This document shows positions 1 to 64,000 of a DNA stretch of 64,000 bases, piece by piece. Numbering within the stretch: position 1 is the first letter of the stretch; every line of letters begins with the position of its first letter. The translations under genes and the position numbers were made by a program. A model generated the notes under the pieces. It searched no databases. It saw nothing but the letters and a program-made list of their open reading frames with translations, and was not told the origin of the DNA. Source of the stretch: Gemmatimonas phototrophica. Its GTDB lineage: Bacteria; Gemmatimonadota; Gemmatimonadetes; Gemmatimonadales; Gemmatimonadaceae. The DNA lies in assembly GCF_000695095.2 (NCBI RefSeq), contig NZ_CP011454.1, positions 1,178,001-1,242,000 on the forward strand. Reading direction: 5' to 3'.

Positions 1-410
<410 letters not shown>

Positions 411-496
411 TTACCTCTGGTGCGCGGAGCATCCGAGTCCGACTGTTCGTCTGTCCGGCCTCACTTCAAGACGCGCCTTTGGCGCGGGAGGATAAC

Positions 497-814
497 ATGT
501 ACGATCGCACGGATGATCACGACGGGGAACAGGGGCAGCCGGGCACACGTCGGCTGGATGGGCGGGCGCTGGGCATTGGCCTGTTGATTGGGGCGGCCAT
601 TGGCGCTGGTGCGGCGCTGCTGATGGCGCCGGCAGCAGGCGAGACCACCCGCCGGCAGCTTCGCCGCGGGGCCCGCCGCCTGTACGAGCGGAGTAGCGAG
701 GCGGTGTCAGACCTGCGGGAGGACACCGATCGCATGGCCCGTCGGCTTGCTCGACGTGGGCTCAAGCGCAGTCGCGAACTGGCGCGCGAAGCCCGTAGCA
801 ACGTCGGATTGTAA
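497..814 (+). CDS. YtxH-domain small membrane protein
   Basis: A 105-residue protein with an acidic, polar N terminus (1-20), one Gly/Ala-rich membrane segment at about 24-44 (GIGLLIGAAIGAGAALLMAP) and a very basic, Arg-rich amphipathic tail. This is the architecture of YtxH/gas-vesicle-GvpP-like envelope proteins; the APxxGxxTR step after the membrane segment is typical of the family. The start at 497 is chosen because GGGAGG at 487-492 sits 4 bases upstream; a longer reading from 479 has no ribosome site. The cellular role of the family is poorly defined (envelope stress is often suggested). It stands alone, convergent with the TPR gene downstream. Confidence 0.8.
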   Translation: MYDRTDDHDGEQGQPGTRRLDGRALGIGLLIGAAIGAGAALLMAPAAGETTRRQLRRGARRLYERSSEAVSDLREDTDRMARRLARRGLKRSRELAREARSNVGL

Positions 815-873
815 GCACGTCATCTGATGTCGGCAGCAGCAGGCGGCGCACATGCACGCGGTGCCTCCGCGAG

Positions 874-1659
874 TCAGCGCATCCGGCGAAGTTCGTCGCC
901 TGCCTGCTGCCGATAGCGCGGGTCATTGGCGTCCATGTTGGCGCAATTCAGCGCCGCCCGGTAAGCGGCGCGGGCATCATCGGCGCGTCCAAGGTCGCGA
1001 TAGATGCGCGCCATGTCGAGGCGGTGCACGAGACGGTCAGGCTCGACTTGCACGGCGAGCTCCATGTATCGCACCGCTTCCGGCCAGCTGGCCGTGTTGA
1101 AGATCTGACCGCCCAGAAACGTTTTGGCCACGGCGCGCGTGAATCCGTTGAGGCGCATGATCTCGGCGTTCCACACCCCCATGACATGCAAGGCGCCGGC
1201 GTGCCGTGGCGCCACGCGGAGCGCCTGTAAGGCGTGCTCGCGGACTTCAATGCCGTACTTCACGCGATCGCGCGGACCCAGCGACAGCGCCGTCCGCCCG
1301 AGCGCGCGCGCGAGGTGAAAGTGCCCTTCGGCATCGCCAGGATTGAGGGCGACCGACCGACGCGCATACGCCGTCGCTTTGGCAAACACCGTCGCGCGAG
1401 CGTTCGCGTTTGGCTCGAATTCCCCGTCGTCTACCGCAACCATGGCGGCCCGCCACAGTTCGTCGTAGCTCGTGGGCTCCGAAACGCGGGCTTCTGCCGT
1501 TGCCGGGCGCACCGACTGGGCCCCTGCGGAGCAGATGGGCAGGAGCGCGACCGTCAGCCACGCGACAACGGCGGCGGCGAGACACCTCCCCCCAGCTGCT
1601 GGTTGTGAGCGGCGTGAGCGGAACCGTGCAGCCGGCGACAGGGAGGTGTAGGTTGGCAT
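874..1659 (-). CDS. Secreted TPR-repeat protein
   Basis: A 261-residue exported protein. Residues 24-47 form a signal peptide (hydrophobic core VVAWLTVALLPI, likely cleavage after SAGA). The mature part is helical repeats of TPR type: motifs such as ARRSVALNPGDAEGHFHLARA and MELAVQVEPDRLVHRLDMAR carry the A/G/P spacing of TPR units, and the middle segment resembles the regulator-of-microtubule-dynamics (RMD/FAM82) type of TPR solenoid seen in many secreted bacterial proteins. It probably acts as a periplasmic or outer-membrane scaffold; no catalytic motif is seen. The start codon lies 5 bases from that of the divergent phosphorylase gene, so each promoter must lie inside the other gene. Confidence 0.7.
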   Translation of the reverse strand: MPTYTSLSPAARFRSRRSQPAAGGRCLAAAVVAWLTVALLPICSAGAQSVRPATAEARVSEPTSYDELWRAAMVAVDDGEFEPNANARATVFAKATAYARRSVALNPGDAEGHFHLARALGRTALSLGPRDRVKYGIEVREHALQALRVAPRHAGALHVMGVWNAEIMRLNGFTRAVAKTFLGGQIFNTASWPEAVRYMELAVQVEPDRLVHRLDMARIYRDLGRADDARAAYRAALNCANMDANDPRYRQQAGDELRRMR

Positions 1660-1664
1660 CACGT

Positions 1665-2999
1665 ATGGAAGCACGGACTCTGATCGAACGGAAGCGCGAT
1701 GGCGGGCGAATTCAGCCGGCCGAATGGCGTGCGCTCATGATACAGTACGCGGCGGGCGATGTGCCCGACTATCAAATGGCGGCGCTCGCCATGGCCATCT
1801 TTTTTGTCGGCCTCGATCGCGAAGAGCTTGGCGCGCTCACCAATGCCATGCTCGACAGCGGGGCCTCGCTCGATCTGGACCATCTCAAGATGGGGCGGGT
1901 GGACAAACACTCCACCGGTGGTGTTGGCGACAAGGTCTCGCTGGTGCTGGCCCCCCTCGTGGCCGCCTGCGGGGTTGCCGTCCCCATGATGTCCGGGCGC
2001 GGCCTGGGGCACACCGGTGGCACGCTCGACAAGCTTGAGGCCATCCCGGGGTTCCGCACCGATCTCTCGCTGGCCGTGGCCACCCGGCAGATTGAACAGC
2101 TGGGATGCGCCTTGATCGGACAGACGCGCGAAATTGCCCCGGCCGATCGGAAACTGTATGCCCTACGGGACGCCACGGCCACCGTGGAGAGCATTCCGCT
2201 CATCGCCGCCAGCATCATGTCCAAAAAACTGGCCGAAGGACTCACCGGGCTGGTGCTCGACGTAAAGCGCGGGTCGGGGGCCTTCCTGCCGGAGCTTGAC
2301 CGTGGGCTGGAACTGGCGCAGACCATGATCGCCCTCGGCGCTGACCACGGCTGCCCGGTGGTTGCCCTCCTCACCGCCATGGACCGTCCGTTGGGGCGGG
2401 CCTGCGGGAACGCCATTGAGGTGGAAGAGTCAATTGCAGCACTGCGCGGCGAAGGACCGGCTGATCTGATGTCGGTGACCTATGCCCTGGGGGCTGAAAT
2501 GCTGGTCCTGGGCGGCGCTGCCAGTGACCGCAACGAGGCGAGGCGTCGCATGGAGGTGGCCATTTCCAGCGGACGGGCGGCCCGGAAGTTTCAGGAGATC
2601 ATTGAGGCGCAGGGGGGAAATCCGGCCGTCGTGGATGATCCGGGGCTGTTGCCGCAAGCCGCCGAGTGCGAACTGTTCGTGGCCCCCCGCGATGGGGTCG
2701 TGGCCCAGGTGGAGCCGCGGGCCATTGGCCGGGGCATCACGGCCCTGGGCGGCGGGCGCACCAAGGTGGAAGACACCGTTGACCCGGCGGTGGGCTTCGT
2801 CATTACCGCGCGACCCGGTGATGTGGTTCGGGCCGGCGAGCCGTTGGCGACGATCTTTGCCCGCAATGAAGCGGGGGTGGCGGCGGGGGTGGCGTCGCTC
2901 AAGGAGGCCATTCGTATCGCCGACGAGGCGGACCCGCCCCTGCCGCTCATTTCGCACCGAGTCACCGAAGCCGGCGTGCAGCTCTGGGACGAGGACTGA
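1665..2999 (+). CDS. pdp: Pyrimidine-nucleoside / thymidine phosphorylase
   Basis: Phosphorolysis of thymidine, deoxyuridine or uridine to base plus (deoxy)ribose-1-phosphate, in cytosolic nucleoside salvage. The protein has 444 residues, close to the family norm (about 430-440). Residues 80-90 (DKHSTGGVGDK) bind phosphate and the family signature MSGRGLGHTGGTLDKLE lies at 109-125. A helical alpha domain, the central alpha/beta domain and the C-terminal alpha+beta domain (about 340-444) are all present. The ATG at 1665 aligns with family N termini; a TTG at 1653 has a better-placed GGGAGG (1641-1646) and would add four residues. deoA and pdp subfamilies cannot be separated by eye. The TGA stop is also the first three bases of dispersed repeat copy A. 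Confidence 0.93.
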   Translation: MEARTLIERKRDGGRIQPAEWRALMIQYAAGDVPDYQMAALAMAIFFVGLDREELGALTNAMLDSGASLDLDHLKMGRVDKHSTGGVGDKVSLVLAPLVAACGVAVPMMSGRGLGHTGGTLDKLEAIPGFRTDLSLAVATRQIEQLGCALIGQTREIAPADRKLYALRDATATVESIPLIAASIMSKKLAEGLTGLVLDVKRGSGAFLPELDRGLELAQTMIALGADHGCPVVALLTAMDRPLGRACGNAIEVEESIAALRGEGPADLMSVTYALGAEMLVLGGAASDRNEARRRMEVAISSGRAARKFQEIIEAQGGNPAVVDDPGLLPQAAECELFVAPRDGVVAQVEPRAIGRGITALGGGRTKVEDTVDPAVGFVITARPGDVVRAGEPLATIFARNEAGVAAGVASLKEAIRIADEADPPLPLISHRVTEAGVQLWDED

Positions 3000-3127
3000 G
3001 ACGTAAGACCGGCGAGGTGAGACGGCGAGGTCCGAGCGTTGCGAGTTGAGACGGTGCGATGGATATCGAAGGTGAGAGGGTCGAGATAACCACGACGTTG
3101 AGAGGTGCGGGTGCTGGCGTCCGCACG
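2997..3127 (+). repeat. Dispersed TGAGA-type repeat, copy A
   Basis: First of four copies in the window of an intergenic repeat. The 5' part iterates GAGGTGAGA-like words, followed by a conserved core: GTGCGATGGATATCGAA, then GTCGAGATAACCACGAC (3080-3096, with GTCG/CGAC able to pair), then GTGCGGGTGCT and a CCGCAC that can pair back to GTGCGG (to 3126). Most core positions match copy B at 53104. The first TGA of the repeat is the stop codon of the phosphorylase gene. Confidence 0.85.
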
Positions 3128-3302
3128 GAACTGCGGAGGGGCTCCCGTCCCGGGGCAGGCACCGAATAGACGCTCGTGGTTTCCACAGGAACCGGCGCCC
3201 CCCACTCCCTGTTCGTCACCGGAACGCCTAGTTTTGGCTCGTCGGCGGTCCTCCCGACCGCTTTCCGTTCACCGGTGCCTCGGCGCCCCTGTCCGTCACG
3301 CC
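3128..3302. other. Intergenic stretch between repeat A and small membrane gene
   Basis: No coding pattern or recognisable RNA gene is seen here. It must hold the 5' region of the small membrane-protein gene, but no convincing -35/-10 pair was found. Confidence 0.4.
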
Positions 3303-3548
3303 ATGCTTTCTCCGTCCACCAACCGCCTCCTCAGCCTTGTCGCCGCCGGCGCGGCTCTGCCGCTGCTCGGCCTCTACGGCCTGCTGATGTACATCTCCAC
3401 GCCCAGCCCCACGGGCGGCATGGAGCCGACGATGACGACGGTGTGCTATGTGGCGTTGACGTTCCTCTTCGGGGGCCTCATTACCGTGGCGCTCAACTTC
3501 TCCAGCCAGCTCAGTCGGCAGGCGAAGGGACAGATCACCACGCCGTAA
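3303..3548 (+). CDS. Small two-helix membrane protein
   Basis: An 81-residue hydrophobic protein with membrane segments at about 9-31 (LLSLVAAGAALPLLGLYGLL) and 45-66 (TTVCYVALTFLFGGLITVAL), joined by a short Pro/Gly-rich loop and ending in a basic tail (SRQAKGQ). No known family is recognised. It begins at the ATG at 3303; in-frame sequence further upstream lacks membrane or domain character. A strong terminator follows 21 bases after the stop, which supports a real single-gene transcription unit. Function unknown. Confidence 0.6.
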   Translation: MLSPSTNRLLSLVAAGAALPLLGLYGLLMYISTPSPTGGMEPTMTTVCYVALTFLFGGLITVALNFSSQLSRQAKGQITTP

Positions 3549-3569
3549 TCGCCACGTAGGTGTACGCGC

Positions 3570-3609
3570 ACCCGGCTGTCGGCTTTTGCTGACAGCCGGG
3601 TTTTTGTTT
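3570..3609 (+). terminator. Rho-independent terminator
   Basis: Perfect 11-base-pair stem (ACCCGGCTGTC / GACAGCCGGGT) around a 10-base loop, followed by a T run. It ends the small membrane-protein gene. Confidence 0.9.
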
Positions 3610-3780
3610 GTGTGCCATTGAGTGCGCTCCGGCGGCGGCCAATCGCAACGGCCCGGCAAACGTGATGTCCGCGCACCAGGTAGGGTAGAACGTTCACGCG
3701 CGTGTCGCACATCACGGATGACGTTATGGCGTACGTTCTCCTGACCATTTCGTGGTGACCATTCTGTTGGAGTTGCGATC

Positions 3781-5262
3781 ATGCCTGCCCTGCTAACACT
3801 TCCTTCAGGCGTTCGGATGCCCCGGCGAGTATTGACGCTCGCGGGCATTGCGGTGCTCGCCACGGCCTGTGCCGGCGATTCCCCAACGCAGTCCGTCACG
3901 CCAACGCCAACCACTCCCGTCACCACGCCCACCACCAACACCGACGCCATCACGGTGGCCTCGGCCAACGCGCCACAGGCGGCGATGGTCGGTGTGCCGT
4001 TCCGTTATGACGCCAGCAAGGGTGGCGCTGTCTTTACCGATCCACGCAAAACCGGGTTGACCTACACCGTCACATTTGCCGGTGCCAGCAACGGACTGTC
4101 CGCCACCGGGTGCGAAATCGGAGGCACTCCGGTCGCACCAGGTCTGCAGTCGGTCACCGTGACGGCGCGGGACACTACAGGCCGCACCGCGTCACAACAG
4201 TTCACCGTGGTGGTGTTCAGCGCGGATCTCACCGCCCCAACGCTGCCGGTATCGTCCTTTGCCTATAGCGATGCGCGCGTTCCACTCCCGCGCCACTTCA
4301 CCCAGAACGCTGCCGGTGGTGGTGGCAGTCCGGTGGGTGCCGACAATACGCCCGCGACCAATGCGATCACCGATGCCGGAGCCACGTTGGGGCGCGTGCT
4401 GTTCTACGATCGTCGCCTGTCACTGAACGACGGGGTGTCTTGCGCCTCGTGTCATCAGCAGGCATTTGCGTTCAGTGATACGGCGGTGTTGAGCACCGGC
4501 TTTCAGGGAGGACGTACGGGACGGCACAGTATGGGGTTGGCCAACGCCCGCTTCTATAACGGTGGCCGCTTCTTCTGGGATGAGCGCGCCGCGTCACTGG
4601 AAGCTCAGGTGCTGCAGCCCATTCAGGATGTCACCGAGATGGGGCTCACGCTCGAACAGCTGCAGACCAAACTGTCGCTCACCGCGTACTATCCGGCGCT
4701 GTTCGAAGCGGCCTTTGGATCGCGCGAAATCACCACGGACCGCGTCGCCCGGGCGCTGTCCCAGTACGTGCGCGCACTCACCAGTACCGACTCCAAGTTC
4801 GATCGCGCGTTTGGCGCCAACGGGGTGCCCAATTTCGAAGGCACATTCACGGCGCAGGAACTGCTGGGACAGCAGTTGTACAGCGGACGCGCCGGGTGCG
4901 CACGCTGCCACGGGACCAATGCGCATATCAGCGACGGCGTGCACAATACGGGGCTTGATGCGTCGATCACCGACGCCGGGGCTGGGAACGGCCGCTTCAA
5001 GGCCCCGTCGCTACGCAACGTGGAGGTCCGAGCGCCCTACATGCACGACGGACGCTTCCGTACGCTGGAGCAGGTGGTGGATTTCTACGACCGTGGGGTG
5101 CAGAACAATCCCGGGCTTGATCCCCGCTTGCGTACACCGGGCGGACAGCCGCTGCGGTTGAACCTTTCGCTGCAGGAGCGTGATGCGCTGGTGGCGTTCA
5201 TGAAAACGTTCACCGATCGCACGTTTCTCTCGGATCCACGGCTGGCGTCGCCGTTCCGCTGA
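3781..5262 (+). CDS. Dihaem cytochrome c peroxidase / MauG-family lipoprotein
   Basis: A 493-residue exported lipoprotein: hydrophobic signal with lipobox LATAC (Cys30), a Thr/Pro linker (31-55), an Ig-like/cadherin-like domain (about 56-155), then the CCP/MauG catalytic region. Two c-haem sites are visible: CASCH at 221-225 and CARCH at 373-377. Between them lie GGRFFWDERA and QPIQDVTEMG, which are typical of the family, and the C-terminal NVEVRAPYMHDGRF supplies the distal region. The likely role is reduction of H2O2 to water with cytochrome electrons in the periplasm or at the outer membrane; MauG-like oxidation of a partner is the alternative. Ribosome site TTGGAG precedes the ATG. Haem attachment would depend on the Ccm genes encoded 8 kb downstream. 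Confidence 0.9.
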   Translation: MPALLTLPSGVRMPRRVLTLAGIAVLATACAGDSPTQSVTPTPTTPVTTPTTNTDAITVASANAPQAAMVGVPFRYDASKGGAVFTDPRKTGLTYTVTFAGASNGLSATGCEIGGTPVAPGLQSVTVTARDTTGRTASQQFTVVVFSADLTAPTLPVSSFAYSDARVPLPRHFTQNAAGGGGSPVGADNTPATNAITDAGATLGRVLFYDRRLSLNDGVSCASCHQQAFAFSDTAVLSTGFQGGRTGRHSMGLANARFYNGGRFFWDERAASLEAQVLQPIQDVTEMGLTLEQLQTKLSLTAYYPALFEAAFGSREITTDRVARALSQYVRALTSTDSKFDRAFGANGVPNFEGTFTAQELLGQQLYSGRAGCARCHGTNAHISDGVHNTGLDASITDAGAGNGRFKAPSLRNVEVRAPYMHDGRFRTLEQVVDFYDRGVQNNPGLDPRLRTPGGQPLRLNLSLQERDALVAFMKTFTDRTFLSDPRLASPFR

Positions 5263-5276
5263 GCCCCCTCAAACGC

Positions 5277-5306
5277 AAAAGGCCCCGCCGTTTCGCGGGG
5301 CCTTTT
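5277..5306. terminator. Bidirectional terminator
   Basis: AAAAGGCCCCGC, 6-base loop, GCGGGGCCTTTT: a 12-base-pair stem with A and T flanks, able to end both the peroxidase gene (+) and gyrB (-). Confidence 0.95.
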
Positions 5307-5322
5307 GTCGTTTGGTGGTACG

Positions 5323-7407
<2,085 letters not shown>

Positions 7408-7449
7408 TTATTGAAATGCAACACCTTACGAATGCCTCATTGCGGCCGG

Positions 7450-7758
7450 TCAGCGCCGCAGCATCCACCGCAGCTTGAGGATTGGCGGACGCGACGTATC
7501 CCGGTTCAGCGACTTCAGCAGTTCCGGCTCCAAAAATGTGAGCTCCTGCATCCACGCATGCGTCTTCACCATCACCACCAGCGTCCCGTCCTGCTGCAGC
7601 AGCAAGGGGTCGGTGACGTCCGCAATCTGCGGGCCCACCAGCCCCGGCCACTCCGGAATCACGGAGGCCTGGGCCACGCGATCGGTCAGCCCGGCATTCT
7701 TCAGCACGGAGGCCAATACGTCCCCCAATTTGGACGGGGTTCGCTTGTGGTCGCTCAT
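7450..7758 (-). CDS. DUF721 / DciA-like protein
   Basis: A 102-residue protein of the DUF721 family, whose member DciA loads the replicative helicase DnaB in bacteria that lack DnaC. Visible family features are the N-terminal helix (KLGDVLASVLKNAGL), the WPGLVGPQIADVTDP segment and the KTHAWMQELTFLEPELLKSLN core of the KH-like fold. The start at 7758 is preceded by GAGGGGG 5 bases upstream, and it lies 10 bases after the recF stop, between recF and gyrB, a classical place for this family. Helicase-loader function is inferred from family and context. Confidence 0.8.
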   Translation of the reverse strand: MSDHKRTPSKLGDVLASVLKNAGLTDRVAQASVIPEWPGLVGPQIADVTDPLLLQQDGTLVVMVKTHAWMQELTFLEPELLKSLNRDTSRPPILKLRWMLRR

Positions 7759-7768
7759 CGCATCCCCC

Positions 7769-8898
7769 TCACAACAGGGCGCCGTCGCGCATGCTGCGCC
7801 GTTCAAGGCGGGTAAATGCCTCGGGAATGTCTTCTTCGCGCGGAACGGCCAACAGCACCTGCGATGCGCCGGCGTCTTCCAGCAGCGCCAGCACGCGCCC
7901 GGCGCGCCCCAAATCAAGCTCGGCAAACGGATCGTCCAGCAGCAACAGTGGAGCGTACCCGATGGCGATGCGTAGTGTGGACAGTTCCAGCAGGCGCAGC
8001 GCGATCGCGGCGCTGCGCTGCTGTCCCGCCGAACCGAACGTGCGCAGATCGCGCCCGCCGAGGTGCAACTGCAGCTCATCCCGATGGGGCCCACCAGTGT
8101 GACGCCTCGGTGCAGTTCGGTGGGGCGCTGCTGCGTCAATGCGCGCTCCAGCGCGTCCCGCTGCGCGGCAGCATTCACGGCGCTGCCGGCGTTGTTGTCT
8201 CCGCCAACAGTGGTGTACCGCATGTGCGCGTCCTGCCGTTCGCCGATGGCGGCGCACAGCTGGCGATATCGTTCGGCCTGTTGTTGCACGAACGCATGCC
8301 GCGCCGCAGCCACCACTCCCCCGTGCTCGGCCATGGCTGGCTCCCAGATGCTCACGCGGGCCTCGTGCTCTTGCCCACGCCCGCCATCGCGCTGGGCGAG
8401 TCGCAACGCGGCGTTGCGCCGCAACAGGGCGGCGCGGTACTGCTGTAACGCCTGCAGATACGACGGCGACGAGAGCGCCAGCATGACATCCAGATAGCGC
8501 CGTCGATCCGCCGGGCCGCCGGTCACGAGCGCCACATCGGCCGGCGAAAACTCTACCGAGGGCAACGCTCCCAGGGCGCTCGTCAGTCGTGGTTGTTCCA
8601 CCCCGTCGAGTGTGGCGCGCTTCTTCTTGGTGGCGCGCTCGTAGCCTACGCTCACGGTGTGCCACGAGGCCGGTGGGGCCAGCGTGGCACGCACATGAAA
8701 CGCCGGAGCGCCGAAGCGAATCACGTCTACATCACGCGCACCGCGGAACGAACGCAGCAGCGCCAGATACGCCGCCGCCTCAAGCAGATTGGTCTTGCCG
8801 TGGCCGTTCTCACCAATGATCACCAACCCATTGGCGGGCACGGCCACGTCGAGGCTGCTGAAATTGCGATACTCGCGTGCGGCGAGATGAACGAGCAC
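7769..8898 (-). pseudogene. recF: RecF recombination protein, disrupted by a one-base frameshift
   Basis: RecF loads RecA at gaps through RecFOR. The N-terminal frame (GTG start at 8898) carries the Walker A GENGHGKT at residues 29-36 and runs to GVTLVGP; the C-terminal frame then continues with HRDELQLHLGG, the signature-like GSAGQQRSAAIAL and Walker B LLLLDDPFAELD, ending at 7769. The two halves meet at a run of four G on the plus strand (8086-8089, C on the coding strand). Adding one base restores the family motif VGPHRDEL and gives 377 codons, the normal RecF length. Both halves look fully conserved, so a sequencing error or a very recent mutation is more likely than old decay. Without the correction the first frame stays open into dciA. 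Confidence 0.85.
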
Positions 8899-8921
8899 GA
8901 AGGTGGCGCGGCCGGATCGCG

Positions 8922-9701
8922 TCAGCGACCCGTGAAGGTGGGCGGGCGCTTATCGAGAAACGCGCGCATCCCTTCCTTCATATCGGCCGTGGCCGAGAGC
9001 AGGCCAAAGAAATCGGATTCGATGGTGCACCCCTCTTCGAGCGTGACACCCAGGCCGCGGTCCACCGCCTCAATGCAACCGGCGAGCGCCAACGGCGCGT
9101 TCACGATCATGGCGGCGAGCAGTGTGCGTGCGGTGTCCATGAGTGCATCGGGAGCCGCAACCTGATCCACCAACCCCAGGCGCAACGCTTCGGCGGCATC
9201 GATCATGTCGCCCGTCAACAGCAGTTTGAGCGCGGCACCTCGACCCACCAGGCGCGGCAGACGCTGCGTGCCCCCGTATCCCGGCACAATGCCCAACTTG
9301 ACCTCCGGCTGCCCCAGCTTGGCCTTCTCGCTGGCCATGCGGAGGTGACAGGCCATGGCCAACTCACACCCTCCGCCAAGCGCGAAGCCGTTGATCACGG
9401 CCATGGTGGGCTTGGGGCTCGTCTCAAACCGCCGAAAGATGGCCTGACCGGCGCGTGCGCGCCGCTGGGCCTCAAGCGGTGACTGACTCTGCAGCTCGGA
9501 AATGTCGGCGCCGGCGACAAACGCGCGCCCCGCACCGGTGAGCAGGACACCCGCCACATCGTCGCGACCAATGGCCTCATCAATCGCGCGGCCCAGTTCG
9601 GCAATTGTGGCGTCGTTCAGGGCATTGAGTTTGTCGGGCCGGTTCACCGTGATCGTGGCAATCCGATCGGCGACCTCAAAGGTCAGGAACTGGTAGGACA
9701 T
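8922..9701 (-). CDS. Enoyl-CoA hydratase/isomerase (crotonase) family protein
   Basis: Hydration of trans-2-enoyl-CoA in fatty-acid or related acyl-CoA breakdown. The 259-residue length is standard. Oxyanion-hole segments AFVAGADISELQ and INGFALGGGCELAMACH are present, and both catalytic glutamates of classical hydratases appear in context (GGGCELAMAC and GQPEVKLG), followed by IVPGYGGTQRLPRLVG. This supports true hydratase rather than isomerase activity. The start at 9701 is chosen by family alignment (MSYQFLTFEVADRIATI). It lies 23 bases upstream of recF and probably shares its transcript, with no obvious functional link. Confidence 0.88.
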   Translation of the reverse strand: MSYQFLTFEVADRIATITVNRPDKLNALNDATIAELGRAIDEAIGRDDVAGVLLTGAGRAFVAGADISELQSQSPLEAQRRARAGQAIFRRFETSPKPTMAVINGFALGGGCELAMACHLRMASEKAKLGQPEVKLGIVPGYGGTQRLPRLVGRGAALKLLLTGDMIDAAEALRLGLVDQVAAPDALMDTARTLLAAMIVNAPLALAGCIEAVDRGLGVTLEEGCTIESDFFGLLSATADMKEGMRAFLDKRPPTFTGR

Positions 9702-9743
9702 GGAGGGCAAGATGCGGGTTGGTGCGGCAGGGCATGCCAGCAT

Positions 9744-9765
9744 CGGTGAGCAGACGCGCTCACCG
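9744..9765. promoter_or_regulatory. Perfect dyad between divergent ech and mtnA
   Basis: CGGTGAGC - 6 bases - GCTCACCG, a perfect 8-base-pair inverted repeat in the short divergent intergenic region. It could be an operator for either gene; no regulator is identified. Confidence 0.4.
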
Positions 9766-9806
9766 AATCACAGAGGGGAAATCTAGCCACCGTAACAAAT
9801 GAGGCG

Positions 9807-10862
9807 ATGGCCGCCACATGGGCCCGGTCCGACGGCTACTATTGTGGCGTGCTTCCTCTCCCTGCCGTCGGGTGGTCTCCCGACACACGTGCCCTGCGCA
9901 TTCTCGACCAGCGGTTACTCCCGGCGCAGGAGGTCGTGCGCGATCTCACGGCGCTCGCCGACACCATTGACGCCATTCGCACGTTGGCGGTGCGCGGGGC
10001 TCCGGCCATCGGGGTGGCGGCGGCGATCGGACTGGCGGTGGCGCTGGAAACGGAAAGTGGCGGTAACGGTGCGCATGCCCGTGCGCTCTTGCCCGAGTTC
10101 AGCGCCCGGCTCATTGCGGCACGTCCAACGGCTGTGAATCTGGCGTGGGCGGTGCAGCGGCTCCTGCGATTGGCCGCTGAGACACCGGACGACCAGTTGG
10201 TGGAATCGCTGCGGGTGGAAGCCGAAGTCATTCGGCAGGAAGATCTGGCGATGTGCGCGGCCATCGGTCGCCACGGCCTGACCCTCATTCCCGACGGGGC
10301 ACGCGTGCTGACGCATTGCAACGCCGGGGCATTGGCCACGGCCGGGATGGGCACCGCCCTCGCGCCGCTCTATGCGGCACACGCCGCCGGCCGTCTGGTC
10401 ACGGTGTACGCCGACGAAACACGTCCCCTGCGTCAGGGAGCCCGCCTCACGGCATGGGAGCTGTCGCGGGCCGGCATCAACGTGACCGTGCTTCCTGATG
10501 GCGCGGCGGCCTCGCTCATTGCGCAGCGCCAGGTGGACCTCGTCATTGTGGGCGCCGACCGGATTACCGCCAACGGAGACGTCGCCAACAAAGTGGGCAC
10601 CTACGGTGTGGCGCTGGCGGCCAAGGCCCACGGGGTGCCGTTTTACGTCGCGGCACCCTGGAGTACCATCGATGCCGCTACGCCAACCGGGCGGGATATT
10701 GTGATCGAGTATCGTGACGCGGAGGAGCTCGGAGAGCTTCCGCCCGGAGTGCCGGCGTGGAATCCGGCCTTCGATGTCACCCCCCGATCGTTCGTCACCG
10801 CTTACCTCACCGACCGCGGCATGGTTTCGCCGCCCTTCGCGCTACTCTCGCCAACGGTCTGA
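9807..10862 (+). CDS. mtnA: S-methyl-5-thioribose-1-phosphate isomerase
   Basis: Converts methylthioribose-1-phosphate to methylthioribulose-1-phosphate in the methionine salvage pathway (eIF2B-alpha-like fold). Family motifs seen: TLAVRGAPAIGVAAA (substrate phosphate region), LTHCNAGALATAGMGTA with the catalytic Cys, VYADETRPLRQGARL, and VGADRITANGDVANKVGTY with the catalytic Asp, followed by FYVAAPWSTID. Length is 351 residues from the ATG at 9807; homology-like sequence begins only at VLPLPAVGWSPD, so a GTG at 9849 is an equally possible start. No other salvage gene is nearby. glpK starts 5 bases after its stop. Confidence 0.9.
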   Translation: MAATWARSDGYYCGVLPLPAVGWSPDTRALRILDQRLLPAQEVVRDLTALADTIDAIRTLAVRGAPAIGVAAAIGLAVALETESGGNGAHARALLPEFSARLIAARPTAVNLAWAVQRLLRLAAETPDDQLVESLRVEAEVIRQEDLAMCAAIGRHGLTLIPDGARVLTHCNAGALATAGMGTALAPLYAAHAAGRLVTVYADETRPLRQGARLTAWELSRAGINVTVLPDGAAASLIAQRQVDLVIVGADRITANGDVANKVGTYGVALAAKAHGVPFYVAAPWSTIDAATPTGRDIVIEYRDAEELGELPPGVPAWNPAFDVTPRSFVTAYLTDRGMVSPPFALLSPTV

Positions 10863-10867
10863 CTGCC

Positions 10868-12355
10868 ATGTCCGTCCTTGCCATCGATCAGGGTACCACC
10901 GGGACCACCTGTCTCGTGATTGCGAAAGACGGTCGCGTCGTCGGGCGCGCCTACCGCGAAATCACCCAGCACTATCCGGCACCAGGGTGGGTAGAGCACG
11001 ATGCGCACGAAATTCTCGAGCGCACGCTGGATGCGGCGCGGGAAGCCATGGCCAATGCGCAGCAGGCCGGGGCCAACGCGCCGGTCACCATTGGCATCAC
11101 GAATCAGCGTGAGACCATCGTGCTGTGGGAGCGGGCAACCGGACGCGCGGTGCATCGGGCCATTGTGTGGCAGGACCGACGCACCGCCGAACGATGCGCC
11201 GCGCTGGCGCCGAAGGCGGCTCGCATTGGCGAACTGACGGGCCTGGTGACTGACCCGTACTTCAGTGCCACGAAACTGGAGTGGCTGCTGGCGCAGGGAA
11301 ACAACCAGGCGCGGGCTGACGCGGGCGAGCTGTGTGCCGGCACCATCGACAGCTGGCTGGTGTGGCATCTTACAGGTGGGGCGGTCCACGTCACAGACCA
11401 TACCAACGCCTCCCGGACCATGCTCTACGACCTTCACGCCAAGGAGTGGAGCGCCGAACTGTGTCTCGAGTTCAACGTGCCGGTACAACTGCTCCCCACG
11501 GTCGTCCCCTCCAGCGGTACGGTTGGGCGTTCCACGTTGGCCACGCTGGGCGCAGAGTTGCCCATTATGGGGATTGCCGGGGACCAGCAGGCGGCGCTCT
11601 TCGGACAGGGTGGATGGAGTGCCGGTGACGGGAAAAACACCTATGGAACGGGCGCCTTTCTGCTCCTCAATACGGGCGCCCACCGCCCACCGTCCGGATC
11701 GGGGTTGCTGACCACGATCGCCTGTGACGAACGCGGGCATCCGGTGTATGCCTTGGAGGCCTCCATCTTCATCGCGGGTGCCGCGGTCCAATGGCTCCGC
11801 GACGGACTGGGGATCATCGCGGCCAGTGCCGAGACGGAAGCGCTGGCGGCGGGCCTCAGCTCAAACGACGAGGTGTATTTCGTGCCGGCACTGGTGGGGT
11901 TGGGGGCTCCGGACTGGGAGCCGAACGCGCGGGGGACCATCGTGGGACTTACTCGGGGCACCACCCGAGCCCATTTCGCGCGGGCAGCCCTGGAGGCCAT
12001 GGCGTACGCCACCCGTGATGTGCTGGGGGATATGCGGGAGCAGGGGCAGGTACCCTTTGATCGTTTGCGGGTCGACGGGGGGGCGTCGGGGAACAACTGG
12101 CTCATGCAGTTCCAGGCCGATGTGCTCGGGGTCCCGGTCGATCGCCCTGATATGGTAGAGACGACGGCGCTCGGTGCGGCCGGCTTGGCCGGGCTGGCGG
12201 CCGGGGTGTGGCAGTCCGGCGAGGAGTTTCTGGCCAGTCGCCAGTTCACCCGGTTCACCCCGACGGAAACCGGATCCGCCTCGGCGGCCTTGGCCTATGG
12301 AGGATGGCGTCGTGCGGTTCGGGCGGCCTTGGCCTGGGCGCGCGACCGTGATTGA
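10868..12355 (+). CDS. glpK: Glycerol kinase
   Basis: ATP-dependent phosphorylation of glycerol to sn-glycerol-3-phosphate. It has 495 residues, normal for FGGY kinases of this type. N-terminal AIDQGTTGTTCLV (phosphate 1 loop), GITNQRETIVLWERATG, IVWQDRRT with glycerol contacts, the middle NASRTMLYDL, and the C-terminal lobe with YGTGAFLLLNTG and VDGGASGNNWLMQFQADVLG. Five bases separate it from mtnA, and there is no clear ribosome site of its own, so translation is likely coupled. No glycerol facilitator or glpD is seen in the window. Confidence 0.95.
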   Translation: MSVLAIDQGTTGTTCLVIAKDGRVVGRAYREITQHYPAPGWVEHDAHEILERTLDAAREAMANAQQAGANAPVTIGITNQRETIVLWERATGRAVHRAIVWQDRRTAERCAALAPKAARIGELTGLVTDPYFSATKLEWLLAQGNNQARADAGELCAGTIDSWLVWHLTGGAVHVTDHTNASRTMLYDLHAKEWSAELCLEFNVPVQLLPTVVPSSGTVGRSTLATLGAELPIMGIAGDQQAALFGQGGWSAGDGKNTYGTGAFLLLNTGAHRPPSGSGLLTTIACDERGHPVYALEASIFIAGAAVQWLRDGLGIIAASAETEALAAGLSSNDEVYFVPALVGLGAPDWEPNARGTIVGLTRGTTRAHFARAALEAMAYATRDVLGDMREQGQVPFDRLRVDGGASGNNWLMQFQADVLGVPVDRPDMVETTALGAAGLAGLAAGVWQSGEEFLASRQFTRFTPTETGSASAALAYGGWRRAVRAALAWARDRD

Positions 12356-12374
12356 GCCCGGCGTTTGGGTGCGT

Positions 12375-12397
12375 TTTCCGATAAATCCTGTCGGAAA
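12375..12397. promoter_or_regulatory. Inverted repeat upstream of ccmE
   Basis: TTTCCGA - 9 bases - TCGGAAA in the 108-base gap between glpK and ccmE. It could be a weak glpK terminator or an operator for the ccm genes. No T run follows. Confidence 0.35.
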
Positions 12398-12463
12398 GTG
12401 TGCTTCCGGCCGGTTCTGCGCTATCTTTTGTATTCCTTCCGTACTCTACAGGACGGCGACCCC

Positions 12464-12919
12464 GTGAAAGCTCGCAACAAGTTCCTGCTCGGCGGTGTGC
12501 TGGTGCTCGGCACTGCCTCGTATCTGATGGCCAGCTCGATCAACGAGACGGCCACCTACTACCTCACGCCCGGTGAGTTGGCCGCGAAAGTGTCGGACAA
12601 CCCGCGGTTCTCGAAGAACGGCGTGAAAGTCGGCGCGCGCGTCGTGACCGGTACCATCAAGCGCGATCCGGGCGGTCGTGAACTCACCTTCGTCATGACG
12701 GACGGCAAGCAGACGTACCCGGTGCATTACCGTGGTGTCACGCCGGATACCTTCACCGATGGTGTCGATATCGTCGTGGAAGGCCGTCTCGACAGCAATG
12801 GTGTATTCCAGGCAACCACACTACTGGCCAAGTGCGCGTCGCGTTATGAGAACGCGCCCGGTCAGCCCGGTATGCCCCCTGCCGGCGGGGAACACCCCGC
12901 CTCGATTCCCAAGGCGTAA
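12464..12919 (+). CDS. ccmE: Cytochrome c maturation haem chaperone CcmE, Cys-type
   Basis: Periplasmic, membrane-anchored chaperone that carries haem from CcmABCD to CcmF. Of 151 residues: a membrane anchor at about 6-24 (KFLLGGVLVLGTASYLM), then the OB-fold beta barrel (GVKVGARVVTGTI, VHYRGVTPDTFTDGVDIVVEG). The haem-attachment loop reads LLAKCASRYEN, so the usual His of the HxxxY motif is replaced by Cys124 with Tyr128 kept: the CxxxY variant. The tail is Pro/Gly-rich. GTG start, with AGGA 9 bases upstream. It is first in the run ccmE-ccmF-ccmH-like-ccmI-like; ccmABCD and ccmG are absent from the window. Confidence 0.92.
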   Translation: MKARNKFLLGGVLVLGTASYLMASSINETATYYLTPGELAAKVSDNPRFSKNGVKVGARVVTGTIKRDPGGRELTFVMTDGKQTYPVHYRGVTPDTFTDGVDIVVEGRLDSNGVFQATTLLAKCASRYENAPGQPGMPPAGGEHPASIPKA

Positions 12920-12973
12920 CCCACGCGCCGGGCGCGTGTCCGCGCTCGGCCAGCGCGCACTGCGCGAGGCGTC

Positions 12974-15010
12974 ATGATTCTCGTTGGTGAACTGTCGCTC
13001 TGGATCGCCCTGCTCATGGCGGCCTGGACGACCACGGTGTCGTTTGCGGGCGGCATGCAGGGCCGCTCCGATCTGATCAAGAGTGGCGAACGGGCGATGT
13101 ATGCCACGTTCGGCTTCACACTGCTGGCCTCCATAGGCCTCTGGACTGCGCTGTTCACGCACGACTTTTCCATCAAGTTCGTCGCGTCGTTCACCAGCGC
13201 CAACCTGCCGAAAGTCTATCTCTTTACGGCGTTCTGGGCAGGACAGGAGGGATCGCTCCTCTTCTGGTCGCTCATCATGACATTCTATGCGGCCGTTGCG
13301 GTGTTCACGAACCGCAAAACGAACCGCGAGATGATGCCGTATGTCACCGGCACCCTGGGCGTGGTGGCGCTCTTCTTCCTCATGACGATGGCGTTCGCGG
13401 AGAATCCGTTCGAGCGTCTCGATTGGGTGCCGGCCGACGGCCGCGGCATGAATCCGCAGCTGCAGAACCCGGGAATGGCCATCCATCCGCCCATGCTGTA
13501 TCTCGGGTATGTGGGCACCGCCATTCCGTTTGCGTTTGCCATTGGCGCGCTGGTCACGCGGCAACTCGATGCGCAGTGGTTGGGCGCGGTGCGCCGCTGG
13601 GCCCTGGTGTCCTGGTTCTTCCTCACGGTTGGGATTGTGCTGGGCATGTGGTGGGCGTATGTGGAGCTCGGGTGGGCGGGCTACTGGGCGTGGGACGCCG
13701 TGGAGAACTCTTCCTTCCTGCCGTGGCTCACGGTCACGGCGTTCCTGCACAGCATCATGATTCAGGAAAAGCGCGGCATGCTGCGCAAGTGGAACGTGAC
13801 GCTCGTGGTGCTGTCGTTCCTGCTCACCATTCTGGGCACGTTCATTACGCGGTCGGGCGTCATTGAAAGCGTCCATGCGTTTGCGCGCTCGCCGATTGGC
13901 AACTGGTTCCTCGGCTTCCTGATCGCCGCGACGGCGCTCACGGTGTATCTGGTGAGCACGCGCCTGAACGATCTGACCGCCAAGGCCGAGCTGGAGAGCA
14001 TGGTGAGCCGCGAGGCCGCCTTCCTTTACAACAATCTGGTGCTGGTGGGCATCTGCTTCGCCACGCTCTGGGGCACGCTCTTCCCCATTCTTTCGGAGTG
14101 GGTAAAGGGCGACAAGATCACGGTTGGTCCGCCGTTCTTCAATGCGGTGAACGGTCCGCTCGGGTTGTTACTGCTGGCACTCACTGGCATTGGACCGCTT
14201 ATCGCGTGGCGACGCGCGTCGGTGGCCAATTTGCAGCGGCAGTTCGCGTGGCCGGTGGCGGCTGGCGTGGCCGTGTTCGGAACGCTCTTGGTCTTGGGCA
14301 TGCGCGATGCGTACGCACTCATCTCGTACCTGCTGGCCGGTTTCGTGTTCGGCACGATCATTCAGGAATTCGTGAAGGGCGTCGGGGCCCGTCGGCGCAT
14401 GTATAGCGAAGGGTTTTTGGGCGCCTTTTTTCGCCTGATTGGCCGCAACCGTCGCCGCTACGGTGGCTACATCGTGCACTTCGGGGTGGTCATTCTGTTC
14501 TGCGCCTTTGCGGGGCTGATGTTCAAGAAGGACATTACCGCCACGCTGAAGACCGGCGAATCGGTGAAAGCCACGGACGCGTATGGGCACGTGTGGGAAT
14601 TCACCAGCCAGGGCATCTCGCAGTTCAATCAGCTCAACCGCCGGGTGCTGGCGGTCACGTTCGACGTGACGCGTGATGGCCAGAGCATGGGGCTGCTGTC
14701 GAGTGAGAAGCGGCAGCACATCGACTCCAACGATCAGCCCACATTTGAGCCGTCAACGGAAGTGGGCATTCTGGAATCACCCAAGCAGGATGTGTATCTG
14801 GTCTTCACCGGAGCCGTCGATCGCGACACGGCGGCCATTCACATCAACTTCAACCCGCTCGTGTGGTGGGTGTGGTTTGGTGGCATCATCATGGCATTCG
14901 GTGGCCTCATTGTCATGTGGCCGCAGGCGCGCAAGGATGATCGGGAGGGTGGTTACGTGGCGCAGATTCCCATGGGACGCGATCTCGAACTCGTGGGAGC
15001 TGGCTCGTGA
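12974..15010 (+). CDS. ccmF: Haem lyase subunit CcmF
   Basis: Polytopic inner-membrane protein that ligates haem to apocytochrome c. Its 678 residues contain many membrane spans and the tryptophan-rich WWD haem-handling segment (GMWWAYVELGWAGYWAWD, about residue 226 onward), preceded by IHPPMLYLGYVG with a conserved haem-ligand His. A periplasmic loop before the last span carries a beta-rich region (about 500-630). It ends GTGA, sharing four bases with the next gene. The match to the family is strong throughout. With a CxxxY-type CcmE partner, it probably belongs to the variant Ccm system. Confidence 0.95.
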   Translation: MILVGELSLWIALLMAAWTTTVSFAGGMQGRSDLIKSGERAMYATFGFTLLASIGLWTALFTHDFSIKFVASFTSANLPKVYLFTAFWAGQEGSLLFWSLIMTFYAAVAVFTNRKTNREMMPYVTGTLGVVALFFLMTMAFAENPFERLDWVPADGRGMNPQLQNPGMAIHPPMLYLGYVGTAIPFAFAIGALVTRQLDAQWLGAVRRWALVSWFFLTVGIVLGMWWAYVELGWAGYWAWDAVENSSFLPWLTVTAFLHSIMIQEKRGMLRKWNVTLVVLSFLLTILGTFITRSGVIESVHAFARSPIGNWFLGFLIAATALTVYLVSTRLNDLTAKAELESMVSREAAFLYNNLVLVGICFATLWGTLFPILSEWVKGDKITVGPPFFNAVNGPLGLLLLALTGIGPLIAWRRASVANLQRQFAWPVAAGVAVFGTLLVLGMRDAYALISYLLAGFVFGTIIQEFVKGVGARRRMYSEGFLGAFFRLIGRNRRRYGGYIVHFGVVILFCAFAGLMFKKDITATLKTGESVKATDAYGHVWEFTSQGISQFNQLNRRVLAVTFDVTRDGQSMGLLSSEKRQHIDSNDQPTFEPSTEVGILESPKQDVYLVFTGAVDRDTAAIHINFNPLVWWVWFGGIIMAFGGLIVMWPQARKDDREGGYVAQIPMGRDLELVGAGS

Positions 15011-15684
15011 GTAATGTCGAGCAGTCGTACCAATCCGGCCGTATCCATTCCCGTCGTGCATTTCTGATGCACGTCGGGGCGGTGGCGGGAGGGATGCTGG
15101 TCGTGACGCGGGGGGCCCGCGCGCAGGATCCATCGGCGCCACCGGTAAACAACCAGACGGTTGGGACCGCTGCGGGCGGCGAAGAGATGACGTCCGATTC
15201 GTACAAGCCGGTCGTGCGTCCTCCCAAGCCGGGCGCCAAGCCCACGATGGACGCCAAGCAGGTGGAGGCGTTCGAGCGCGAGCTGGCGTGCCCGTGTCCA
15301 TGCACGCTCGACATCTATACCTGCCGTACCACCGACTTTACCTGTGGCATTTCGCCGGCCGTGCACGGCGACATTCAGCGGCTGGTTGATGGTGGCTACA
15401 CGGGCGACGAAATCATGCAGGCGCTGACCGGCACCTACGGGGATTTCATTCTCAACGCACCGCGCAAGGAAGGGTTCAGCCTCGTGGCGTGGTTCGCACC
15501 CTTTGCGGCGCTCGCGGTGGGTGGCGTGGGGATTGGTGCGTTGCTGCGTAGCTGGCGGCTCAACGCGAAAGCCGCCGATGCCGGGCGACCTGCCCGTGAG
15601 GCCGTGCGTCTGACTGATGTGGCGGGGGATGCCACGCCGGAAGAACTCGCCCGCCTGGAAGCGGCACTGCGGGAGGAACGATAA
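15007..15684 (+). CDS. CcmH/NrfF-like protein with unusual Cys-rich motif
   Basis: A 225-residue exported protein. The N terminus has a Tat-like signal (SRRAFL at 15-20, then a hydrophobic stretch to about 39, ending ARAQ). The central part matches the CcmH three-helix fold: a Cys motif, then HGDIQRLVDGGYTGDEIMQAL and YGDFILNAPRKEGF, then a membrane anchor at about 159-181. CcmH normally has LRCxxC; here the site reads ACPCPCTLDIYTC with a further Cys at 113 (Cys 95, 97, 99, 106, 113). The expected role is reduction of apocytochrome CXXCH thiols. GTG start inside the ccmF stop, so translation is coupled. Confidence 0.75.
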   Translation: MSNVEQSYQSGRIHSRRAFLMHVGAVAGGMLVVTRGARAQDPSAPPVNNQTVGTAAGGEEMTSDSYKPVVRPPKPGAKPTMDAKQVEAFERELACPCPCTLDIYTCRTTDFTCGISPAVHGDIQRLVDGGYTGDEIMQALTGTYGDFILNAPRKEGFSLVAWFAPFAALAVGGVGIGALLRSWRLNAKAADAGRPAREAVRLTDVAGDATPEELARLEAALREER

Positions 15685-16247
15685 TGGCGCTGCCAGAAGG
15701 GGCGCTCCCGCTCGTGCTTGGTACTGGGCTGGCGTTGGGCGCACTCACGCTCGTGCTGGCCCCGCTGCTCAGCGCCATTGAGACGCCGCCCAATACGCCA
15801 CCGCAAACCGAAGCCGCCAAGGCCACGGCGCGAAAGGCCAAGCGTGCCGGCGAGCAATCGAACATGGCGGTGGATGCGTTGCGGGAAATTGAGTTTGATC
15901 GTGAAACCGGCAAGCTCAGCGACACCGACTACGCCGATCTCAAGCAGCGCTATACCCGTGAAGCGTTGGCCGAAATGCGTGCGGCCGATGGCGGAGCCGC
16001 GCCAGTCGTGGCGATCGCCGCGGCGGCTGAGGAGAGCGGACTCGACCCGGTCGAAGCGGCCATCGCGAGAGCGGCGGGGCAGGTGAAGAGCTGTGGGGTC
16101 TGCGGACCACGGCCAGAGCCTGATGCCACCTATTGTTCCAGCTGTGGCCGGTTCCTGCCTGGCAGCTGTGGTAGTTGTGGCGCGAGTGTCGACCTCGTGG
16201 GATCACGCTTCTGCAGCGGGTGCGGCACGCAATTGGCAGCGGCGTAA
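15684..16247 (+). CDS. CcmI-like membrane protein with double zinc ribbon
   Basis: 187 residues. One N-terminal membrane span (LPLVLGTGLALGALTLVLAPLL), then a coiled, CcmI-like stretch (ALREIEFDRETGKLSDTDYADLKQRY, the typical motif of CcmI/CycH after the anchor), an Ala-rich linker, and at about 137-185 a double zinc ribbon with four CxxC pairs (CGVC, CSSC, CGSC plus a flanking Cys, CSGC). Canonical CcmI has TPR repeats here, which this protein lacks. Probably it escorts apocytochromes to the haem lyase; the zinc ribbon would then face the same side as the coiled region. TAATG overlap with the preceding gene. Confidence 0.7.
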   Translation: MALPEGALPLVLGTGLALGALTLVLAPLLSAIETPPNTPPQTEAAKATARKAKRAGEQSNMAVDALREIEFDRETGKLSDTDYADLKQRYTREALAEMRAADGGAAPVVAIAAAAEESGLDPVEAAIARAAGQVKSCGVCGPRPEPDATYCSSCGRFLPGSCGSCGASVDLVGSRFCSGCGTQLAAA

Positions 16248-16370
16248 TTCGACGTGGTGTGTGGCGCGTGCCCGGGTGCTGACGGAGCGTTACACGGAGG
16301 GCACATGGCGCGATCGGATCCACTGCTGGTTCCTCGCAACATGTTTACGGCAAAGCTGTTGACGCAGAGT

Positions 16371-16410
16371 CCCGCGGAGAGGGGTAACGCCCCTGTCACG
16401 CGGGATTTTT
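16371..16410 (+). terminator. Branched terminator after the ccm run
   Basis: Outer stem CCCGCG/CGCGGG encloses an inner hairpin AGGGG/CCCCT, followed by ATTTTT. It separates the ccm genes from the nuclease gene. Confidence 0.8.
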
Positions 16411-16503
16411 GTTGCTTTCGGAATACTCCCGGTCATGGTAGCATGGAGTTCCGTTTCGACACATGCCCGCGTTCTGGCGGCGATGATGCCTCCTCTTCTG
16501 ACC

Positions 16504-19395
16504 ATGATACACACTCGATATACCAGCGCCGCGCTCGCCGCGGCGGCCGTGCTTCTGTCCGCGTGTGGTGCCGACCGCGTGACGTCAACTGCTGGCGATA
16601 TCGCTTCGCCGCGCTACTTCACGACGAACCCGGCGCCATCTGTCCGGTTCAGTGAAATTCACTACGACAACAACGGGACCGATGCGAACGAGCGCATCGA
16701 AATCTCGATGCCGGTAGGACAGGATCTGACCGGTTGGCAACTGGTGCTATACAACGGCGCCAACGGGCAAAGCTATTCCACCGGTGCATTGGCGCCGCTG
16801 TCTCGTTCGGCATGCGTTGGTGGCGAGCGAGAAGTCGTGGTCGCGTTGTATCCCGTCAATGGCATTCAGAATGGAAGCCCCGACGGCATGGCGCTCGTGA
16901 ACGGCGCCGGGAGTGTGGTGGAGTTTCTCTCGTACGAAGGCGTGTTTCAGGCCACGAATGGACCCGCGGTCGGCATTACGTCAACGGATATCGGTGCGTC
17001 AGAAACCGGAGGTGCCAGCGGCACGAGCGACGGCTCAGTGGCCCGCGGAACCGGCAATACCTGGGTCACCAGCAACACGACCAACACGTTCGGCGCCTGC
17101 AACGACGGCACCACCAACGGTGGCGGTCCCACGGTTGGTGCAATTGCGTCCGTCACGGTGGCACCAACCACCGCGACGGTCCAGATCGGCGCTACCAAGC
17201 CACTCACGGCCATCGCACAAGATGCCGAGAAGAACACCGTCACCACGGCCACGTTCACGTGGGCATCCAGTGACGAAACGGTGGCGACGGTCAGCGCCGC
17301 CGGCGTAGTGACCGCGGTTGCTCCAGGATCGGCGACCATCACCGCTTCGTCCGGCGCATTCAATGGCACGGCCGTCATTACGGTACCGGAACCGGCCACG
17401 CTGCCCGCCGTGCGGTTTACGGAACTGCACTACGACAACAGTGGAGAGGACTACGGCGAAGCGATCGAAATTGAAGGGCCGGCCAACACTGATCTGACGG
17501 GATGGCAGGTCGTGCTGTACAACGGCAATGGGGGGCGGCAATACGACATCCGCACTCTGAGCGGCAGCTTTGCCAATGAGTGCTCGGGGCGCGGCGTAAA
17601 GGTGCTGGAGTATCCCACCGGCCTCCTGCAGAACGGCCCCGATGGCATGGCGCTGGTAAATGCGGCCGGCGCGGTGGTCGAGTTCCTGTCGTACGAAGGG
17701 GTCTTTGCGGCAACCGACGGACCGGCGGCCGGCATGACGTCGCGCAACATTGGCGTGTCGCAGAGCGGTGCTGCCGTGACCTCGAGTTTGCAGCGCTCAC
17801 TCAGTGATGTCTGGTCCTCGTCGCTCGATAGTTTTGGCGTCTGCAACGGGCGTGGTACCCGCGTGCCGCGCACCACTCTCAGCTTTGGTTTCCGCACCCC
17901 GTTTGATCCTGCACTCCCAGTGGGATTTGAGGATCTGTTGACGGTAACCCAGCGCCTCGATGGCCAGGTGGTGACATACGACGTCCCCATGGTCTCCGAA
18001 ACGCCGGCCACGGCCACCGTGCTCCCCAACAACGTGATTCGTGGTGTGGGTGTGGGAACGGCCCGCTTCCGGGCGACGACCGCCAATGGCTTTACCCTCA
18101 CGTTCGAGCTCCCCATTCGGGAAGCGACGGCCTCGACAACGGCGGTCTACGCCGATCATACGGAGTTCGGGGTTCCCGTCGATGGATCACCGGCCGATGA
18201 CTATGTGGTGCGTCGCGACCAGATGGCCTTCTCGTACAGCCGCACGCGCAACACGCCGAACTGGGTGTCGTACAATCTGGAAGACACGCATGTCGGTGGC
18301 TCCGGGCGTTGCGAGTGTTTCACCTTCGACTCGGCACTACCCGCATCGTTTACCCGCTACAGCACCTTTGACTACGTGGGCTCAGGATATTCTCGTGGCC
18401 ATCTGGTGAAGTCGCAGGATCGCACCACTGGTGTGCTCGACAACGCCACGACGTTCTATTTCACGAATATCATTCCGCAGACGGAAGCGAACAACGAAGG
18501 CCCGTGGTTGCAGCTTGAGAACTACCTCACCAACAAGGCCGACGTGCAGAACAAGGAAGTCTTCATCATCACCGGCGTGGCCGGTAGCCGTGGCACGTTG
18601 AACGATCGTGGGGTGGTCACCATTCCCGAGAACCTGTGGAAGGTGGCCATTGTGCTCCCGCGCAACCGCGGCCTGGCGGATGTGAACGCCGGGTTGGTGC
18701 CCGATGAAATCATCGCCGTCGTCATGCCAAATGCCGACGCGATGCCGAGCCCCGATTGGACCACGTACCGCACGACCGTTGATTCGGTGGAAGCGCTGAG
18801 TGGCTACGATCTGCTGGCGTTGCTCAACGATCAGATCGAAATCGCCGTCGAAAGCAACACGAAGGCGCCGGTGGCTCGGGTGAATGGTCCCTTTGAAATT
18901 CTCGCCGGCGAATCCGTCACCCTCTCCGCAGCGGCGTCTACCGATGCCGATGGGGACGCCCTGACCTATCGCTGGACCACGGGAGACGGTCGTACGGTGA
19001 ATGGCGTGAGCCCCACGGTGCAATACAGCTCGCCCGGGACGTTCACAGCCACGGTGACGGTAACCGACATCCGGACGCTGTTCAGTCAGGCCTCCACCAC
19101 GGTGCGGGTGCTCTCGTCAGCCGAAGGGCTGGAGAAAGCCGCCGCGCAGGTCACGCAGTTGGGGACTGCCGGTCGACTCAATCGCGGTCAAGCCAACTCT
19201 CTGGCCGTGAAGATCCGCAACGCAGGGGCATCCATCAGCCGGACTAACCCGCAGGCGTCAGCCGGGCAGCTTGGTGCCCTGGTCAACGAGCTCCATGCAC
19301 TGGTGCAGTCAAGACGTCTCAGTGCGGCGGACGCCGCTCCCGCACTGCTTACGCTGGAACGGGTGATCGCCTCACTCCCCTACGGCGTCCTGTAA
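16504..19395 (+). CDS. Large secreted multidomain DNA/RNA endonuclease lipoprotein
   Basis: A 963-residue lipoprotein (lipobox LLSAC, Cys21) likely to degrade extracellular nucleic acid. Domains in order: lamin-tail domain 1 (VRFSEIHYDNNGTDANERIE), a bacterial Ig-like group 2 domain (TWASSDETVATVSAAGVVTA), lamin-tail domain 2 (VRFTELHYDNSGEDYGEAIE), a second Ig-like region, the NUC1 non-specific endonuclease domain (about 565-790), a PKD domain (STDADGDALTYRWTTGDG) and a C-terminal FIMAH-like helical domain (GRLNRGQANSLAVKI, SAADAAPALLTLERVI). The active site has the catalytic His in YSRGHLVKS (His633); the family DRGH appears here as SRGH. The start at 16504 gives a clean signal peptide; longer in-frame starts exist at 16435 and 16486. 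The 3' end overlaps the convergent gene by 24 bases. Confidence 0.85.
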   Translation: MIHTRYTSAALAAAAVLLSACGADRVTSTAGDIASPRYFTTNPAPSVRFSEIHYDNNGTDANERIEISMPVGQDLTGWQLVLYNGANGQSYSTGALAPLSRSACVGGEREVVVALYPVNGIQNGSPDGMALVNGAGSVVEFLSYEGVFQATNGPAVGITSTDIGASETGGASGTSDGSVARGTGNTWVTSNTTNTFGACNDGTTNGGGPTVGAIASVTVAPTTATVQIGATKPLTAIAQDAEKNTVTTATFTWASSDETVATVSAAGVVTAVAPGSATITASSGAFNGTAVITVPEPATLPAVRFTELHYDNSGEDYGEAIEIEGPANTDLTGWQVVLYNGNGGRQYDIRTLSGSFANECSGRGVKVLEYPTGLLQNGPDGMALVNAAGAVVEFLSYEGVFAATDGPAAGMTSRNIGVSQSGAAVTSSLQRSLSDVWSSSLDSFGVCNGRGTRVPRTTLSFGFRTPFDPALPVGFEDLLTVTQRLDGQVVTYDVPMVSETPATATVLPNNVIRGVGVGTARFRATTANGFTLTFELPIREATASTTAVYADHTEFGVPVDGSPADDYVVRRDQMAFSYSRTRNTPNWVSYNLEDTHVGGSGRCECFTFDSALPASFTRYSTFDYVGSGYSRGHLVKSQDRTTGVLDNATTFYFTNIIPQTEANNEGPWLQLENYLTNKADVQNKEVFIITGVAGSRGTLNDRGVVTIPENLWKVAIVLPRNRGLADVNAGLVPDEIIAVVMPNADAMPSPDWTTYRTTVDSVEALSGYDLLALLNDQIEIAVESNTKAPVARVNGPFEILAGESVTLSAAASTDADGDALTYRWTTGDGRTVNGVSPTVQYSSPGTFTATVTVTDIRTLFSQASTTVRVLSSAEGLEKAAAQVTQLGTAGRLNRGQANSLAVKIRNAGASISRTNPQASAGQLGALVNELHALVQSRRLSAADAAPALLTLERVIASLPYGVL

Positions 19396-20022
19396 CAGGT
19401 CGGGAAGTTCATACAGGTTGTATCCATCCACCCGCTCGGCGGCCGGCGATACCAGCCGGCCGCCAGCGCGTTGGGCAAGGCGCTCACCCGCCTCGGTGGC
19501 GGCAGCCATCACAATCGCAAGGTGCAGTCCGCGCGCCCGCCACTCGCCCACGAGCACGCGGCGACATTCGCGCAGAGCCTTCGCGGCCTCATGACCTTGC
19601 GGGGTCCCCGGGGCCGTCACGCACATGCCGGCCAGATACAACGTGACGGACGTCCCCGCCGGCAGCGCCAACAGTTCGGCATCGCCCAATACGGCGTGTG
19701 CCCCAAAGTCTTCCTCGGCCATCGTGCCGGCGCGGAGCGCGACGTCTACGGCAGGCGCGAGAAACATCTGATCGGCGTAGCCAAGAAACGCACCGGTCTC
19801 CCGCTCTTCGGCGACAAAAAGCAGATGCGCGACGCGCGCGGCCCAGTGATCAAAGACTGATTCGTTGAAATTCGGGCCGAACCATTGCTGCCCCAGCGCT
19901 TCGGCAGCGGCATGTGCCGCGCGATCAGCCAAGGGGGCCGTGCGCGCGCGTACGGTACCGCAGGTTGCAGCAATCACGTCCGGCAAATCAGTCGCCGCCG
20001 ACGAAGCGTTCCACACTCGCAC
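19372..20022 (-). CDS. Hypothetical protein, possible GNAT-fold acetyltransferase
   Basis: A 216-residue soluble protein without a signal peptide. The segment TAPGTPQGHEAAKAL followed by helices and RAGGRLVSPA resembles the acetyl-CoA-binding part of GNAT enzymes, and AHLLFVAEERETGAFLGYADQMFL resembles the preceding strands. Key residues are not clear enough for a firm call. It begins with GTG inside the last 35 bases of mutY and is probably co-transcribed with it. Its 3' end overlaps the nuclease gene tail to tail. Confidence 0.5.
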   Translation of the reverse strand: MRVWNASSAATDLPDVIAATCGTVRARTAPLADRAAHAAAEALGQQWFGPNFNESVFDHWAARVAHLLFVAEERETGAFLGYADQMFLAPAVDVALRAGTMAEEDFGAHAVLGDAELLALPAGTSVTLYLAGMCVTAPGTPQGHEAAKALRECRRVLVGEWRARGLHLAIVMAAATEAGERLAQRAGGRLVSPAAERVDGYNLYELPDLLQDAVGE

Positions 20023-20692
20023 ACTGGCGCTTTACCGGACAGACCGTGCACTTGGGTGCCCGTGCTGAGCAGACCAGAGCACCCAGTTCCATGAGCGCCT
20101 GATTGTGCGTCCAGGTGACTTTCCCGGTGCGCGGCAGCAGTTCGTTGGCCAGCTGCCAGAGACGTCTGAGACCGGGGCCACTCTTGGGGTTCAGTTCCGG
20201 GGCAAACACGCGGTGCAGCACCCGCGCCACGTTTGTGTCTACGAGCGCCGCACGCTTTTCATAGGCGAATGACGCCACGGCCCCGGCGGTATAGGCACCA
20301 ACGCCGGGGAGCGCCTGCAACTCCACCGGCTCGCTGGGAATTATGCCGCTGGGACTGGACGTGACGTGCTTGGCGAGCTTGTGCAGATTGCGCGCGCGCG
20401 CATAGTAGCCAAGGCCTTCCCACGCTTCCAGTACGCGCTGCGGGCGTGCCTTGGCGAGCGACTCAAGATCGGGGAAGCGTTCAAGAAAACGCCGATAGAA
20501 ATCAAGCACCCGCGACACCTGCGTCTGCTGCAGCATCAGCTCCGACACCAGAATGCGGTACGGATCGCGAGTGGTACGCCACGGCAGGTCCCGCGAATGC
20601 TGCTTGTACCAGCGGTGCAGCCGACGACGGAACGCCGCGGCCTCTTCGGCCGGGAGCGGGATGTGGATGGGCGCAGGTTTTGAGCGGGCCAT
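19988..20692 (-). CDS. mutY: A/G-specific adenine glycosylase (short form)
   Basis: Removes adenine mispaired with 8-oxoguanine. 234 residues: six-helix barrel with ILVSELMLQQTQVSRVL (catalytic Glu in SELMLQQTQV), the HhH motif LPGVGAYTAGAVASFAY, and LVDTNVARVL carrying the catalytic Asp. The 4Fe-4S cluster site is complete (C-x6-C-x2-C-x5-C, CSARAPKCTVCPVKRQC). Canonical MutY proteins are about 350 residues, with a C-terminal NUDIX-like domain that reads 8-oxoG; this one stops right after the cluster, so it could also be a thymine/adenine mismatch glycosylase of the Mig type. Start ATG at 20692; it follows the ABC permease on the same strand. Confidence 0.85.
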   Translation of the reverse strand: MARSKPAPIHIPLPAEEAAAFRRRLHRWYKQHSRDLPWRTTRDPYRILVSELMLQQTQVSRVLDFYRRFLERFPDLESLAKARPQRVLEAWEGLGYYARARNLHKLAKHVTSSPSGIIPSEPVELQALPGVGAYTAGAVASFAYEKRAALVDTNVARVLHRVFAPELNPKSGPGLRRLWQLANELLPRTGKVTWTHNQALMELGALVCSARAPKCTVCPVKRQCASVERFVGGD

Positions 20693-20750
20693 GGCCGCGA
20701 AACGTAGCGGGTTGGCCGAAGTGGGCCAAACCCTGTCACGCCGGGAGCCG

Positions 20751-22484
20751 TCAGGCCCGCTCGAGCTGTTCCAGTCGCTGGCGCGCGAGCATCAATGGCA
20801 CCGCCGTACCGGCGACGCAGACGACCACTGCCACCGTGAAGGGCAGCACCATATCCAGCGGGTCCCGCACGCGCCCAAAGTGCTCCGCCACAATCCAACG
20901 CGCGGCCGGACGTCCGGCGAGATAGGCGACCGCGCCAATCAATCCGATGGCCGACATCATGAACATGAGGCCTCCGAACGATGTGGGAATCTGCGCGGCA
21001 TTTTCGCTGTCGAACTGCGGATAGAATGTGCCGTAGCCCAGGGCCAGCCCAGTGAGCGGGAACACGAGGGCGGCGATGGAGACCAGGGAGACGAGATGCA
21101 CAAAAGGCTGCACCTTGAGCATCACGTTGGTCGCGCCCACGAGCACCAACGCAAGGAGCAACAAGGGAATGGCCCCCACCCAGAATTTTGCCCAGAGCAA
21201 CTCGCGCACGGGCAGGGGACTGGAGCGCAACAGCCAGAGTGCACGTCCCTCCAGACTCACACTGGGGAAGACAAACCGGGCCGCAATTGACGCCAGCACG
21301 AAGCCCGCCAACGCCAGGTTGAGAAAGGGAATAAGGTTCCGCAGCAACACCGTAACGCCATCACCGGTGAGCGGCAGATAGCGCACATTGGCGACGTACA
21401 CTACGAGCAGCACGGCCAACAGCACCAGTTGCGACCATTGCGTGCTGTCACGCGCAAACACACGCAGTTCCTTGAGGACCAGTTCGCGCCGCAGGGGACC
21501 GAGGACCGCGAGTGCGCGATCCAACCATGGACGCTGCGCGCCGGCTGTCCCTCGCTTGGTGGCCCCTTCCTGCGCCATGCTGTACGCTCGGCGCCAGCCA
21601 CGGGCGTACAGCACGTGGCCCATCGCAATCAGGGCGCCGGCCACGGCCCAGAGGCGCAGCAGCGGTTGCCAGGCGGCCTTGCCACTCAGGTACTTCACGA
21701 CCGCTTCGCTGACCCATTCACTGGGCAGCCACGGCGACGACGGCGTATCCAGCGCCGCGACGAATTGCATGAAGTTCGCGAAGCCCTCAGGACGCGCCAG
21801 CTGTTCCGGACGGGCTGCCCGAAACAGCAGCACGAGGCCGGCAATGGCCATCGCGGCAATCACGCTCAACAGGTCGCGGGTACGACGGGCCGGGAAGATG
21901 TTCACCAGCAGCAGCGTGACCCCGGAACCGAGCGCCGCGGGTATGAGCAAAAAGGGGATAAACACGGCGAGCGCGAACAGTGCGAAGTCCACACCGCCCT
22001 GATATGCCACACCGTACGCCCCCACCAGCGGGACGAGGAGCAGCGCCACCATCCAGCTGGAGTGCATGGCCGTCTCAGCGAGTCGGGCGCGATACAACGC
22101 CCCACTGCCCACGGGGGCCGCGGCCAGCTGGTCCAGGTCGCGGGCCAGGAAAAAATTGGAAAGGGCCGCGATGGTGTTCGACAGCAACAGAATGGAACCG
22201 AACGACAGCAGAATCATGGCCAGCAGCTTGGACGCCAGCAGCGCGCCAATGTCTTCGGCGCCACGGAAATAGCGCAGCAAGCGAAGCGCCAGCCCAAAGG
22301 CCACGCTCCAGAATCCCAACGCCACCAGACTCACCACGACGATCCGGCGCAGGTCGCCCTGTTTGTGCCGCCGGGTGCGGTTGCGTGCCATTTGCCACTT
22401 GGGACGCAGCAGTGACCAGGCGCCGGTCTCCGGCGCCTCCACCGTGCCATGTCCAAGTCCGCTGTTCGACGCCATTTCAGGCAT
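20751..22484 (-). CDS. ABC-2-type exporter permease
   Basis: A 577-residue polytopic membrane protein with about 12-14 hydrophobic segments in two halves, separated by a cytoplasmic loop ([20 protein letters not shown] region). Sequence style ([59 protein letters not shown]-like segment) fits the large putative ABC exporter permeases (PF16949 type) that pair with a single CcmA-type ATPase. The start overlaps the ATPase stop by 8 bases, so the two are translated together. The substrate is not predictable from sequence. Confidence 0.8.
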
Positions 22485-23232
22485 CGAGGACCTCGATCAG
22501 CTCGCGGGCCACCCGGTCGCCCGTCAGGCGCAGGAAGATGTCTTCGAGTGCATCGTCAGCGCCGGTGGAGGCGCGCAGGTCGTCCATCGTGCCGCAGGCC
22601 ACCAGCTCGCCTTTCTGCATGATGCCAATGCGATCGCACATCCCTTCGGCAATTTCGAGCGTGTGCGTGGACATCATGACGGTATGCCCGCGTCGCGTGT
22701 ATTCGCGAAACAGATCCTTGAGAATCTTGGAGGATTTGGGGTCCAGTCCCACCATGGGTTCGTCCACGACAATCACCGCCGGCCGATGCACGAAGGCGCT
22801 GGCGATGATGAGTTTCTGCCGCATGCCGTGGCTGTAGCTCTCCACCAGCTCGTCTCGCCACGGTTCCAGATCGAAGAGAGCCAGCAACTCATGGCCACGG
22901 CGGTCCACGTCCGGACCGGCTTCGCCGTAGAGTCCCGCGCTGAAGCGCAGAAACTCGATCCCCGTGAGCTTTTCGTAAATGAACGGTCGGTCCGGAATGA
23001 ACCCCAGCGCCCGTTTGGCCCTTAGCGGCTCGGCCACCATATCATGACCGGCGATACGAATGCGCCCAGCCGTGGGCTGCAGAATCCCGGCAATCATGCG
23101 CATGGTGGTGGTCTTGCCTGCCCCATTGGGGCCAAGGAAGCCGAACAGCTCGCCGGCCGGCACCACCAGGTCGAGGGAGCGTACGGCCGTGAAATCGCCG
23201 AAACGCTTGGAGAGCGAAGTGATCTCGATCAT
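22477..23232 (-). CDS. ABC transporter ATP-binding protein
   Basis: The 251-residue motor subunit of the exporter with the adjacent permease. Walker [10 protein letters not shown], the signature YSHGMRQK (ABC-2/CcmA-type, in place of LSGGQ), Walker [14 protein letters not shown], and switch His in [10 protein letters not shown]. The C-terminal extension (about 215-251) is short. The start at 23232 ([14 protein letters not shown]) is chosen by family alignment. It is divergent from uvrA, with only about 64 bases between the two starts. Confidence 0.92.
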
Positions 23233-23296
23233 ATCCCACGGACGACCGACCCCCTGGGGTTGTTTCCGCCCGCCGCTTTCCGCACCTTCCCAGACT

Positions 23297-26212
23297 ATGC
23301 CTGAACCGACGAATCCGTCCGGCGTGCCCTCTTCCGACGCCCTCGTGGTGCGCGGCGCGCGCGAGCACAATCTGCGGAACATCAGCGTCACGATTCCGCG
23401 CGACAAACTCACGGTGGTCACCGGTCTGTCCGGATCCGGAAAATCGTCGCTCGCCTTTGATACGATTTATGCTGAAGGGCAGCGGCGCTATGTGGAGTCG
23501 CTGTCGGCCTACGCCCGACAGTTCCTCGGGCTCATGGAAAAGCCTGATGTCGATGCCATCGAAGGGCTGTCGCCGGCCATTTCCATTGAGCAGAAATCGG
23601 CAGGGCATAACCCGCGATCCACCGTGGGAACCGTCACGGAGATTTACGACTACCTCCGTCTGTTGTACGCGCGCACGGGGACGCCGCATTGTCCCAACTG
23701 TGGCCGTGCGGTGCAGCGACAGAGTCCCACGCAGATCGCGGAACAGGTGCTGGCCTGGCCCGAGGGGACCCGGCTCGAAATTCGTGCGCCGCTGGTACAG
23801 GAGCGAAAGGGGGAGTTTCGCGAGCTGTTTGAAGGGGCACGCAAGCAGGGCTTCGTGCGCGCGGTGGTCGATGGCGAAATGATCGAGCTGGCGAATCCGC
23901 CGAAACTCAATCGTCGCGTCAATCACTCCATCTCCGTGGTGGTCGATCGCCTCGTGGTTCGGCACGAAGACCGTGGGCGCATTACCGATTCCGTGGAGAC
24001 GGCCTTGCGTCTCGCCGAGGGCTTGGCCGAAGTGGTGCGGTACGATGGGGCCGAGCCCACCACGGAGATGTTCTCCGAACGGTACGGCTGCCCCAACTGC
24101 GGCATTTCCATGCCGGAGCTTGAGCCGCGTCACTTTTCCTTCAATTCGCCCTTCGGGGCGTGCGAAATGTGCAGTGGTCTCGGGACCACTCGCAGCGTCA
24201 GCGAAGAACTCATCCTTGGCGATCCCAGTATCTCCATTCTTGAGGGCGTCGTGCTGCCGTGGGGTGAGCCCGACGGCTACCTGCGCAAGGTCATCCTCCC
24301 CGGGCTCGGCAAGCTGCTCGGTTTTGATTTGAACGCCCCGTGGGGCAAGATCCCGGCAGCGGTGCGTCAGCAGCTGTTGTATGGCATGGGCGACACACCG
24401 CCGCGTGCCCGCAAGGCGGTCAAGAAGGCGGTGAAGGGGGCCGCTGCGAAAACGGCCGCCAAGACGGCCGCGAAGGCCCCGGAGACATCGTGGGAAGGCA
24501 TTGTGACCCACGTGCAGCGCCGCTACGACGAGAGCAGTTCCGACGGCGTGCGCCTGGAACTCGACGCGTACATGGTGGCCGCCCCGTGCCCCGCCTGCGG
24601 TGGTCGCCGGTTACGGCCGGAATCGCTCGCGGTCACGCTGCACGGCATGAATATCGGCGATGTGGTGGGGCTGAGCGTGGCCGATTCGCTGGCGTTTTTC
24701 GAAACCGTACCGGTGCGCAGTCCAGGACACCCGGGGCTCGATGCCGGCATTGCCGGCCCGATTCTCAAGGAAGTTCGTGAACGGTTGCGCTTTCTGGTCG
24801 ATGTTGGTCTCGACTACCTCACGCTCAATCGCAGTGCCGAATCGCTCTCGGGTGGCGAAGCGCAGCGCATCAGACTGGCCACGCAAATCGGCTCGCGTCT
24901 GGTTGGAGTGTTGTACATCCTCGACGAGCCCAGCATTGGCCTGCATCAGCGCGACAACGGCCGCCTGCTCAATACGCTCAAACAACTGCGGGACCTTGGG
25001 AACACGGTCATTGTGGTGGAGCATGACGAAGAAACCATCCGCGACGCGGACTACCTCATCGATCTTGGCCCCGGCGCCGGAAAGCACGGGGGCGACGTCA
25101 TTGCGGCGGGGTCGGTGGAGGATGTCATGAACACCCCAGCCTCAATTACCGGGGCGTACCTGCGTGGCACCCGCTCCATTGAAGTCCCGGTGCAGCGGCG
25201 AACGCCTGACCGGGCCCGAACCCTTACGGTGCACGGGGCGCGTGAGCACAACCTGAAGGACGTGACCGCAGAATTCCCTCTCGGGCTGTTTGTGGCGGTC
25301 ACCGGTGTCTCCGGATCGGGGAAGTCCACCCTGGTTACCGACATCCTGCAGAAATCGCTCTCCCGGCATTTCTTCCGGGCACGCGTACTGCCGGGACTGC
25401 ACAGCCGCATTACCGGGCTCGAGCACCTCGACAAGATCATCGACATTGATCAGAGCCCCATTGGCCGCACGCCACGCTCCAATCCTGCCACGTACACGGG
25501 CGTGTTCACGCCGGTACGCGAACTGTTTGCCGAGCTGCCGGAATCCAAGATTCGTGGCTACGGGCCCGGGCGGTTCTCATTCAACGTGAAAGGCGGTCGT
25601 TGTGAGGCCTGCCAGGGCGATGGTCTGGTCAAGATCGAGATGCATTTCCTTCCTGATGTGTTTGTGCCCTGCGATGTGTGCAAGGGGAAGCGCTTCAACC
25701 GGGAAACGCTCGAAGTCCGCTTTCGCGGCTTGAGCATTGCCGACGTGCTTGATCTCACGGTGGAAGATGCGTGCGGGGCCTTCGAGAACCAGCCGCGCAT
25801 TGTGCAGAAGCTTGAAACCCTGCGTGATGTCGGCCTGGGGTACATCCACCTGGGGCAGAGTGCCACCACGCTCTCCGGTGGTGAAGCGCAACGCGTCAAG
25901 CTGGCGACGGAACTCGCCAAGCGCGATACCGGGCGCACACTTTACATCCTCGACGAGCCAACCACCGGGCTGCACTTCGAAGACGTCCGAGTGTTGCTGG
26001 GGGTACTGCACAAGCTGGTGGATCGCGGAAACACGGTACTGGTCATTGAACACAACCTCGATGTGATCAAGACCGCCGACTGGATTGTGGATCTCGGCCC
26101 CGAAGGGGGCACGCGCGGCGGCACCATTGTGGCGCAGGGCACACCGGAAGAGGTCGCCCGGGTGACGGAGAGCCATACCGGTCGCTATCTCGCGCCCATG
26201 CTCACCATATAG
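23297..26212 (+). CDS. uvrA: Excinuclease ABC subunit A
   Basis: Damage-recognition ATPase of nucleotide excision repair. 971 residues with two ABC modules: Walker [15 protein letters not shown] and [10 protein letters not shown], signatures [12 protein letters not shown] and [12 protein letters not shown], and Walker [11 protein letters not shown] and [10 protein letters not shown]. The two zinc modules are intact ([18 protein letters not shown] with [22 protein letters not shown] with CDVC). Odd feature: at about residues 369-398 there is an Ala/Lys-rich insertion ([20 protein letters not shown]) not seen in E. coli UvrA. The start at 23297 was chosen by family alignment. Confidence 0.97.
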
Positions 26213-26248
26213 CGTCACCCACTTGCCGTGGGCACTCGTCCGTGTGCG

Positions 26249-26264
26249 CGGCACGTGGATTGCA
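26249..26264 (+). promoter_or_regulatory. Sigma-54 (-24/-12) promoter of the first PEP-CTERM gene
   Basis: CGGCACGTGGATTGCA: GG at 26250-26251, exactly 10 bases, GC at 26262-26263, matching the consensus TGGCACG-N4-TTGCA at all but the first base. The expected transcript start is about 26275, some 48 bases before the ATG. A similar site precedes the other PEP-CTERM gene at 63026. Confidence 0.75.
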
Positions 26265-26322
26265 CTTAGGGAGAAACGCGCGACTCGCGCCTGCGTCATC
26301 ACGTTTCTCCATCGGAGCTGCA

Positions 26323-26967
26323 ATGAAACTCGTTGCTCGTCTGTCCACCGCCGTCGTGCTCGCTGGCTTGATCAGCGCCGCACCGGCATCAGCCCAGAAC
26401 ATCGCGTACTCAGGCAGTACGCTCGGGTGTTTCTATACGACGGGCATGTCATGCACCCCCGTCGTGAATGCCATCCTCGGCAACCTGTCATTCAGCGGCA
26501 ATACCTTCAGTGGTACCACGCAGAGTGGCTTTGGAGCCATCGGCAATCTGGCCTCTTCGGATAACAACCTTGGCGTCTTTTCACTGCCAGGCAACAACGA
26601 TCCGCGGAACTTCGACACCGAACCCGCCAACTTCATGCTGTATGTGAAGTGGATCACCCCGGGTGGCGCTGTCCCGTCGGAGCTTCCCTATACCGCCATG
26701 CTGAACGGCGTGCTTGGTGCGACGACCGGTGGCGTCACTGTTCAGTTCACCAGTTTGCCGAAGGACTTTACCTTCGATGGTGGCACCGGGGCCCTGCGCC
26801 TGAATATCGTCTCGCTCAACAACACGGGCACGGGCACGTTGGTCCCGGTAACGGGTGACTTCCGTGTCTCGGCCACGGTCGTGCCGGAGCCGAGTACGTA
26901 CGTGCTCCTGGCGAGTGGACTCGCTGGTCTCTTGATGTTCGGGAAGCGTCGCCAGAAGAACGTCTGA
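26323..26967 (+). CDS. PEP-CTERM sorted secreted protein
   Basis: 214 residues: signal peptide 1-24 (cleavage after ASA), a beta-rich mature domain with no known catalytic motif, and at 187 onward the sorting tag VPEPSTYVLLASGLAGLLMF followed by GKRRQ. Such tags are cut by an exosortase (EpsH family) and are tied to exopolysaccharide-producing bacteria; the exosortase is not in the window. Ribosome site CGGAG, 5 bases before the ATG. Expressed from a near-consensus sigma-54 promoter. The mature function is unknown; probably an extracellular-matrix protein. Confidence 0.88.
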   Translation: MKLVARLSTAVVLAGLISAAPASAQNIAYSGSTLGCFYTTGMSCTPVVNAILGNLSFSGNTFSGTTQSGFGAIGNLASSDNNLGVFSLPGNNDPRNFDTEPANFMLYVKWITPGGAVPSELPYTAMLNGVLGATTGGVTVQFTSLPKDFTFDGGTGALRLNIVSLNNTGTGTLVPVTGDFRVSATVVPEPSTYVLLASGLAGLLMFGKRRQKNV

Positions 26968-26971
26968 GTAC

Positions 26972-27049
26972 GCAGGGCCGGCTCAGCCGCCCTGCAGGCT
27001 AGCTGTGCCACCTCCATCCGGTCTGACGCGTGTCTGCGTCAGGCCGGAT
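26972..27049 (+). terminator. Two hairpins after the PEP-CTERM gene
   Basis: GCAGGGC/GCCCTGC (26972-26995), then a 14-base-pair stem (27016-27029 with 27036-27049, six-base loop). No T run follows, so a Rho-dependent end or an mRNA-stabilising structure is possible. Confidence 0.55.
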
Positions 27050-27098
27050 TGTGCAGGAGGGATGTTCGCCTCCCTAGGCGCACGGGATACATTCCAGC

Positions 27099-27767
27099 AT
27101 GGTTTCCCTCCTCGATATCATTGGCCCCGTAATGGTGGGGCCCAGTTCCAGCCATACGGCTGGTGCCTGTCGCCTCGGATTGCTGGCGCGCTGTCTGGTA
27201 GGTGGGACCCCGGAAAGAGCCACCGTGGAGCTGCACGGCAGCTTTGCGCGTACGGGCGAAGGCCATGGTACTGACAAGGCCATCGTGGGCGGGCTCATGG
27301 GGTTTCGCCCCGACGATGAACGGCTGCGCACGGCCCTCGAAATCATGGAGCGCGAAGGGCTCACCTACCAATTCGAAAAAACGTCGCTCGGTGATGATGC
27401 CCATCCCAATACCGTGCGTATCACGCTCGAACGTGGTGATCGCCGCTCGCAGATGGTGGGGGCGTCCCTTGGTGCTGGCCGGGTACTCGTTACCGAGATT
27501 GATGGCTATCCGGTCGAGGTCTCCGGCAATCTGCACACCATTGTGCTCGTTGCCCACGATGTGAAAGGGAGCGTGGCACGTATTGCCGGTATTCTGGCCG
27601 ACGCCAACGTGAACATTGCCACGCTCAAGCTGTCGCGAAAGGAACGCGGCGGTGATGCCTTCATGGTGATCGAAGTGGATGAACAGCCGGACGAAAGCGT
27701 GCGCGATGCCATTCGCGAACTCTCATGGGTGGCGTGGGCCTTTCGACTTGACAAGGTGAGCGCATGA
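27099..27767 (+). CDS. sdaAB: L-serine dehydratase, beta subunit
   Basis: Forms the iron-sulphur L-serine ammonia-lyase with the alpha subunit (serine to pyruvate plus ammonia). 222 residues: the serine-binding motif VGPSSSHTAGACRLG at 13-27, an alpha/beta domain, and a C-terminal ACT domain (about 148-220, LHTIVLVAHDVKGSVARIAGILA) for allosteric or dimer contacts. The two-subunit arrangement matches the Bacillus/Clostridium type. The alpha-subunit gene starts 25 bases downstream. Confidence 0.95.
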   Translation: MVSLLDIIGPVMVGPSSSHTAGACRLGLLARCLVGGTPERATVELHGSFARTGEGHGTDKAIVGGLMGFRPDDERLRTALEIMEREGLTYQFEKTSLGDDAHPNTVRITLERGDRRSQMVGASLGAGRVLVTEIDGYPVEVSGNLHTIVLVAHDVKGSVARIAGILADANVNIATLKLSRKERGGDAFMVIEVDEQPDESVRDAIRELSWVAWAFRLDKVSA

Positions 27768-27792
27768 TCGTGCATCACCTGGGAGCCAACTG

Positions 27793-28677
27793 ATGTATCG
27801 CAGTCTTGCCGACGCCATTCGCGACGCTGAGGCGCGAGGCACCACCCTGTCCGCTGTGGCACTTGAGGCAGAGGCGAAAGATCAGGGCCGTCCCATTGCT
27901 GAAATTCGTGACGCGCTGCGTCGGGCGCTGGTCGTGATGCGCGGTGCCGTCGAACGTGGTTTGGTGGGGGATTTGCGCAGTGCGTCGGAGTTGGTCGGTG
28001 GCGATGCGGCCAAGATGCGAACGGGGCCCGCCGGTCCACTCGCCGGCACGCCGTTTCGCGATGTGCTCGCCCGCGCTCTGGCCGTACAGGAAGTGAATGC
28101 GGCAATGGGCGTTATTGTCGCGGCGCCGACTGCCGGCGGTGCCGGTGTACTGCCCGCGGTGCTCACGGGCCTTGCCGCCGCTCAGGGCATCGACGACGAC
28201 AAGGTCATTGATGCGCTGGCCACCGCCGGCCTCATTGGCGCCGTGGTGGCTGAGCGGGCCTCCCTGTCTGGGGCGGAAGGCGGTTGTCAGGCCGAAACCG
28301 GTGCCGCCGCCGGCATGGCCGCCGGTGCCGCCGTGGAAATGCTGGGCGGCTCGCCGCGCCAGGTAGGGCACGCCACCGCGCTCGCACAGCAAGGCACGTT
28401 GGGGCTCGTGTGCGATCCCCTCGGGGGGCTGGTTGAGCTGCCCTGCGTCTTCCGCAACGCCACTGGCGCCGCCATTGCCATGGCCGCCATTGAGATGGCC
28501 ATGGCGGGCATTGAGTTCGCCATCCCCGCCGATGAAGTCATTGATACGATGGGTGAGATCGGCGCCAGCATGGATGTGCGCTATCGAGAGACCGCGGGAG
28601 GCGGACTGGCCGCAACGCCGACCGGACGGCGATTGGCGCGCGAGCGTCTGTACGAACTCAAACGTTCCGGCGGATGA
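27793..28677 (+). CDS. sdaAA: L-serine dehydratase, alpha subunit
   Basis: The catalytic iron-sulphur subunit, 294 residues. Three cysteines expected to hold the oxygen-sensitive 4Fe-4S cluster are present: Cys165 (GAEGGCQAE), Cys207 (LVCDPLGGLV) and Cys218 (LPCVFRNA). The Gly/Ala-rich helix-forming region (AAGMAAGAAVEMLGG) and APTAGGAGVLPAVL are typical. It ends by sharing ATGA with the next gene. Confidence 0.95.
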   Translation: MYRSLADAIRDAEARGTTLSAVALEAEAKDQGRPIAEIRDALRRALVVMRGAVERGLVGDLRSASELVGGDAAKMRTGPAGPLAGTPFRDVLARALAVQEVNAAMGVIVAAPTAGGAGVLPAVLTGLAAAQGIDDDKVIDALATAGLIGAVVAERASLSGAEGGCQAETGAAAGMAAGAAVEMLGGSPRQVGHATALAQQGTLGLVCDPLGGLVELPCVFRNATGAAIAMAAIEMAMAGIEFAIPADEVIDTMGEIGASMDVRYRETAGGGLAATPTGRRLARERLYELKRSGG

Positions 28678-29654
28678 CGGGCTGGCCCGTTCGGCCTGCT
28701 CCCCGGCGCGCTGTCTCGGCTTCCGTATGGCACGCCGCCGGACGCTACGGAGCCGCGAGCCTGTTGCTGCTTGGGGCCTGTGCCGACCGTGACGTCAATC
28801 GCGGGCGGTGGGTACGCGACGGCGACACGGCTATGCGCGATGTGCAGCGTACCGGACGGTTTGTGAACAAGGAGTTCAACGAAGCGTCGGGGGTGGTGGC
28901 GTCCATTGCAGAACCGGGCGTGTTCTGGGGCAACAATGACAGCGGCAACGATGAGCGACTGTTTGCTTTTGATACCGCCGGTCGGGTCATCGGGACGGTC
29001 CGGGTGCGCGATGTCAGGAATCGCGACTGGGAGGCGCTGGCAACCGGACCGTGTCCCGAAGGAACCTGTGTCTATATCGGCGACGTCGGAGACAACAGCG
29101 CTCGCCGCGACAATCTGGCCGTGCATAAGCTGGCGGAACCTACGACGGCCATTGGGACCGTATCGCCTCTGGCGACGCTCAAACTGGCCTATGCGGACGG
29201 GCCGCACGACGTGGAGGCCATGTACGCCGGCCCGGACGGAAGCCTTTGGCTGATCACCAAGCGCCCCGCCCGTTCGGCCAGCGGGGCGCCTCGCCCTTCC
29301 CGCGTGTACCACATCCCTCCGTCGGCCTGGCAACAGCCTGGACGCTTTACCGCCGCGGTAGTGGATTCCGTACCCGTAACCCCGGTGGCTGGCTCGGCCC
29401 ATGATTTCATAACCGATGCCAGCCTCTCCTCCCTCCAGCCCGATGGCACGCGACGGGTGGTACTGCTGAGCTACGGCGCCGTGCATGTGCTGGAGGCCGA
29501 CCCGGCCACCGGACGTCCCGGCAAGCTCATGGCCCGCTGCGCCCTCCCCATTCGAGACCGGTCGGCCGAAGGGGTGACCTGGTTGCCCGACGGCCGGATT
29601 CTGCTGGTCAACGAAGGGAATGGTGGCGCCCTGTATGCCGGCCGCTGCCCCTGA
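28674..29654 (+). CDS. Secreted beta-propeller-like lipoprotein
   Basis: 326 residues with lipobox LLGAC (Cys36). The mature part shows blade-like repeats (ASGVVASIAEPGVFWGNNDSG, DVEAMYAGPDGSLWLITKR, SAEGVTWLPDGRILLVNEG), as in SdiA-regulated or esterase-like-phytase beta-propellers. A disulphide pair is likely (Cys in TGPCPEGTC). No catalytic assignment is possible. The start overlaps the sdaAA stop (ATGA), so it is co-translated with a serine-catabolic operon, for no obvious reason. Confidence 0.65.
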   Translation: MTGWPVRPAPRRAVSASVWHAAGRYGAASLLLLGACADRDVNRGRWVRDGDTAMRDVQRTGRFVNKEFNEASGVVASIAEPGVFWGNNDSGNDERLFAFDTAGRVIGTVRVRDVRNRDWEALATGPCPEGTCVYIGDVGDNSARRDNLAVHKLAEPTTAIGTVSPLATLKLAYADGPHDVEAMYAGPDGSLWLITKRPARSASGAPRPSRVYHIPPSAWQQPGRFTAAVVDSVPVTPVAGSAHDFITDASLSSLQPDGTRRVVLLSYGAVHVLEADPATGRPGKLMARCALPIRDRSAEGVTWLPDGRILLVNEGNGGALYAGRCP

Positions 29655-29745
29655 CGCTAACTTGGCGAGGCAGGGAGATCGTGTCGAAACGAAACCGCCC
29701 CACCCTCCGTACGGCTCAGTATCCGAACCCACAGGGAAGCGAATT

Positions 29746-30150
29746 ATGGTTACGCGTGAAGACATCGAGGCGTTTCTTGATCGGCTCAGCGCCGAAGGCG
29801 CCAGCTTTCAGGAAGTAGAACCCGGACTCTGGGTGGTCCGTCCGGGAGGATCACTCGACTTTGATGTCGTCGTCACGCACAACCCACCGGTGGTGCTGTT
29901 GCGGGTGAAGGTCATGCCGCACCCCACCGATCCGGCGGATGCGGCGGCGCTCAACAAGCGTCTGCTCGAACTCAACGCCACCGACTTGCTGCATGGCGCT
30001 TACGGGATTGATGGTGATGCCGTAGTGCTTACCGAAGCGCTCGAACTCGCGCACCTGGACTTCGAAGAATTCCTCGCGTCGTTCGAAAGCATGACTCTTT
30101 CGCTCACGGGACATTTGCGTGAGCTGGCCGCCTTCCGCGAGGCTCGCTGA
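29746..30150 (+). CDS. YbjN/CesT-like chaperone-fold protein
   Basis: 134 residues with the pattern of the YbjN / type-III-secretion-chaperone fold: helix (REDIEAFLDRLSAEGASF), antiparallel strands (EVEPGLWVVRPG, FDVVVTHNPPVVLLRVKV), then ALNKRLLELNATDLLHGAYGIDGDAVVLTEALEL and a final helix. The ATG at 29746 gives the family-like N terminus. It lies 3 bases before pspA, so the two are almost certainly co-expressed. Family assignment rests on pattern, not search. Confidence 0.65.
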   Translation: MVTREDIEAFLDRLSAEGASFQEVEPGLWVVRPGGSLDFDVVVTHNPPVVLLRVKVMPHPTDPADAAALNKRLLELNATDLLHGAYGIDGDAVVLTEALELAHLDFEEFLASFESMTLSLTGHLRELAAFREAR

Positions 30151-30153
30151 TCC

Positions 30154-31017
30154 ATGGGCATCTTCGACCGTCTCTCGACTGTCATCAAGTCGAACCTGAA
30201 TGACCTCATCTCCTCGGCGGAAAACCCCGAGAAGATGCTCAATCAGATCATTGTGGACATGCGTAATCAGTTGGCCAAGGCCAAGCAGCAGGTCGCTGCC
30301 GCCATTGCCGATGAGAAGCGCCTCAAGGACCAGGCCGACGCCGAGTTCAAGCTCGCCGACGACTGGGAGAAGCGCGCGATGCTCGCGGTGCAGGAAGGCC
30401 GTGACGATCTCGCCAAGCAGGCCCTCATGCGCGGCCAGGAACACCTCGAACACGGGCAGCAGCTCGCGGCGACGTGGGAAGCGCACAAGATGGAGACCGA
30501 GAAGCTCAAGCAGTCGCTGCGCGATCTCAACGACAAGATTGAAGAAGCCAAACGCAAGAAGAATTTGCTGTTGGCGCGGCAGCGTCGCGCCGAGGCGCAG
30601 GCGCGGATCTCGCAGACGATGTCGGGGCTGTCGGAAAACTCCGCCTTTGAAGCGTTTGCCCGGATGGAAGAGAAGATCACATCCAACGAACGGCAGCTGC
30701 AGGCCGCGCAGGAAATCGACGAAGAGTTCAGCGGCGATCGTCTCGCGGGTGAGTTCAAGCAGCTGGAGCGTTCGTCGGGTGGGGCCACGGCCGACGTGCA
30801 GCTGTTGCAGCTCAAGCAGCGCATGGGCATGCTGTCGGCTGGCGCGCCTGCGGCGGCACGTCAGCTGGCCGCTGGTGCCACGGAGGCGGCGCCTGCCGCC
30901 GCGGCACCGGCCCAGTTGCCGGCGGCAACACCGGACAAGTCCGCCGAGCAGAAAACTGCGGAAGCCGATCTCATCGCGGAGATCGAACAGCTCTCGCAGA
31001 TCAATCCGCGGTCCTGA
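30154..31017 (+). CDS. pspA: PspA/IM30 membrane-stress protein
   Basis: ESCRT-III-like coiled-coil protein that binds and repairs stressed inner membrane. 287 residues: N-terminal amphipathic helix (MGIFDRLSTVIKSNLNDLIS), the NPEKMLNQIIVDM motif, then a long coiled coil (about 25-215), an Ala/Pro-rich linker (about 230-270) and a conserved C-terminal helix (DLIAEIEQLSQI). The linker makes it longer than E. coli PspA (222) and nearer to Vipp1 length. It follows the YbjN-like gene by 3 bases; no pspF, pspB or pspC is present, so regulation differs from the classic psp operon. Confidence 0.9.
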   Translation: MGIFDRLSTVIKSNLNDLISSAENPEKMLNQIIVDMRNQLAKAKQQVAAAIADEKRLKDQADAEFKLADDWEKRAMLAVQEGRDDLAKQALMRGQEHLEHGQQLAATWEAHKMETEKLKQSLRDLNDKIEEAKRKKNLLLARQRRAEAQARISQTMSGLSENSAFEAFARMEEKITSNERQLQAAQEIDEEFSGDRLAGEFKQLERSSGGATADVQLLQLKQRMGMLSAGAPAAARQLAAGATEAAPAAAAPAQLPAATPDKSAEQKTAEADLIAEIEQLSQINPRS

Positions 31018-32079
31018 TTGTCCCGGCGCTTCCTGATTCTGGCCGAAGGACACTTCGGCCCGCAGTCATCCAAAACGGCCAACGCCTGCCTTCGGTACAT
31101 CCCGAATGAGGTGGTGGCCGTTCTGGATAGCACCCAGACCGGGCGCACCGCGCAGGACATTCTCGGATTGGGCGGGGCCATTCCTGTGGTGGGAAGCTTT
31201 GCTGAAGGAATGGCGTTAGCGCCAACGGCGCTGCTGATCGGTATTGCGCCGGCCGGTGGCCAATTCCCCGAAGCATGGCGCGCCATCGTCAATCAATCGT
31301 TGCGCGCCGGCCTCGACGTGTGGAGCGGTTTGCACACGCTGCTTGGCGATGATGCGGAGTTCCATGCGTTGGCCACCAAACATGGTGCGGTCATTCGGGA
31401 CTTGCGGCGTCCGCCGGCGATGCTCGATGTGGGCTCTGGGCGCGTGCGTGAGCTGGACGCGACCATCGTGCTCACCGTGGGGACCGATTGCAACATTGGC
31501 AAAATGACGACGCAGTTGCAGGTGCAGCAGGCGGTGCAGGCGCGTGGACCGCGAGTCAATTTTGCCGCGACGGGGCAGACCGGCATCCTCGTGGCCGGTC
31601 GTGGCATCGCGGTGGATGCCGTGGTGGCCGACTTCATTGCCGGTGCCGCCGAGGCGCTCACCATGGAGGCGGCCCATGACGCGGAAATTGTGCTGGTGGA
31701 AGGACAGGGGTCACTGCTGCATCCGGCGTACTCGGGGGTGACACTCGGGCTCATGCACGGGTCGTTACCGCACGCCATGGTGCTGTGCGCACAACCCACA
31801 CGCGTCAGTATCAATCGCAACGCCTGGGTGCCCATTCCGCCGCTCACGGATGTCATCACCCTGTACGAGCGCATGATGGCGCCGCTGCGCCCGTCGCCGG
31901 TCATTGCGGTGGCGCTCAATACGTTCGATCTCGACGACGAGGCGGCACAGCAGGCCATTGCGCGCGCGCAGGAGGAAACCGGGTTGCCGGTTACCGATCC
32001 GGTGCGCTTCGATCCCTCGCCGATCGCCGAGGCCATTGCGGCGTTTCACGCGCGTCGAAAATTGGTAGTGCCGTCGTAG
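31018..32079 (+). CDS. DUF1611-family (DgcN-like) P-loop protein
   Basis: 353 residues. N-terminal Rossmann-like part (RFLILAEGHFGPQSSKTANACLRY), then the P-loop segment TVGTDCNIGKMTTQLQVQQA at about 160-179, and the family motifs FAATGQTGILVAGRGIAVDAVV and LVEGQGSLLHPAYSGVTLGL. DUF1611 proteins are annotated as NAD-dependent epimerase-like; DgcN members act in D-glutamate/D-amino-acid metabolism. Here the substrate is unknown. The start is a TTG immediately after the pspA stop, without a clear ribosome site, so translation depends on pspA. A fourth gene follows after 28 bases. Confidence 0.75.
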   Translation: MSRRFLILAEGHFGPQSSKTANACLRYIPNEVVAVLDSTQTGRTAQDILGLGGAIPVVGSFAEGMALAPTALLIGIAPAGGQFPEAWRAIVNQSLRAGLDVWSGLHTLLGDDAEFHALATKHGAVIRDLRRPPAMLDVGSGRVRELDATIVLTVGTDCNIGKMTTQLQVQQAVQARGPRVNFAATGQTGILVAGRGIAVDAVVADFIAGAAEALTMEAAHDAEIVLVEGQGSLLHPAYSGVTLGLMHGSLPHAMVLCAQPTRVSINRNAWVPIPPLTDVITLYERMMAPLRPSPVIAVALNTFDLDDEAAQQAIARAQEETGLPVTDPVRFDPSPIAEAIAAFHARRKLVVPS

Positions 32080-32107
32080 AATTGGTGACGGGGAAATTGC
32101 GCGACGC

Positions 32108-32788
32108 ATGCACTGTGCGTCCATGCAATTCTCTCATGATCCTCCGCTGCTCGCCCTCGTGGACGTCACCGCCGAATGGCACGCCGGTATGCCGCCCATG
32201 TGCAGTGCCAGCGTGCGGCTCCTTGATCGGGTGCATTTCACCGTGCACCGTGGCGACTGTGTCGTGGTGCACCACGATGATCCCGCCGGTGCCCGGGTAT
32301 TACTGGCGGCTCTGGCCGGCAGTCCGGCCCTTACCGTCAGTCAACGCTGGCGGGGCGAACGTCGTGTCGCACCTCAAGTCCGCATCAGACGGTGCAGCAT
32401 CACCGCAAACGCGCTGCCGCATGTTCTCGAGGGGTGGCGCGAGCTGCATTCCGACGCGGTGAGCCGGCGCGCCTTGCCGTCCGACGAGCCGGAGCCGGTG
32501 GTGCACTTGCTACGCGCTTCGCGGTTGGGCGCGGTCTCCGCTCAGGAAGCACGTCAATGGCGGGCCTGGGCGCGACGCCTGCGGTTGAGTCAGGGCGCCG
32601 TGGTGGCCGTGGCTCGACCGCATCCGGTGCGCACCGAACCCGCCGTCCGCTCCTGTCTCCCCGCTCAGGCCTCGGCCCAGCTGCGGGAGGCTGACGGGGC
32701 CACCTACGACGTCTCCAACGATCATTGGGCCACCCGGGGCCTATGGTTGCGCTTTGGGCAACTCCTGGCGCTCCGGCAGTGGCAATAG
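32108..32788 (+). CDS. Degenerate ABC-ATPase-like protein
   Basis: 226 residues. The first 70 read like the start of an ABC ATPase (LALVDVTAEW ... VRLLDRVHFTVHRGDCVVVHHDDPAGARVLLAALAGSP), but the Walker A loop GxxGxGKS is replaced by HHDDPAGARV, so the lysine and Ser/Thr are gone. No signature or Walker B is found; the middle (VHLLRASRLGAVSAQEARQW) could be a relic of the helical region. It is probably unable to bind ATP normally. It may be decaying, or a structural or regulatory pseudo-ATPase. The start could also be the ATG at 32123. Confidence 0.5.
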   Translation: MHCASMQFSHDPPLLALVDVTAEWHAGMPPMCSASVRLLDRVHFTVHRGDCVVVHHDDPAGARVLLAALAGSPALTVSQRWRGERRVAPQVRIRRCSITANALPHVLEGWRELHSDAVSRRALPSDEPEPVVHLLRASRLGAVSAQEARQWRAWARRLRLSQGAVVAVARPHPVRTEPAVRSCLPAQASAQLREADGATYDVSNDHWATRGLWLRFGQLLALRQWQ

Positions 32789-32803
32789 CGCTCGCCAAAA
32801 CTA

Positions 32804-32835
32804 AGGCGCCCGGTGCCATCCGGCACCGGGCGCCT
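32804..32835. terminator. Terminator-like 14-base-pair hairpin
   Basis: AGGCGCCCGGTGCC, 4-base loop ATCC, GGCACCGGGCGCCT, perfect. It lies between convergent genes; no long T run, so it may act in both directions with help from Rho. Confidence 0.8.
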
Positions 32836-32856
32836 CATCCCCCATGACCGCCGAGC

Positions 32857-33465
32857 TTACTGACCCAGCTGATTCGCCGGCGTGCTGGCGGGGTAGTACC
32901 GCTGACGGGTCGCCGAGCGCTTGCGATCCATGTCCCACAGGGTGCTCTGGATCATGATGCCACGCATGCGGCGCTGGTTCGTGATGGGCGCCTGCTGGTA
33001 GCTCGAGCCTACCACCGGGGGAAGCGGGGCCAGGGCTTCGTGAGCCACGACATCCGCCACATTCGGGTACTTCACGGTGCCGTCGGTCTTCCGCATGATG
33101 AACACCCGTCCCACCACCGGACGGCCGTTGATGAGCGTCTGCCCAGTGGTCGGATCCACCGGCCAGGCGGTCGGCGCCACCGCGACCGGGGCCGTGGTCA
33201 CCGTAGCCGCGGCGGCTTCGGCAGCCATGACCATGGACAGGTCCATGAGGGTGTCGGCGACAGCGGTGGAGTCGGCCTTGGTGCTGTCCTGTACGGCTAA
33301 ATCCGGGGCGGCAGTCGCCGTTGGCGCGGCCGGGGGGGCCACCGGAGGCTGGGTACCCTGAGCATCGCGGCCACGCGCCGCCAGGCCCACGGCGACAAGA
33401 GCCACCACGACAGCGGCATTACGGACGCGGGACGAACGCGGCAACGGAGACGGCGAAGCTGGCAT
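32857..33465 (-). CDS. Hypothetical exported protein
   Basis: 202 residues from the ATG at 33465. The N terminus is basic and then hydrophobic (AAVVVALVAVGLAA), a signal or anchor, followed by an Ala/Pro/Thr-rich linker (to about 105) and a compact C-terminal part (NGRPVVGRVFIMRKTDGTVKYPNVADVVAHEAL, QRRMRGIMIQSTLWDMDRKR). No known domain is recognised. It stands alone on the minus strand between two terminator/promoter regions, divergent from cysS. Confidence 0.6.
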   Translation of the reverse strand: MPASPSPLPRSSRVRNAAVVVALVAVGLAARGRDAQGTQPPVAPPAAPTATAAPDLAVQDSTKADSTAVADTLMDLSMVMAAEAAAATVTTAPVAVAPTAWPVDPTTGQTLINGRPVVGRVFIMRKTDGTVKYPNVADVVAHEALAPLPPVVGSSYQQAPITNQRRMRGIMIQSTLWDMDRKRSATRQRYYPASTPANQLGQ

Positions 33466-33625
33466 GGTCAGTTCCGGGGAGAAAGGTGGGGAGCCAGGGG
33501 GGTGACGCACCCCCTAGATTCTACGCGATACTAACATCTTCACGATGCTGGCGGATCCCACACGTTTCAAGGTTTCGGGGAAAACCCCGGTCGCCAGTAC
33601 CCCTCACCTCGTCCAACCCGTTCCA

Positions 33626-35032
33626 ATGCCCGAGTTCCGCCTGTACAACACGCTCACGCGCCGCGTCGAGCCGTTCGCACCCGTCGATGGCCAAACGGTG
33701 CGCATGTACACGTGTGGACCCACCGTCTACAATGCCGCCCACCTCGGCAACTTCCGCACGTTCCTCTTCGAGGATCTGCTGCGTCGCGCGTTCCGCCTGG
33801 CCGGATGGCAGGTGGAACAGATCATGAATCTCACTGACGTGGATGACAAGATCATCCGGAAAGCGCAGGCCAATAGCCAGCACATTCTGGAAGTGACGGA
33901 GCCCTATACCGAGCTCTTTCACAAAGATCGTCGCTACCTGCGCATTGAAGACGCCGAGCGCTATCCCAAGGCCACCGAGCACATTCCCGAGATGATCGAT
34001 CTCGTGGAGCGATTGGTGGCCAATGGCGTGGCGTACGTGGCCGAGGATGGTTCGGTGTATTTCGCGATCGACAAGTTTGCCGATTATGGCAAGCTGTCGC
34101 AGCTCGACAAGCGCGAAGTGAAGAGCGGTGCGCGCGTGGCGCAGGACGAATACGCGAAGGAAAACGCGCAGGACTTTGCGCTCTGGAAATCTGCCAAGCC
34201 CGAAGACGAAGCGACGGGCGCCGCATGGGATTCCCCATGGGGACGCGGACGTCCAGGGTGGCACCTCGAGTGCTCCGCCATGGCCATGAAGTATCTGGGC
34301 GAAACGTTCGATCTGCACGCCGGCGGGATCGATCTCATCTTCCCGCACCACGAAGATGAAATTGCGCAGAGCGAAGCGGCCACGGGAAAGCAGTTTGCCC
34401 GGTGCTGGTGCCATGGCGAGTTCCTCCTGACCGACGGCGCCAAGATGGCCAAGCGTGTTGGCAACGTGGCGAATGTGGTGGAGCTGCGCGAGCAGGGAAT
34501 CAGCGGGACGGTGTACCGGCATTTCGTGTTCAACGCGCATTACCGCAAGCAGCTCAATCTGGGTGACGACTCGCTCGAGCAGTCGCGGGCGGCGGTCAAC
34601 CGTATTGGGGCGTTCGCGCGTCGACTGGCCGAGGTATCGGCCGGTACCCCCGCGCTGGCCGAAGCGGCCACGCGGGCGGAAAAGGTGTTTCTGGACGCGC
34701 TGTTTGATGACCTGAACGCGCCGGAAGCGCTGGCCGCGTTGTTCACGTTCATTACCGACGCCAATCGTGAGCTGGATGCGGGCGGTACCGACCAGGCGGC
34801 GCTGGAGCGGGCCCGGGCGGCCTTCAAGCTCATGGACTCGGTGCTCGACCTGGTGCCGGAGCAGGAGACCGATGGCGACTTGGCGGCGTGGGTGGAAGAA
34901 CGTCTGGCGGCCCGGAAGGCGGCGCGGGAACGTCGTGACTTTGCCGCGGCCGATGCGGCGCGCGCCGAGCTGACCGCGCGGGGCGTGATTATCGAAGACG
35001 GGCCAGGTGGTACCCGCTGGCGTCGGGGGTAA
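33626..35032 (+). CDS. cysS: Cysteinyl-tRNA synthetase
   Basis: Charges tRNA-Cys; class I, zinc-dependent. 468 residues, usual length. Zinc and ATP motifs: MYTCGPTVYNAAHLGNFR (Cys30; HIGH appears as HLGN), WHLECSAMA, and GGIDLIFPHHEDEIAQSEA with zinc-binding His/Glu. The second class I motif reads KMAKRVGN (273-280) instead of KMSKSLGN. The C-terminal DALR-like helical domain is present (FFDALFDDLNAPEAL-like segment) and the end carries ADAARAELTARGVIIEDGPGGTRWRR. The start (MPEFRLYNTLTRR) was selected by alignment. A tRNA operon follows. Confidence 0.95.
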   Translation: MPEFRLYNTLTRRVEPFAPVDGQTVRMYTCGPTVYNAAHLGNFRTFLFEDLLRRAFRLAGWQVEQIMNLTDVDDKIIRKAQANSQHILEVTEPYTELFHKDRRYLRIEDAERYPKATEHIPEMIDLVERLVANGVAYVAEDGSVYFAIDKFADYGKLSQLDKREVKSGARVAQDEYAKENAQDFALWKSAKPEDEATGAAWDSPWGRGRPGWHLECSAMAMKYLGETFDLHAGGIDLIFPHHEDEIAQSEAATGKQFARCWCHGEFLLTDGAKMAKRVGNVANVVELREQGISGTVYRHFVFNAHYRKQLNLGDDSLEQSRAAVNRIGAFARRLAEVSAGTPALAEAATRAEKVFLDALFDDLNAPEALAALFTFITDANRELDAGGTDQAALERARAAFKLMDSVLDLVPEQETDGDLAAWVEERLAARKAARERRDFAAADAARAELTARGVIIEDGPGGTRWRRG

Positions 35033-35138
35033 GTGACCGGGGATCCGGCACCGGCGTCCAATCCAGGGCGTGGGGGAGCTACCGAAAGCCCCCCCTGCCC
35101 ATTAGCATTGGGGTCTCTGGGAGTTCGGGTCCTTTTCT

Positions 35139-35211
35139 GCTGACGTAGCTCAGTTGGTAGAGCAGCTGATTTGTAATCAGCAGGTCAGGGGTTCGAGCCC
35201 CCTCGTCAGCT
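35139..35211 (+). tRNA. tRNA-Thr (anticodon TGT)
   Basis: Acceptor GCTGACG/CGTCAGC, discriminator T, D-arm with AGCTCAGTTGGTAGAGC, anticodon loop TTTGTAA between GCTGA and TCAGC, T-arm GGTTCGAGCCCC. No CCA is encoded. First of four tRNAs in the order Thr-Tyr-Gly-Thr. Confidence 0.97.
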
Positions 35212-35245
35212 CTCGCCGAAGTTCAGCGAAGGTCGGCGAATCTTG

Positions 35246-35328
35246 GGTGGGGTACTCAAGTGGCCAACGAGATCAGACTGTAAATCTGACGGCGCAAGCC
35301 TTCGAAGGTTCGAATCCTTCCCCCACCA
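35246..35328 (+). tRNA. tRNA-Tyr (anticodon GTA)
   Basis: 83 bases, class II with a long variable arm. Acceptor GGTGGGG/CCCCACC, discriminator A, anticodon within CAGACTGTAAATCTG, T-arm AGGTTCGAATCCT. Confidence 0.97.
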
Positions 35329-35371
35329 CTGCAGGACCCGCCGGTTCGCCGGCGGGGTAAGACGGAACGAC

Positions 35372-35444
35372 GCGGGAGTAGCTCAGTTGGTAGAGCGCTA
35401 GCCTTCCAAGCTTGATGTCGCGGGTTCGAGTCCCGTCTCCCGCT
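35372..35444 (+). tRNA. tRNA-Gly (anticodon TCC)
   Basis: Acceptor GCGGGAG/CTCCCGC, discriminator T, anticodon loop CTTCCAA. The anticodon stem CTAGC/GCTTG has one T-T mismatch. T-arm CGGGTTCGAGTCCCG. Confidence 0.95.
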
Positions 35445-35478
35445 CTTGTAGCTGTTGCTGTTGGTCACTGTGCAGGAC

Positions 35479-35551
35479 GCTCACATAGCTCAGTTGGCAG
35501 AGCACATCCTTGGTAAGGATGAGGTCACCGGTTCGATCCCGGTTGTGAGCT
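35479..35551 (+). tRNA. tRNA-Thr (anticodon GGT)
   Basis: Acceptor GCTCACA/TGTGAGC, discriminator T, anticodon loop TTGGTAA between ATCC and GGAT, T-arm CCGGTTCGATCCCGG. Last tRNA of the cluster; a strong terminator follows directly. Confidence 0.97.
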
Positions 35552-35557
35552 CTTTTC

Positions 35558-35599
35558 AGCGGTCCCGCTACTCTTCGGAGTAGCGGGACCGCTTTTTTT
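35558..35599 (+). terminator. Terminator of the tRNA operon
   Basis: 16-base-pair perfect stem (AGCGGTCCCGCTACTC with its complement) capped by a TTCG tetraloop and followed by seven T. One of the strongest in the window; it cleanly separates the tRNA genes from what follows. Confidence 0.98.
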
Positions 35600-35602
35600 C
35601 GC

Positions 35603-35828
35603 CGGTGAGGGGCCACGTTATTCCCCACAGCGGCAAATGCCCGTTGATCGTCCCCCTCAGGGGACATCCCGGCGTACCCAGTTTGGGACGGAACGTAACG
35701 AGTTGGCACACACTCGCTGAACGCCGGTGCAAAGGTGATAGGCCGCACAGATCCCCCATCGCACCCTGGATAACCTGACGTCGCGCAGCCAATGAGGGCT
35801 GCTTCACTTTTCCGTCAGGAGACTAATC
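35603..35828 (+). other. 226-base structured leader, unassigned
   Basis: Non-coding stretch before the beta-helix lipoprotein. Several short hairpins follow one another: GTCCCC-CTCA-GGGGAC (35650-35665), CCCA-GTT-TGGG, CGAGT/ACTCG, and GCAGCC/GGCTGC just before the AGGAG ribosome site (35817). It matches no riboswitch that I can recognise. The c-di-GMP-I landmarks (CAAACC, GGGACGCAAAGC) are absent. Confidence 0.4.
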
Positions 35829-36650
35829 ATGCTTGCCTTCGGGTCCCGCTCCCGCTTTGCCTCCCTGTCAATGATCACGGCCGCCACGTTTGCCCTCGCC
35901 GCGTGCGGCGCGGAGTCGCCAACCGGGGTCGATGAATCCGCCTCGGCCACGGCCGGCCGCAGCGGCAGCAGTGGCACCCTTGGTGGTACCACTGGCAGCA
36001 CGACCGGCAGTACGGCCGGCGGCGCAACCGGAACCGCGACCACCACCACCACCGCTGCACGTTGCAATGGCACGCTGGCGGCCATCACCGTCGACGATGT
36101 CTTCGTGCCGATCGGGGCCACGTGCGCGTTGGCCGGCACCACGGTTCGCGGCAATGTGAAGGTGTCCTTCGATGGCTCGGTGGTGGCCACAGGCGCCCGG
36201 ATCGCCGGCAGCGTCCAGGCCGAGGATGGACGCAGCGTGACCCTGACCGCCAACACGGCCGTTACGGGGGATGTGGAGGTGAAGCGCCGCGCTGCGGCCC
36301 GCGTTGAGAACAGCACCATTGGCGGCAATGTGCTGATCGAAGAAACGGGGGCGTCGCTCACGGCGTTCGATAGCCGCATCCTCGGCAATGTGCAGGTCAG
36401 CAAGGCCGAACGGGCGGACGTGGCCCGGGTGACGGTTGAGGGGGACGTCCAGTTTTCCGAGAACATTGGCGCCTTGCGTAGCGACGCGGCGATCGTGCGG
36501 GGCAACATGCAGATCGAGAAGAACCGTGGCGGGGTGACCTTGACTGGCAACCGCGTGAGCCAGACGCTCGAGTGCAAGGAAAACGTCCCCGCTCCCACCG
36601 GGGCTGGTAACGTCGCGAACGAGAAGAAGGAGCAGTGCCGGGCCCTTTAA
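35829..36650 (+). CDS. Exported beta-helix (bactofilin-like) lipoprotein
   Basis: 273 residues: lipobox LAAC (Cys26), a Ser/Gly/Thr linker (about 37-76), then a repeating array of short strands (TTVRGNVKVSFDGSVVATGA, RIAGSVQAEDGRSVTL, TAVTGDVEVKRRAAARV, STIGGNVLIEETGASL, SRILGNVQVSKAERADV) with period near 20 residues, the pattern of a small right-handed beta-helix as in polymer-forming bactofilins. A Cys pair (ARCNGTL and ATCALAG) and a C-terminal pair (LECKEN, QCRAL) could form disulphides. Function unknown; it may polymerise or bind surface glycan. It occupies the position where tuf sits in other bacteria. Confidence 0.6.
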   Translation: MLAFGSRSRFASLSMITAATFALAACGAESPTGVDESASATAGRSGSSGTLGGTTGSTTGSTAGGATGTATTTTTAARCNGTLAAITVDDVFVPIGATCALAGTTVRGNVKVSFDGSVVATGARIAGSVQAEDGRSVTLTANTAVTGDVEVKRRAAARVENSTIGGNVLIEETGASLTAFDSRILGNVQVSKAERADVARVTVEGDVQFSENIGALRSDAAIVRGNMQIEKNRGGVTLTGNRVSQTLECKENVPAPTGAGNVANEKKEQCRAL

Positions 36651-36689
36651 GGGCTTCACGATGGAGGGGGAGCAGCCGATGCTCAGGTC

Positions 36690-39600
36690 ATGCCTGGACT
36701 GCGCGCGCTGTTCTCCCTCTTCGTGACCTTGGGCGCTGCCGCCCGGCCGCTCACAGCGCAGCGTTTGGTTGAGCCGGCGGACGTGCGCGTGCTCGCGAGC
36801 GACGTCTCCGTGCGATCATGGACGGTGGAGTCGGGGCTGCCGCAGTCCTCCGTGATTGAGCTGGCCGTTGATCGGGATGGATATGCCTGGGGCGGGACGT
36901 TCGGTGGCCTCTTCCGTTTTGACGGCCGTTCCATCCAGACGTATGCGTCCAGCGAATTACCGGTGCTCAGCGCCAATGCGGTGACCGCCTTGTACGCGCA
37001 CCCCAATGGGGACCTCTGGATTGGCACCCCATCCGGCACGATTGCCCGACTCCGTAATGGCCGGGTCATGGATACCGTGGCCGCACTGCCGCGCGACCAG
37101 GCCACCAGTACCATTGATGAGCTGACGGTGGACCGGGCTGGCACGCTCTGGGTGCGGGAAGGCGGTGAGGTGCACCACTTCGTCCACGGCCACTGGTCTG
37201 CGCCCCTTCCGTTCCCCAGCTACTCCTCGTTCGTACAGGATTCCCGGGGCCGGATGTACTACGTGGGCCCTCGGGGGCTCGTCCAGGTGGACGCCAACGG
37301 CGTGTCCCGTGTAGGGCGCATTCCGAACACGCCGGAGTTGCGTGACCATGCGGGGCTGTATCTCGACCCCCGCGAGCGCCTCTGGTTCGGACAAGAGGCG
37401 GGGCTGTGGGTGCAGGAGGCCGGACAGATTCGTCGTGTACCCGGTATCGCCGGGCGCGTGCAGGTCATTACCGCCGACAATAGCGGGATCATTTGGATTG
37501 GCGCGGGCGCACGACTCTACCGCTACCGTCCACCGACCGACGGCGGTGACGACGTACCGCCGCAGGCGATTCTCGACGCGGGCGGAGAGGTGCATGCCCT
37601 CGCGTTTACGCGCGATGGCCTGCTGCTCCTGGGGACGTCAGAGCGCATGGTCGTTGTCCGTCCCACCGCGGCGCGCCTCGTCAGTTCCAAGCGGGCGTTT
37701 CCCGATGGGGGGACCAACTCACTGGCGTCACCGGGTGACGGCACGGTGTATAGCACCTCCGGATGCAGCGATGTCCGGCGGACAGATTCCGCGTCTGCGG
37801 TCAAGGATCTCATTGCACGACCGCTCACCCCGGGGTGCAGCCAGAGCCTGCTGGTGGATCGGCAGCGCCGACTGTGGATTGGGGGCGATGGGGCCATCCG
37901 GCGACGGAATGTCGATGGGACCGATCGCGTGTGGCGAATCAACAGCTACCTCCCTTCACCGGCCGCGGTGCGCCCACTGCTCGAACACGGCGATACGGTC
38001 CTCTTTGGGCTATCCGACGGTCGCGTGGGGCGTATCGGGGCTGACAATGCGTTGACGTTCCTGCCTGGATGGGAAACCCCGACCGACGTGCCGATCCAGT
38101 CCATGGGGCGCAGTGCCGATGGGACCGTGTGGATTGCCCAGGCCGGTATGCTGGCGCGCTGGCGCGACGGCATGCAGCGGACTTTTCATCGGCTGCATGG
38201 CATTCCGTTGGCCATTCCTCGTGCGTTACTGCCCGATACGGCTGGCGGTGTGTGGATTGGCACATATGGTAGCGGCCTGTGGTACTTTCGCGAGGGGCGC
38301 CAGGCGCGTCGGGTCGCGCTCGCCGATCCCACCATTTCGGCGCTCATTACCGATCCAAACAATCGAGTGTGGATGCCCGGCAATCGCGGACTCACCGTGG
38401 TGTCGCTGGCCGCACTGCGCCGATGGGTGGCCGACAGCACTGAGCCCCCCACGTTACGGCTGCTTTCGATTGCCGACGGGATTCCCGAGGCGAATGCCGG
38501 TTGGCCGGCGGCGACCCAACGGAGTCCCGGGGTATTGGCCTTCGCCACGGTGCGGGGCATGGTCGAAGTCCACACCGCCGCCCTGAAAACGGCCGGTGAA
38601 ACGCCAGCGGTGCGGATTGATTCGTTGCGCTCGGGGACCGGACGGTTCTTTGATCCCGGGGCGCCCATCGTGCTGGCGCCGGAGGACCGCGTGCTGAATG
38701 TAGGATTCAGCGCGCCCTCGTTCCGCTTTGCCGACGCGATGCAGTACCGCTACCGCCTGGAGGGACGCGACAACGCGTGGTCGAGCCTCGGGCCGTCGCG
38801 GACGATGCGCATTTCCGCGCTCAATCCCGGTCGGTACCTGTTACGGCTGGAGGGGCGCGTCCCCGGCGGGAACTGGCGCGACGTGCGGCCACTGGAGATC
38901 AACGTGCCGGCCCGTCTGAGCGAGCTCCGCTGGCCACGGGTGCTGCTGGCACTGTTGGTGGCAACGCTGATCGTTCTGGCGTTGCTGCAGCGGGTGCGGA
39001 GTGTGAAGGCCACGGCGCGGGCGCGCGAGGTTGAGTTGCGAGCGCGGCGCGATGCCGCGGTGGCGGCGGAGGCGCACCAGCGGGAAATGGCGCAAGTCGG
39101 TCGGGTCGCGGTCGCCGGAGAATTGACGGCCTCCTTGTCGCACGAGCTGGGCCAGCCGCTAGCGGCGATCGTCAATAACGCGGAGGTCGCGCGACGACTG
39201 GTGGCGCGGCAGGTCGCGCAGGGGGGCGTGCCCAACCCGGCCGTGGAGGAGGCGCTGCTGGACGTCGTGGCGCAGGGGCGTCGTGCCTCGCAGGTGGTGC
39301 GGGAATTCCGGCGTTTCCTGCGGCGCGAGCAGGGGGAGCGCGAAGCGCTCACGATCCGCGATCTCCTGGAAAGTACGACGGTGTTGCTGCGTCAGGAGTT
39401 TGCCGATCGTGGCGTGCCACTGCATGTGCAGGTGGCGAAGGACGTCCCGGTGGTGCAGGTGGAACGCGTGCTCATTCAGCAGGTGCTGGTGAACCTGCTG
39501 CAGAACGCCCTGGAAGCGGCCCGCTGGGTGCCGTCGGGGCAGGTCCTTCTGCGGGCCCGCGCGGTGCGTGATGGCGTCCGGATGACCGTGGTGGACAATG

Positions 39601-39842
39601 GGTCGGGCTTTGCGGCCGATGTGCGGCGATCGGCTTTTGAGCCGTTCGTCACCACCCGGGCGAACGGGATGGGGATGGGGCTCGCGATTGCGCGCCGCGT
39701 GGTGGAGGCGCATGGTGGTACCATTGCCGTGGGTCAGCTTCCAGGTGCAGGAGCGGTGGTGTCGCTGTGGTTGCCGGCACGACACGTTCCGGTCGATGGG
39801 TCAGACAGTCTGGTGCCTCAACAGGTGACAATGCATGGGTGA
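36690..39842 (+). CDS. Propeller-type sensor histidine kinase
   Basis: 1050 residues. Signal-like N terminus (1-23), a periplasmic sensor built of two-component-regulator propeller repeats (LAVDRDGYAWGGTFGGLFRFD, ALYAHPNGDLWIGTPSG and many more, about 45-620), a Y_Y_Y domain (about 670-740, FADAMQYRYRLEGRDNAW), one membrane span at about 747-768, a coiled coil, then the HisKA dimerisation helix with the phosphorylated His818 in SLSHELGQPLAAIVNNAE and the HATPase domain (NALEAAR, VDNGSGF, GMGMGLAIARRVV). It overlaps the regulator gene by 8 bases. Such large propeller sensors often respond to polysaccharides in Bacteroidetes; the ligand here is unknown. Confidence 0.88.
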   Translation: MPGLRALFSLFVTLGAAARPLTAQRLVEPADVRVLASDVSVRSWTVESGLPQSSVIELAVDRDGYAWGGTFGGLFRFDGRSIQTYASSELPVLSANAVTALYAHPNGDLWIGTPSGTIARLRNGRVMDTVAALPRDQATSTIDELTVDRAGTLWVREGGEVHHFVHGHWSAPLPFPSYSSFVQDSRGRMYYVGPRGLVQVDANGVSRVGRIPNTPELRDHAGLYLDPRERLWFGQEAGLWVQEAGQIRRVPGIAGRVQVITADNSGIIWIGAGARLYRYRPPTDGGDDVPPQAILDAGGEVHALAFTRDGLLLLGTSERMVVVRPTAARLVSSKRAFPDGGTNSLASPGDGTVYSTSGCSDVRRTDSASAVKDLIARPLTPGCSQSLLVDRQRRLWIGGDGAIRRRNVDGTDRVWRINSYLPSPAAVRPLLEHGDTVLFGLSDGRVGRIGADNALTFLPGWETPTDVPIQSMGRSADGTVWIAQAGMLARWRDGMQRTFHRLHGIPLAIPRALLPDTAGGVWIGTYGSGLWYFREGRQARRVALADPTISALITDPNNRVWMPGNRGLTVVSLAALRRWVADSTEPPTLRLLSIADGIPEANAGWPAATQRSPGVLAFATVRGMVEVHTAALKTAGETPAVRIDSLRSGTGRFFDPGAPIVLAPEDRVLNVGFSAPSFRFADAMQYRYRLEGRDNAWSSLGPSRTMRISALNPGRYLLRLEGRVPGGNWRDVRPLEINVPARLSELRWPRVLLALLVATLIVLALLQRVRSVKATARAREVELRARRDAAVAAEAHQREMAQVGRVAVAGELTASLSHELGQPLAAIVNNAEVARRLVARQVAQGGVPNPAVEEALLDVVAQGRRASQVVREFRRFLRREQGEREALTIRDLLESTTVLLRQEFADRGVPLHVQVAKDVPVVQVERVLIQQVLVNLLQNALEAARWVPSGQVLLRARAVRDGVRMTVVDNGSGFAADVRRSAFEPFVTTRANGMGMGLAIARRVVEAHGGTIAVGQLPGAGAVVSLWLPARHVPVDGSDSLVPQQVTMHG

Positions 39843-40461
39843 TGAACGAACAGGCGAGGTACGACCGCTGGTCGCGGTGGTGGATGACGACGATGCGGCA
39901 CGCGTGTCGCTGACCCGGCTCCTGGACATCTCCGGCTTTACGGCGAGCGGCTTTGACTCAGGGGCTGCCTTTCTGGACGCACCAGAGGCCGCGGCGGTAC
40001 GCTGCGTGGTGACCGATTTGCAGATGCCGGGGCTGACCGGCCTCGATCTGCAGCAGGCGCTGACGGCCCGGGGCATTGTGGTGCCCATGGTGTTCGTGAC
40101 CGGCTTCGGGACAGTGTCCAGCAGCGTGCAGGCGATGCGGGACGGGGCCGTGGACTTTCTGGAAAAGCCGGCGGACCCTGGGGCCCTGCTGGACGCCGTG
40201 GAGCGCGCCGTCGCACGGGGAGCGAGCTTGCAGGCCAAGGCCGAGGTGTCGGCCGATGTGCAGCGTCGGCTGGATCTGCTGACGGGGCGGGAGCGCCAGG
40301 TGTTCGCGGGGGTGGTGCAGGGGCTCGCCAACAAGCAGATCGCGGCGCAGTTGGGAATCGCGCTCAAGACGGTGAAGGTGCACCGCGGCCGGGTCATGCA
40401 GAAAATGGAAGCCCAGTCGGTGGCGGATCTGGTGCGCTTTGCGGAGGCGCTGGGGGTGTAG
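39835..40461 (+). CDS. FixJ/NarL-type response regulator
   Basis: 208 residues: receiver domain with acidic cluster VVDDDDAAR, phosphoacceptor Asp61 (VVTDLQMPGL), Thr/Lys switch residues in FVTGFG and EKPAD, and a C-terminal LuxR-type HTH (LTGRERQVFAGVVQGLANKQIAAQLGI, then VKVHRGRVMQKM). The start at 39835 lies 8 bases before the kinase stop. Cognate partner of the propeller kinase. Target genes are unknown; the neighbouring beta-helix lipoprotein is a candidate. Confidence 0.92.
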   Translation: MGDERTGEVRPLVAVVDDDDAARVSLTRLLDISGFTASGFDSGAAFLDAPEAAAVRCVVTDLQMPGLTGLDLQQALTARGIVVPMVFVTGFGTVSSSVQAMRDGAVDFLEKPADPGALLDAVERAVARGASLQAKAEVSADVQRRLDLLTGRERQVFAGVVQGLANKQIAAQLGIALKTVKVHRGRVMQKMEAQSVADLVRFAEALGV

Positions 40462-40465
40462 CTAC

Positions 40466-40536
40466 CCAGAACTCAGAACTCGAACTCACAACCCGAAACT
40501 GATCAGTTCCGGGTGCTGGGTATGGGTTTCGGGTCA
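40466..40536. repeat. Iterated ACTC/ACCC heptad hairpin, copy 1
   Basis: Stretch built from ~7-base words (CAGAACT, GAACTCA, CCGAAAC, GGGTTTC) arranged as an imperfect inverted repeat: CCCGAAACT (40492-40500), loop GATC, AGTTCCGGG (40505-40513). It follows the regulator gene and might end its transcript. A similar structure occurs after nusG. Confidence 0.6.
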
Positions 40537-40660
40537 GGGGTACAATGGTATTGACGGAATCTTCGGCCACGCTTCGGGTGCGGGGGTTGGCCAGTAACCC
40601 TGTGATGTGCCGCCACTTGCGGAGGGCGGGGGCGTCGTGTGGATAGGATGGGCGCGTGAC

Positions 40661-40689
40661 TTGCGGGGGGCTCCCGGCGCTGCTACGTT
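40661..40689 (+). promoter_or_regulatory. Sigma-70-type promoter of rpmG-secE-nusG
   Basis: TTGCGG (40661-40666), 17-base spacer, TACGTT (40684-40689). The expected start is about 40696. It resembles the gyrB promoter (TTGCTT-17-TACATT). Confidence 0.6.
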
Positions 40690-40700
40690 GCAAGGCTCAC

Positions 40701-40727
40701 CCCACTTCGGTGAAAGCCGGAGGTGGG
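40701..40727 (+). promoter_or_regulatory. 5' leader hairpin before rpmG
   Basis: CCCACTTCGG, loop TGAAAG, CCGGAGGTGGG: a GC-rich stem of about 10 base pairs with one bulge, placed a few bases after the predicted transcript start. It could stabilise the mRNA 5' end or form an attenuator; no T run follows. Confidence 0.55.
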
Positions 40728-40761
40728 TCCGAACTATTTTGAGCTGTGACGAGGCCGGACG

Positions 40762-40914
40762 ATGGCGCGCGAGAAGATCATCCTCGGTTGCACCGAGTGT
40801 AAGAACCGCAACTACTTCACGATGAAGAACAAGCGTCTTCATCCGGAGCGCGTGGAGTGGAAGAAGTACTGCCCGCGCTGCAATAAGCACCAGCTCCATA
40901 AGGAAACCAAGTAA
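40762..40914 (+). CDS. rpmG: 50S ribosomal protein L33
   Basis: A 50-residue protein, [19 protein letters not shown], ending HKETK. It carries both CxxC pairs (CTEC and CPRC), so it is the zinc-binding C+ form, generally used when zinc is plentiful. secE starts 3 bases after the stop, the classical rpmG-secE-nusG order. Confidence 0.97.
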
Positions 40915-40917
40915 CCC

Positions 40918-41151
40918 ATGACGGCTCCCGTCGAGGTTTCCCGACCGGGACTTGGCACGCGGCTGGTCACGTTTTATCACGACGTGCTGGCTGAGATGAA
41001 GAAGGTGACGTGGCCGGATCGCCCGCAGCTGCAGTCGGCGACCATCCAGATCATCATCTTCGTGCTGATTCTTGGCGCACTCATTGGGCTGATCGACGTG
41101 GCGCTGCAGTTTGCGCTCGTGCGATTGCCGGCCATGCTCGTCGGACGCTGA
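40918..41151 (+). CDS. secE: Preprotein translocase subunit SecE
   Basis: 77 residues, the short single-span form: cytoplasmic amphipathic helix with the conserved EMKKVTWPDRPQLQSATI, then one membrane span at about 43-66. It holds SecY together in the SecYEG channel. Confidence 0.97.
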   Translation: MTAPVEVSRPGLGTRLVTFYHDVLAEMKKVTWPDRPQLQSATIQIIIFVLILGALIGLIDVALQFALVRLPAMLVGR

Positions 41152-41161
41152 GGTGACCCCC

Positions 41162-41719
41162 ATGTCCGTGTCGATGCTTGAGCACCGGTTTTACGCGGTC
41201 CAGACCACGTCTGGCCATGAGAACAAGGTGCAGCGCTTGATCCAGCGAAAGATCGACATGGATCCGGCGCAGCCCGAGGACCGTCTGATCCGTCAGGCGC
41301 TCGTGCCCACGCAGGAAGTGGTCGAGATCAAGAACGGCAAGAAGGTCACCGTGGAGCGGAAGATCTTCCCGGGATACGTGCTGGTGGAGATGGTCGCGTC
41401 GCAGGATACCCTGCACGAGATCAACGCCATTCAGGGCGTCATCAAGTTTGTCGGGAAGGACAAGGACCCGATGCCGCTGCGCGACGACGAAGTGCGTCGC
41501 CTGCTGGGGCAGGCGGATCCGACCGACGACACCCCGGTGCGCGAGGAGATTCCGTTCCTCGTGGGGCAGGCGGTGGCGATCACGGAAGGTCCGTTCGCGG
41601 ACTTCAACGGGACCGTCGAAGAAATTCTGTCCGACAAGGGCAAGGTGCGCGTGTCGGTGAGCCTGTTCGGGCGGCCGACGAGCGTGGAGCTGGATTACCT
41701 GCAGTTACGCGGATATTGA
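41162..41719 (+). CDS. nusG: Transcription elongation/antitermination factor NusG
   Basis: 185 residues. NGN domain (RFYAVQTTSGHENKVQRLI to about 115, including RKIFPGYVLVEM) binds the RNA-polymerase clamp; the KOW domain (VAITEGPFADFNGTVEEI onward) contacts Rho or ribosomal S10. The start at 41162 (MSVSMLEHRFYAV) is chosen by alignment; sequence before it overlaps secE out of frame. Confidence 0.96.
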   Translation: MSVSMLEHRFYAVQTTSGHENKVQRLIQRKIDMDPAQPEDRLIRQALVPTQEVVEIKNGKKVTVERKIFPGYVLVEMVASQDTLHEINAIQGVIKFVGKDKDPMPLRDDEVRRLLGQADPTDDTPVREEIPFLVGQAVAITEGPFADFNGTVEEILSDKGKVRVSVSLFGRPTSVELDYLQLRGY

Positions 41720-41727
41720 CGGTCGAG

Positions 41728-41783
41728 CTTTGAGTTCTGAGTAAGAGTTTTGAGTCGTGAGTACTCAAAACTCAGCACTCAAA
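41728..41783. repeat. Iterated TTGAGT heptad hairpin, copy 2
   Basis: Words TTTGAGT, TCTGAGT, TTTTGAGT then ACTCAAA, ACTCAGC, ACTCAAA. The core is a perfect 11-base-pair stem GAGTTTTGAGT (41745-41755) / ACTCAAAACTC (41763-41773) with a 7-base loop. It follows nusG and may end or process that transcript. Confidence 0.7.
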
Positions 41784-41841
41784 ACGCCGAACTGTTGTTG
41801 TACGCCGCGACCACTCGGCGCAAAACAATGTGGCAGCTAGA

Positions 41842-41866
41842 CCGCTGTCGGATGGTCCGACGGTGG
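41842..41866 (+). promoter_or_regulatory. Leader hairpin before rplK (candidate L1 site)
   Basis: CCGCTGTCGGA, loop TGG, TCCGACGGTGG: 11-base-pair stem with two G-T pairs, 21 bases upstream of rplK. In other bacteria ribosomal protein L1 represses rplK-rplA by binding the leader; whether this stem carries the L1 contacts cannot be judged by eye. Confidence 0.5.
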
Positions 41867-41887
41867 AACTCGCGATGAGGAAGTAAG

Positions 41888-42310
41888 ATGGCCAAAAAGG
41901 TCACTGGATTCGTCAAGCTGCAGATTCCAAGCGGCAAGGCGAACCCGGCGCCCCCGGTGGGTACGGCCCTCGGTCCCCAGGGTATCAACATCATGGGCTT
42001 CTGCAAAGAGTTTAATGCTCGGACGCAGGGCGGTGATATGATCATCCCGGTCGAGGTCACGATCTACGCGGACAAGTCGTTCACTTTCATTTTGAAGACG
42101 CCGCCGGCGGCGGAACTCATCAAGAAGGAGATCGGCGTGGAACGGGGCTCGGGTCAGCCGAACAAGGTGAAGGTCGGAACCATCACGCGGGCGCAGCTCG
42201 AAAAGATTGCGACCGTGAAGATGCCCGATCTCAACTGTGAAAACATGGAGAGCGCGGTGGCGATGATCGCCGGTGCCGCTCGTTCCATGGGCATCACGGT
42301 CAAGGATTGA
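41888..42310 (+). CDS. rplK: 50S ribosomal protein L11
   Basis: 140 residues, full family length: [36 protein letters not shown], and C-terminal [27 protein letters not shown]. It forms the GTPase-associated centre with 23S rRNA. Ribosome site GAGGAAG lies 3 bases before the ATG. Confidence 0.98.
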
Positions 42311-42315
42311 GCCTC

Positions 42316-43005
42316 ATGAAGACGCATGGAAAGAAGTTCCGCGCCGCGAGTGAGCGTCGCGACCATTCGAAGTCGTATGAGGCCAAGCAGGCGATCGCGC
42401 TCGTGAAGGACATGGCATTCGCCAAGTTCGACGAGTCGGTGGAAGTCGCGATTCGTCTTGGCGTCGATCCCCGTCATGCCGACCAGGTGGTCCGTGGCAC
42501 CGTCGTCCTCCCGGCTGGTACGGGTAAGACGATGCGCGTGCTCGTCATCTGCGCCGGTGCCAAGATTCAGGAAGCCCAGGATGCGGGCGCTGATTTCGTG
42601 GGCACGGAGTTCCTGGCCAAGATCAAGGAAGGCTGGCTCGATTTCGACGTCATGATTGCGACGCCGGACCAGATGGGACAGATCGGCCAGCTCGGCCGCG
42701 TCCTTGGTCCGCGTGGCCTGATGCCGAACCCGAAGGCCGGTACGGTCACGTTTGACGTGGCGAAGGCAGTCAAGGAATCGAAGGGCGGCAAGATCGAGTT
42801 CCGCGTTGACAAGGGGGGCAATGTGCACGCCCCGATCGGCAAGGTTTCGTTCACCCCCGACCAGCTCGAGTCCAACTTCACCGCGCTGATGGATACGATC
42901 GTTCGTTCGAAGCCGGCAGCGGCCAAGGGCGTGTACATCCGCAACGTCGCGATCTCGAGCTCCATGGGTCCTGGCGTCACCGTCGACACCACGCCGTTCC
43001 GGTAA
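42316..43005 (+). CDS. rplA: 50S ribosomal protein L1
   Basis: 229 residues. Family motifs [22 protein letters not shown] and [16 protein letters not shown] are complete. L1 is the likely autorepressor of this operon. The ATG at 42316 is used; an in-frame TTG at 42307 overlaps the rplK stop but gives no family match. Confidence 0.98.
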
Positions 43006-43020
43006 GAGGGTAACGCAACC

Positions 43021-43524
43021 ATGAAAGCCAAGCCGAAGGCCAAGAAGGCCGATAAGCAGATCCTGGTAGACAGCCTCAAGACGACGCTCAGCGGCGCGCA
43101 GGCGCTCTACTACACCGACTTCACGGGGCTGAACGTGAAGCGCATGACCGAACTCCGTCGCCGCCTGCGCAAGGCGGGGGTGGACTACGTCGTGATCAAG
43201 AACACGCTGGCGCTCCGGGCAGTCAACGAGAGCGGACTGGTTTCCCAGCGTCTGAAGGGCCCGACGGGGGTGGTGGTGGCGAAGGATGCCATCACGGCAG
43301 CGAAGGTCCTCTCCGACTTTGCGAAGGAGAACGACCAGAAGCCCGCTGTGAAGGGTGGTCTGTACGAGGGCAACGCGGTGGATGCGGAGATGGTCAAGAA
43401 GTTGGCCTCCCTGCCCACGCGTGAAGATGCGCTCTCGATCTTCGCCGGCTACCTCAACAGCATCCCGATGATGTTCGCCCTCGCCCTCGACGCCCGTAAG
43501 GCGCAGCTCGAAGGCTCCAACTGA
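43021..43524 (+). CDS. rplJ: 50S ribosomal protein L10
   Basis: 167 residues: RNA-binding N-terminal domain ([40 protein letters not shown]) and C-terminal helix that carries L7/L12 dimers. The N terminus is lysine-rich ([13 protein letters not shown]). It follows rplA by 15 bases. Confidence 0.97.
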
Positions 43525-43593
43525 GTTCCCCAGGCGTACGCCTGATTACACGCCCCAGGATCCCTGGGGGACATTCACGGAGAAAGTACCACC

Positions 43594-43974
<381 letters not shown>

Positions 43975-44030
43975 GGCCACGGCTTTCCAGCCACCGGTTT
44001 ACGTCGACACCCCGTAGTTCCGTCGTTGTA

Positions 44031-44092
44031 ACGCTCCTCCCCGGGGGCTTCGGTCATGTTTTGATGACTGAAGCCGTCGGGGACGGAGCGCT
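44031..44092 (+). promoter_or_regulatory. rplL-rpoB intergenic hairpin (attenuator / processing site)
   Basis: Long imperfect stem, about 28 bases per arm: left arm 44031-44057, loop GTTTTG, right arm 44064-44092. Key paired words: GGCTTCGGTCAT with ATGACTGAAGCC, CGCTCC with GGAGCG. It is followed by CTTTG. E. coli has a partial attenuator and an RNase III site at the same place, which sets rpoBC expression below that of the ribosomal genes. Confidence 0.75.
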
Positions 44093-44151
44093 TTGCGCCC
44101 CCGGTCACCCCGGGATCGCGCGCCCCGCCAGAGGGTGAGCCCCTTAAGGAT

Positions 44152-48714
<4,563 letters not shown>

Positions 48715-48717
48715 CGC

Positions 48718-53034
<4,317 letters not shown>

Positions 53035-53053
53035 GACCTCGGGGTATGGTGCG

Positions 53054-53090
53054 AGAACGCGGGCGGTGCCATTGGCACCGCCCGCGTTCT
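53054..53090 (+). terminator. Terminator of the rpoBC operon
   Basis: 17-base-pair perfect stem AGAACGCGGGCGGTGCC, loop ATT, complementary arm, then CTTTCGTCT. Confidence 0.93.
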
Positions 53091-53103
53091 CTTTCGTCTG
53101 GAA

Positions 53104-53220
53104 TGAGATGGGGAGATCGGGAGGTGAGAGCGTTGCGAAGTGAGAAAATGCGATGGATATCGAATGTGAGAATGTCGAGATAACCACGACGATGAGAAGT
53201 GCGAGTGCTTCGTCCGCACG
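53104..53220 (+). repeat. Dispersed TGAGA-type repeat, copy B (left arm of inverted pair)
   Basis: Same orientation as copy A. Shares GAGGTGAGAGCGTTGCGA, ATGCGATGGATATCGAA and GTCGAGATAACCACGAC, and ends in GTGCG ... CGCAC, which can pair. It lies just after the rpoC terminator. Copy C, 650 bases away, is its inverted partner. Confidence 0.88.
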
Positions 53221-53228
53221 TTGAGGTT

Positions 53229-53302
53229 TGAGACCGCTGCGCGGGGAGAGGTGAGACCGCTGCGCGGGGAGAGGTGAGACCGCTGCGCGGGGAGAGGTGA
53301 GA
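53229..53302 (+). repeat. 23-base tandem repeat, about three units
   Basis: Unit starts TGAGACCGCTGCGCGG and ends GGAGAGG; TGAGA words at 53229, 53252, 53275 and 53298, spaced exactly 23 bases. The unit is made of the same words as the repeat core. It is too short and without unique spacers to be a CRISPR array. Confidence 0.9.
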
Positions 53303-53374
53303 CTTCGCGTTGAAATGGTCCGATGCGCGTGCTTCTGGTGAGACTGGGCGCGGCGAGTTTTGCTATCGTCGCGC

Positions 53375-53776
53375 ATGGCACACAATCCGCAAAAACTCGA
53401 AGTGGTGCGCCGGGCGTTTGCGCTGGCGGTAACGGTGCACCGGCTTGCTGACGAATACACGGCGGCCATGGCTCGCGTATCGCCGGGCATGCGTGCGCAG
53501 CTGCTGCGCGCGGTGGACTCCATGGCGCTCAATCTCACCGAAGGCGCCGGCTGTGAGTCTCCGACCAAGACCGCGACTTTCTGCACAACGGCCATTGGAT
53601 CCTGCAACGAAGTCGAACTGCAACTGCGTCTGGCGTCTGCCTTGGAGGTCCTTCCCCCCACCAAGGACTACATCACCGATGAAGTCATCGAAGTCCGCCG
53701 GTTGATCTACGGATTCCGCAAATACGTGCTGTCACATCCACCCATCACCCCCACGCCCGGCCCCGCCAGCCAATGA
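53375..53776 (+). CDS. Four-helix-bundle protein, 23S-rRNA-IVS (S23) family
   Basis: 133 residues, all helical. The family fingerprint is clear: ALNLTEGAGCESPTKTATF and TTAIGSCNEVELQLRLASAL correspond to the usual NIAEGxGR and AxGSxxExexqLxxA; helices span about 5-30, 38-55, 64-92 and 100-119, with a Pro-rich tail. Relatives are encoded inside 23S rRNA intervening sequences and, as bAvd-like proteins, beside diversity-generating retroelements; they bind nucleic acid through a basic surface. Function in free-standing loci is unknown. It lies between inverted repeats B and C. No reverse transcriptase is in the window. The start ATG at 53375 fits the family; the upstream 53360 TTG is less likely. 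Confidence 0.85.
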   Translation: MAHNPQKLEVVRRAFALAVTVHRLADEYTAAMARVSPGMRAQLLRAVDSMALNLTEGAGCESPTKTATFCTTAIGSCNEVELQLRLASALEVLPPTKDYITDEVIEVRRLIYGFRKYVLSHPPITPTPGPASQ

Positions 53777-53836
53777 CCGTCTCCCGCAACGCGGTCTCAA
53801 TGCCCCCGTAACCCGGTCTCAATTCTCCCGCGAAGC

Positions 53837-53865
53837 GATCTCAGATCTCAGATCTCAGATCTCAG
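53837..53865 (+). repeat. GATCTCA heptad repeated four times
   Basis: Perfect head-to-tail copies at 53837, 53844, 53851 and 53858, directly beside copy C. Confidence 0.95.
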
Positions 53866-53866
53866 C

Positions 53867-54005
53867 GTGCCGACGAAGCACCTGCACCTCTCACCATCGT
53901 GGTTATCTCGACCCTCTCACATTCGAAATCCATCCCAATCTCTCACCTCACAACGCTCTCACCTCCAATTCTCACCGCTCAAGATCTCACCGTCTCACCT
54001 CTCCC
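53867..54005 (-). repeat. Dispersed TGAGA-type repeat, copy C (right arm of inverted pair)
   Basis: Reverse orientation. On the minus strand it reads GGAGGTGAGAGCGTTGTGA, then GGGATGGATTTCGAATGTG, GTCGAGATAACCACGA and GTGCAGGTGCTTCGTC. The end nearest the kinase gene encodes that protein's last residues (ETGEVRR) and its stop codon. Confidence 0.88.
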
Positions 54006-55936
54006 GTCTCCGGTCTCGCTCGTCGCTTGGTTGCGGTTGCCGCGGTGTCCAGCCAGCTCGCGACTTGCTGGCGCGCGAGTTCCATGCTTTTGCCCGGGTT
54101 TTCTCCGGCTGCCATCACATGCTCCATGACGCGCACAAACCGGCCCGTCTTTACATCGGTGAGTTTGGTGGCCACCACGAGCGAGTCGCCGCGGGTCGTG
54201 AGCCATCCGTTCACCAGAAAGTCGGCACGTAGCGCCCAGCCTGCGGCCATCTGATCCGGAGTCATGCGCACGGCACGTTCGGTGAGGTCCGGCGGCATTA
54301 CATCGTAGCGCTCTCCCGGAATGGCTGTGCGCATGAGGGTGGCCGCTTCGCGTGCGGTCGCGGCAAACTCCCGGCGACCGGTGGCGTTACTCCAGTTGGT
54401 CACCACCACGCGCAGTCGCCCATCACTTGGCGGAGCCACCAAGGGTGCCACGAACGTCATGGTGCGCGTGGAGCCCGGCGGGGATTCGGGGCGCGGCGGT
54501 TCCATGCGCAAGACGCGCGGCACGCGGGCCAGCGCAGAGTCCATGTGTTGAATGGCACGGCTCATCGAGTCGGAAAAAATCCGCCCGAGTTCGGACATGA
54601 GCAGTTCACGGTCGATCTCCGCCATCATGCCATTGCTCATACGTACCGCTACGCGCACCGCGCTCGTCTCCGCCAGGACTTTCGTGCCCGTAGCGCCTGC
54701 GGCGGTTGGGGCGGTCGCTGGGCGGGGAGGCTGCTGCGACTGCCGTTTCCGTATGGCATCGGCAATGGCCAGCGACTCGGCGCGGGTAATCACCAGTGGC
54801 ACGGCCGTGCTGCGGGCACCGTCGCTAATGTCGCGGAACACGGCTACGGTATCGCCGAGCATTCCCTGTGCGGTACCGGTGGTCCCGCGAACGGGGATAC
54901 TGTCGGTGACGGAGGCTGGAGGTGCACCCCCACCAGGGCCCGCATCGCGTGCATCGAGTGCCTCCAGTGACGCCGGCGCCTGCGGAACGTGCGGCAGCAC
55001 CGCCCAAACGACGGCCGCCACCGCGGCGAGTCCTGCGACCAGCAGGGCAGGGCGTGGCCGAGTGCGGCGCGGCGCCAGCGTGGCGCCACTTGTCATGGGC
55101 GGCAGGGCGTCGAGCTCGGCCAGCAGCAGCAGCGCGGATTGCGGTCGCCGGGCCGCATCCTTTTCGAGGCAGTGCATGATGAGCGAGGACAGGGGCTCAG
55201 GGATGTCACTGAACGAACGGTGCGGCGGCTCCGGCATCTGCGTGAGCTGTGCCGCCAGCGTGGCCTGCGGCGAGGACCCACTGAAGGGCGCCTTGCCCGT
55301 CAGCAGCTCATAGGCCAACAGTCCGACGGCATAGAGATCCACCCGGTGGTCGGCGGCGGGGTCGGCGGCCAGCTGTTCGGGGGCCATGTAGGCGGGGGTG
55401 CCGATTGCCATGCCGGTCGTCGTGCCCCCCTGCGCCGGACTGGCGGCGCTGAGCGCTTTGGCCACCCCGAAGTCGGTGACCAGGGCATGCATCCCGGACG
55501 TGAGGATGTTGTCAGGCTTGATGTCTCGATGGACCACCCCACGGGAGTGGGCATAGGCCAACGCATCAACCACGTCGTGCAGAATGCGCACCACATCGCG
55601 GGCGGAGAGCCGTTGCTGGCGCGTCAGGGTCCCCCGGAGTGATTCGCCGTCGATATAGGGCATAGAGAACCACAACAGCCCGGCATCGTCCCCAGCGGCG
55701 AGCAGGGGCACAATGTGCGGATGTTGCAGCTGGGCGGCCAGTTGGATTTCCCGCCGGAACCGCTCCACGTTGACGCCAGCCGCCAGATCGGGGGGGAGCA
55801 CCTTCACGACCACGCGGCGTCCCAGGGCGATTTCCGTAGCCACGAAGACCCGGGACATGCCGGCGCCCCCCAGTTCCCGCTCTAGGCGGAACTCGGACGC
55901 GAGGGCAGCCTGCAGACGTTGTTGGAAATCGCTCAC
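53987..55936 (-). CDS. PknB-type Ser/Thr protein kinase, membrane-anchored
   Basis: 649 residues. Kinase domain 17-280: glycine loop ELGGAGMSRVF, Lys45 (VVVKVLPPD), HRDIKPDN with catalytic Asp138, DFG, and GTPAYMAPEQL. A basic linker and one membrane span at about 298-318 follow, then an extracytoplasmic part (about 320-640) without PASTA repeats: an Ala/Pro linker and a domain with FVAPLVAPPSDGRLRVVVTNWSN and GWALRADFLVNGWLTTRGDSLVVATKLTD, resembling a TolB/CsgG-like sensor. GTG start at 55936. The last seven codons and the stop come from repeat C. It lies on the opposite strand between rpoC and rpsL. Confidence 0.88.
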   Translation of the reverse strand: MSDFQQRLQAALASEFRLERELGGAGMSRVFVATEIALGRRVVVKVLPPDLAAGVNVERFRREIQLAAQLQHPHIVPLLAAGDDAGLLWFSMPYIDGESLRGTLTRQQRLSARDVVRILHDVVDALAYAHSRGVVHRDIKPDNILTSGMHALVTDFGVAKALSAASPAQGGTTTGMAIGTPAYMAPEQLAADPAADHRVDLYAVGLLAYELLTGKAPFSGSSPQATLAAQLTQMPEPPHRSFSDIPEPLSSLIMHCLEKDAARRPQSALLLLAELDALPPMTSGATLAPRRTRPRPALLVAGLAAVAAVVWAVLPHVPQAPASLEALDARDAGPGGGAPPASVTDSIPVRGTTGTAQGMLGDTVAVFRDISDGARSTAVPLVITRAESLAIADAIRKRQSQQPPRPATAPTAAGATGTKVLAETSAVRVAVRMSNGMMAEIDRELLMSELGRIFSDSMSRAIQHMDSALARVPRVLRMEPPRPESPPGSTRTMTFVAPLVAPPSDGRLRVVVTNWSNATGRREFAATAREAATLMRTAIPGERYDVMPPDLTERAVRMTPDQMAAGWALRADFLVNGWLTTRGDSLVVATKLTDVKTGRFVRVMEHVMAAGENPGKSMELARQQVASWLDTAATATKRRARPETGEVRR

Positions 55937-55977
55937 GACACGACACTCACGGAAACGGACGGCACACGGGTCCCACT

Positions 55978-56009
55978 GATGTTACGTCTGAAATGGTACC
56001 GATGTTACG
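55978..56009. promoter_or_regulatory. Direct repeat GATGTTACG upstream of the kinase gene
   Basis: GATGTTACG at 55978-55986 and 56001-56009, 23 bases apart (about two helical turns), in the divergent kinase/rpsL region. A possible regulator site; unproven. Confidence 0.3.
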
Positions 56010-56042
56010 ACACCGCCGCCCAGGCGAAGGTGTCCCCCCAGC

Positions 56043-56162
56043 AGACGCCAGCACCCGCACCTCTCACCGTCGTGGTTGTCTCGCCTCCCCCTTTCGATAT
56101 CCATCGCACCGCCCGCCTCCCACTGTCTCACCTCCCAGTCTCACCTCCCAGTCTCACCTCTC
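56043..56162 (-). repeat. Dispersed TGAGA-type repeat, copy D
   Basis: Reverse orientation, in the 395-base region between the kinase and rpsL. Conserved words on the minus strand: GGTGCGATGGATATCGAA, GAGACAACCACGACGGTGAG, GTGCGGGTGCTGGCGTC. Its outer end has a 13-base tandem (GTCTCACCTCCCA, about three units). The core is more diverged than in A-C. Confidence 0.8.
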
Positions 56163-56200
56163 CAAAACCGGTCCGGCCCGCGCGCGATGCCTGCCCCCCG

Positions 56201-56229
56201 TTGACCCGGCCGCCTGGGCTGGTTAAGCT
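56201..56229 (+). promoter_or_regulatory. Sigma-70-type promoter of rpsL-rpsG
   Basis: TTGACC (56201-56206), 17 bases, TAAGCT (56224-56229). It gives a leader of about 95 bases before rpsL. Confidence 0.55.
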
Positions 56230-56330
56230 CAGGGTTCTGTTCCGTGCCGTCCCCTCCCGGGGGCGATCCACGTAGAAGTCGGAGTACGAACTCCCCGTTG
56301 GCCGACCAGCCAATGGGCTACCAACATCTG

Positions 56331-56734
<404 letters not shown>

Positions 56735-56738
<4 letters not shown>

Positions 56739-57205
56739 GCCGTCGCAAGAGTGCCGTAAAGCGTACCGTGCTGCCTGATGCACGCTATGACAGCCAGACC
56801 GTCTCCAAGTTCATCAACAACCTGATGATCCAGGGCAAGAAGTCCACCGCCGAAGGCATCTTCTACGGCGCCATGGACATTGTCGAGGCGAAGACCAGCC
56901 AGCCCGGCGTGGGTGTGTTCAAGCAGGCCTTGAACAACCTCAAGCCCGTCGTCGAAGTCAAGAGCCGCCGCGTTGGCGGTGCCACGTATCAGGTCCCGGT
57001 CGAGGTCCGTCAGGATCGCCGCACCGCGCTGGCCATGCGTTGGCTCATCAACTACTCGCGCGACCGTAACGAGAAGTCCATGCCCGAAAAGCTGGCCGCC
57101 GAAGTGCTGGCCGCCGCTCGCGGCGAAGGCAATGCGATCAAGAAAAAGGAAGACACCCATCGCATGGCCGAAGCCAACAAGGCCTTCGCGCACTACCGCT
57201 GGTAA
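56735..57205 (+). CDS. rpsG: 30S ribosomal protein S7
   Basis: 156 residues, standard length: [53 protein letters not shown] and [16 protein letters not shown]7 nucleates the 30S head. GTG start inside the rpsL stop. fusA and tuf, which usually follow, are absent; a terminator comes next. Confidence 0.97.
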
Positions 57206-57237
57206 ATCCGGCGCCGGAGTTTCTCCCCGCCGTCAGC

Positions 57238-57276
57238 AGCGCCCCGGATGCATGCATCCGGGGCGCTGTTTTTTGT
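57238..57276 (+). terminator. Terminator after rpsG
   Basis: A perfect 30-base palindrome (arms of 15) centred in GGATGCATGCATCC, then GTTTTTTGTTG. Confidence 0.95.
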
Positions 57277-57540
57277 TGTGACAGCGCATGGAAACCCGAA
57301 GACAGATCTGTGATCCCGGACACCGCGCCCACGCCCGAATGGCCCTACTTTTCGTCCGTGTGGGACCAAGGTCCATGTCACCCTCCCGGCACAAAAATCA
57401 CGCCCTGCCGATATGCCCAGAGGGAATCGGCGTTTCGCCACGGGCAATCGTTACGAAGCCGGACGAACTGTTTTGATAGCGGCCTGGAGTGTTGCGCCGC
57501 CGTACGCGTTGCGTCACGTTAGTAGAAGTGCGCGGGCCCC
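57277..57540. other. Intergenic stretch before the riboswitch
   Basis: No coding pattern. The promoter of the c-di-GMP-controlled transcript must lie here; no clear -35/-10 or -24/-12 pair was found. Confidence 0.4.
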
Positions 57541-57544
57541 GATT

Positions 57545-57640
57545 CCGGGGTCGCGAAACGGCAAACCTGGTGAAAGCCAGGGACGCAAAGCTACAGGGCT
57601 TACTCACACCACACGGTGTGGCTGCCGGCTGAGCTACCGA
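57545..57640 (+). promoter_or_regulatory. c-di-GMP-I (GEMM) riboswitch
   Basis: The class landmarks are present in order: GGCAAACCTGG, a GAAA tetraloop (CCTGGTGAAAGCCAGG stem), GGGACGCAAAGC, then TACAGGGCT, a variable stem CACACCACACGGTGTG, and the closing GGCTGCCGGCTGAGCTACCG. It ends 22 bases before the lipoprotein ATG. No obvious terminator stem lies between, so control may be on translation or mRNA stability. Exact ends are approximate. Confidence 0.92.
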
Positions 57641-57662
57641 ACGATCACAGAGGGATCAGGTC

Positions 57663-58481
57663 ATGCGTACTGCGAAGATGCAGTCGGTTGTTGGACAGGT
57701 ACGGAGACTGGGCGGAGTCGCCGTTGGCGGTGCTCTCATGCTGCTCGCATCCTGTCGGCCGGCGGTGTCGAGCGCCACGCTCAGCGCCGATATGGGCGCG
57801 GTCACAACGGCCGACGCCATTCTGGCCAACCCGGCCCGCCGCGATGACGCCAACCGCGTCCAGATGCTCCGGACGGCCAATCGCCTTCCGCGGGTGGCCT
57901 TCCCCCGAGTACGCCCCGACTGCCTGACCCAGGGCGAAGACTTCGGATTGTGGACGGTCCGCTTTGACGGCTACGGGTGCGTGGTCGTGAGCGGCAAGGG
58001 CAATCAGGGGACGCTGGCCATGGGCCCCAAGTCGGCCGAGAAGGGATGGCAGACCCACGCCCCCATGGTGCTTGGCCCCTCGTACGGCGACCACCTCATG
58101 CTCCACGCGCGGGTGGAAACCACCGCGCAGCTGCGTGATGGACAGCCGAATCCGTGGGAAGTGGCCTGGGTTATCTGGCAGTATGAAGACGATACGCGCT
58201 TCTACTACTTCATCCCCAAGCCCAACGGCTGGGAACTGGGCAAGCGCGATCCGGCCTACCCAGGTGGCCAGCGTTTCCTGGCTTCTGGAAATCGTGAGAA
58301 ATTCCCCATCGGGAAGGTCTACGATGTCACGATCGTGCAGGACGCCGACCGCATCGCCGTCTTTGTCGATGGCCGAGAGGTTGTGCGCACACGCGACGCC
58401 GAACAGCCGTACAAGAAGGGACGGATCGGCATCTATGCCGAAGACGCCGCCATCAAAGTGCACGCGGTGCGGGCGCTCTAG
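57663..58481 (+). CDS. Secreted lectin/glycosidase-fold lipoprotein under c-di-GMP control
   Basis: 272 residues: lipobox LLASC (Cys31), a linker to about 75, then a beta-sandwich domain (FGLWTVRFDGYGCVVVSG, HLMLHARVETTAQ, WEVAWVIWQYEDDTRFYYF, VYDVTIVQDADRIAVFVDG, GRIGIYAEDAAIKVHAVRAL). This strand pattern is that of LamG/DUF1080-like concanavalin folds that bind or cleave sugars; no catalytic pair can be assigned. Positioned between the riboswitch and nfrA, it is a good candidate for a polymer-binding or polymer-trimming partner of the glycan system. Confidence 0.75.
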   Translation: MRTAKMQSVVGQVRRLGGVAVGGALMLLASCRPAVSSATLSADMGAVTTADAILANPARRDDANRVQMLRTANRLPRVAFPRVRPDCLTQGEDFGLWTVRFDGYGCVVVSGKGNQGTLAMGPKSAEKGWQTHAPMVLGPSYGDHLMLHARVETTAQLRDGQPNPWEVAWVIWQYEDDTRFYYFIPKPNGWELGKRDPAYPGGQRFLASGNREKFPIGKVYDVTIVQDADRIAVFVDGREVVRTRDAEQPYKKGRIGIYAEDAAIKVHAVRAL

Positions 58482-58516
58482 CCTCTTTCACCGGTCGCCG
58501 GTTGCCATCCCTCGCC

Positions 58517-58546
58517 AACGCGCCACACCTCACCGTGTGGCGCGTT
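58517..58546 (+). terminator. Hairpin between the lipoprotein gene and nfrA
   Basis: AACGCGCCACAC, loop CTCACC, GTGTGGCGCGTT: perfect 12-base-pair stem, but followed only by CCTGTTGG. A weak or partial terminator; it decides how far riboswitch control reaches. Confidence 0.65.
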
Positions 58547-58782
58547 CCTGTTGGAGGCGCCCCGCGCCCCGGAAGGTGTCGGTCACTTCACTTGGGCGGC
58601 CAATGGCCTAACCCTTAGGTTGTTGCAACTGGCACAGCGGTGACGCGCACCACATTCCCGGCGTCTATCGCGAAAGTCACGCTCCGGGTAACGTTCCAAC
58701 CGCTACCGGCCCTGCCGACCTCTTCGGCTGGTCCTCGGCAACGGCGTCCCGAGGCCGGCCAGCGTACCCCTCCTCCGTCTCC
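58547..58782. other. Intergenic stretch before nfrA-like gene
   Basis: No gene is supported here. A TGGCAC word at 58630-58640 does not have the GG-N10-GC spacing of a sigma-54 promoter, and no good sigma-70 pair was found. Confidence 0.35.
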
Positions 58783-60117
58783 GTGCTGCTCAATCTTCGT
58801 GGTCTCCAGGCGCGCCGCGGCGTCTCATGTGCGGCCGCAATTGTCGTGGCGCTGGCCAGCATGTGGTTGGCGCCAATGGCCGTCGCCCAGGCGCAGGATG
58901 CGCCTGCAGATCGGTACGCCACCGCCATGAACGTGGCCTATGCCGCCCGCCAGCGTGGTGATACCGCCAGCGCCCGCGAGTACTTTACCCGCGCCATTGC
59001 GGTCGATAGCACCCAGGCGGCGCCCCACATTGAGCTGGGCTACCTCGAGCTCGCTGGCGGCAACAAGCCCTCGGCGGCTCGCTGGTTCTCGCAGGGCGCG
59101 GCGCTCGCCCCGCAGAACGCCGATGTACGTCGGCAGTTGGGCTATGTGCTCATTGATCTGCGCCGGACTGACGACGCGATCAAGGCGCTCGAGAGCATCG
59201 GGACCACCCCCAGTGGCTACACCGATCGCGACCGGTTGGCGTTGGCGTACTTGTATGACAGCGCCACGCGGAACGCCGAAGCCCTCGAGGCGTTCCGGGC
59301 GGCCGCGCTCAGCGCCGATACCGGCGTGGCCAATCCGGCCCGACGTGCGCTGCGCGTGAAGGGGGATGTCGGGACGGTGCTCTTCTCCGAAGGCTACCTC
59401 GCCCCGTTTTACCAGTCGCGTTTCGATAACGCCATTGGCTTTGGCTTTCTGCGTCACGGCATTGAAAGCGGCGCGTCCTGGGCGCCGGCGGCCTACACGT
59501 CGTTGCGCGTGACGCGGGACAGCAAGTCTACGGGCGGCGGCGGGCAGTCGCGCGTGCTTTCCGATAACGCGGCCATCCTTGCCGGTGGGGTCCGTGTGCG
59601 CCCCTGGCACGGACCGTTATGGCTGTATGCAGAAGCGGGCGGGGCGTATTCACTTCTGACCAATGACACCACCAGCTGGCGCCGTGATGTGCGCGCCGGT
59701 GGTTATCTCATTGCCCAGGATGAGCGTCGGCTGGTACGCGATGCCAACTGGAAACTGCTCACCGACATTGCGGCCGATGTGAGCTGGTACGAACGCTTCG
59801 ACAAGAACGTGATTGGCTACGCGCTGTTGCGCGAAGGCGTGCGCTTTGGCACGCCCGGCAAGCTGGCGCTCGATCTGTTTGGGCGCGGCTGGGTGGGATA
59901 CGACAGCCGCGGTGACTTTTTCAACCGGGCCGCTGAGAGTGGCGGTGGTGCCGCGTTGCGGGTGGGGCCGCATTTCGTGCTGTTTACTGAAGGCATTTAC
60001 GGACGATTCTTCGAGCAGCCGACGCCCGGGGTCAAGCGTCGGTATCAGGAGTGGCGTGTGACGGCCGTGTGGGGATGGCGGGCGCTCAAGCCCCTTCGTG
60101 AGGGGGGCGCACGATGA
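58783..60117 (+). CDS. NfrA-like TPR/outer-membrane exporter
   Basis: 444 residues. Signal peptide to about residue 38 (AAAIVVALASMWLAPMAVAQAQ), TPR units (YATAMNVAYAARQRGDTASAREYFTRAI, APHIELGYLELAGGNKPSAARWF, ADVRRQLGYVLIDLRRTDDAIKAL), then a C-terminal beta-barrel-like region (about 200-444) with alternating strands and a final aromatic strand (YQEWRVTAVWGWRAL). This is the plan of E. coli NfrA (phage N4 receptor) and of other TPR-porin polysaccharide exporters. GTG start; no better upstream start. It shares ATGA with the nfrB-like gene. Confidence 0.8.
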   Translation: MLLNLRGLQARRGVSCAAAIVVALASMWLAPMAVAQAQDAPADRYATAMNVAYAARQRGDTASAREYFTRAIAVDSTQAAPHIELGYLELAGGNKPSAARWFSQGAALAPQNADVRRQLGYVLIDLRRTDDAIKALESIGTTPSGYTDRDRLALAYLYDSATRNAEALEAFRAAALSADTGVANPARRALRVKGDVGTVLFSEGYLAPFYQSRFDNAIGFGFLRHGIESGASWAPAAYTSLRVTRDSKSTGGGGQSRVLSDNAAILAGGVRVRPWHGPLWLYAEAGGAYSLLTNDTTSWRRDVRAGGYLIAQDERRLVRDANWKLLTDIAADVSWYERFDKNVIGYALLREGVRFGTPGKLALDLFGRGWVGYDSRGDFFNRAAESGGGAALRVGPHFVLFTEGIYGRFFEQPTPGVKRRYQEWRVTAVWGWRALKPLREGGAR

Positions 60118-61658
60118 CCGGTTTGGAAATGGCCGTCATTGTCATCGCGGTGTTCTACCTGATCTTTGCGATCGATGACCTGTTGTTCGATGTGACGTTC
60201 TGGTTGGGCAAGATCTTCGGCTGGTGGAAGCGCCCAACGGTGACGGTCAAGGAACTGCGTGACGTGAGCGAGTGGCGTATTGCCATCGTGACGCCCGCGT
60301 GGAAGGAAGACGACGTCATCGCGCGCATGCTCCTGTATAATCTGCCGCGACTGGACTACCAGCGGTATGACTACTGGATCGGGACGTATCAGAACGATCC
60401 GGACACTCGTCGTGAAGTGGACAAGGTGCGCGCGATCTATCCGAACGTGCGCAAGGTGACCACGACCAACGATGGCCCCACCTCCAAGGCGGACTGCGTC
60501 AACACGGTACTGCAGGCCATTGTGGAGCATGAACAGCGGGCCGGCCTGCGCTACGACCTCATCGTGTTTCATGATGTGGAGGACCTGGTGCATCCGCAGG
60601 AGCTGCGGTTGCTCAACTGGTACTTCCGCAACGATGACGTGGACTTCGTGCAATTGCCCGTGTTGTCCACGCCGCCGTTCTGGTATGACTTCGTGGCCGG
60701 TACGTACATCGACGAATTCGCCGAGATGTACACGAAGAACATGTTCGTCCGTGAGAAGGTCTGGGGCTTCGTGCCATCGGCCGGTGTGGCCACGTGTGTG
60801 CGCCGGACTGTCATTGATCAGCTCATGGAAGAGCGTAACGGGACGCCGTTCGCGACCAATTCGCTCACCGAAGACTACGATCTGGGACTTGGTCTCACGG
60901 TGCAGGGGCGTCCCACGCGGTATCTGCATCAGTACGTGCAGATCGACGAAGATGACAAGAATTCGGAAGAACTGATTGCCACGTGGGCTCCGTTCCCCCA
61001 GACGTTCCGTACCGCGGTGCGTCAGCGCACGCGCTGGATGGCCGGCATCGTGTTTCAGGGGTGGGAGCATTGGGGCTGGCCCAAGGGGCTCAGCTGGCTG
61101 CTGGCGCACGATCGTCGTGGCCCGCTGGGCTATCTCGTGGTGCTCGCCGGCTATCTGCTGCTGCTGTACTTCGTGGCGTACGAATGGGTCCGGGTGTTTT
61201 ACGATCGTGGGCTTCCCGAAATGCTTGAAGAGCCATGGTTCGCGTGGCTGTTCTGGATCGGGTTGTTCTTCATGTGCAACCGCCTCATTCAGCGCGCCAT
61301 CAGTACCGGCAAGCTGTACGGCTTTGGTCAGGCGCTGCTCTCGATCTTCCGGACGCCCTTCTCGAACATCGTGAACATGGTGGCCACCTTCCGGGCGGCC
61401 AATCAGTACTTCAAGTCGCGTCGCACCGGTATTCCCATGAGCTGGGACAAAACCGAACACTCATTGCCGCCGCAGGTTGGCGCACAGATGCGTCTCGGCG
61501 AGAAGCTCATCGAAGACAAGAAGCTCACCACGCAGCAGCTCGTGCTGGCGCTCAAGGAGCAGCGCGAAAAGGGTGGTCAGCTGGGCGCCATTCTGGTGAA
61601 GCAAGGTGCTGTGTCACGTGACGATGTGGAAACCGTTGTGAGGAATACCCGCGCATGA
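60114..61658 (+). CDS. NfrB-like c-di-GMP-responsive glycosyltransferase
   Basis: 514 residues. N-terminal membrane span (6-25), a family-2 glycosyltransferase domain with IVTPAWKEDDVIARML, the metal site FHDVEDLVH, the acceptor motif SLTEDYDLG and the processive motif RQRTRWMAGIVFQG, then three to four membrane spans (about 340-410) and a C-terminal MshEN-type domain (about 462-512, RLGEKLIEDKKLTTQQ, then LGAILVKQGAVSRDD). MshEN domains bind c-di-GMP. E. coli NfrB has the same order and makes an N-acetylmannosamine polymer activated by c-di-GMP. Start ATGA overlap with nfrA-like; stop ATGA overlap with wecB. Confidence 0.88.
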   Translation: MTGLEMAVIVIAVFYLIFAIDDLLFDVTFWLGKIFGWWKRPTVTVKELRDVSEWRIAIVTPAWKEDDVIARMLLYNLPRLDYQRYDYWIGTYQNDPDTRREVDKVRAIYPNVRKVTTTNDGPTSKADCVNTVLQAIVEHEQRAGLRYDLIVFHDVEDLVHPQELRLLNWYFRNDDVDFVQLPVLSTPPFWYDFVAGTYIDEFAEMYTKNMFVREKVWGFVPSAGVATCVRRTVIDQLMEERNGTPFATNSLTEDYDLGLGLTVQGRPTRYLHQYVQIDEDDKNSEELIATWAPFPQTFRTAVRQRTRWMAGIVFQGWEHWGWPKGLSWLLAHDRRGPLGYLVVLAGYLLLLYFVAYEWVRVFYDRGLPEMLEEPWFAWLFWIGLFFMCNRLIQRAISTGKLYGFGQALLSIFRTPFSNIVNMVATFRAANQYFKSRRTGIPMSWDKTEHSLPPQVGAQMRLGEKLIEDKKLTTQQLVLALKEQREKGGQLGAILVKQGAVSRDDVETVVRNTRA

Positions 61659-62851
61659 GCAAATCCCGGTGGTTGACTCCCATGCGCGGCGGCGCCCCCG
61701 CCGTGCGTGCCACGCCCAATGTGGCGGTGATCGTGGGCACCCGTCCCGAAGTCATCAAGATGGCGCCAGTGGTACGGGCGCTGCGGGCGTCCACCAGCGT
61801 GACCTGTACGGTGGTCAGCACGGGGCAGCACCGTGACCTGCTGGTGCGCGCGTTCGAAGACGTGGGGCTGGTGCCCGACATCGAGCTGTCGCTCATGACG
61901 GAGAATCAGTCGCCCAGTGCCTTTGTGGCGCGCTGCATCACCGCGCTGGACGACGTGTTTGCGCAGAACAAGCCGCAGGCGGTTCTGGTGCAAGGCGACA
62001 CCAGCAGCGCCTGCGCCGGGGCCATGGCGGCCACGTGGCGCTCCATCCCCGTGGGGCATGTGGAAGCCGGCCTGCGCTCCTTCAATTTTCAGGAGCCGTT
62101 CCCGGAAGAGTTCCACCGTCGCGTGGTGGGTGTGGCAGCGCAGTGGCATTTTGCCCCCACGCCGGAGAGCCGCGACAACCTGCTGCGCGAAGGCGTCCCC
62201 ATGCACCGCATCTTCATGACCGGCAATACCATTGTGGATGCCGTGAAGCAGATGGATGTGTCGCGCCCGTTCGAAAATCGCCTGCTGGATGCGGTGCCCG
62301 AGGGGCGCCTGGCGCTCGTTACGGCGCATCGGCGGGAGAACCAGGGCGAGTCCATGCGGGATATCGCCCGTGCCGTCAAGCGGCTGGTGGCGGCCGTGGC
62401 GGACTTGCAGGTGGTGCTGCCGCTGCACCCCAATCCCAATGTGCGCGGGCTTTTTCAGCAGGAGCTGGGGGATACGCCGCGGGTGCACCTGCTGGAGCCG
62501 CTCAGCTATCCCGACCTGCTGAAGGTCCTGCACAAGAGCACGATCATCCTGTCCGACTCGGGCGGATTGCAGGAGGAGGCCCCCAGTGTGGGGCGTCCCA
62601 TTCTCATTTTGCGGGAACGCACCGAGCGCCCGGAAGTGGTGCAGGTGGGGGCAGGCATTCTGGTGGGTACCGATCCCGATCTCATCGTAAAGGAAGCGCT
62701 GTCCATTTTGTGCGACCCGGTGGTGTACGAGCGCATGGTCACGGTGCCCAACCCGTTTGGTGACGGCAAGGCGTCGGCCCGCATCACGGAAATCCTGGAG
62801 TCCTCGCTGTGCGAGGAAGCGGATTTGCCGGTGATGTCGATGGTGCTGTAA
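61655..62851 (+). CDS. wecB: UDP-N-acetylglucosamine 2-epimerase (non-hydrolysing)
   Basis: Interconverts UDP-GlcNAc and UDP-ManNAc. 398 residues: VGTRPEVIKMAPVVRAL, VQGDTSSACAGAMAA, GHVEAGLRSFNF, PEEFHRRVV, TAHRRENQGES and DSGGLQEEAPSVGRP, all family hallmarks, with a ~25-residue N-terminal extension. Being translationally coupled to the NfrB-like gene, it most likely supplies the UDP-ManNAc substrate. In E. coli wecB is essential for the same glycan but is encoded elsewhere. Confidence 0.95.
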   Translation: MSKSRWLTPMRGGAPAVRATPNVAVIVGTRPEVIKMAPVVRALRASTSVTCTVVSTGQHRDLLVRAFEDVGLVPDIELSLMTENQSPSAFVARCITALDDVFAQNKPQAVLVQGDTSSACAGAMAATWRSIPVGHVEAGLRSFNFQEPFPEEFHRRVVGVAAQWHFAPTPESRDNLLREGVPMHRIFMTGNTIVDAVKQMDVSRPFENRLLDAVPEGRLALVTAHRRENQGESMRDIARAVKRLVAAVADLQVVLPLHPNPNVRGLFQQELGDTPRVHLLEPLSYPDLLKVLHKSTIILSDSGGLQEEAPSVGRPILILRERTERPEVVQVGAGILVGTDPDLIVKEALSILCDPVVYERMVTVPNPFGDGKASARITEILESSLCEEADLPVMSMVL

Positions 62852-62923
62852 CCTTCACGTTATGGTTGGGTCTGCTGGCATGAAACCGCAGACTGTGGGA
62901 AGTTCGCAGCAACCTGTCGCACG

Positions 62924-62943
62924 GTGTGGGCGCCAAGCCACAC
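62924..62943. promoter_or_regulatory. Dyad GTGTGG-N8-CCACAC, candidate enhancer site
   Basis: Perfect 6-base-pair inverted repeat centred about 118 bases upstream of the predicted sigma-54 start site, the usual distance for an enhancer-binding activator. The region around it holds two further hairpins (GTCTGC/GCAGAC and AGGGC/GCCCT). Confidence 0.4.
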
Positions 62944-63025
62944 GCGATGTGGAGATGTGGGGGTGAAAGGGCAAGAAAGCCCTCTCAAAAGGTGGATAAG
63001 TCGTTTTATGGTAGAGCTCGGCATG

Positions 63026-63041
63026 TGGCACGGCTTATGCT
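63026..63041 (+). promoter_or_regulatory. Sigma-54 (-24/-12) promoter of the second PEP-CTERM gene
   Basis: TGGCACGGCTTATGCT: GG at 63027-63028, 10 bases, GC at 63039-63040; full -24 element TGGCACG, -12 element ATGCT instead of TTGCA. The expected start is about 63052, giving a 50-base leader. Confidence 0.75.
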
Positions 63042-63103
63042 TCAGTTAGGTAGCAGGTGGTCCGAACGCTCGGCGCCACAATAAACTCAGCAAGGGTTTT
63101 CCA

Positions 63104-63958
63104 ATGCTTCGCACGTCGTCCCGTATCGCCACAACCGTTCGCCTTGCCATTGGTGTGAGCAGCGTTCTGCTTGCGTCCACCGAGGCCGCTGCGCAGACCT
63201 ATAGCGATTTCGGCTCGGTGACTACCGCTCCTACGAGTGGTGTCTGTAAGAACTGGGGCAATGAGGGGTTCGGCCCGAAATCTGGTGGCCTCACCTGGTA
63301 CAACGCGTACCTGCTCAACGTGCCCGAATACTTCAATTGCTGGACAAAGGCGCCAGCGGTCACCGGGTATCCGTCCAATTCAAAGCTGGCGATCCTGACG
63401 TCGACCCCCCTGCAGGTCCAGATGGATACGTTTAATCCGTTCTTCCTGCACAGCCTCAAGGTGGGATCGGGGTGGACGAACGACGCGATCCTGACGCTGA
63501 ACGGCTACATGGGTGACGTCAACAACAAGACGCTGCAGTTCAGCCAGACCCTGACCAATCTTGACGCGAACGCCCCGATGGCGGATTCGTGGAAGATCGA
63601 CAATCAGGGGAAGGCCATTACCTACTTTACCCTCAGCGTCAACTACAATCTTGCCGGCGCTCCAGCGTGGAATCCGGTGGATGCGAACTGTCTGTACGCG
63701 ACCGCCCCAGCTGACGTGGCGAATTGCGCGGTGCCGGCGTGGGGCCAGGACCCGTACAACTCCCGCCTCTATCAGTGGCAGGTTGATCGCTCCATCGGCA
63801 TGGGGGCCAATGCCCGTACGACGCTTCCCTACCAGACCATTTGGGTCGCTGGGGTTGAGACGTCTTCGGTCGTCCCCGAGCCGAGCACCTATGCCCTGAT
63901 GGGCGCGGGTCTGCTGGCGCTGGGTGTGGCCTCGCGCCGCCGCCGGAAGCAGGGCTGA
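63104..63958 (+). CDS. PEP-CTERM sorted secreted protein
   Basis: 284 residues: signal peptide 1-30 (cleavage near AAAQ), a mature beta-rich domain with three Cys (SGVCKNW, FNCWTK, NCLYATAP), and at 257 onward the sorting tag VPEPSTYALMGAGLLALGVA followed by SRRRRKQG. Same tag and same promoter class as the protein at 26323, but no evident similarity in the mature domain. Located next to the glycan locus, in keeping with the link between PEP-CTERM/exosortase systems and exopolysaccharide. Confidence 0.9.
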   Translation: MLRTSSRIATTVRLAIGVSSVLLASTEAAAQTYSDFGSVTTAPTSGVCKNWGNEGFGPKSGGLTWYNAYLLNVPEYFNCWTKAPAVTGYPSNSKLAILTSTPLQVQMDTFNPFFLHSLKVGSGWTNDAILTLNGYMGDVNNKTLQFSQTLTNLDANAPMADSWKIDNQGKAITYFTLSVNYNLAGAPAWNPVDANCLYATAPADVANCAVPAWGQDPYNSRLYQWQVDRSIGMGANARTTLPYQTIWVAGVETSSVVPEPSTYALMGAGLLALGVASRRRRKQG

Positions 63959-63972
63959 ACATATTTTGGAAA

Positions 63973-63997
63973 GGGGCTGGCCAGACTGGTCGGCCCC
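63973..63997 (+). terminator. Hairpin after the second PEP-CTERM gene
   Basis: GGGGCTGGCCA, loop GAC, TGGTCGGCCCC (11 pairs, two G-T). Any T run would lie outside the window. Confidence 0.6.
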
Positions 63998-64000
63998 CTG

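Follow-up and report, generated by a model that had tools for sequence, protein, structure and literature searches.

An S23 gene between long inverted repeats beyond rpoC in Gemmatimonas phototrophica: a probable resident copy of a mobile element

Among described systems, the closest counterparts of the locus analyzed here are the intervening sequences (IVSs) of 23S rRNA genes. The IVS of Coxiella burnetii is 428 nt long, has terminal inverted repeats, and carries tandem heptamers (GACAGAT) before an ORF of the S23 family (PMC4990558). According to the same source, the stem of rRNA IVSs is cut by RNase III, IVS mobility with the ORF as a factor was proposed in 1993 by Ralph and McClelland, and the origin of the Coxiella IVS is unclear. 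Both the origin and use of rRNA IVSs and the function of the common S23 ("four helix bundle") genes have been open questions for decades.

Other systems share part of these features. In REP/REPIN elements with their RAYT (TnpA-REP) genes, a resident gene is accompanied by many short, non-autonomous palindromes in inverted pairs, and the repeats are species-specific. The STRR of cyanobacteria are a family of heptamer repeats. Further heptamer families include the GGGAATC repeats of Xanthomonas, which form 70-75 convergent inverted pairs (PMC4692102), and the TAACTGA repeats of Beggiatoaceae and cyanobacteria (PMC4679880); a term search of these two papers for S23, 23S, and four-helix found no mention. 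The Avd protein of diversity-generating retroelements (DGRs) is, like S23, a four-helix bundle, and PF05635 is set beside Avd in PMC10053308. Our literature search of open-licence PMC papers turned up none that connects S23 genes with dispersed repeats, and none that joins IVSs, heptamer families, and the comparison with Avd.

The element described here resembles the Coxiella IVS in that an S23 gene lies in the loop of terminal inverted repeats and in that heptameric tandem repeats are present. Unlike that IVS, it is located between protein genes with no rRNA context, and S23 elements of this kind have dispersed S23-less copies as well as empty sites in relatives. They share with REPIN-RAYT systems the resident gene, the many short palindromes in inverted pairs, and the species-specific repeats, but their arms are longer, their words are variable, and the host genome has no Y1/HUH match. 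Tandem heptamers are dispersed here as in the Xanthomonas, Beggiatoaceae, and cyanobacterial families, whereas here the heptamers constitute the arms of S23 units. In contrast to DGRs, no reverse transcriptase was noticed next to the S23 genes inspected. In our best explanation, which we consider probable, the locus is a resident copy of a mobile element in which an S23 gene occupies the loop of a long inverted repeat built from short words.

The S23 element beyond rpoC

The window, which is the whole stretch of 64,000 nt that was analyzed, derives from the genome of Gemmatimonas phototrophica (G000; 4,716,552 bases in one contig). Its relevant features are as follows, in window coordinates.

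3016..3127, plus strand: solitary copy of the left-arm family (genome 1181016-1181127)
53053..53091, plus strand: perfect 19-nt hairpin, probable rpoC terminator, outside the element
53110..53233, plus strand: left inverted-repeat arm, of a family dispersed in the genome (67 matches at 38 loci)
53229..53303, plus strand: tandem array of period 23, TGAGACCGCTGCGCGGGGAGAGG, inner portion of the left arm
53375..53776, plus strand: S23 (four-helix-bundle) gene, 133 aa, ATG start, TGA stop
53780..53843, minus strand: tandem array of period 22, TCTCCCGCAACGCGGTCTCAAT, inner portion of the right arm
53837..53865, minus strand: tandem heptamer array, GATCTCA x 4.1, period 7
53853..53976, minus strand: right inverted-repeat arm, 83% complementary to the left arm

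The arms are 124 nt each with 619 nt between them, and gapped pairing lengthens the match to 163 nt of the left arm (53120-53282). When the upstream flank is aligned locally to the reverse-complemented downstream flank, the score is 154, compared with a maximum of 28 at 53 control positions in the neighborhood. The initial annotation, made from the sequence alone, had described an S23-family gene between long opposite repeats backed by tandem units of TGAGA words, and this description is borne out: TGAGA/TCTCA words are the building blocks of all three arrays flanking the gene. Folding of 53100-54010 as RNA, a check that it had proposed, yields -452.5 kcal/mol versus -342.8 +/- 7.1 kcal/mol for 20 shuffles (z -15.4). 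The solitary arm at 3016-3127 lies among other genes, and a partner arm is not evident. Short tandem arrays with words similar to those of the element are also found at 41725-41763 (GAGCTTTGAGTCCTGAGTAA x2) and, directly before rpsL, at 56125-56160 (GTCTCACCTCCCA x2.8).

Assignment of the gene to the 23S-IVS family of four-helix bundles is likewise confirmed. Its product matches PF05635 (E 2e-16, 60.6 bits, curated cut-off 33.8) and TIGR02436 (E 5e-18, 65.3 bits, cut-off 24), and the AlphaFold2 model is a four-helix bundle with a pLDDT of 94. The top PDB matches of this model in Foldseek are the S23 proteins 2gsc and 2rld, and Avd and DGR ribonucleoprotein chains rank straight after the S23 structures. 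This Avd-like modeled fold suggests that S23 may have a nucleic-acid-binding or polymerase-accessory role. Net charge is positive in 57 of 58 S23 proteins counted, that of the window protein being only +1, and we know of no catalytic residues in S23.

An IVS-like architecture outside rRNA, as originally claimed, is therefore what is observed, with the ORF in the loop of a stem formed by terminal inverted repeats. Because it lies outside rRNA, the element is not itself an IVS, despite that architecture and its S23-family gene. It lies between the rpoC terminator-like hairpin and a convergent kinase-like gene (53987-55936, minus strand), not in a 23S rRNA gene. The setting had been given as rpoC to rpsL; rpoC is indeed on the left, but the right neighbor is the kinase-like gene, and rpsL is located past it.

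We found rpoC in 23 of 30 genomes of the genus at 24 places, 23 of which were analyzed (a second G010 fragment was left out). An S23 gene or fragment follows rpoC at 14 of these 23 places: in the same direction in G000, G005, G016, G006, and G018; in the opposite direction in G013, G004, G001, G020, G025, G029, G024, and G028; and as a fragment in G027. The site holds a short hairpin without S23 in G022 and other or too short sequence in G026, G007, G010, G019, and G008. By eye, rpoC runs directly to the kinase-like gene in G011, G021, and G012. No movement is seen at this site. In a midpoint-rooted FastTree tree, the rpoC-site S23 genes that are long enough to be included group together, with the same-direction ones nested. 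The simplest reading of the orientation difference is an inversion between the arms, and in our best explanation the copy has been inherited within the genus and was probably inverted once in this manner. The window copy is best read as an old resident of the rpoC site. Its own site offers presence, absence, and orientation between species only, which counts against a mobile S23 element.

Inverted repeats at other S23 genes and palindromes without the gene

The genome of G. phototrophica carries four PF05635 genes including that of the window, all with inverted repeats at the gene and each with a different word family. At L009, a 57-nt, 96% inverted repeat of GGTTATG words, 529 nt apart, surrounds S23, and at L008 the gene is flanked by two 300-nt palindromic copies. 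L007, with a 64-nt palindrome (5 nt between arms) just 3′ of S23, is the only one of the four not enclosed by repeats. The initial annotation had named two observations that would speak against its reading, other S23 genes without flanking repeats and inverted pairs equally common without S23. The first is not seen in this genome, where the three other genes all have inverted repeats, two of them on both sides; inverted pairs without S23 are indeed common, as described below.

PF05635 is present in 52 of 61 genomes of the genus, family, and order. From this genome and its relatives we assembled 60 S23 loci, mostly of 16 kb, which together with the window make 61, and aligned each upstream flank to the reverse-complemented downstream flank in comparison with control positions of the same locus. 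At 52 of the 61 loci the S23 gene outscores every local control, and 49 reach a score of 40, control means being about 22. The other nine count against a mobile S23 element; five share one orthologous site (L071, L074, L080, L091, and L123) and four are at separate sites (L088, L100, L109, and L111). For 30 PIN (PF01850) loci from such genomes, which served as a gene-family control, the scores averaged 22.7 and peaked at 37, and none of the 30 reached 40.

Named genomes were surveyed by taking the best 80 of 587 S23 loci, those closest to the query, whose record titles represent more than 10 phyla. Control positions numbered 939; 42 of the 75 testable loci surpass their 99th percentile, and a score of 40 is reached by 36 of the 75 compared with 6 of the 939 controls; the 33 loci below that percentile again count against the element. 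Flanks of the named loci have an excess match of 0.104, 0.088, and 0.086 at lags 7, 14, and 21 (controls -0.013, -0.016, and 0.028). This period of 7 is weaker in the Gemmatimonadota set (0.035 at lag 7 and 0.035 at lag 14), with no excess over control at lag 21. Short words, in many cases heptamers, make up the arms, and the word differs between loci. Thus, an S23 gene between inverted repeats is the rule for the examined S23 genes outside rRNA. Given how widely S23 genes occur in intergenic inverted repeats, the direction implied by the earlier proposal of an architecture "transplanted" from rRNA is not supported. It looks instead as though the rRNA IVS is one special case of S23 inverted-repeat units, the S23 loci examined here being all outside rRNA genes.

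Among loci with a score of at least 40, the S23 strand of the arm located 5′ of the gene is rich in G at 43 of 49 (L071-L130 plus the window) and at 30 of 33 (L131-L210), or 73 of the 82 strong-arm loci in both sets. We checked these sets for identity gradients along the arms and found none, the inner half being better at 21 and 13 loci and the outer at 24 and 17. Repeat-rich intergenic DNA might simply grow by replication slippage and gene conversion, with S23 merely persisting within it, and the short tandem words, their variable copy numbers, and outer arrays that differ between close relatives fit such a process. The position and PIN controls and the G-rich upstream arm nevertheless argue against it, as do the precise filled and empty sites described below, since insertion polymorphisms contradict slippage unless all are deletions. 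We find this origin hardly credible.

Palindromes that bear the same arms and lack S23 are scattered through the G. phototrophica genome. The 38 loci matched by the window arm include 26 convergent inverted pairs, an arrangement typical of REPINs. One of the 26 holds S23 (gap 618 nt), and the other 25 are S23-less with gaps of at most 134 nt; inspected copies are palindromes of about 300 bp. The arm of a second S23 locus, L073, has 58 matches at 33 loci with 21 pairs, one with S23 and 20 without (gaps of at most 49 nt). Seven loci are composites of one arm of each family (genome 803865-804045, 902927-903085, 907489-907660, 921180-921368, 928269-928464, 932296-932500, and 4155644-4155840). Three of these that were aligned contain the same composite in unrelated flanks, which indicates that composites are copied as units. 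S23-less palindromes also bear the arm of the L072 S23 gene in sampled G000 DNA and the arm of the rpoC-site S23 gene in sampled G029 DNA. These S23-less palindromes are best read as non-autonomous copies of the S23 element.

A comparable pattern is found in planctomycetes, where TCAGTGG is dispersed in genomes with S23 loci. Three such loci (L155, L161, and L146) have GTCAGTG- or TAGTG-type heptamers, and the 17-mer GTGGTCAGTGGTCAGTG occurs 79+59, 21+21, and 33+31 times in their respective genomes, with close inverted pairs among the copies in the L155 genome. It occurs 9+3 and 1+0 times in two further genomes and 0 times in three S23 genomes with other words, and its reversed control word has 0 matches across 8 genomes.

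A strict link between S23 and long palindromes was not upheld in samples of four genomes. Palindromes scoring at least 60 number 7 in 400 kb of G029 and 5 in 400 kb of G000, compared with 1 in 400 kb of G043 and 5 in 343 kb of G032, the latter two being genomes without S23. The long palindromes of G032 (L343:7982-8299, L342:1664-1824, and L360:1784-1964), in the absence of a PF05635 match, count against a mobile S23 element. Those of L342 and L360 have the words GGTTCCCACGGAGCCACGG in common.

Arm sequences compared with the genes they enclose

Arms differ from species to species even when they enclose orthologous S23 genes. L073, L083, and L087 represent one orthologous S23 site with conserved flanks, and their arms score 104, 106, and 213 when compared within a locus and no more than 16-21 when compared across loci. 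The L073 arm has 49 matches in G000, none in G016 or G005, and one weak match in G003, whereas the L083 arm has 18 in G016, 23 in G005, none in G000, and single weak matches in three others. In the same cross-genome comparison, the window arm has 46 matches in G000 and 0 in 29 congeners.

Arms can also be alike at unrelated positions. The S23 genes of L072 (G000) and L127 (G006) are 81% identical and have similar arms (scores 229 and 293) within unrelated far flanks (28 and 28). Of 1346 non-syntenic S23 pairs, 7 have an S23 identity of at least 65%, and arms are alike (score of at least 40) in 5 of these; the corresponding counts are 6 of 125 pairs with 45-65% identity and 1 of 1214 with less than 45%. 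The close paralogues L094 and L098 have unlike arms, which counts against a mobile S23 element.

These data bear on whether the palindromes are ordinary REPIN- or MITE-like non-autonomous elements of an unrelated transposase, with S23 as a passenger in some loops. The large majority of S23-less pairs (25 of 26 and 20 of 21 inverted-pair loci), the presence of Y1 transposases in 10 of 31 genomes searched, and the S23-free palindromes of G032 are in keeping with that idea. However, the complete G000 genome has no match to PF01797 (Y1 transposase), which speaks against a REPIN-RAYT mechanism there; S23 recurs as the loop gene across phyla despite unrelated arm sequences; and arms are shared preferentially by close non-syntenic S23 genes. 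We therefore regard a passenger role for S23 as unlikely.

A further alternative is that selection preserves the stem for its double-stranded RNA, which would act as an RNase III substrate, in stabilizing the rpoC transcript, or in S23 expression. It draws on the stable RNA fold, on the RNase III cleavage of IVS stems reported for rRNA in PMC4990558, and on the presence of the element after rpoC in much of the genus. Against this, rpoC and the element are set apart by a perfect terminator-like hairpin, several congeners have no element at the site, and the gene is missing from most dispersed copies. The arms of G006 and G018, whose S23 genes are 98% identical, differ by four left-only and five right-only changes, one change alike in both arms, and two unlike in both. 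Base-pair-by-base-pair selection on the stem is ruled out by such independent change in the closest pairs, and for that reason a regulatory RNA kept by pairing, one of two possibilities raised in the initial annotation, is not supported; we judge this alternative to be very improbable. The other possibility, mobility, is strongly supported for the class of elements by dispersed S23-less copies, non-orthologous positions, and filled and empty sites. Given arms that are genome-specific and yet drift independently in the closest pairs, both arms seem to be renewed together occasionally rather than maintained as a base-by-base match.

Filled and empty sites in plasmids and a candidate mechanism

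Of 72,556 plasmid records, 36 contain S23, most of them from cyanobacteria, and one query run against 50,697 phage records returned 0 homologues. We examined 12 of the 36. An inverted repeat scoring at least 40 is present at 6 of the 12 loci, and most others have short heptamer arms by eye, L361 having none.

Related plasmids differ at matching sites in whether they carry a complete S23 unit. Plasmid C of Trichormus variabilis ATCC 29413 (L367) has exactly 428 bp more than the Nostoc linckia NIES-25 sequence (L373). GTAAT borders the insert on either side and occurs a single time in the empty site, so the difference resolves into a 423-bp unit plus a 5-bp duplication; this unit is close in length to the 428-nt Coxiella IVS. 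L384 has the same empty-site sequence as L373, and six records hold a 973-nt version of the site. The site is occupied in Brasilonema (L380) by a heptamer palindrome without S23 and in Nostoc C052 pC052_E (L374) by a truncated S23 gene. The Nostoc plasmids L366 and L369 carry different S23 units and heptamers at two neighboring sites of one gene row, such that each plasmid provides the empty site for the unit of the other. Two plasmids of strain C052 (L366 and L377) differ at that site by 417 bp. Less clean filled/empty pairs are L371/L375, L364/L376, and L363/L385. In Nostoc N6 plasmid pNPM1 (L378:740-1360), an S23-less palindrome with the same heptamers interrupts an S23 gene. Cyanobacterial S23 units therefore exhibit the filled and empty sites expected of transposable elements. 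Apart from the 5 bp of L367/L373, a duplication is possible in L369 (ATG, 3 bp) and none is clear elsewhere; these mixed outcomes mean that target duplications are not uniform, which counts against a mobile S23 element.

We infer that S23 drives movement, probably via a folded single strand. S23 would recognize its own arms as a hairpin, promote copying or insertion of its own unit, and act in trans on S23-less deletion derivatives, with catalysis by host or unknown enzymes. If the intermediate were single-stranded and folded, and the 3′ arm were rebuilt on the 5′ arm, this would account for the joint renewal of the two arms followed by their separate decay. The 23S rRNA IVS would be an insertion of this kind, tolerated, we propose, because RNase III removes the stem, and it is best read as one form of a widespread mobile element without a recognized transposase. 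More broadly, S23 may be the mobility factor of a new class of transposable elements that lacks a transposase, recombinase, or reverse transcriptase of its own, moves via a folded single strand with arms renewed from each other, and is the source of many heptamer and palindrome families and of 23S IVSs. We advance this wider proposal tentatively, inclining slightly toward doubt. Should S23 units be mobile, both the IVS and the S23 question become testable with the filled/empty pairs, the 423-bp unit, and S23-less substrates, and the dispersed heptamer and palindrome repeats, to which earlier discussions have assigned no responsible gene, would gain a source.

Plasmid S23 genes are also located within gene rows, for example cas6–S23–cas4 and cas10–S23–cmr3-like. 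The pair L370/L382 at the cas6-cas4 position was considered as a filled/empty pair and set aside as not clean, since the other record carries unrelated sequence there. S23 units in CRISPR-Cas gene rows of cyanobacterial plasmids are observed in L362, L365, and L370.

Follow-up and report, generated by a model that had tools for sequence, protein, structure and literature searches.

A surface-glycan cassette of the Nfr type with two probable c-di-GMP inputs in Gemmatimonas phototrophica

When a riboswitch stands at the head of a surface-glycan locus that also encodes a synthase with its own c-di-GMP domain, does it govern the whole operon or only the gene next to it? This question is raised by a locus of Gemmatimonas phototrophica in the window of 64,000 nucleotides analysed here, where a c-di-GMP-I riboswitch is followed by a lipoprotein gene, an nfrA-like gene, an nfrB-like gene, wecB and a PEP-CTERM gene. 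These, like all further features given below in window coordinates, lie on the + strand. We consider it rather probable that these genes form a self-contained surface-glycan cassette of the Nfr type which receives c-di-GMP input at two points, and in which the riboswitch governs the lipoprotein and not the whole operon.

The cassette sits between rpsG and fusA and thus interrupts the str operon, from which a canonical intrinsic terminator after rpsG (57235..57270; 16-bp stem and T-run) would insulate it. The overlaps of the ATGA type that the original prediction had described between nfrA, nfrB and wecB are exact at 60114-60117 and 61655-61658. In all nine readable NfrB-MshEN loci of the family, which belong to two genera, the gene set is identical and its order and strand are kept; the gene-neighbourhood survey proposed with the original prediction, made within the phylum, thus found both the riboswitch and a linked wecB in every one of them. 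Full NfrB is present in 7 of the 298 sampled genomes of the phylum, and in each of the seven RF01051 is found 2.3-2.6 kb upstream in the same orientation. The aptamer also precedes the lipoprotein gene in three more partial MAG loci. For the single divergent NfrB that has no MshEN (genome G302), no aptamer was found on its 11-kb contig. A scan of genome contigs for NfrB matched close relatives only.

The aptamer and the lipoprotein gene

The c-di-GMP-I (GEMM-I) aptamer at 57551..57642 is kept in 9/9 loci. The covariance search bore out the riboswitch that had been claimed, with 67.3 bits for RF01051 against a gathering cut-off of 35; RF03167, the -GGC model, reached 60.0 against 59, and the E-values of these matches were about 1e-13 to 1e-11. 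There is one copy of RF01051 in the window genome, which encodes twelve GGDEF domains. The outer P1 helix pairs GGUC (57549-57552) with GAUC (57643-57646), and covariation in the helices is strong, with 98% of cells paired, 18 double-change cells and none of 500 shuffles as high. Because the diagnostic stretch reads GACGCAAAG, the class-I form, and the positions G20, A47 and C92 (Vc2 numbering), which we take to be the ligand contacts, are kept in all nine loci, the RNA is, judged by its sequence, an ordinary c-di-GMP-I aptamer that would bind c-di-GMP.

A putative promoter of the sigma-70 type for the riboswitch transcript (TTGCGC, 17 nt, CACGTT) was located at 57492..57520; its hexamers and spacing are kept in six congeners, and its match to the consensus is weak. 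Directly 3' of the aptamer lies a Shine-Dalgarno-like AGAGGG (57649..57654), the presumed expression platform. The aptamer ends 20 nt before the lipoprotein start in the window and 17-24 nt before it in 9/9 loci, and this spacing points to translational control of the lipoprotein gene. Leader folding was dropped as a means of calling the switch ON or OFF, because the computed accessibility of the Shine-Dalgarno sequence without ligand was too variable among the loci (0.05 to 0.74). In the main text of the G. phototrophica transcriptome paper (PMC11406998), terms for start-site data, c-di-GMP and glycosyltransferase were not found.

The gene so placed (57663..58481) encodes a lipoprotein of a cassette-specific family. 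The original prediction of a lipoprotein with a sugar-binding fold agrees with its lipobox (LASC) and with its AlphaFold2 model, a beta jelly roll for which Foldseek gave CBM66 as the closest solved structure. Two other assignments were rejected, namely homology to YbcH (hhalign probability 0.3%) and the label 3-keto-disaccharide hydrolase (PF06439; 22.9 against a gathering cut-off of 26.8).

The synthase, the exporter and the epimerase

The NfrB-type GT2 synthase (60114..61658) keeps the HDxED, TED and QxxRW motifs of processive GT2 enzymes, which are common to E. coli NfrB. It scored 421.7 bits over residues 3-506 with the NCBIfam equivalog NF008411, below the cut-off of 1170, and on these profile scores it is a homologue, not an equivalog, of E. 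coli NfrB. Its last domain, at residues 460-508, matches the MshEN profile NF053729 with 46.7 bits against a cut-off of 38, and also PilB/PilF chains in the PDB. Both elements of the predicted glycosyltransferase with a terminal MshEN were therefore recovered. The MshEN consensus consists of two 24-residue RLG...L...L..Q motifs with a 5-residue linker (PMC5013675). The LG pairs are kept in our protein: motif I has the RLG, L, L and Q, with K in place of the central G, and motif II begins with QLG (no Arg) and has V, V and T in place of L, L and Q; these departures count against the two-input reading. E. coli NfrB, a c-di-GMP binder, likewise departs from the consensus in motif I. With aptamer and MshEN in one locus, and conserved together across the family, the earlier suggestion that c-di-GMP may act twice, on RNA and on enzyme, gains support.

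The NfrA-like outer-membrane protein (58783..60117, GTG start) has a signal peptide, TPRs and a predicted barrel that is small, with 12 strands. The TPR/porin architecture foreseen for it thus stands, but its homology to NfrA by sequence is weak, since the hhalign alignment with E. coli NfrA covers no more than 71 TPR columns (probability 27%). By fold, its model matches BcsC (9b8a) best. WecB (61655..62851) is a non-hydrolysing UDP-GlcNAc 2-epimerase, with 421.1 bits for TIGR00236 against a cut-off of 210.15, only 93.7 bits for the NeuC model, and 4fkz/1o6c as its best solved relatives. This score and the overlap with nfrB uphold the claim of a linked epimerase. Because the window genome has a second wecB, UDP-ManNAc may also come from a source other than the epimerase of the locus.

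Weighing the alternatives

The most serious alternative, although we regard it as somewhat unlikely, is a single transcript on which the riboswitch controls lipoprotein, nfrA, nfrB and wecB together, so that c-di-GMP would determine how much synthase is made as well as how active it is. The order and strand conserved in 9/9 loci would suit it, and so would parts of the gap of about 300 nt between the lipoprotein gene and nfrA. The hairpin in this gap (58517..58546; 12-bp stem) ends in CCTGTTGG, which is no proper U-run, and a terminator scan of the window did not call it; in genome G217 the gap measures 92 nt and has no hairpin. Read-through into nfrA is possible for these two reasons, the poor tail and the hairpin-free gap. 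Against a single transcript, the aptamer touches the ribosome-binding site of the lipoprotein gene, and its direct effect would be on the translation of that gene. A hairpin follows the lipoprotein gene in most loci, and in the two closest relatives (G328 and G325), though only there, it has a T-rich tail and is terminator-like. Moreover, a bipartite element conserved before nfrA (58629..58700: CGGTGAC, 16 nt, CGTCTATCGC ... GTCAC ... GGTA) is probably a separate nfrA promoter, as its conservation suggests: in its best block, from 58662, 19 of 30 columns are invariant among eight congeners, against 50 of 363 across the gap. It is not a genome-wide motif, as no further copy occurs in the genome at two mismatches or fewer, and a sigma-54 site before nfrA was rejected because the conserved CTGGCAC lacks a GC at the proper distance. 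With the spacing in 9/9 loci, the hairpins and this element, the original caveat that hairpin and gap may limit the riboswitch to the lipoprotein appears to be right.

Other alternatives concern single parts of the cassette. WecB might feed another surface glycan, the polymer not being based on ManNAc and the position behind nfrB reflecting a glycan locus that contains wecB. The second wecB is in favour of this, and so are the type-B cassettes found at the same site in congeners, where a 46% identical WecB accompanies an unrelated PgaC-like synthase. We think it unlikely, because the nfrB-wecB overlap is kept in congeners and E. coli genetics tie NfrB to WecB (PMC8669469, PMC8669472). It is less likely still that nothing but a common ancestry of the site has kept riboswitch and nfr genes side by side, with the lipoprotein serving another c-di-GMP process such as adhesion. 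Riboswitch-controlled lipoprotein-like genes are indeed common in the phylum, with other riboswitches commonly 8-25 nt 5' of them, but this lipoprotein family was found beside nfrB only among the 298 genomes, barring two partial matches (E 3e-4 and 8e-4), and the linkage spans two genera whose NfrB proteins are only about 60% identical, though the cassette as a whole has been gained and lost. Very improbable, finally, is a c-di-GMP-I-GGC variant with another ligand or behaviour, which would remove the RNA-level input. RF03167 is the family reported after clan competition for the window and two relatives (G054 and G078). However, RF01051 scores higher in the window, four relatives are called RF01051, and the GACGCGAAG stretch of the -GGC model is missing from all nine loci; diagnostic stretch and bit score led us to reject this reading.

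We therefore return to a cassette with two inputs. In such a cassette, c-di-GMP at the C-terminal MshEN would switch NfrB, a membrane GT2 synthase, which would polymerise a sugar whose precursor, most likely UDP-ManNAc, would come from WecB; a ManNAc polymer is thus inferred only. The TPR/barrel protein would carry the chain over the outer membrane. Independently, the riboswitch would act on the ribosome-binding site and set the translation of the sugar-binding lipoprotein, which probably holds or handles the polymer. Most likely nfrA, nfrB and wecB have their own promoter and the PEP-CTERM gene a sigma-54 promoter, and with separate promoters the riboswitch would govern the lipoprotein and not the operon.

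Exchanged cassettes and known systems

The PEP-CTERM surface protein (63104..63958; PF07589/TIGR02595) is a linked sixth element, and in 8/8 loci the gene after wecB encodes a relative. A sigma-54-like -24/-12 site, TGGCACGGCTTATGC, lies at 63026..63040. This is a pattern match only, and such a site occurs 61-130 nt 5' of the PEP-CTERM gene in 8/8 nfr loci, against a background of 0.06 per 360 nt. At the rpsG-fusA site, congeners carry cassette A (9), B (14) or C (4), with one site empty and one unclassified. As these types need at least five changes on an RpoB tree, the cassettes were swapped. The sigma-54-linked gene, the location in the str operon and the swapped cassettes were absent from the original prediction, in part because they extend beyond the window. 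A wider reading, which we offer tentatively, is a serotype-like swappable glycan locus in the str operon, each allele having its own PEP-CTERM protein; one allele would be a dual-input c-di-GMP device, whose RNA and enzyme sensors differ in affinity so that lipoprotein and polymer are made at different c-di-GMP levels.

In E. coli the Nfr glycan system is the receptor of phage N4 (NGR), and nfrBA-ybcH with wecB (PMC8669469, PMC8669472) shares with our locus a GT2 synthase with MshEN, a TPR/barrel exporter and the requirement for WecB. The order is nfrA-nfrB in Gemmatimonas and nfrB-nfrA in E. coli; NfrB has 514 aa and ends after MshEN, compared to 745 aa, and NfrA has 444 aa, compared to 990 aa. 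A YbcH homologue is absent, with the jelly-roll lipoprotein instead, and an in-locus wecB, the riboswitch and the PEP-CTERM partner are added, in another phylum. Linkage of wecB to NfrB loci is already published, and operons with adjacent wecB and/or a GGDEF gene (PMC8669469, Fig. 7) resemble ours in that linkage and in a local c-di-GMP input; that survey mentions no riboswitch and names no Gemmatimonadota. The system is thus extended to a phylum named in neither Nfr paper (PMC8669469, PMC8669472).

Other c-di-GMP-I riboswitches (GEMM-I, RF01051) have the same aptamer core and the position before a secreted-protein gene; ours is linked to a glycan synthase that bears its own c-di-GMP domain. 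With an RNA-level sensor beside an enzyme-level one, the division of work between the two becomes testable in one locus. Cellulose BcsA/BcsC and PNAG PgaC/PgaA likewise combine a c-di-GMP-activated synthase with a TPR/barrel exporter, whereas here MshEN replaces PilZ, the predicted barrel has 12 strands and wecB is present. Capsule or O-antigen loci can be swapped between fixed flanking genes, and in the same way alternative glycan cassettes are exchanged here among lineages at one site. In contrast to those loci, the cassettes lie between rpsG and fusA, within the str operon. Their exchange there suggests that a translation operon anchors a surface locus that varies, and rpsG-fusA may be a site of phage-driven diversity.

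Genomic setting and conservation of the nfr cassette

The genome from which the window was taken (bases 1178001-1242000) is a single contig of 4.72 Mb. On the plus strand, rpsL and rpsG are followed by a canonical terminator recovered by terminator scan (57235-57270) and then by the nfr cassette (about 57551-63958), comprising a c-di-GMP-I riboswitch, a lipoprotein gene, an NfrA-like gene, an NfrB-like gene, wecB and a PEP-CTERM gene. Directly after the cassette, just past the window end, lie fusA and tuf, and the str operon is thus split into rpsL-rpsG before it and fusA-tuf after it (57205-64000 and beyond). Next to rpsL, the minus strand carries a gene resembling serine/threonine kinases (53987-55936), and this neighbour is kept at most of the rpsL loci examined.

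An NfrB query matched 74 of 298 genomes of the phylum, but full-length NfrB was found in just seven; nearly all of the remaining matches span the MshEN stretch alone. Each of the seven full genes is preceded on its strand, at a distance of 2.3-2.6 kb, by a match to RF01051, the Rfam c-di-GMP-I family. With two further congeners added, nine loci from two genera were readable. The riboswitch, lipoprotein gene, NfrA-like gene and NfrB occur in all nine, and wecB and the PEP-CTERM gene come next in eight, the ninth contig stopping at that point. Gemmatimonas sp. isolates are among the close NfrB relatives. The lipoprotein family adjoins nfrB and has elsewhere in the 298 genomes just two partial matches (E 3e-4 and 8e-4). 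The original prediction of this gene set with its riboswitch was right, and the observation is stronger than stated because it is conserved across two genera.

The aptamer also precedes the lipoprotein gene in three partial MAG loci. In the partial MAG locus of G321 (contig G321:C35), the lipoprotein gene is followed by a wecB remnant with nfrA and nfrB missing between them, which reflects either an internal deletion or an assembly artefact. Another genome, G302, has a divergent NfrB (40% identical; contig G302:C198) that ends before MshEN and shares its contig with an NfrA-like gene; no c-di-GMP-I aptamer was found on this 11-kb contig.

The riboswitch and the probable reach of its control

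The covariance search upheld the predicted riboswitch, with 67.3 bits against RF01051 (gathering 35), the only match to this family in the genome. The family reported by Rfam was the c-di-GMP-I-GGC variant RF03167 (60.0 bits, gathering 59), which we rejected: its diagnostic stretch is absent and the class-I letters are present in all nine loci. Covariation was clear in the nine leaders, with 98.0% of cells paired, 18 cells with double changes, and a covariation score of 0.342 compared to 0.189 for shuffles and far lower values for slid versions.

In all nine loci, 17-24 nt separate the conserved aptamer 3' end from the lipoprotein start codon downstream. This spacing leaves no room for a terminator and points to an action of the riboswitch on translation of the lipoprotein gene. 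Elsewhere in the phylum, reading by eye commonly places riboswitches 8-25 nt ahead of genes resembling those of lipoproteins, many of them with Ig-like repeats; some other c-di-GMP-I riboswitches precede response-regulator-like genes.

Riboswitch control over the whole nfr operon is unsupported, given this spacing and a promoter-like block before nfrA. Hairpins of 10-13 bp stand between the lipoprotein gene and nfrA in six of the nine loci; those of the two closest relatives end in T-rich tails, and the tail in the window is degraded. In G217, another of the compared genomes, the gap is 92 nt and has no hairpin. The block before nfrA (58629-58700, plus strand) is conserved: 19 of its best 30 columns are invariant in eight congeners, compared to 50 of 363 over the whole gap. 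It is shaped as a bipartite promoter (CGGTGAC, 16 nt, CGTCTATCGC), includes GTGAC/GTCAC half-sites and has no second copy in the genome with up to two mismatches. This element may act as promoter, as operator or in both roles. On the simplest interpretation, nfrA-nfrB-wecB would have a promoter of its own, with some read-through possible.

The PEP-CTERM gene behind wecB (63104-63958, plus strand; from 63026 with its site) has a sigma-54-like -24/-12 site 61-130 nt upstream in all eight nfr loci that include it, where the background rate is 0.06 per 360 nt. PMC9850573 reports a PEP-CTERM gene that depends on RpoN and has a part in floc formation.

Cassette exchange between rpsG and fusA

All nine nfr loci are placed behind rpsG, and fusA is next wherever downstream sequence suffices. 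Among 29 congeners with rpsG, this site is occupied by the nfr cassette (type A) in nine, type B in 14, type C in four and fusA itself in one (G320), and one congener is unclassified. Type B, characterised in G019 and matched in other genomes, encodes a WecB 46% identical to that of the window, a PgaC-like synthase and a bactofilin-like protein, with a YaiO-barrel protein in some genomes and a PEP-CTERM protein in G019 and G067. Type C, as seen in G111 and G324, combines large unassigned ORFs with a protein whose end resembles that of PEP-CTERM proteins. Several type B and C cassettes include a PEP-CTERM gene, and the -24/-12 pattern was not found upstream of PEP-CTERM-type genes in these two types. 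Non-nfr congeners with such glycan-type cassettes between rpsG and fusA include G019, G067, G249, G324, G180, G269, G111, G171 and G218.

An RpoB DNA tree of 22 congeners shows the types interspersed and requires five changes where the least possible is two. This is a quick tree without outgroup, and rpoB is itself just some 10 kb away from the cassette site. Type A alone requires three changes, and the starred branches force at least two. The five changes indicate that the cassette types have been exchanged more than once. This swapped cassette goes beyond the original prediction and deserves follow-up.

Proteins of the cassette and comparison with known systems

The NfrA-like protein is modelled (pLDDT 83.5) with TPR helices ahead of a 12-strand barrel, and BcsC is its best solved fold match; similarity in sequence to E. 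coli NfrA is confined to a weak TPR alignment. The lipoprotein is predicted to be a jelly roll (pLDDT 77.8), nearest to CBM66; homology to YbcH was ruled out by profile comparison (hhalign). WecB is a clear non-hydrolysing epimerase. Elsewhere, the genome encodes 12 GGDEF domains in all, a second wecB and one exosortase.

The MshEN profile of the NfrB-like protein scores over its cut-off and the LG pairs are kept. Compared to the consensus of PMC5013675, motif I is without the central Gly and motif II without Arg, two Leu and Gln, so that c-di-GMP binding is likely, not assured. The double c-di-GMP input of the original prediction, at the RNA and enzyme levels, stands as the best reading, but the RNA input would be at the lipoprotein and not over the whole operon; the two inputs would be divided, RNA to the lipoprotein and enzyme to the synthase.

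We found no literature on Gemmatimonas with c-di-GMP and a riboswitch among open-access papers, which is weak evidence of absence. A survey of 406 species beyond E. coli reported nfrB linked to wecB or to a GGDEF gene (PMC8669469); its text mentions no riboswitch and does not name Gemmatimonadota. The NfrB-like protein falls well under the NfrB equivalog cut-off (421.7 bits against 1170), and the glycosyltransferase motifs are common to it and E. coli NfrB, whereas the window protein ends right after MshEN.
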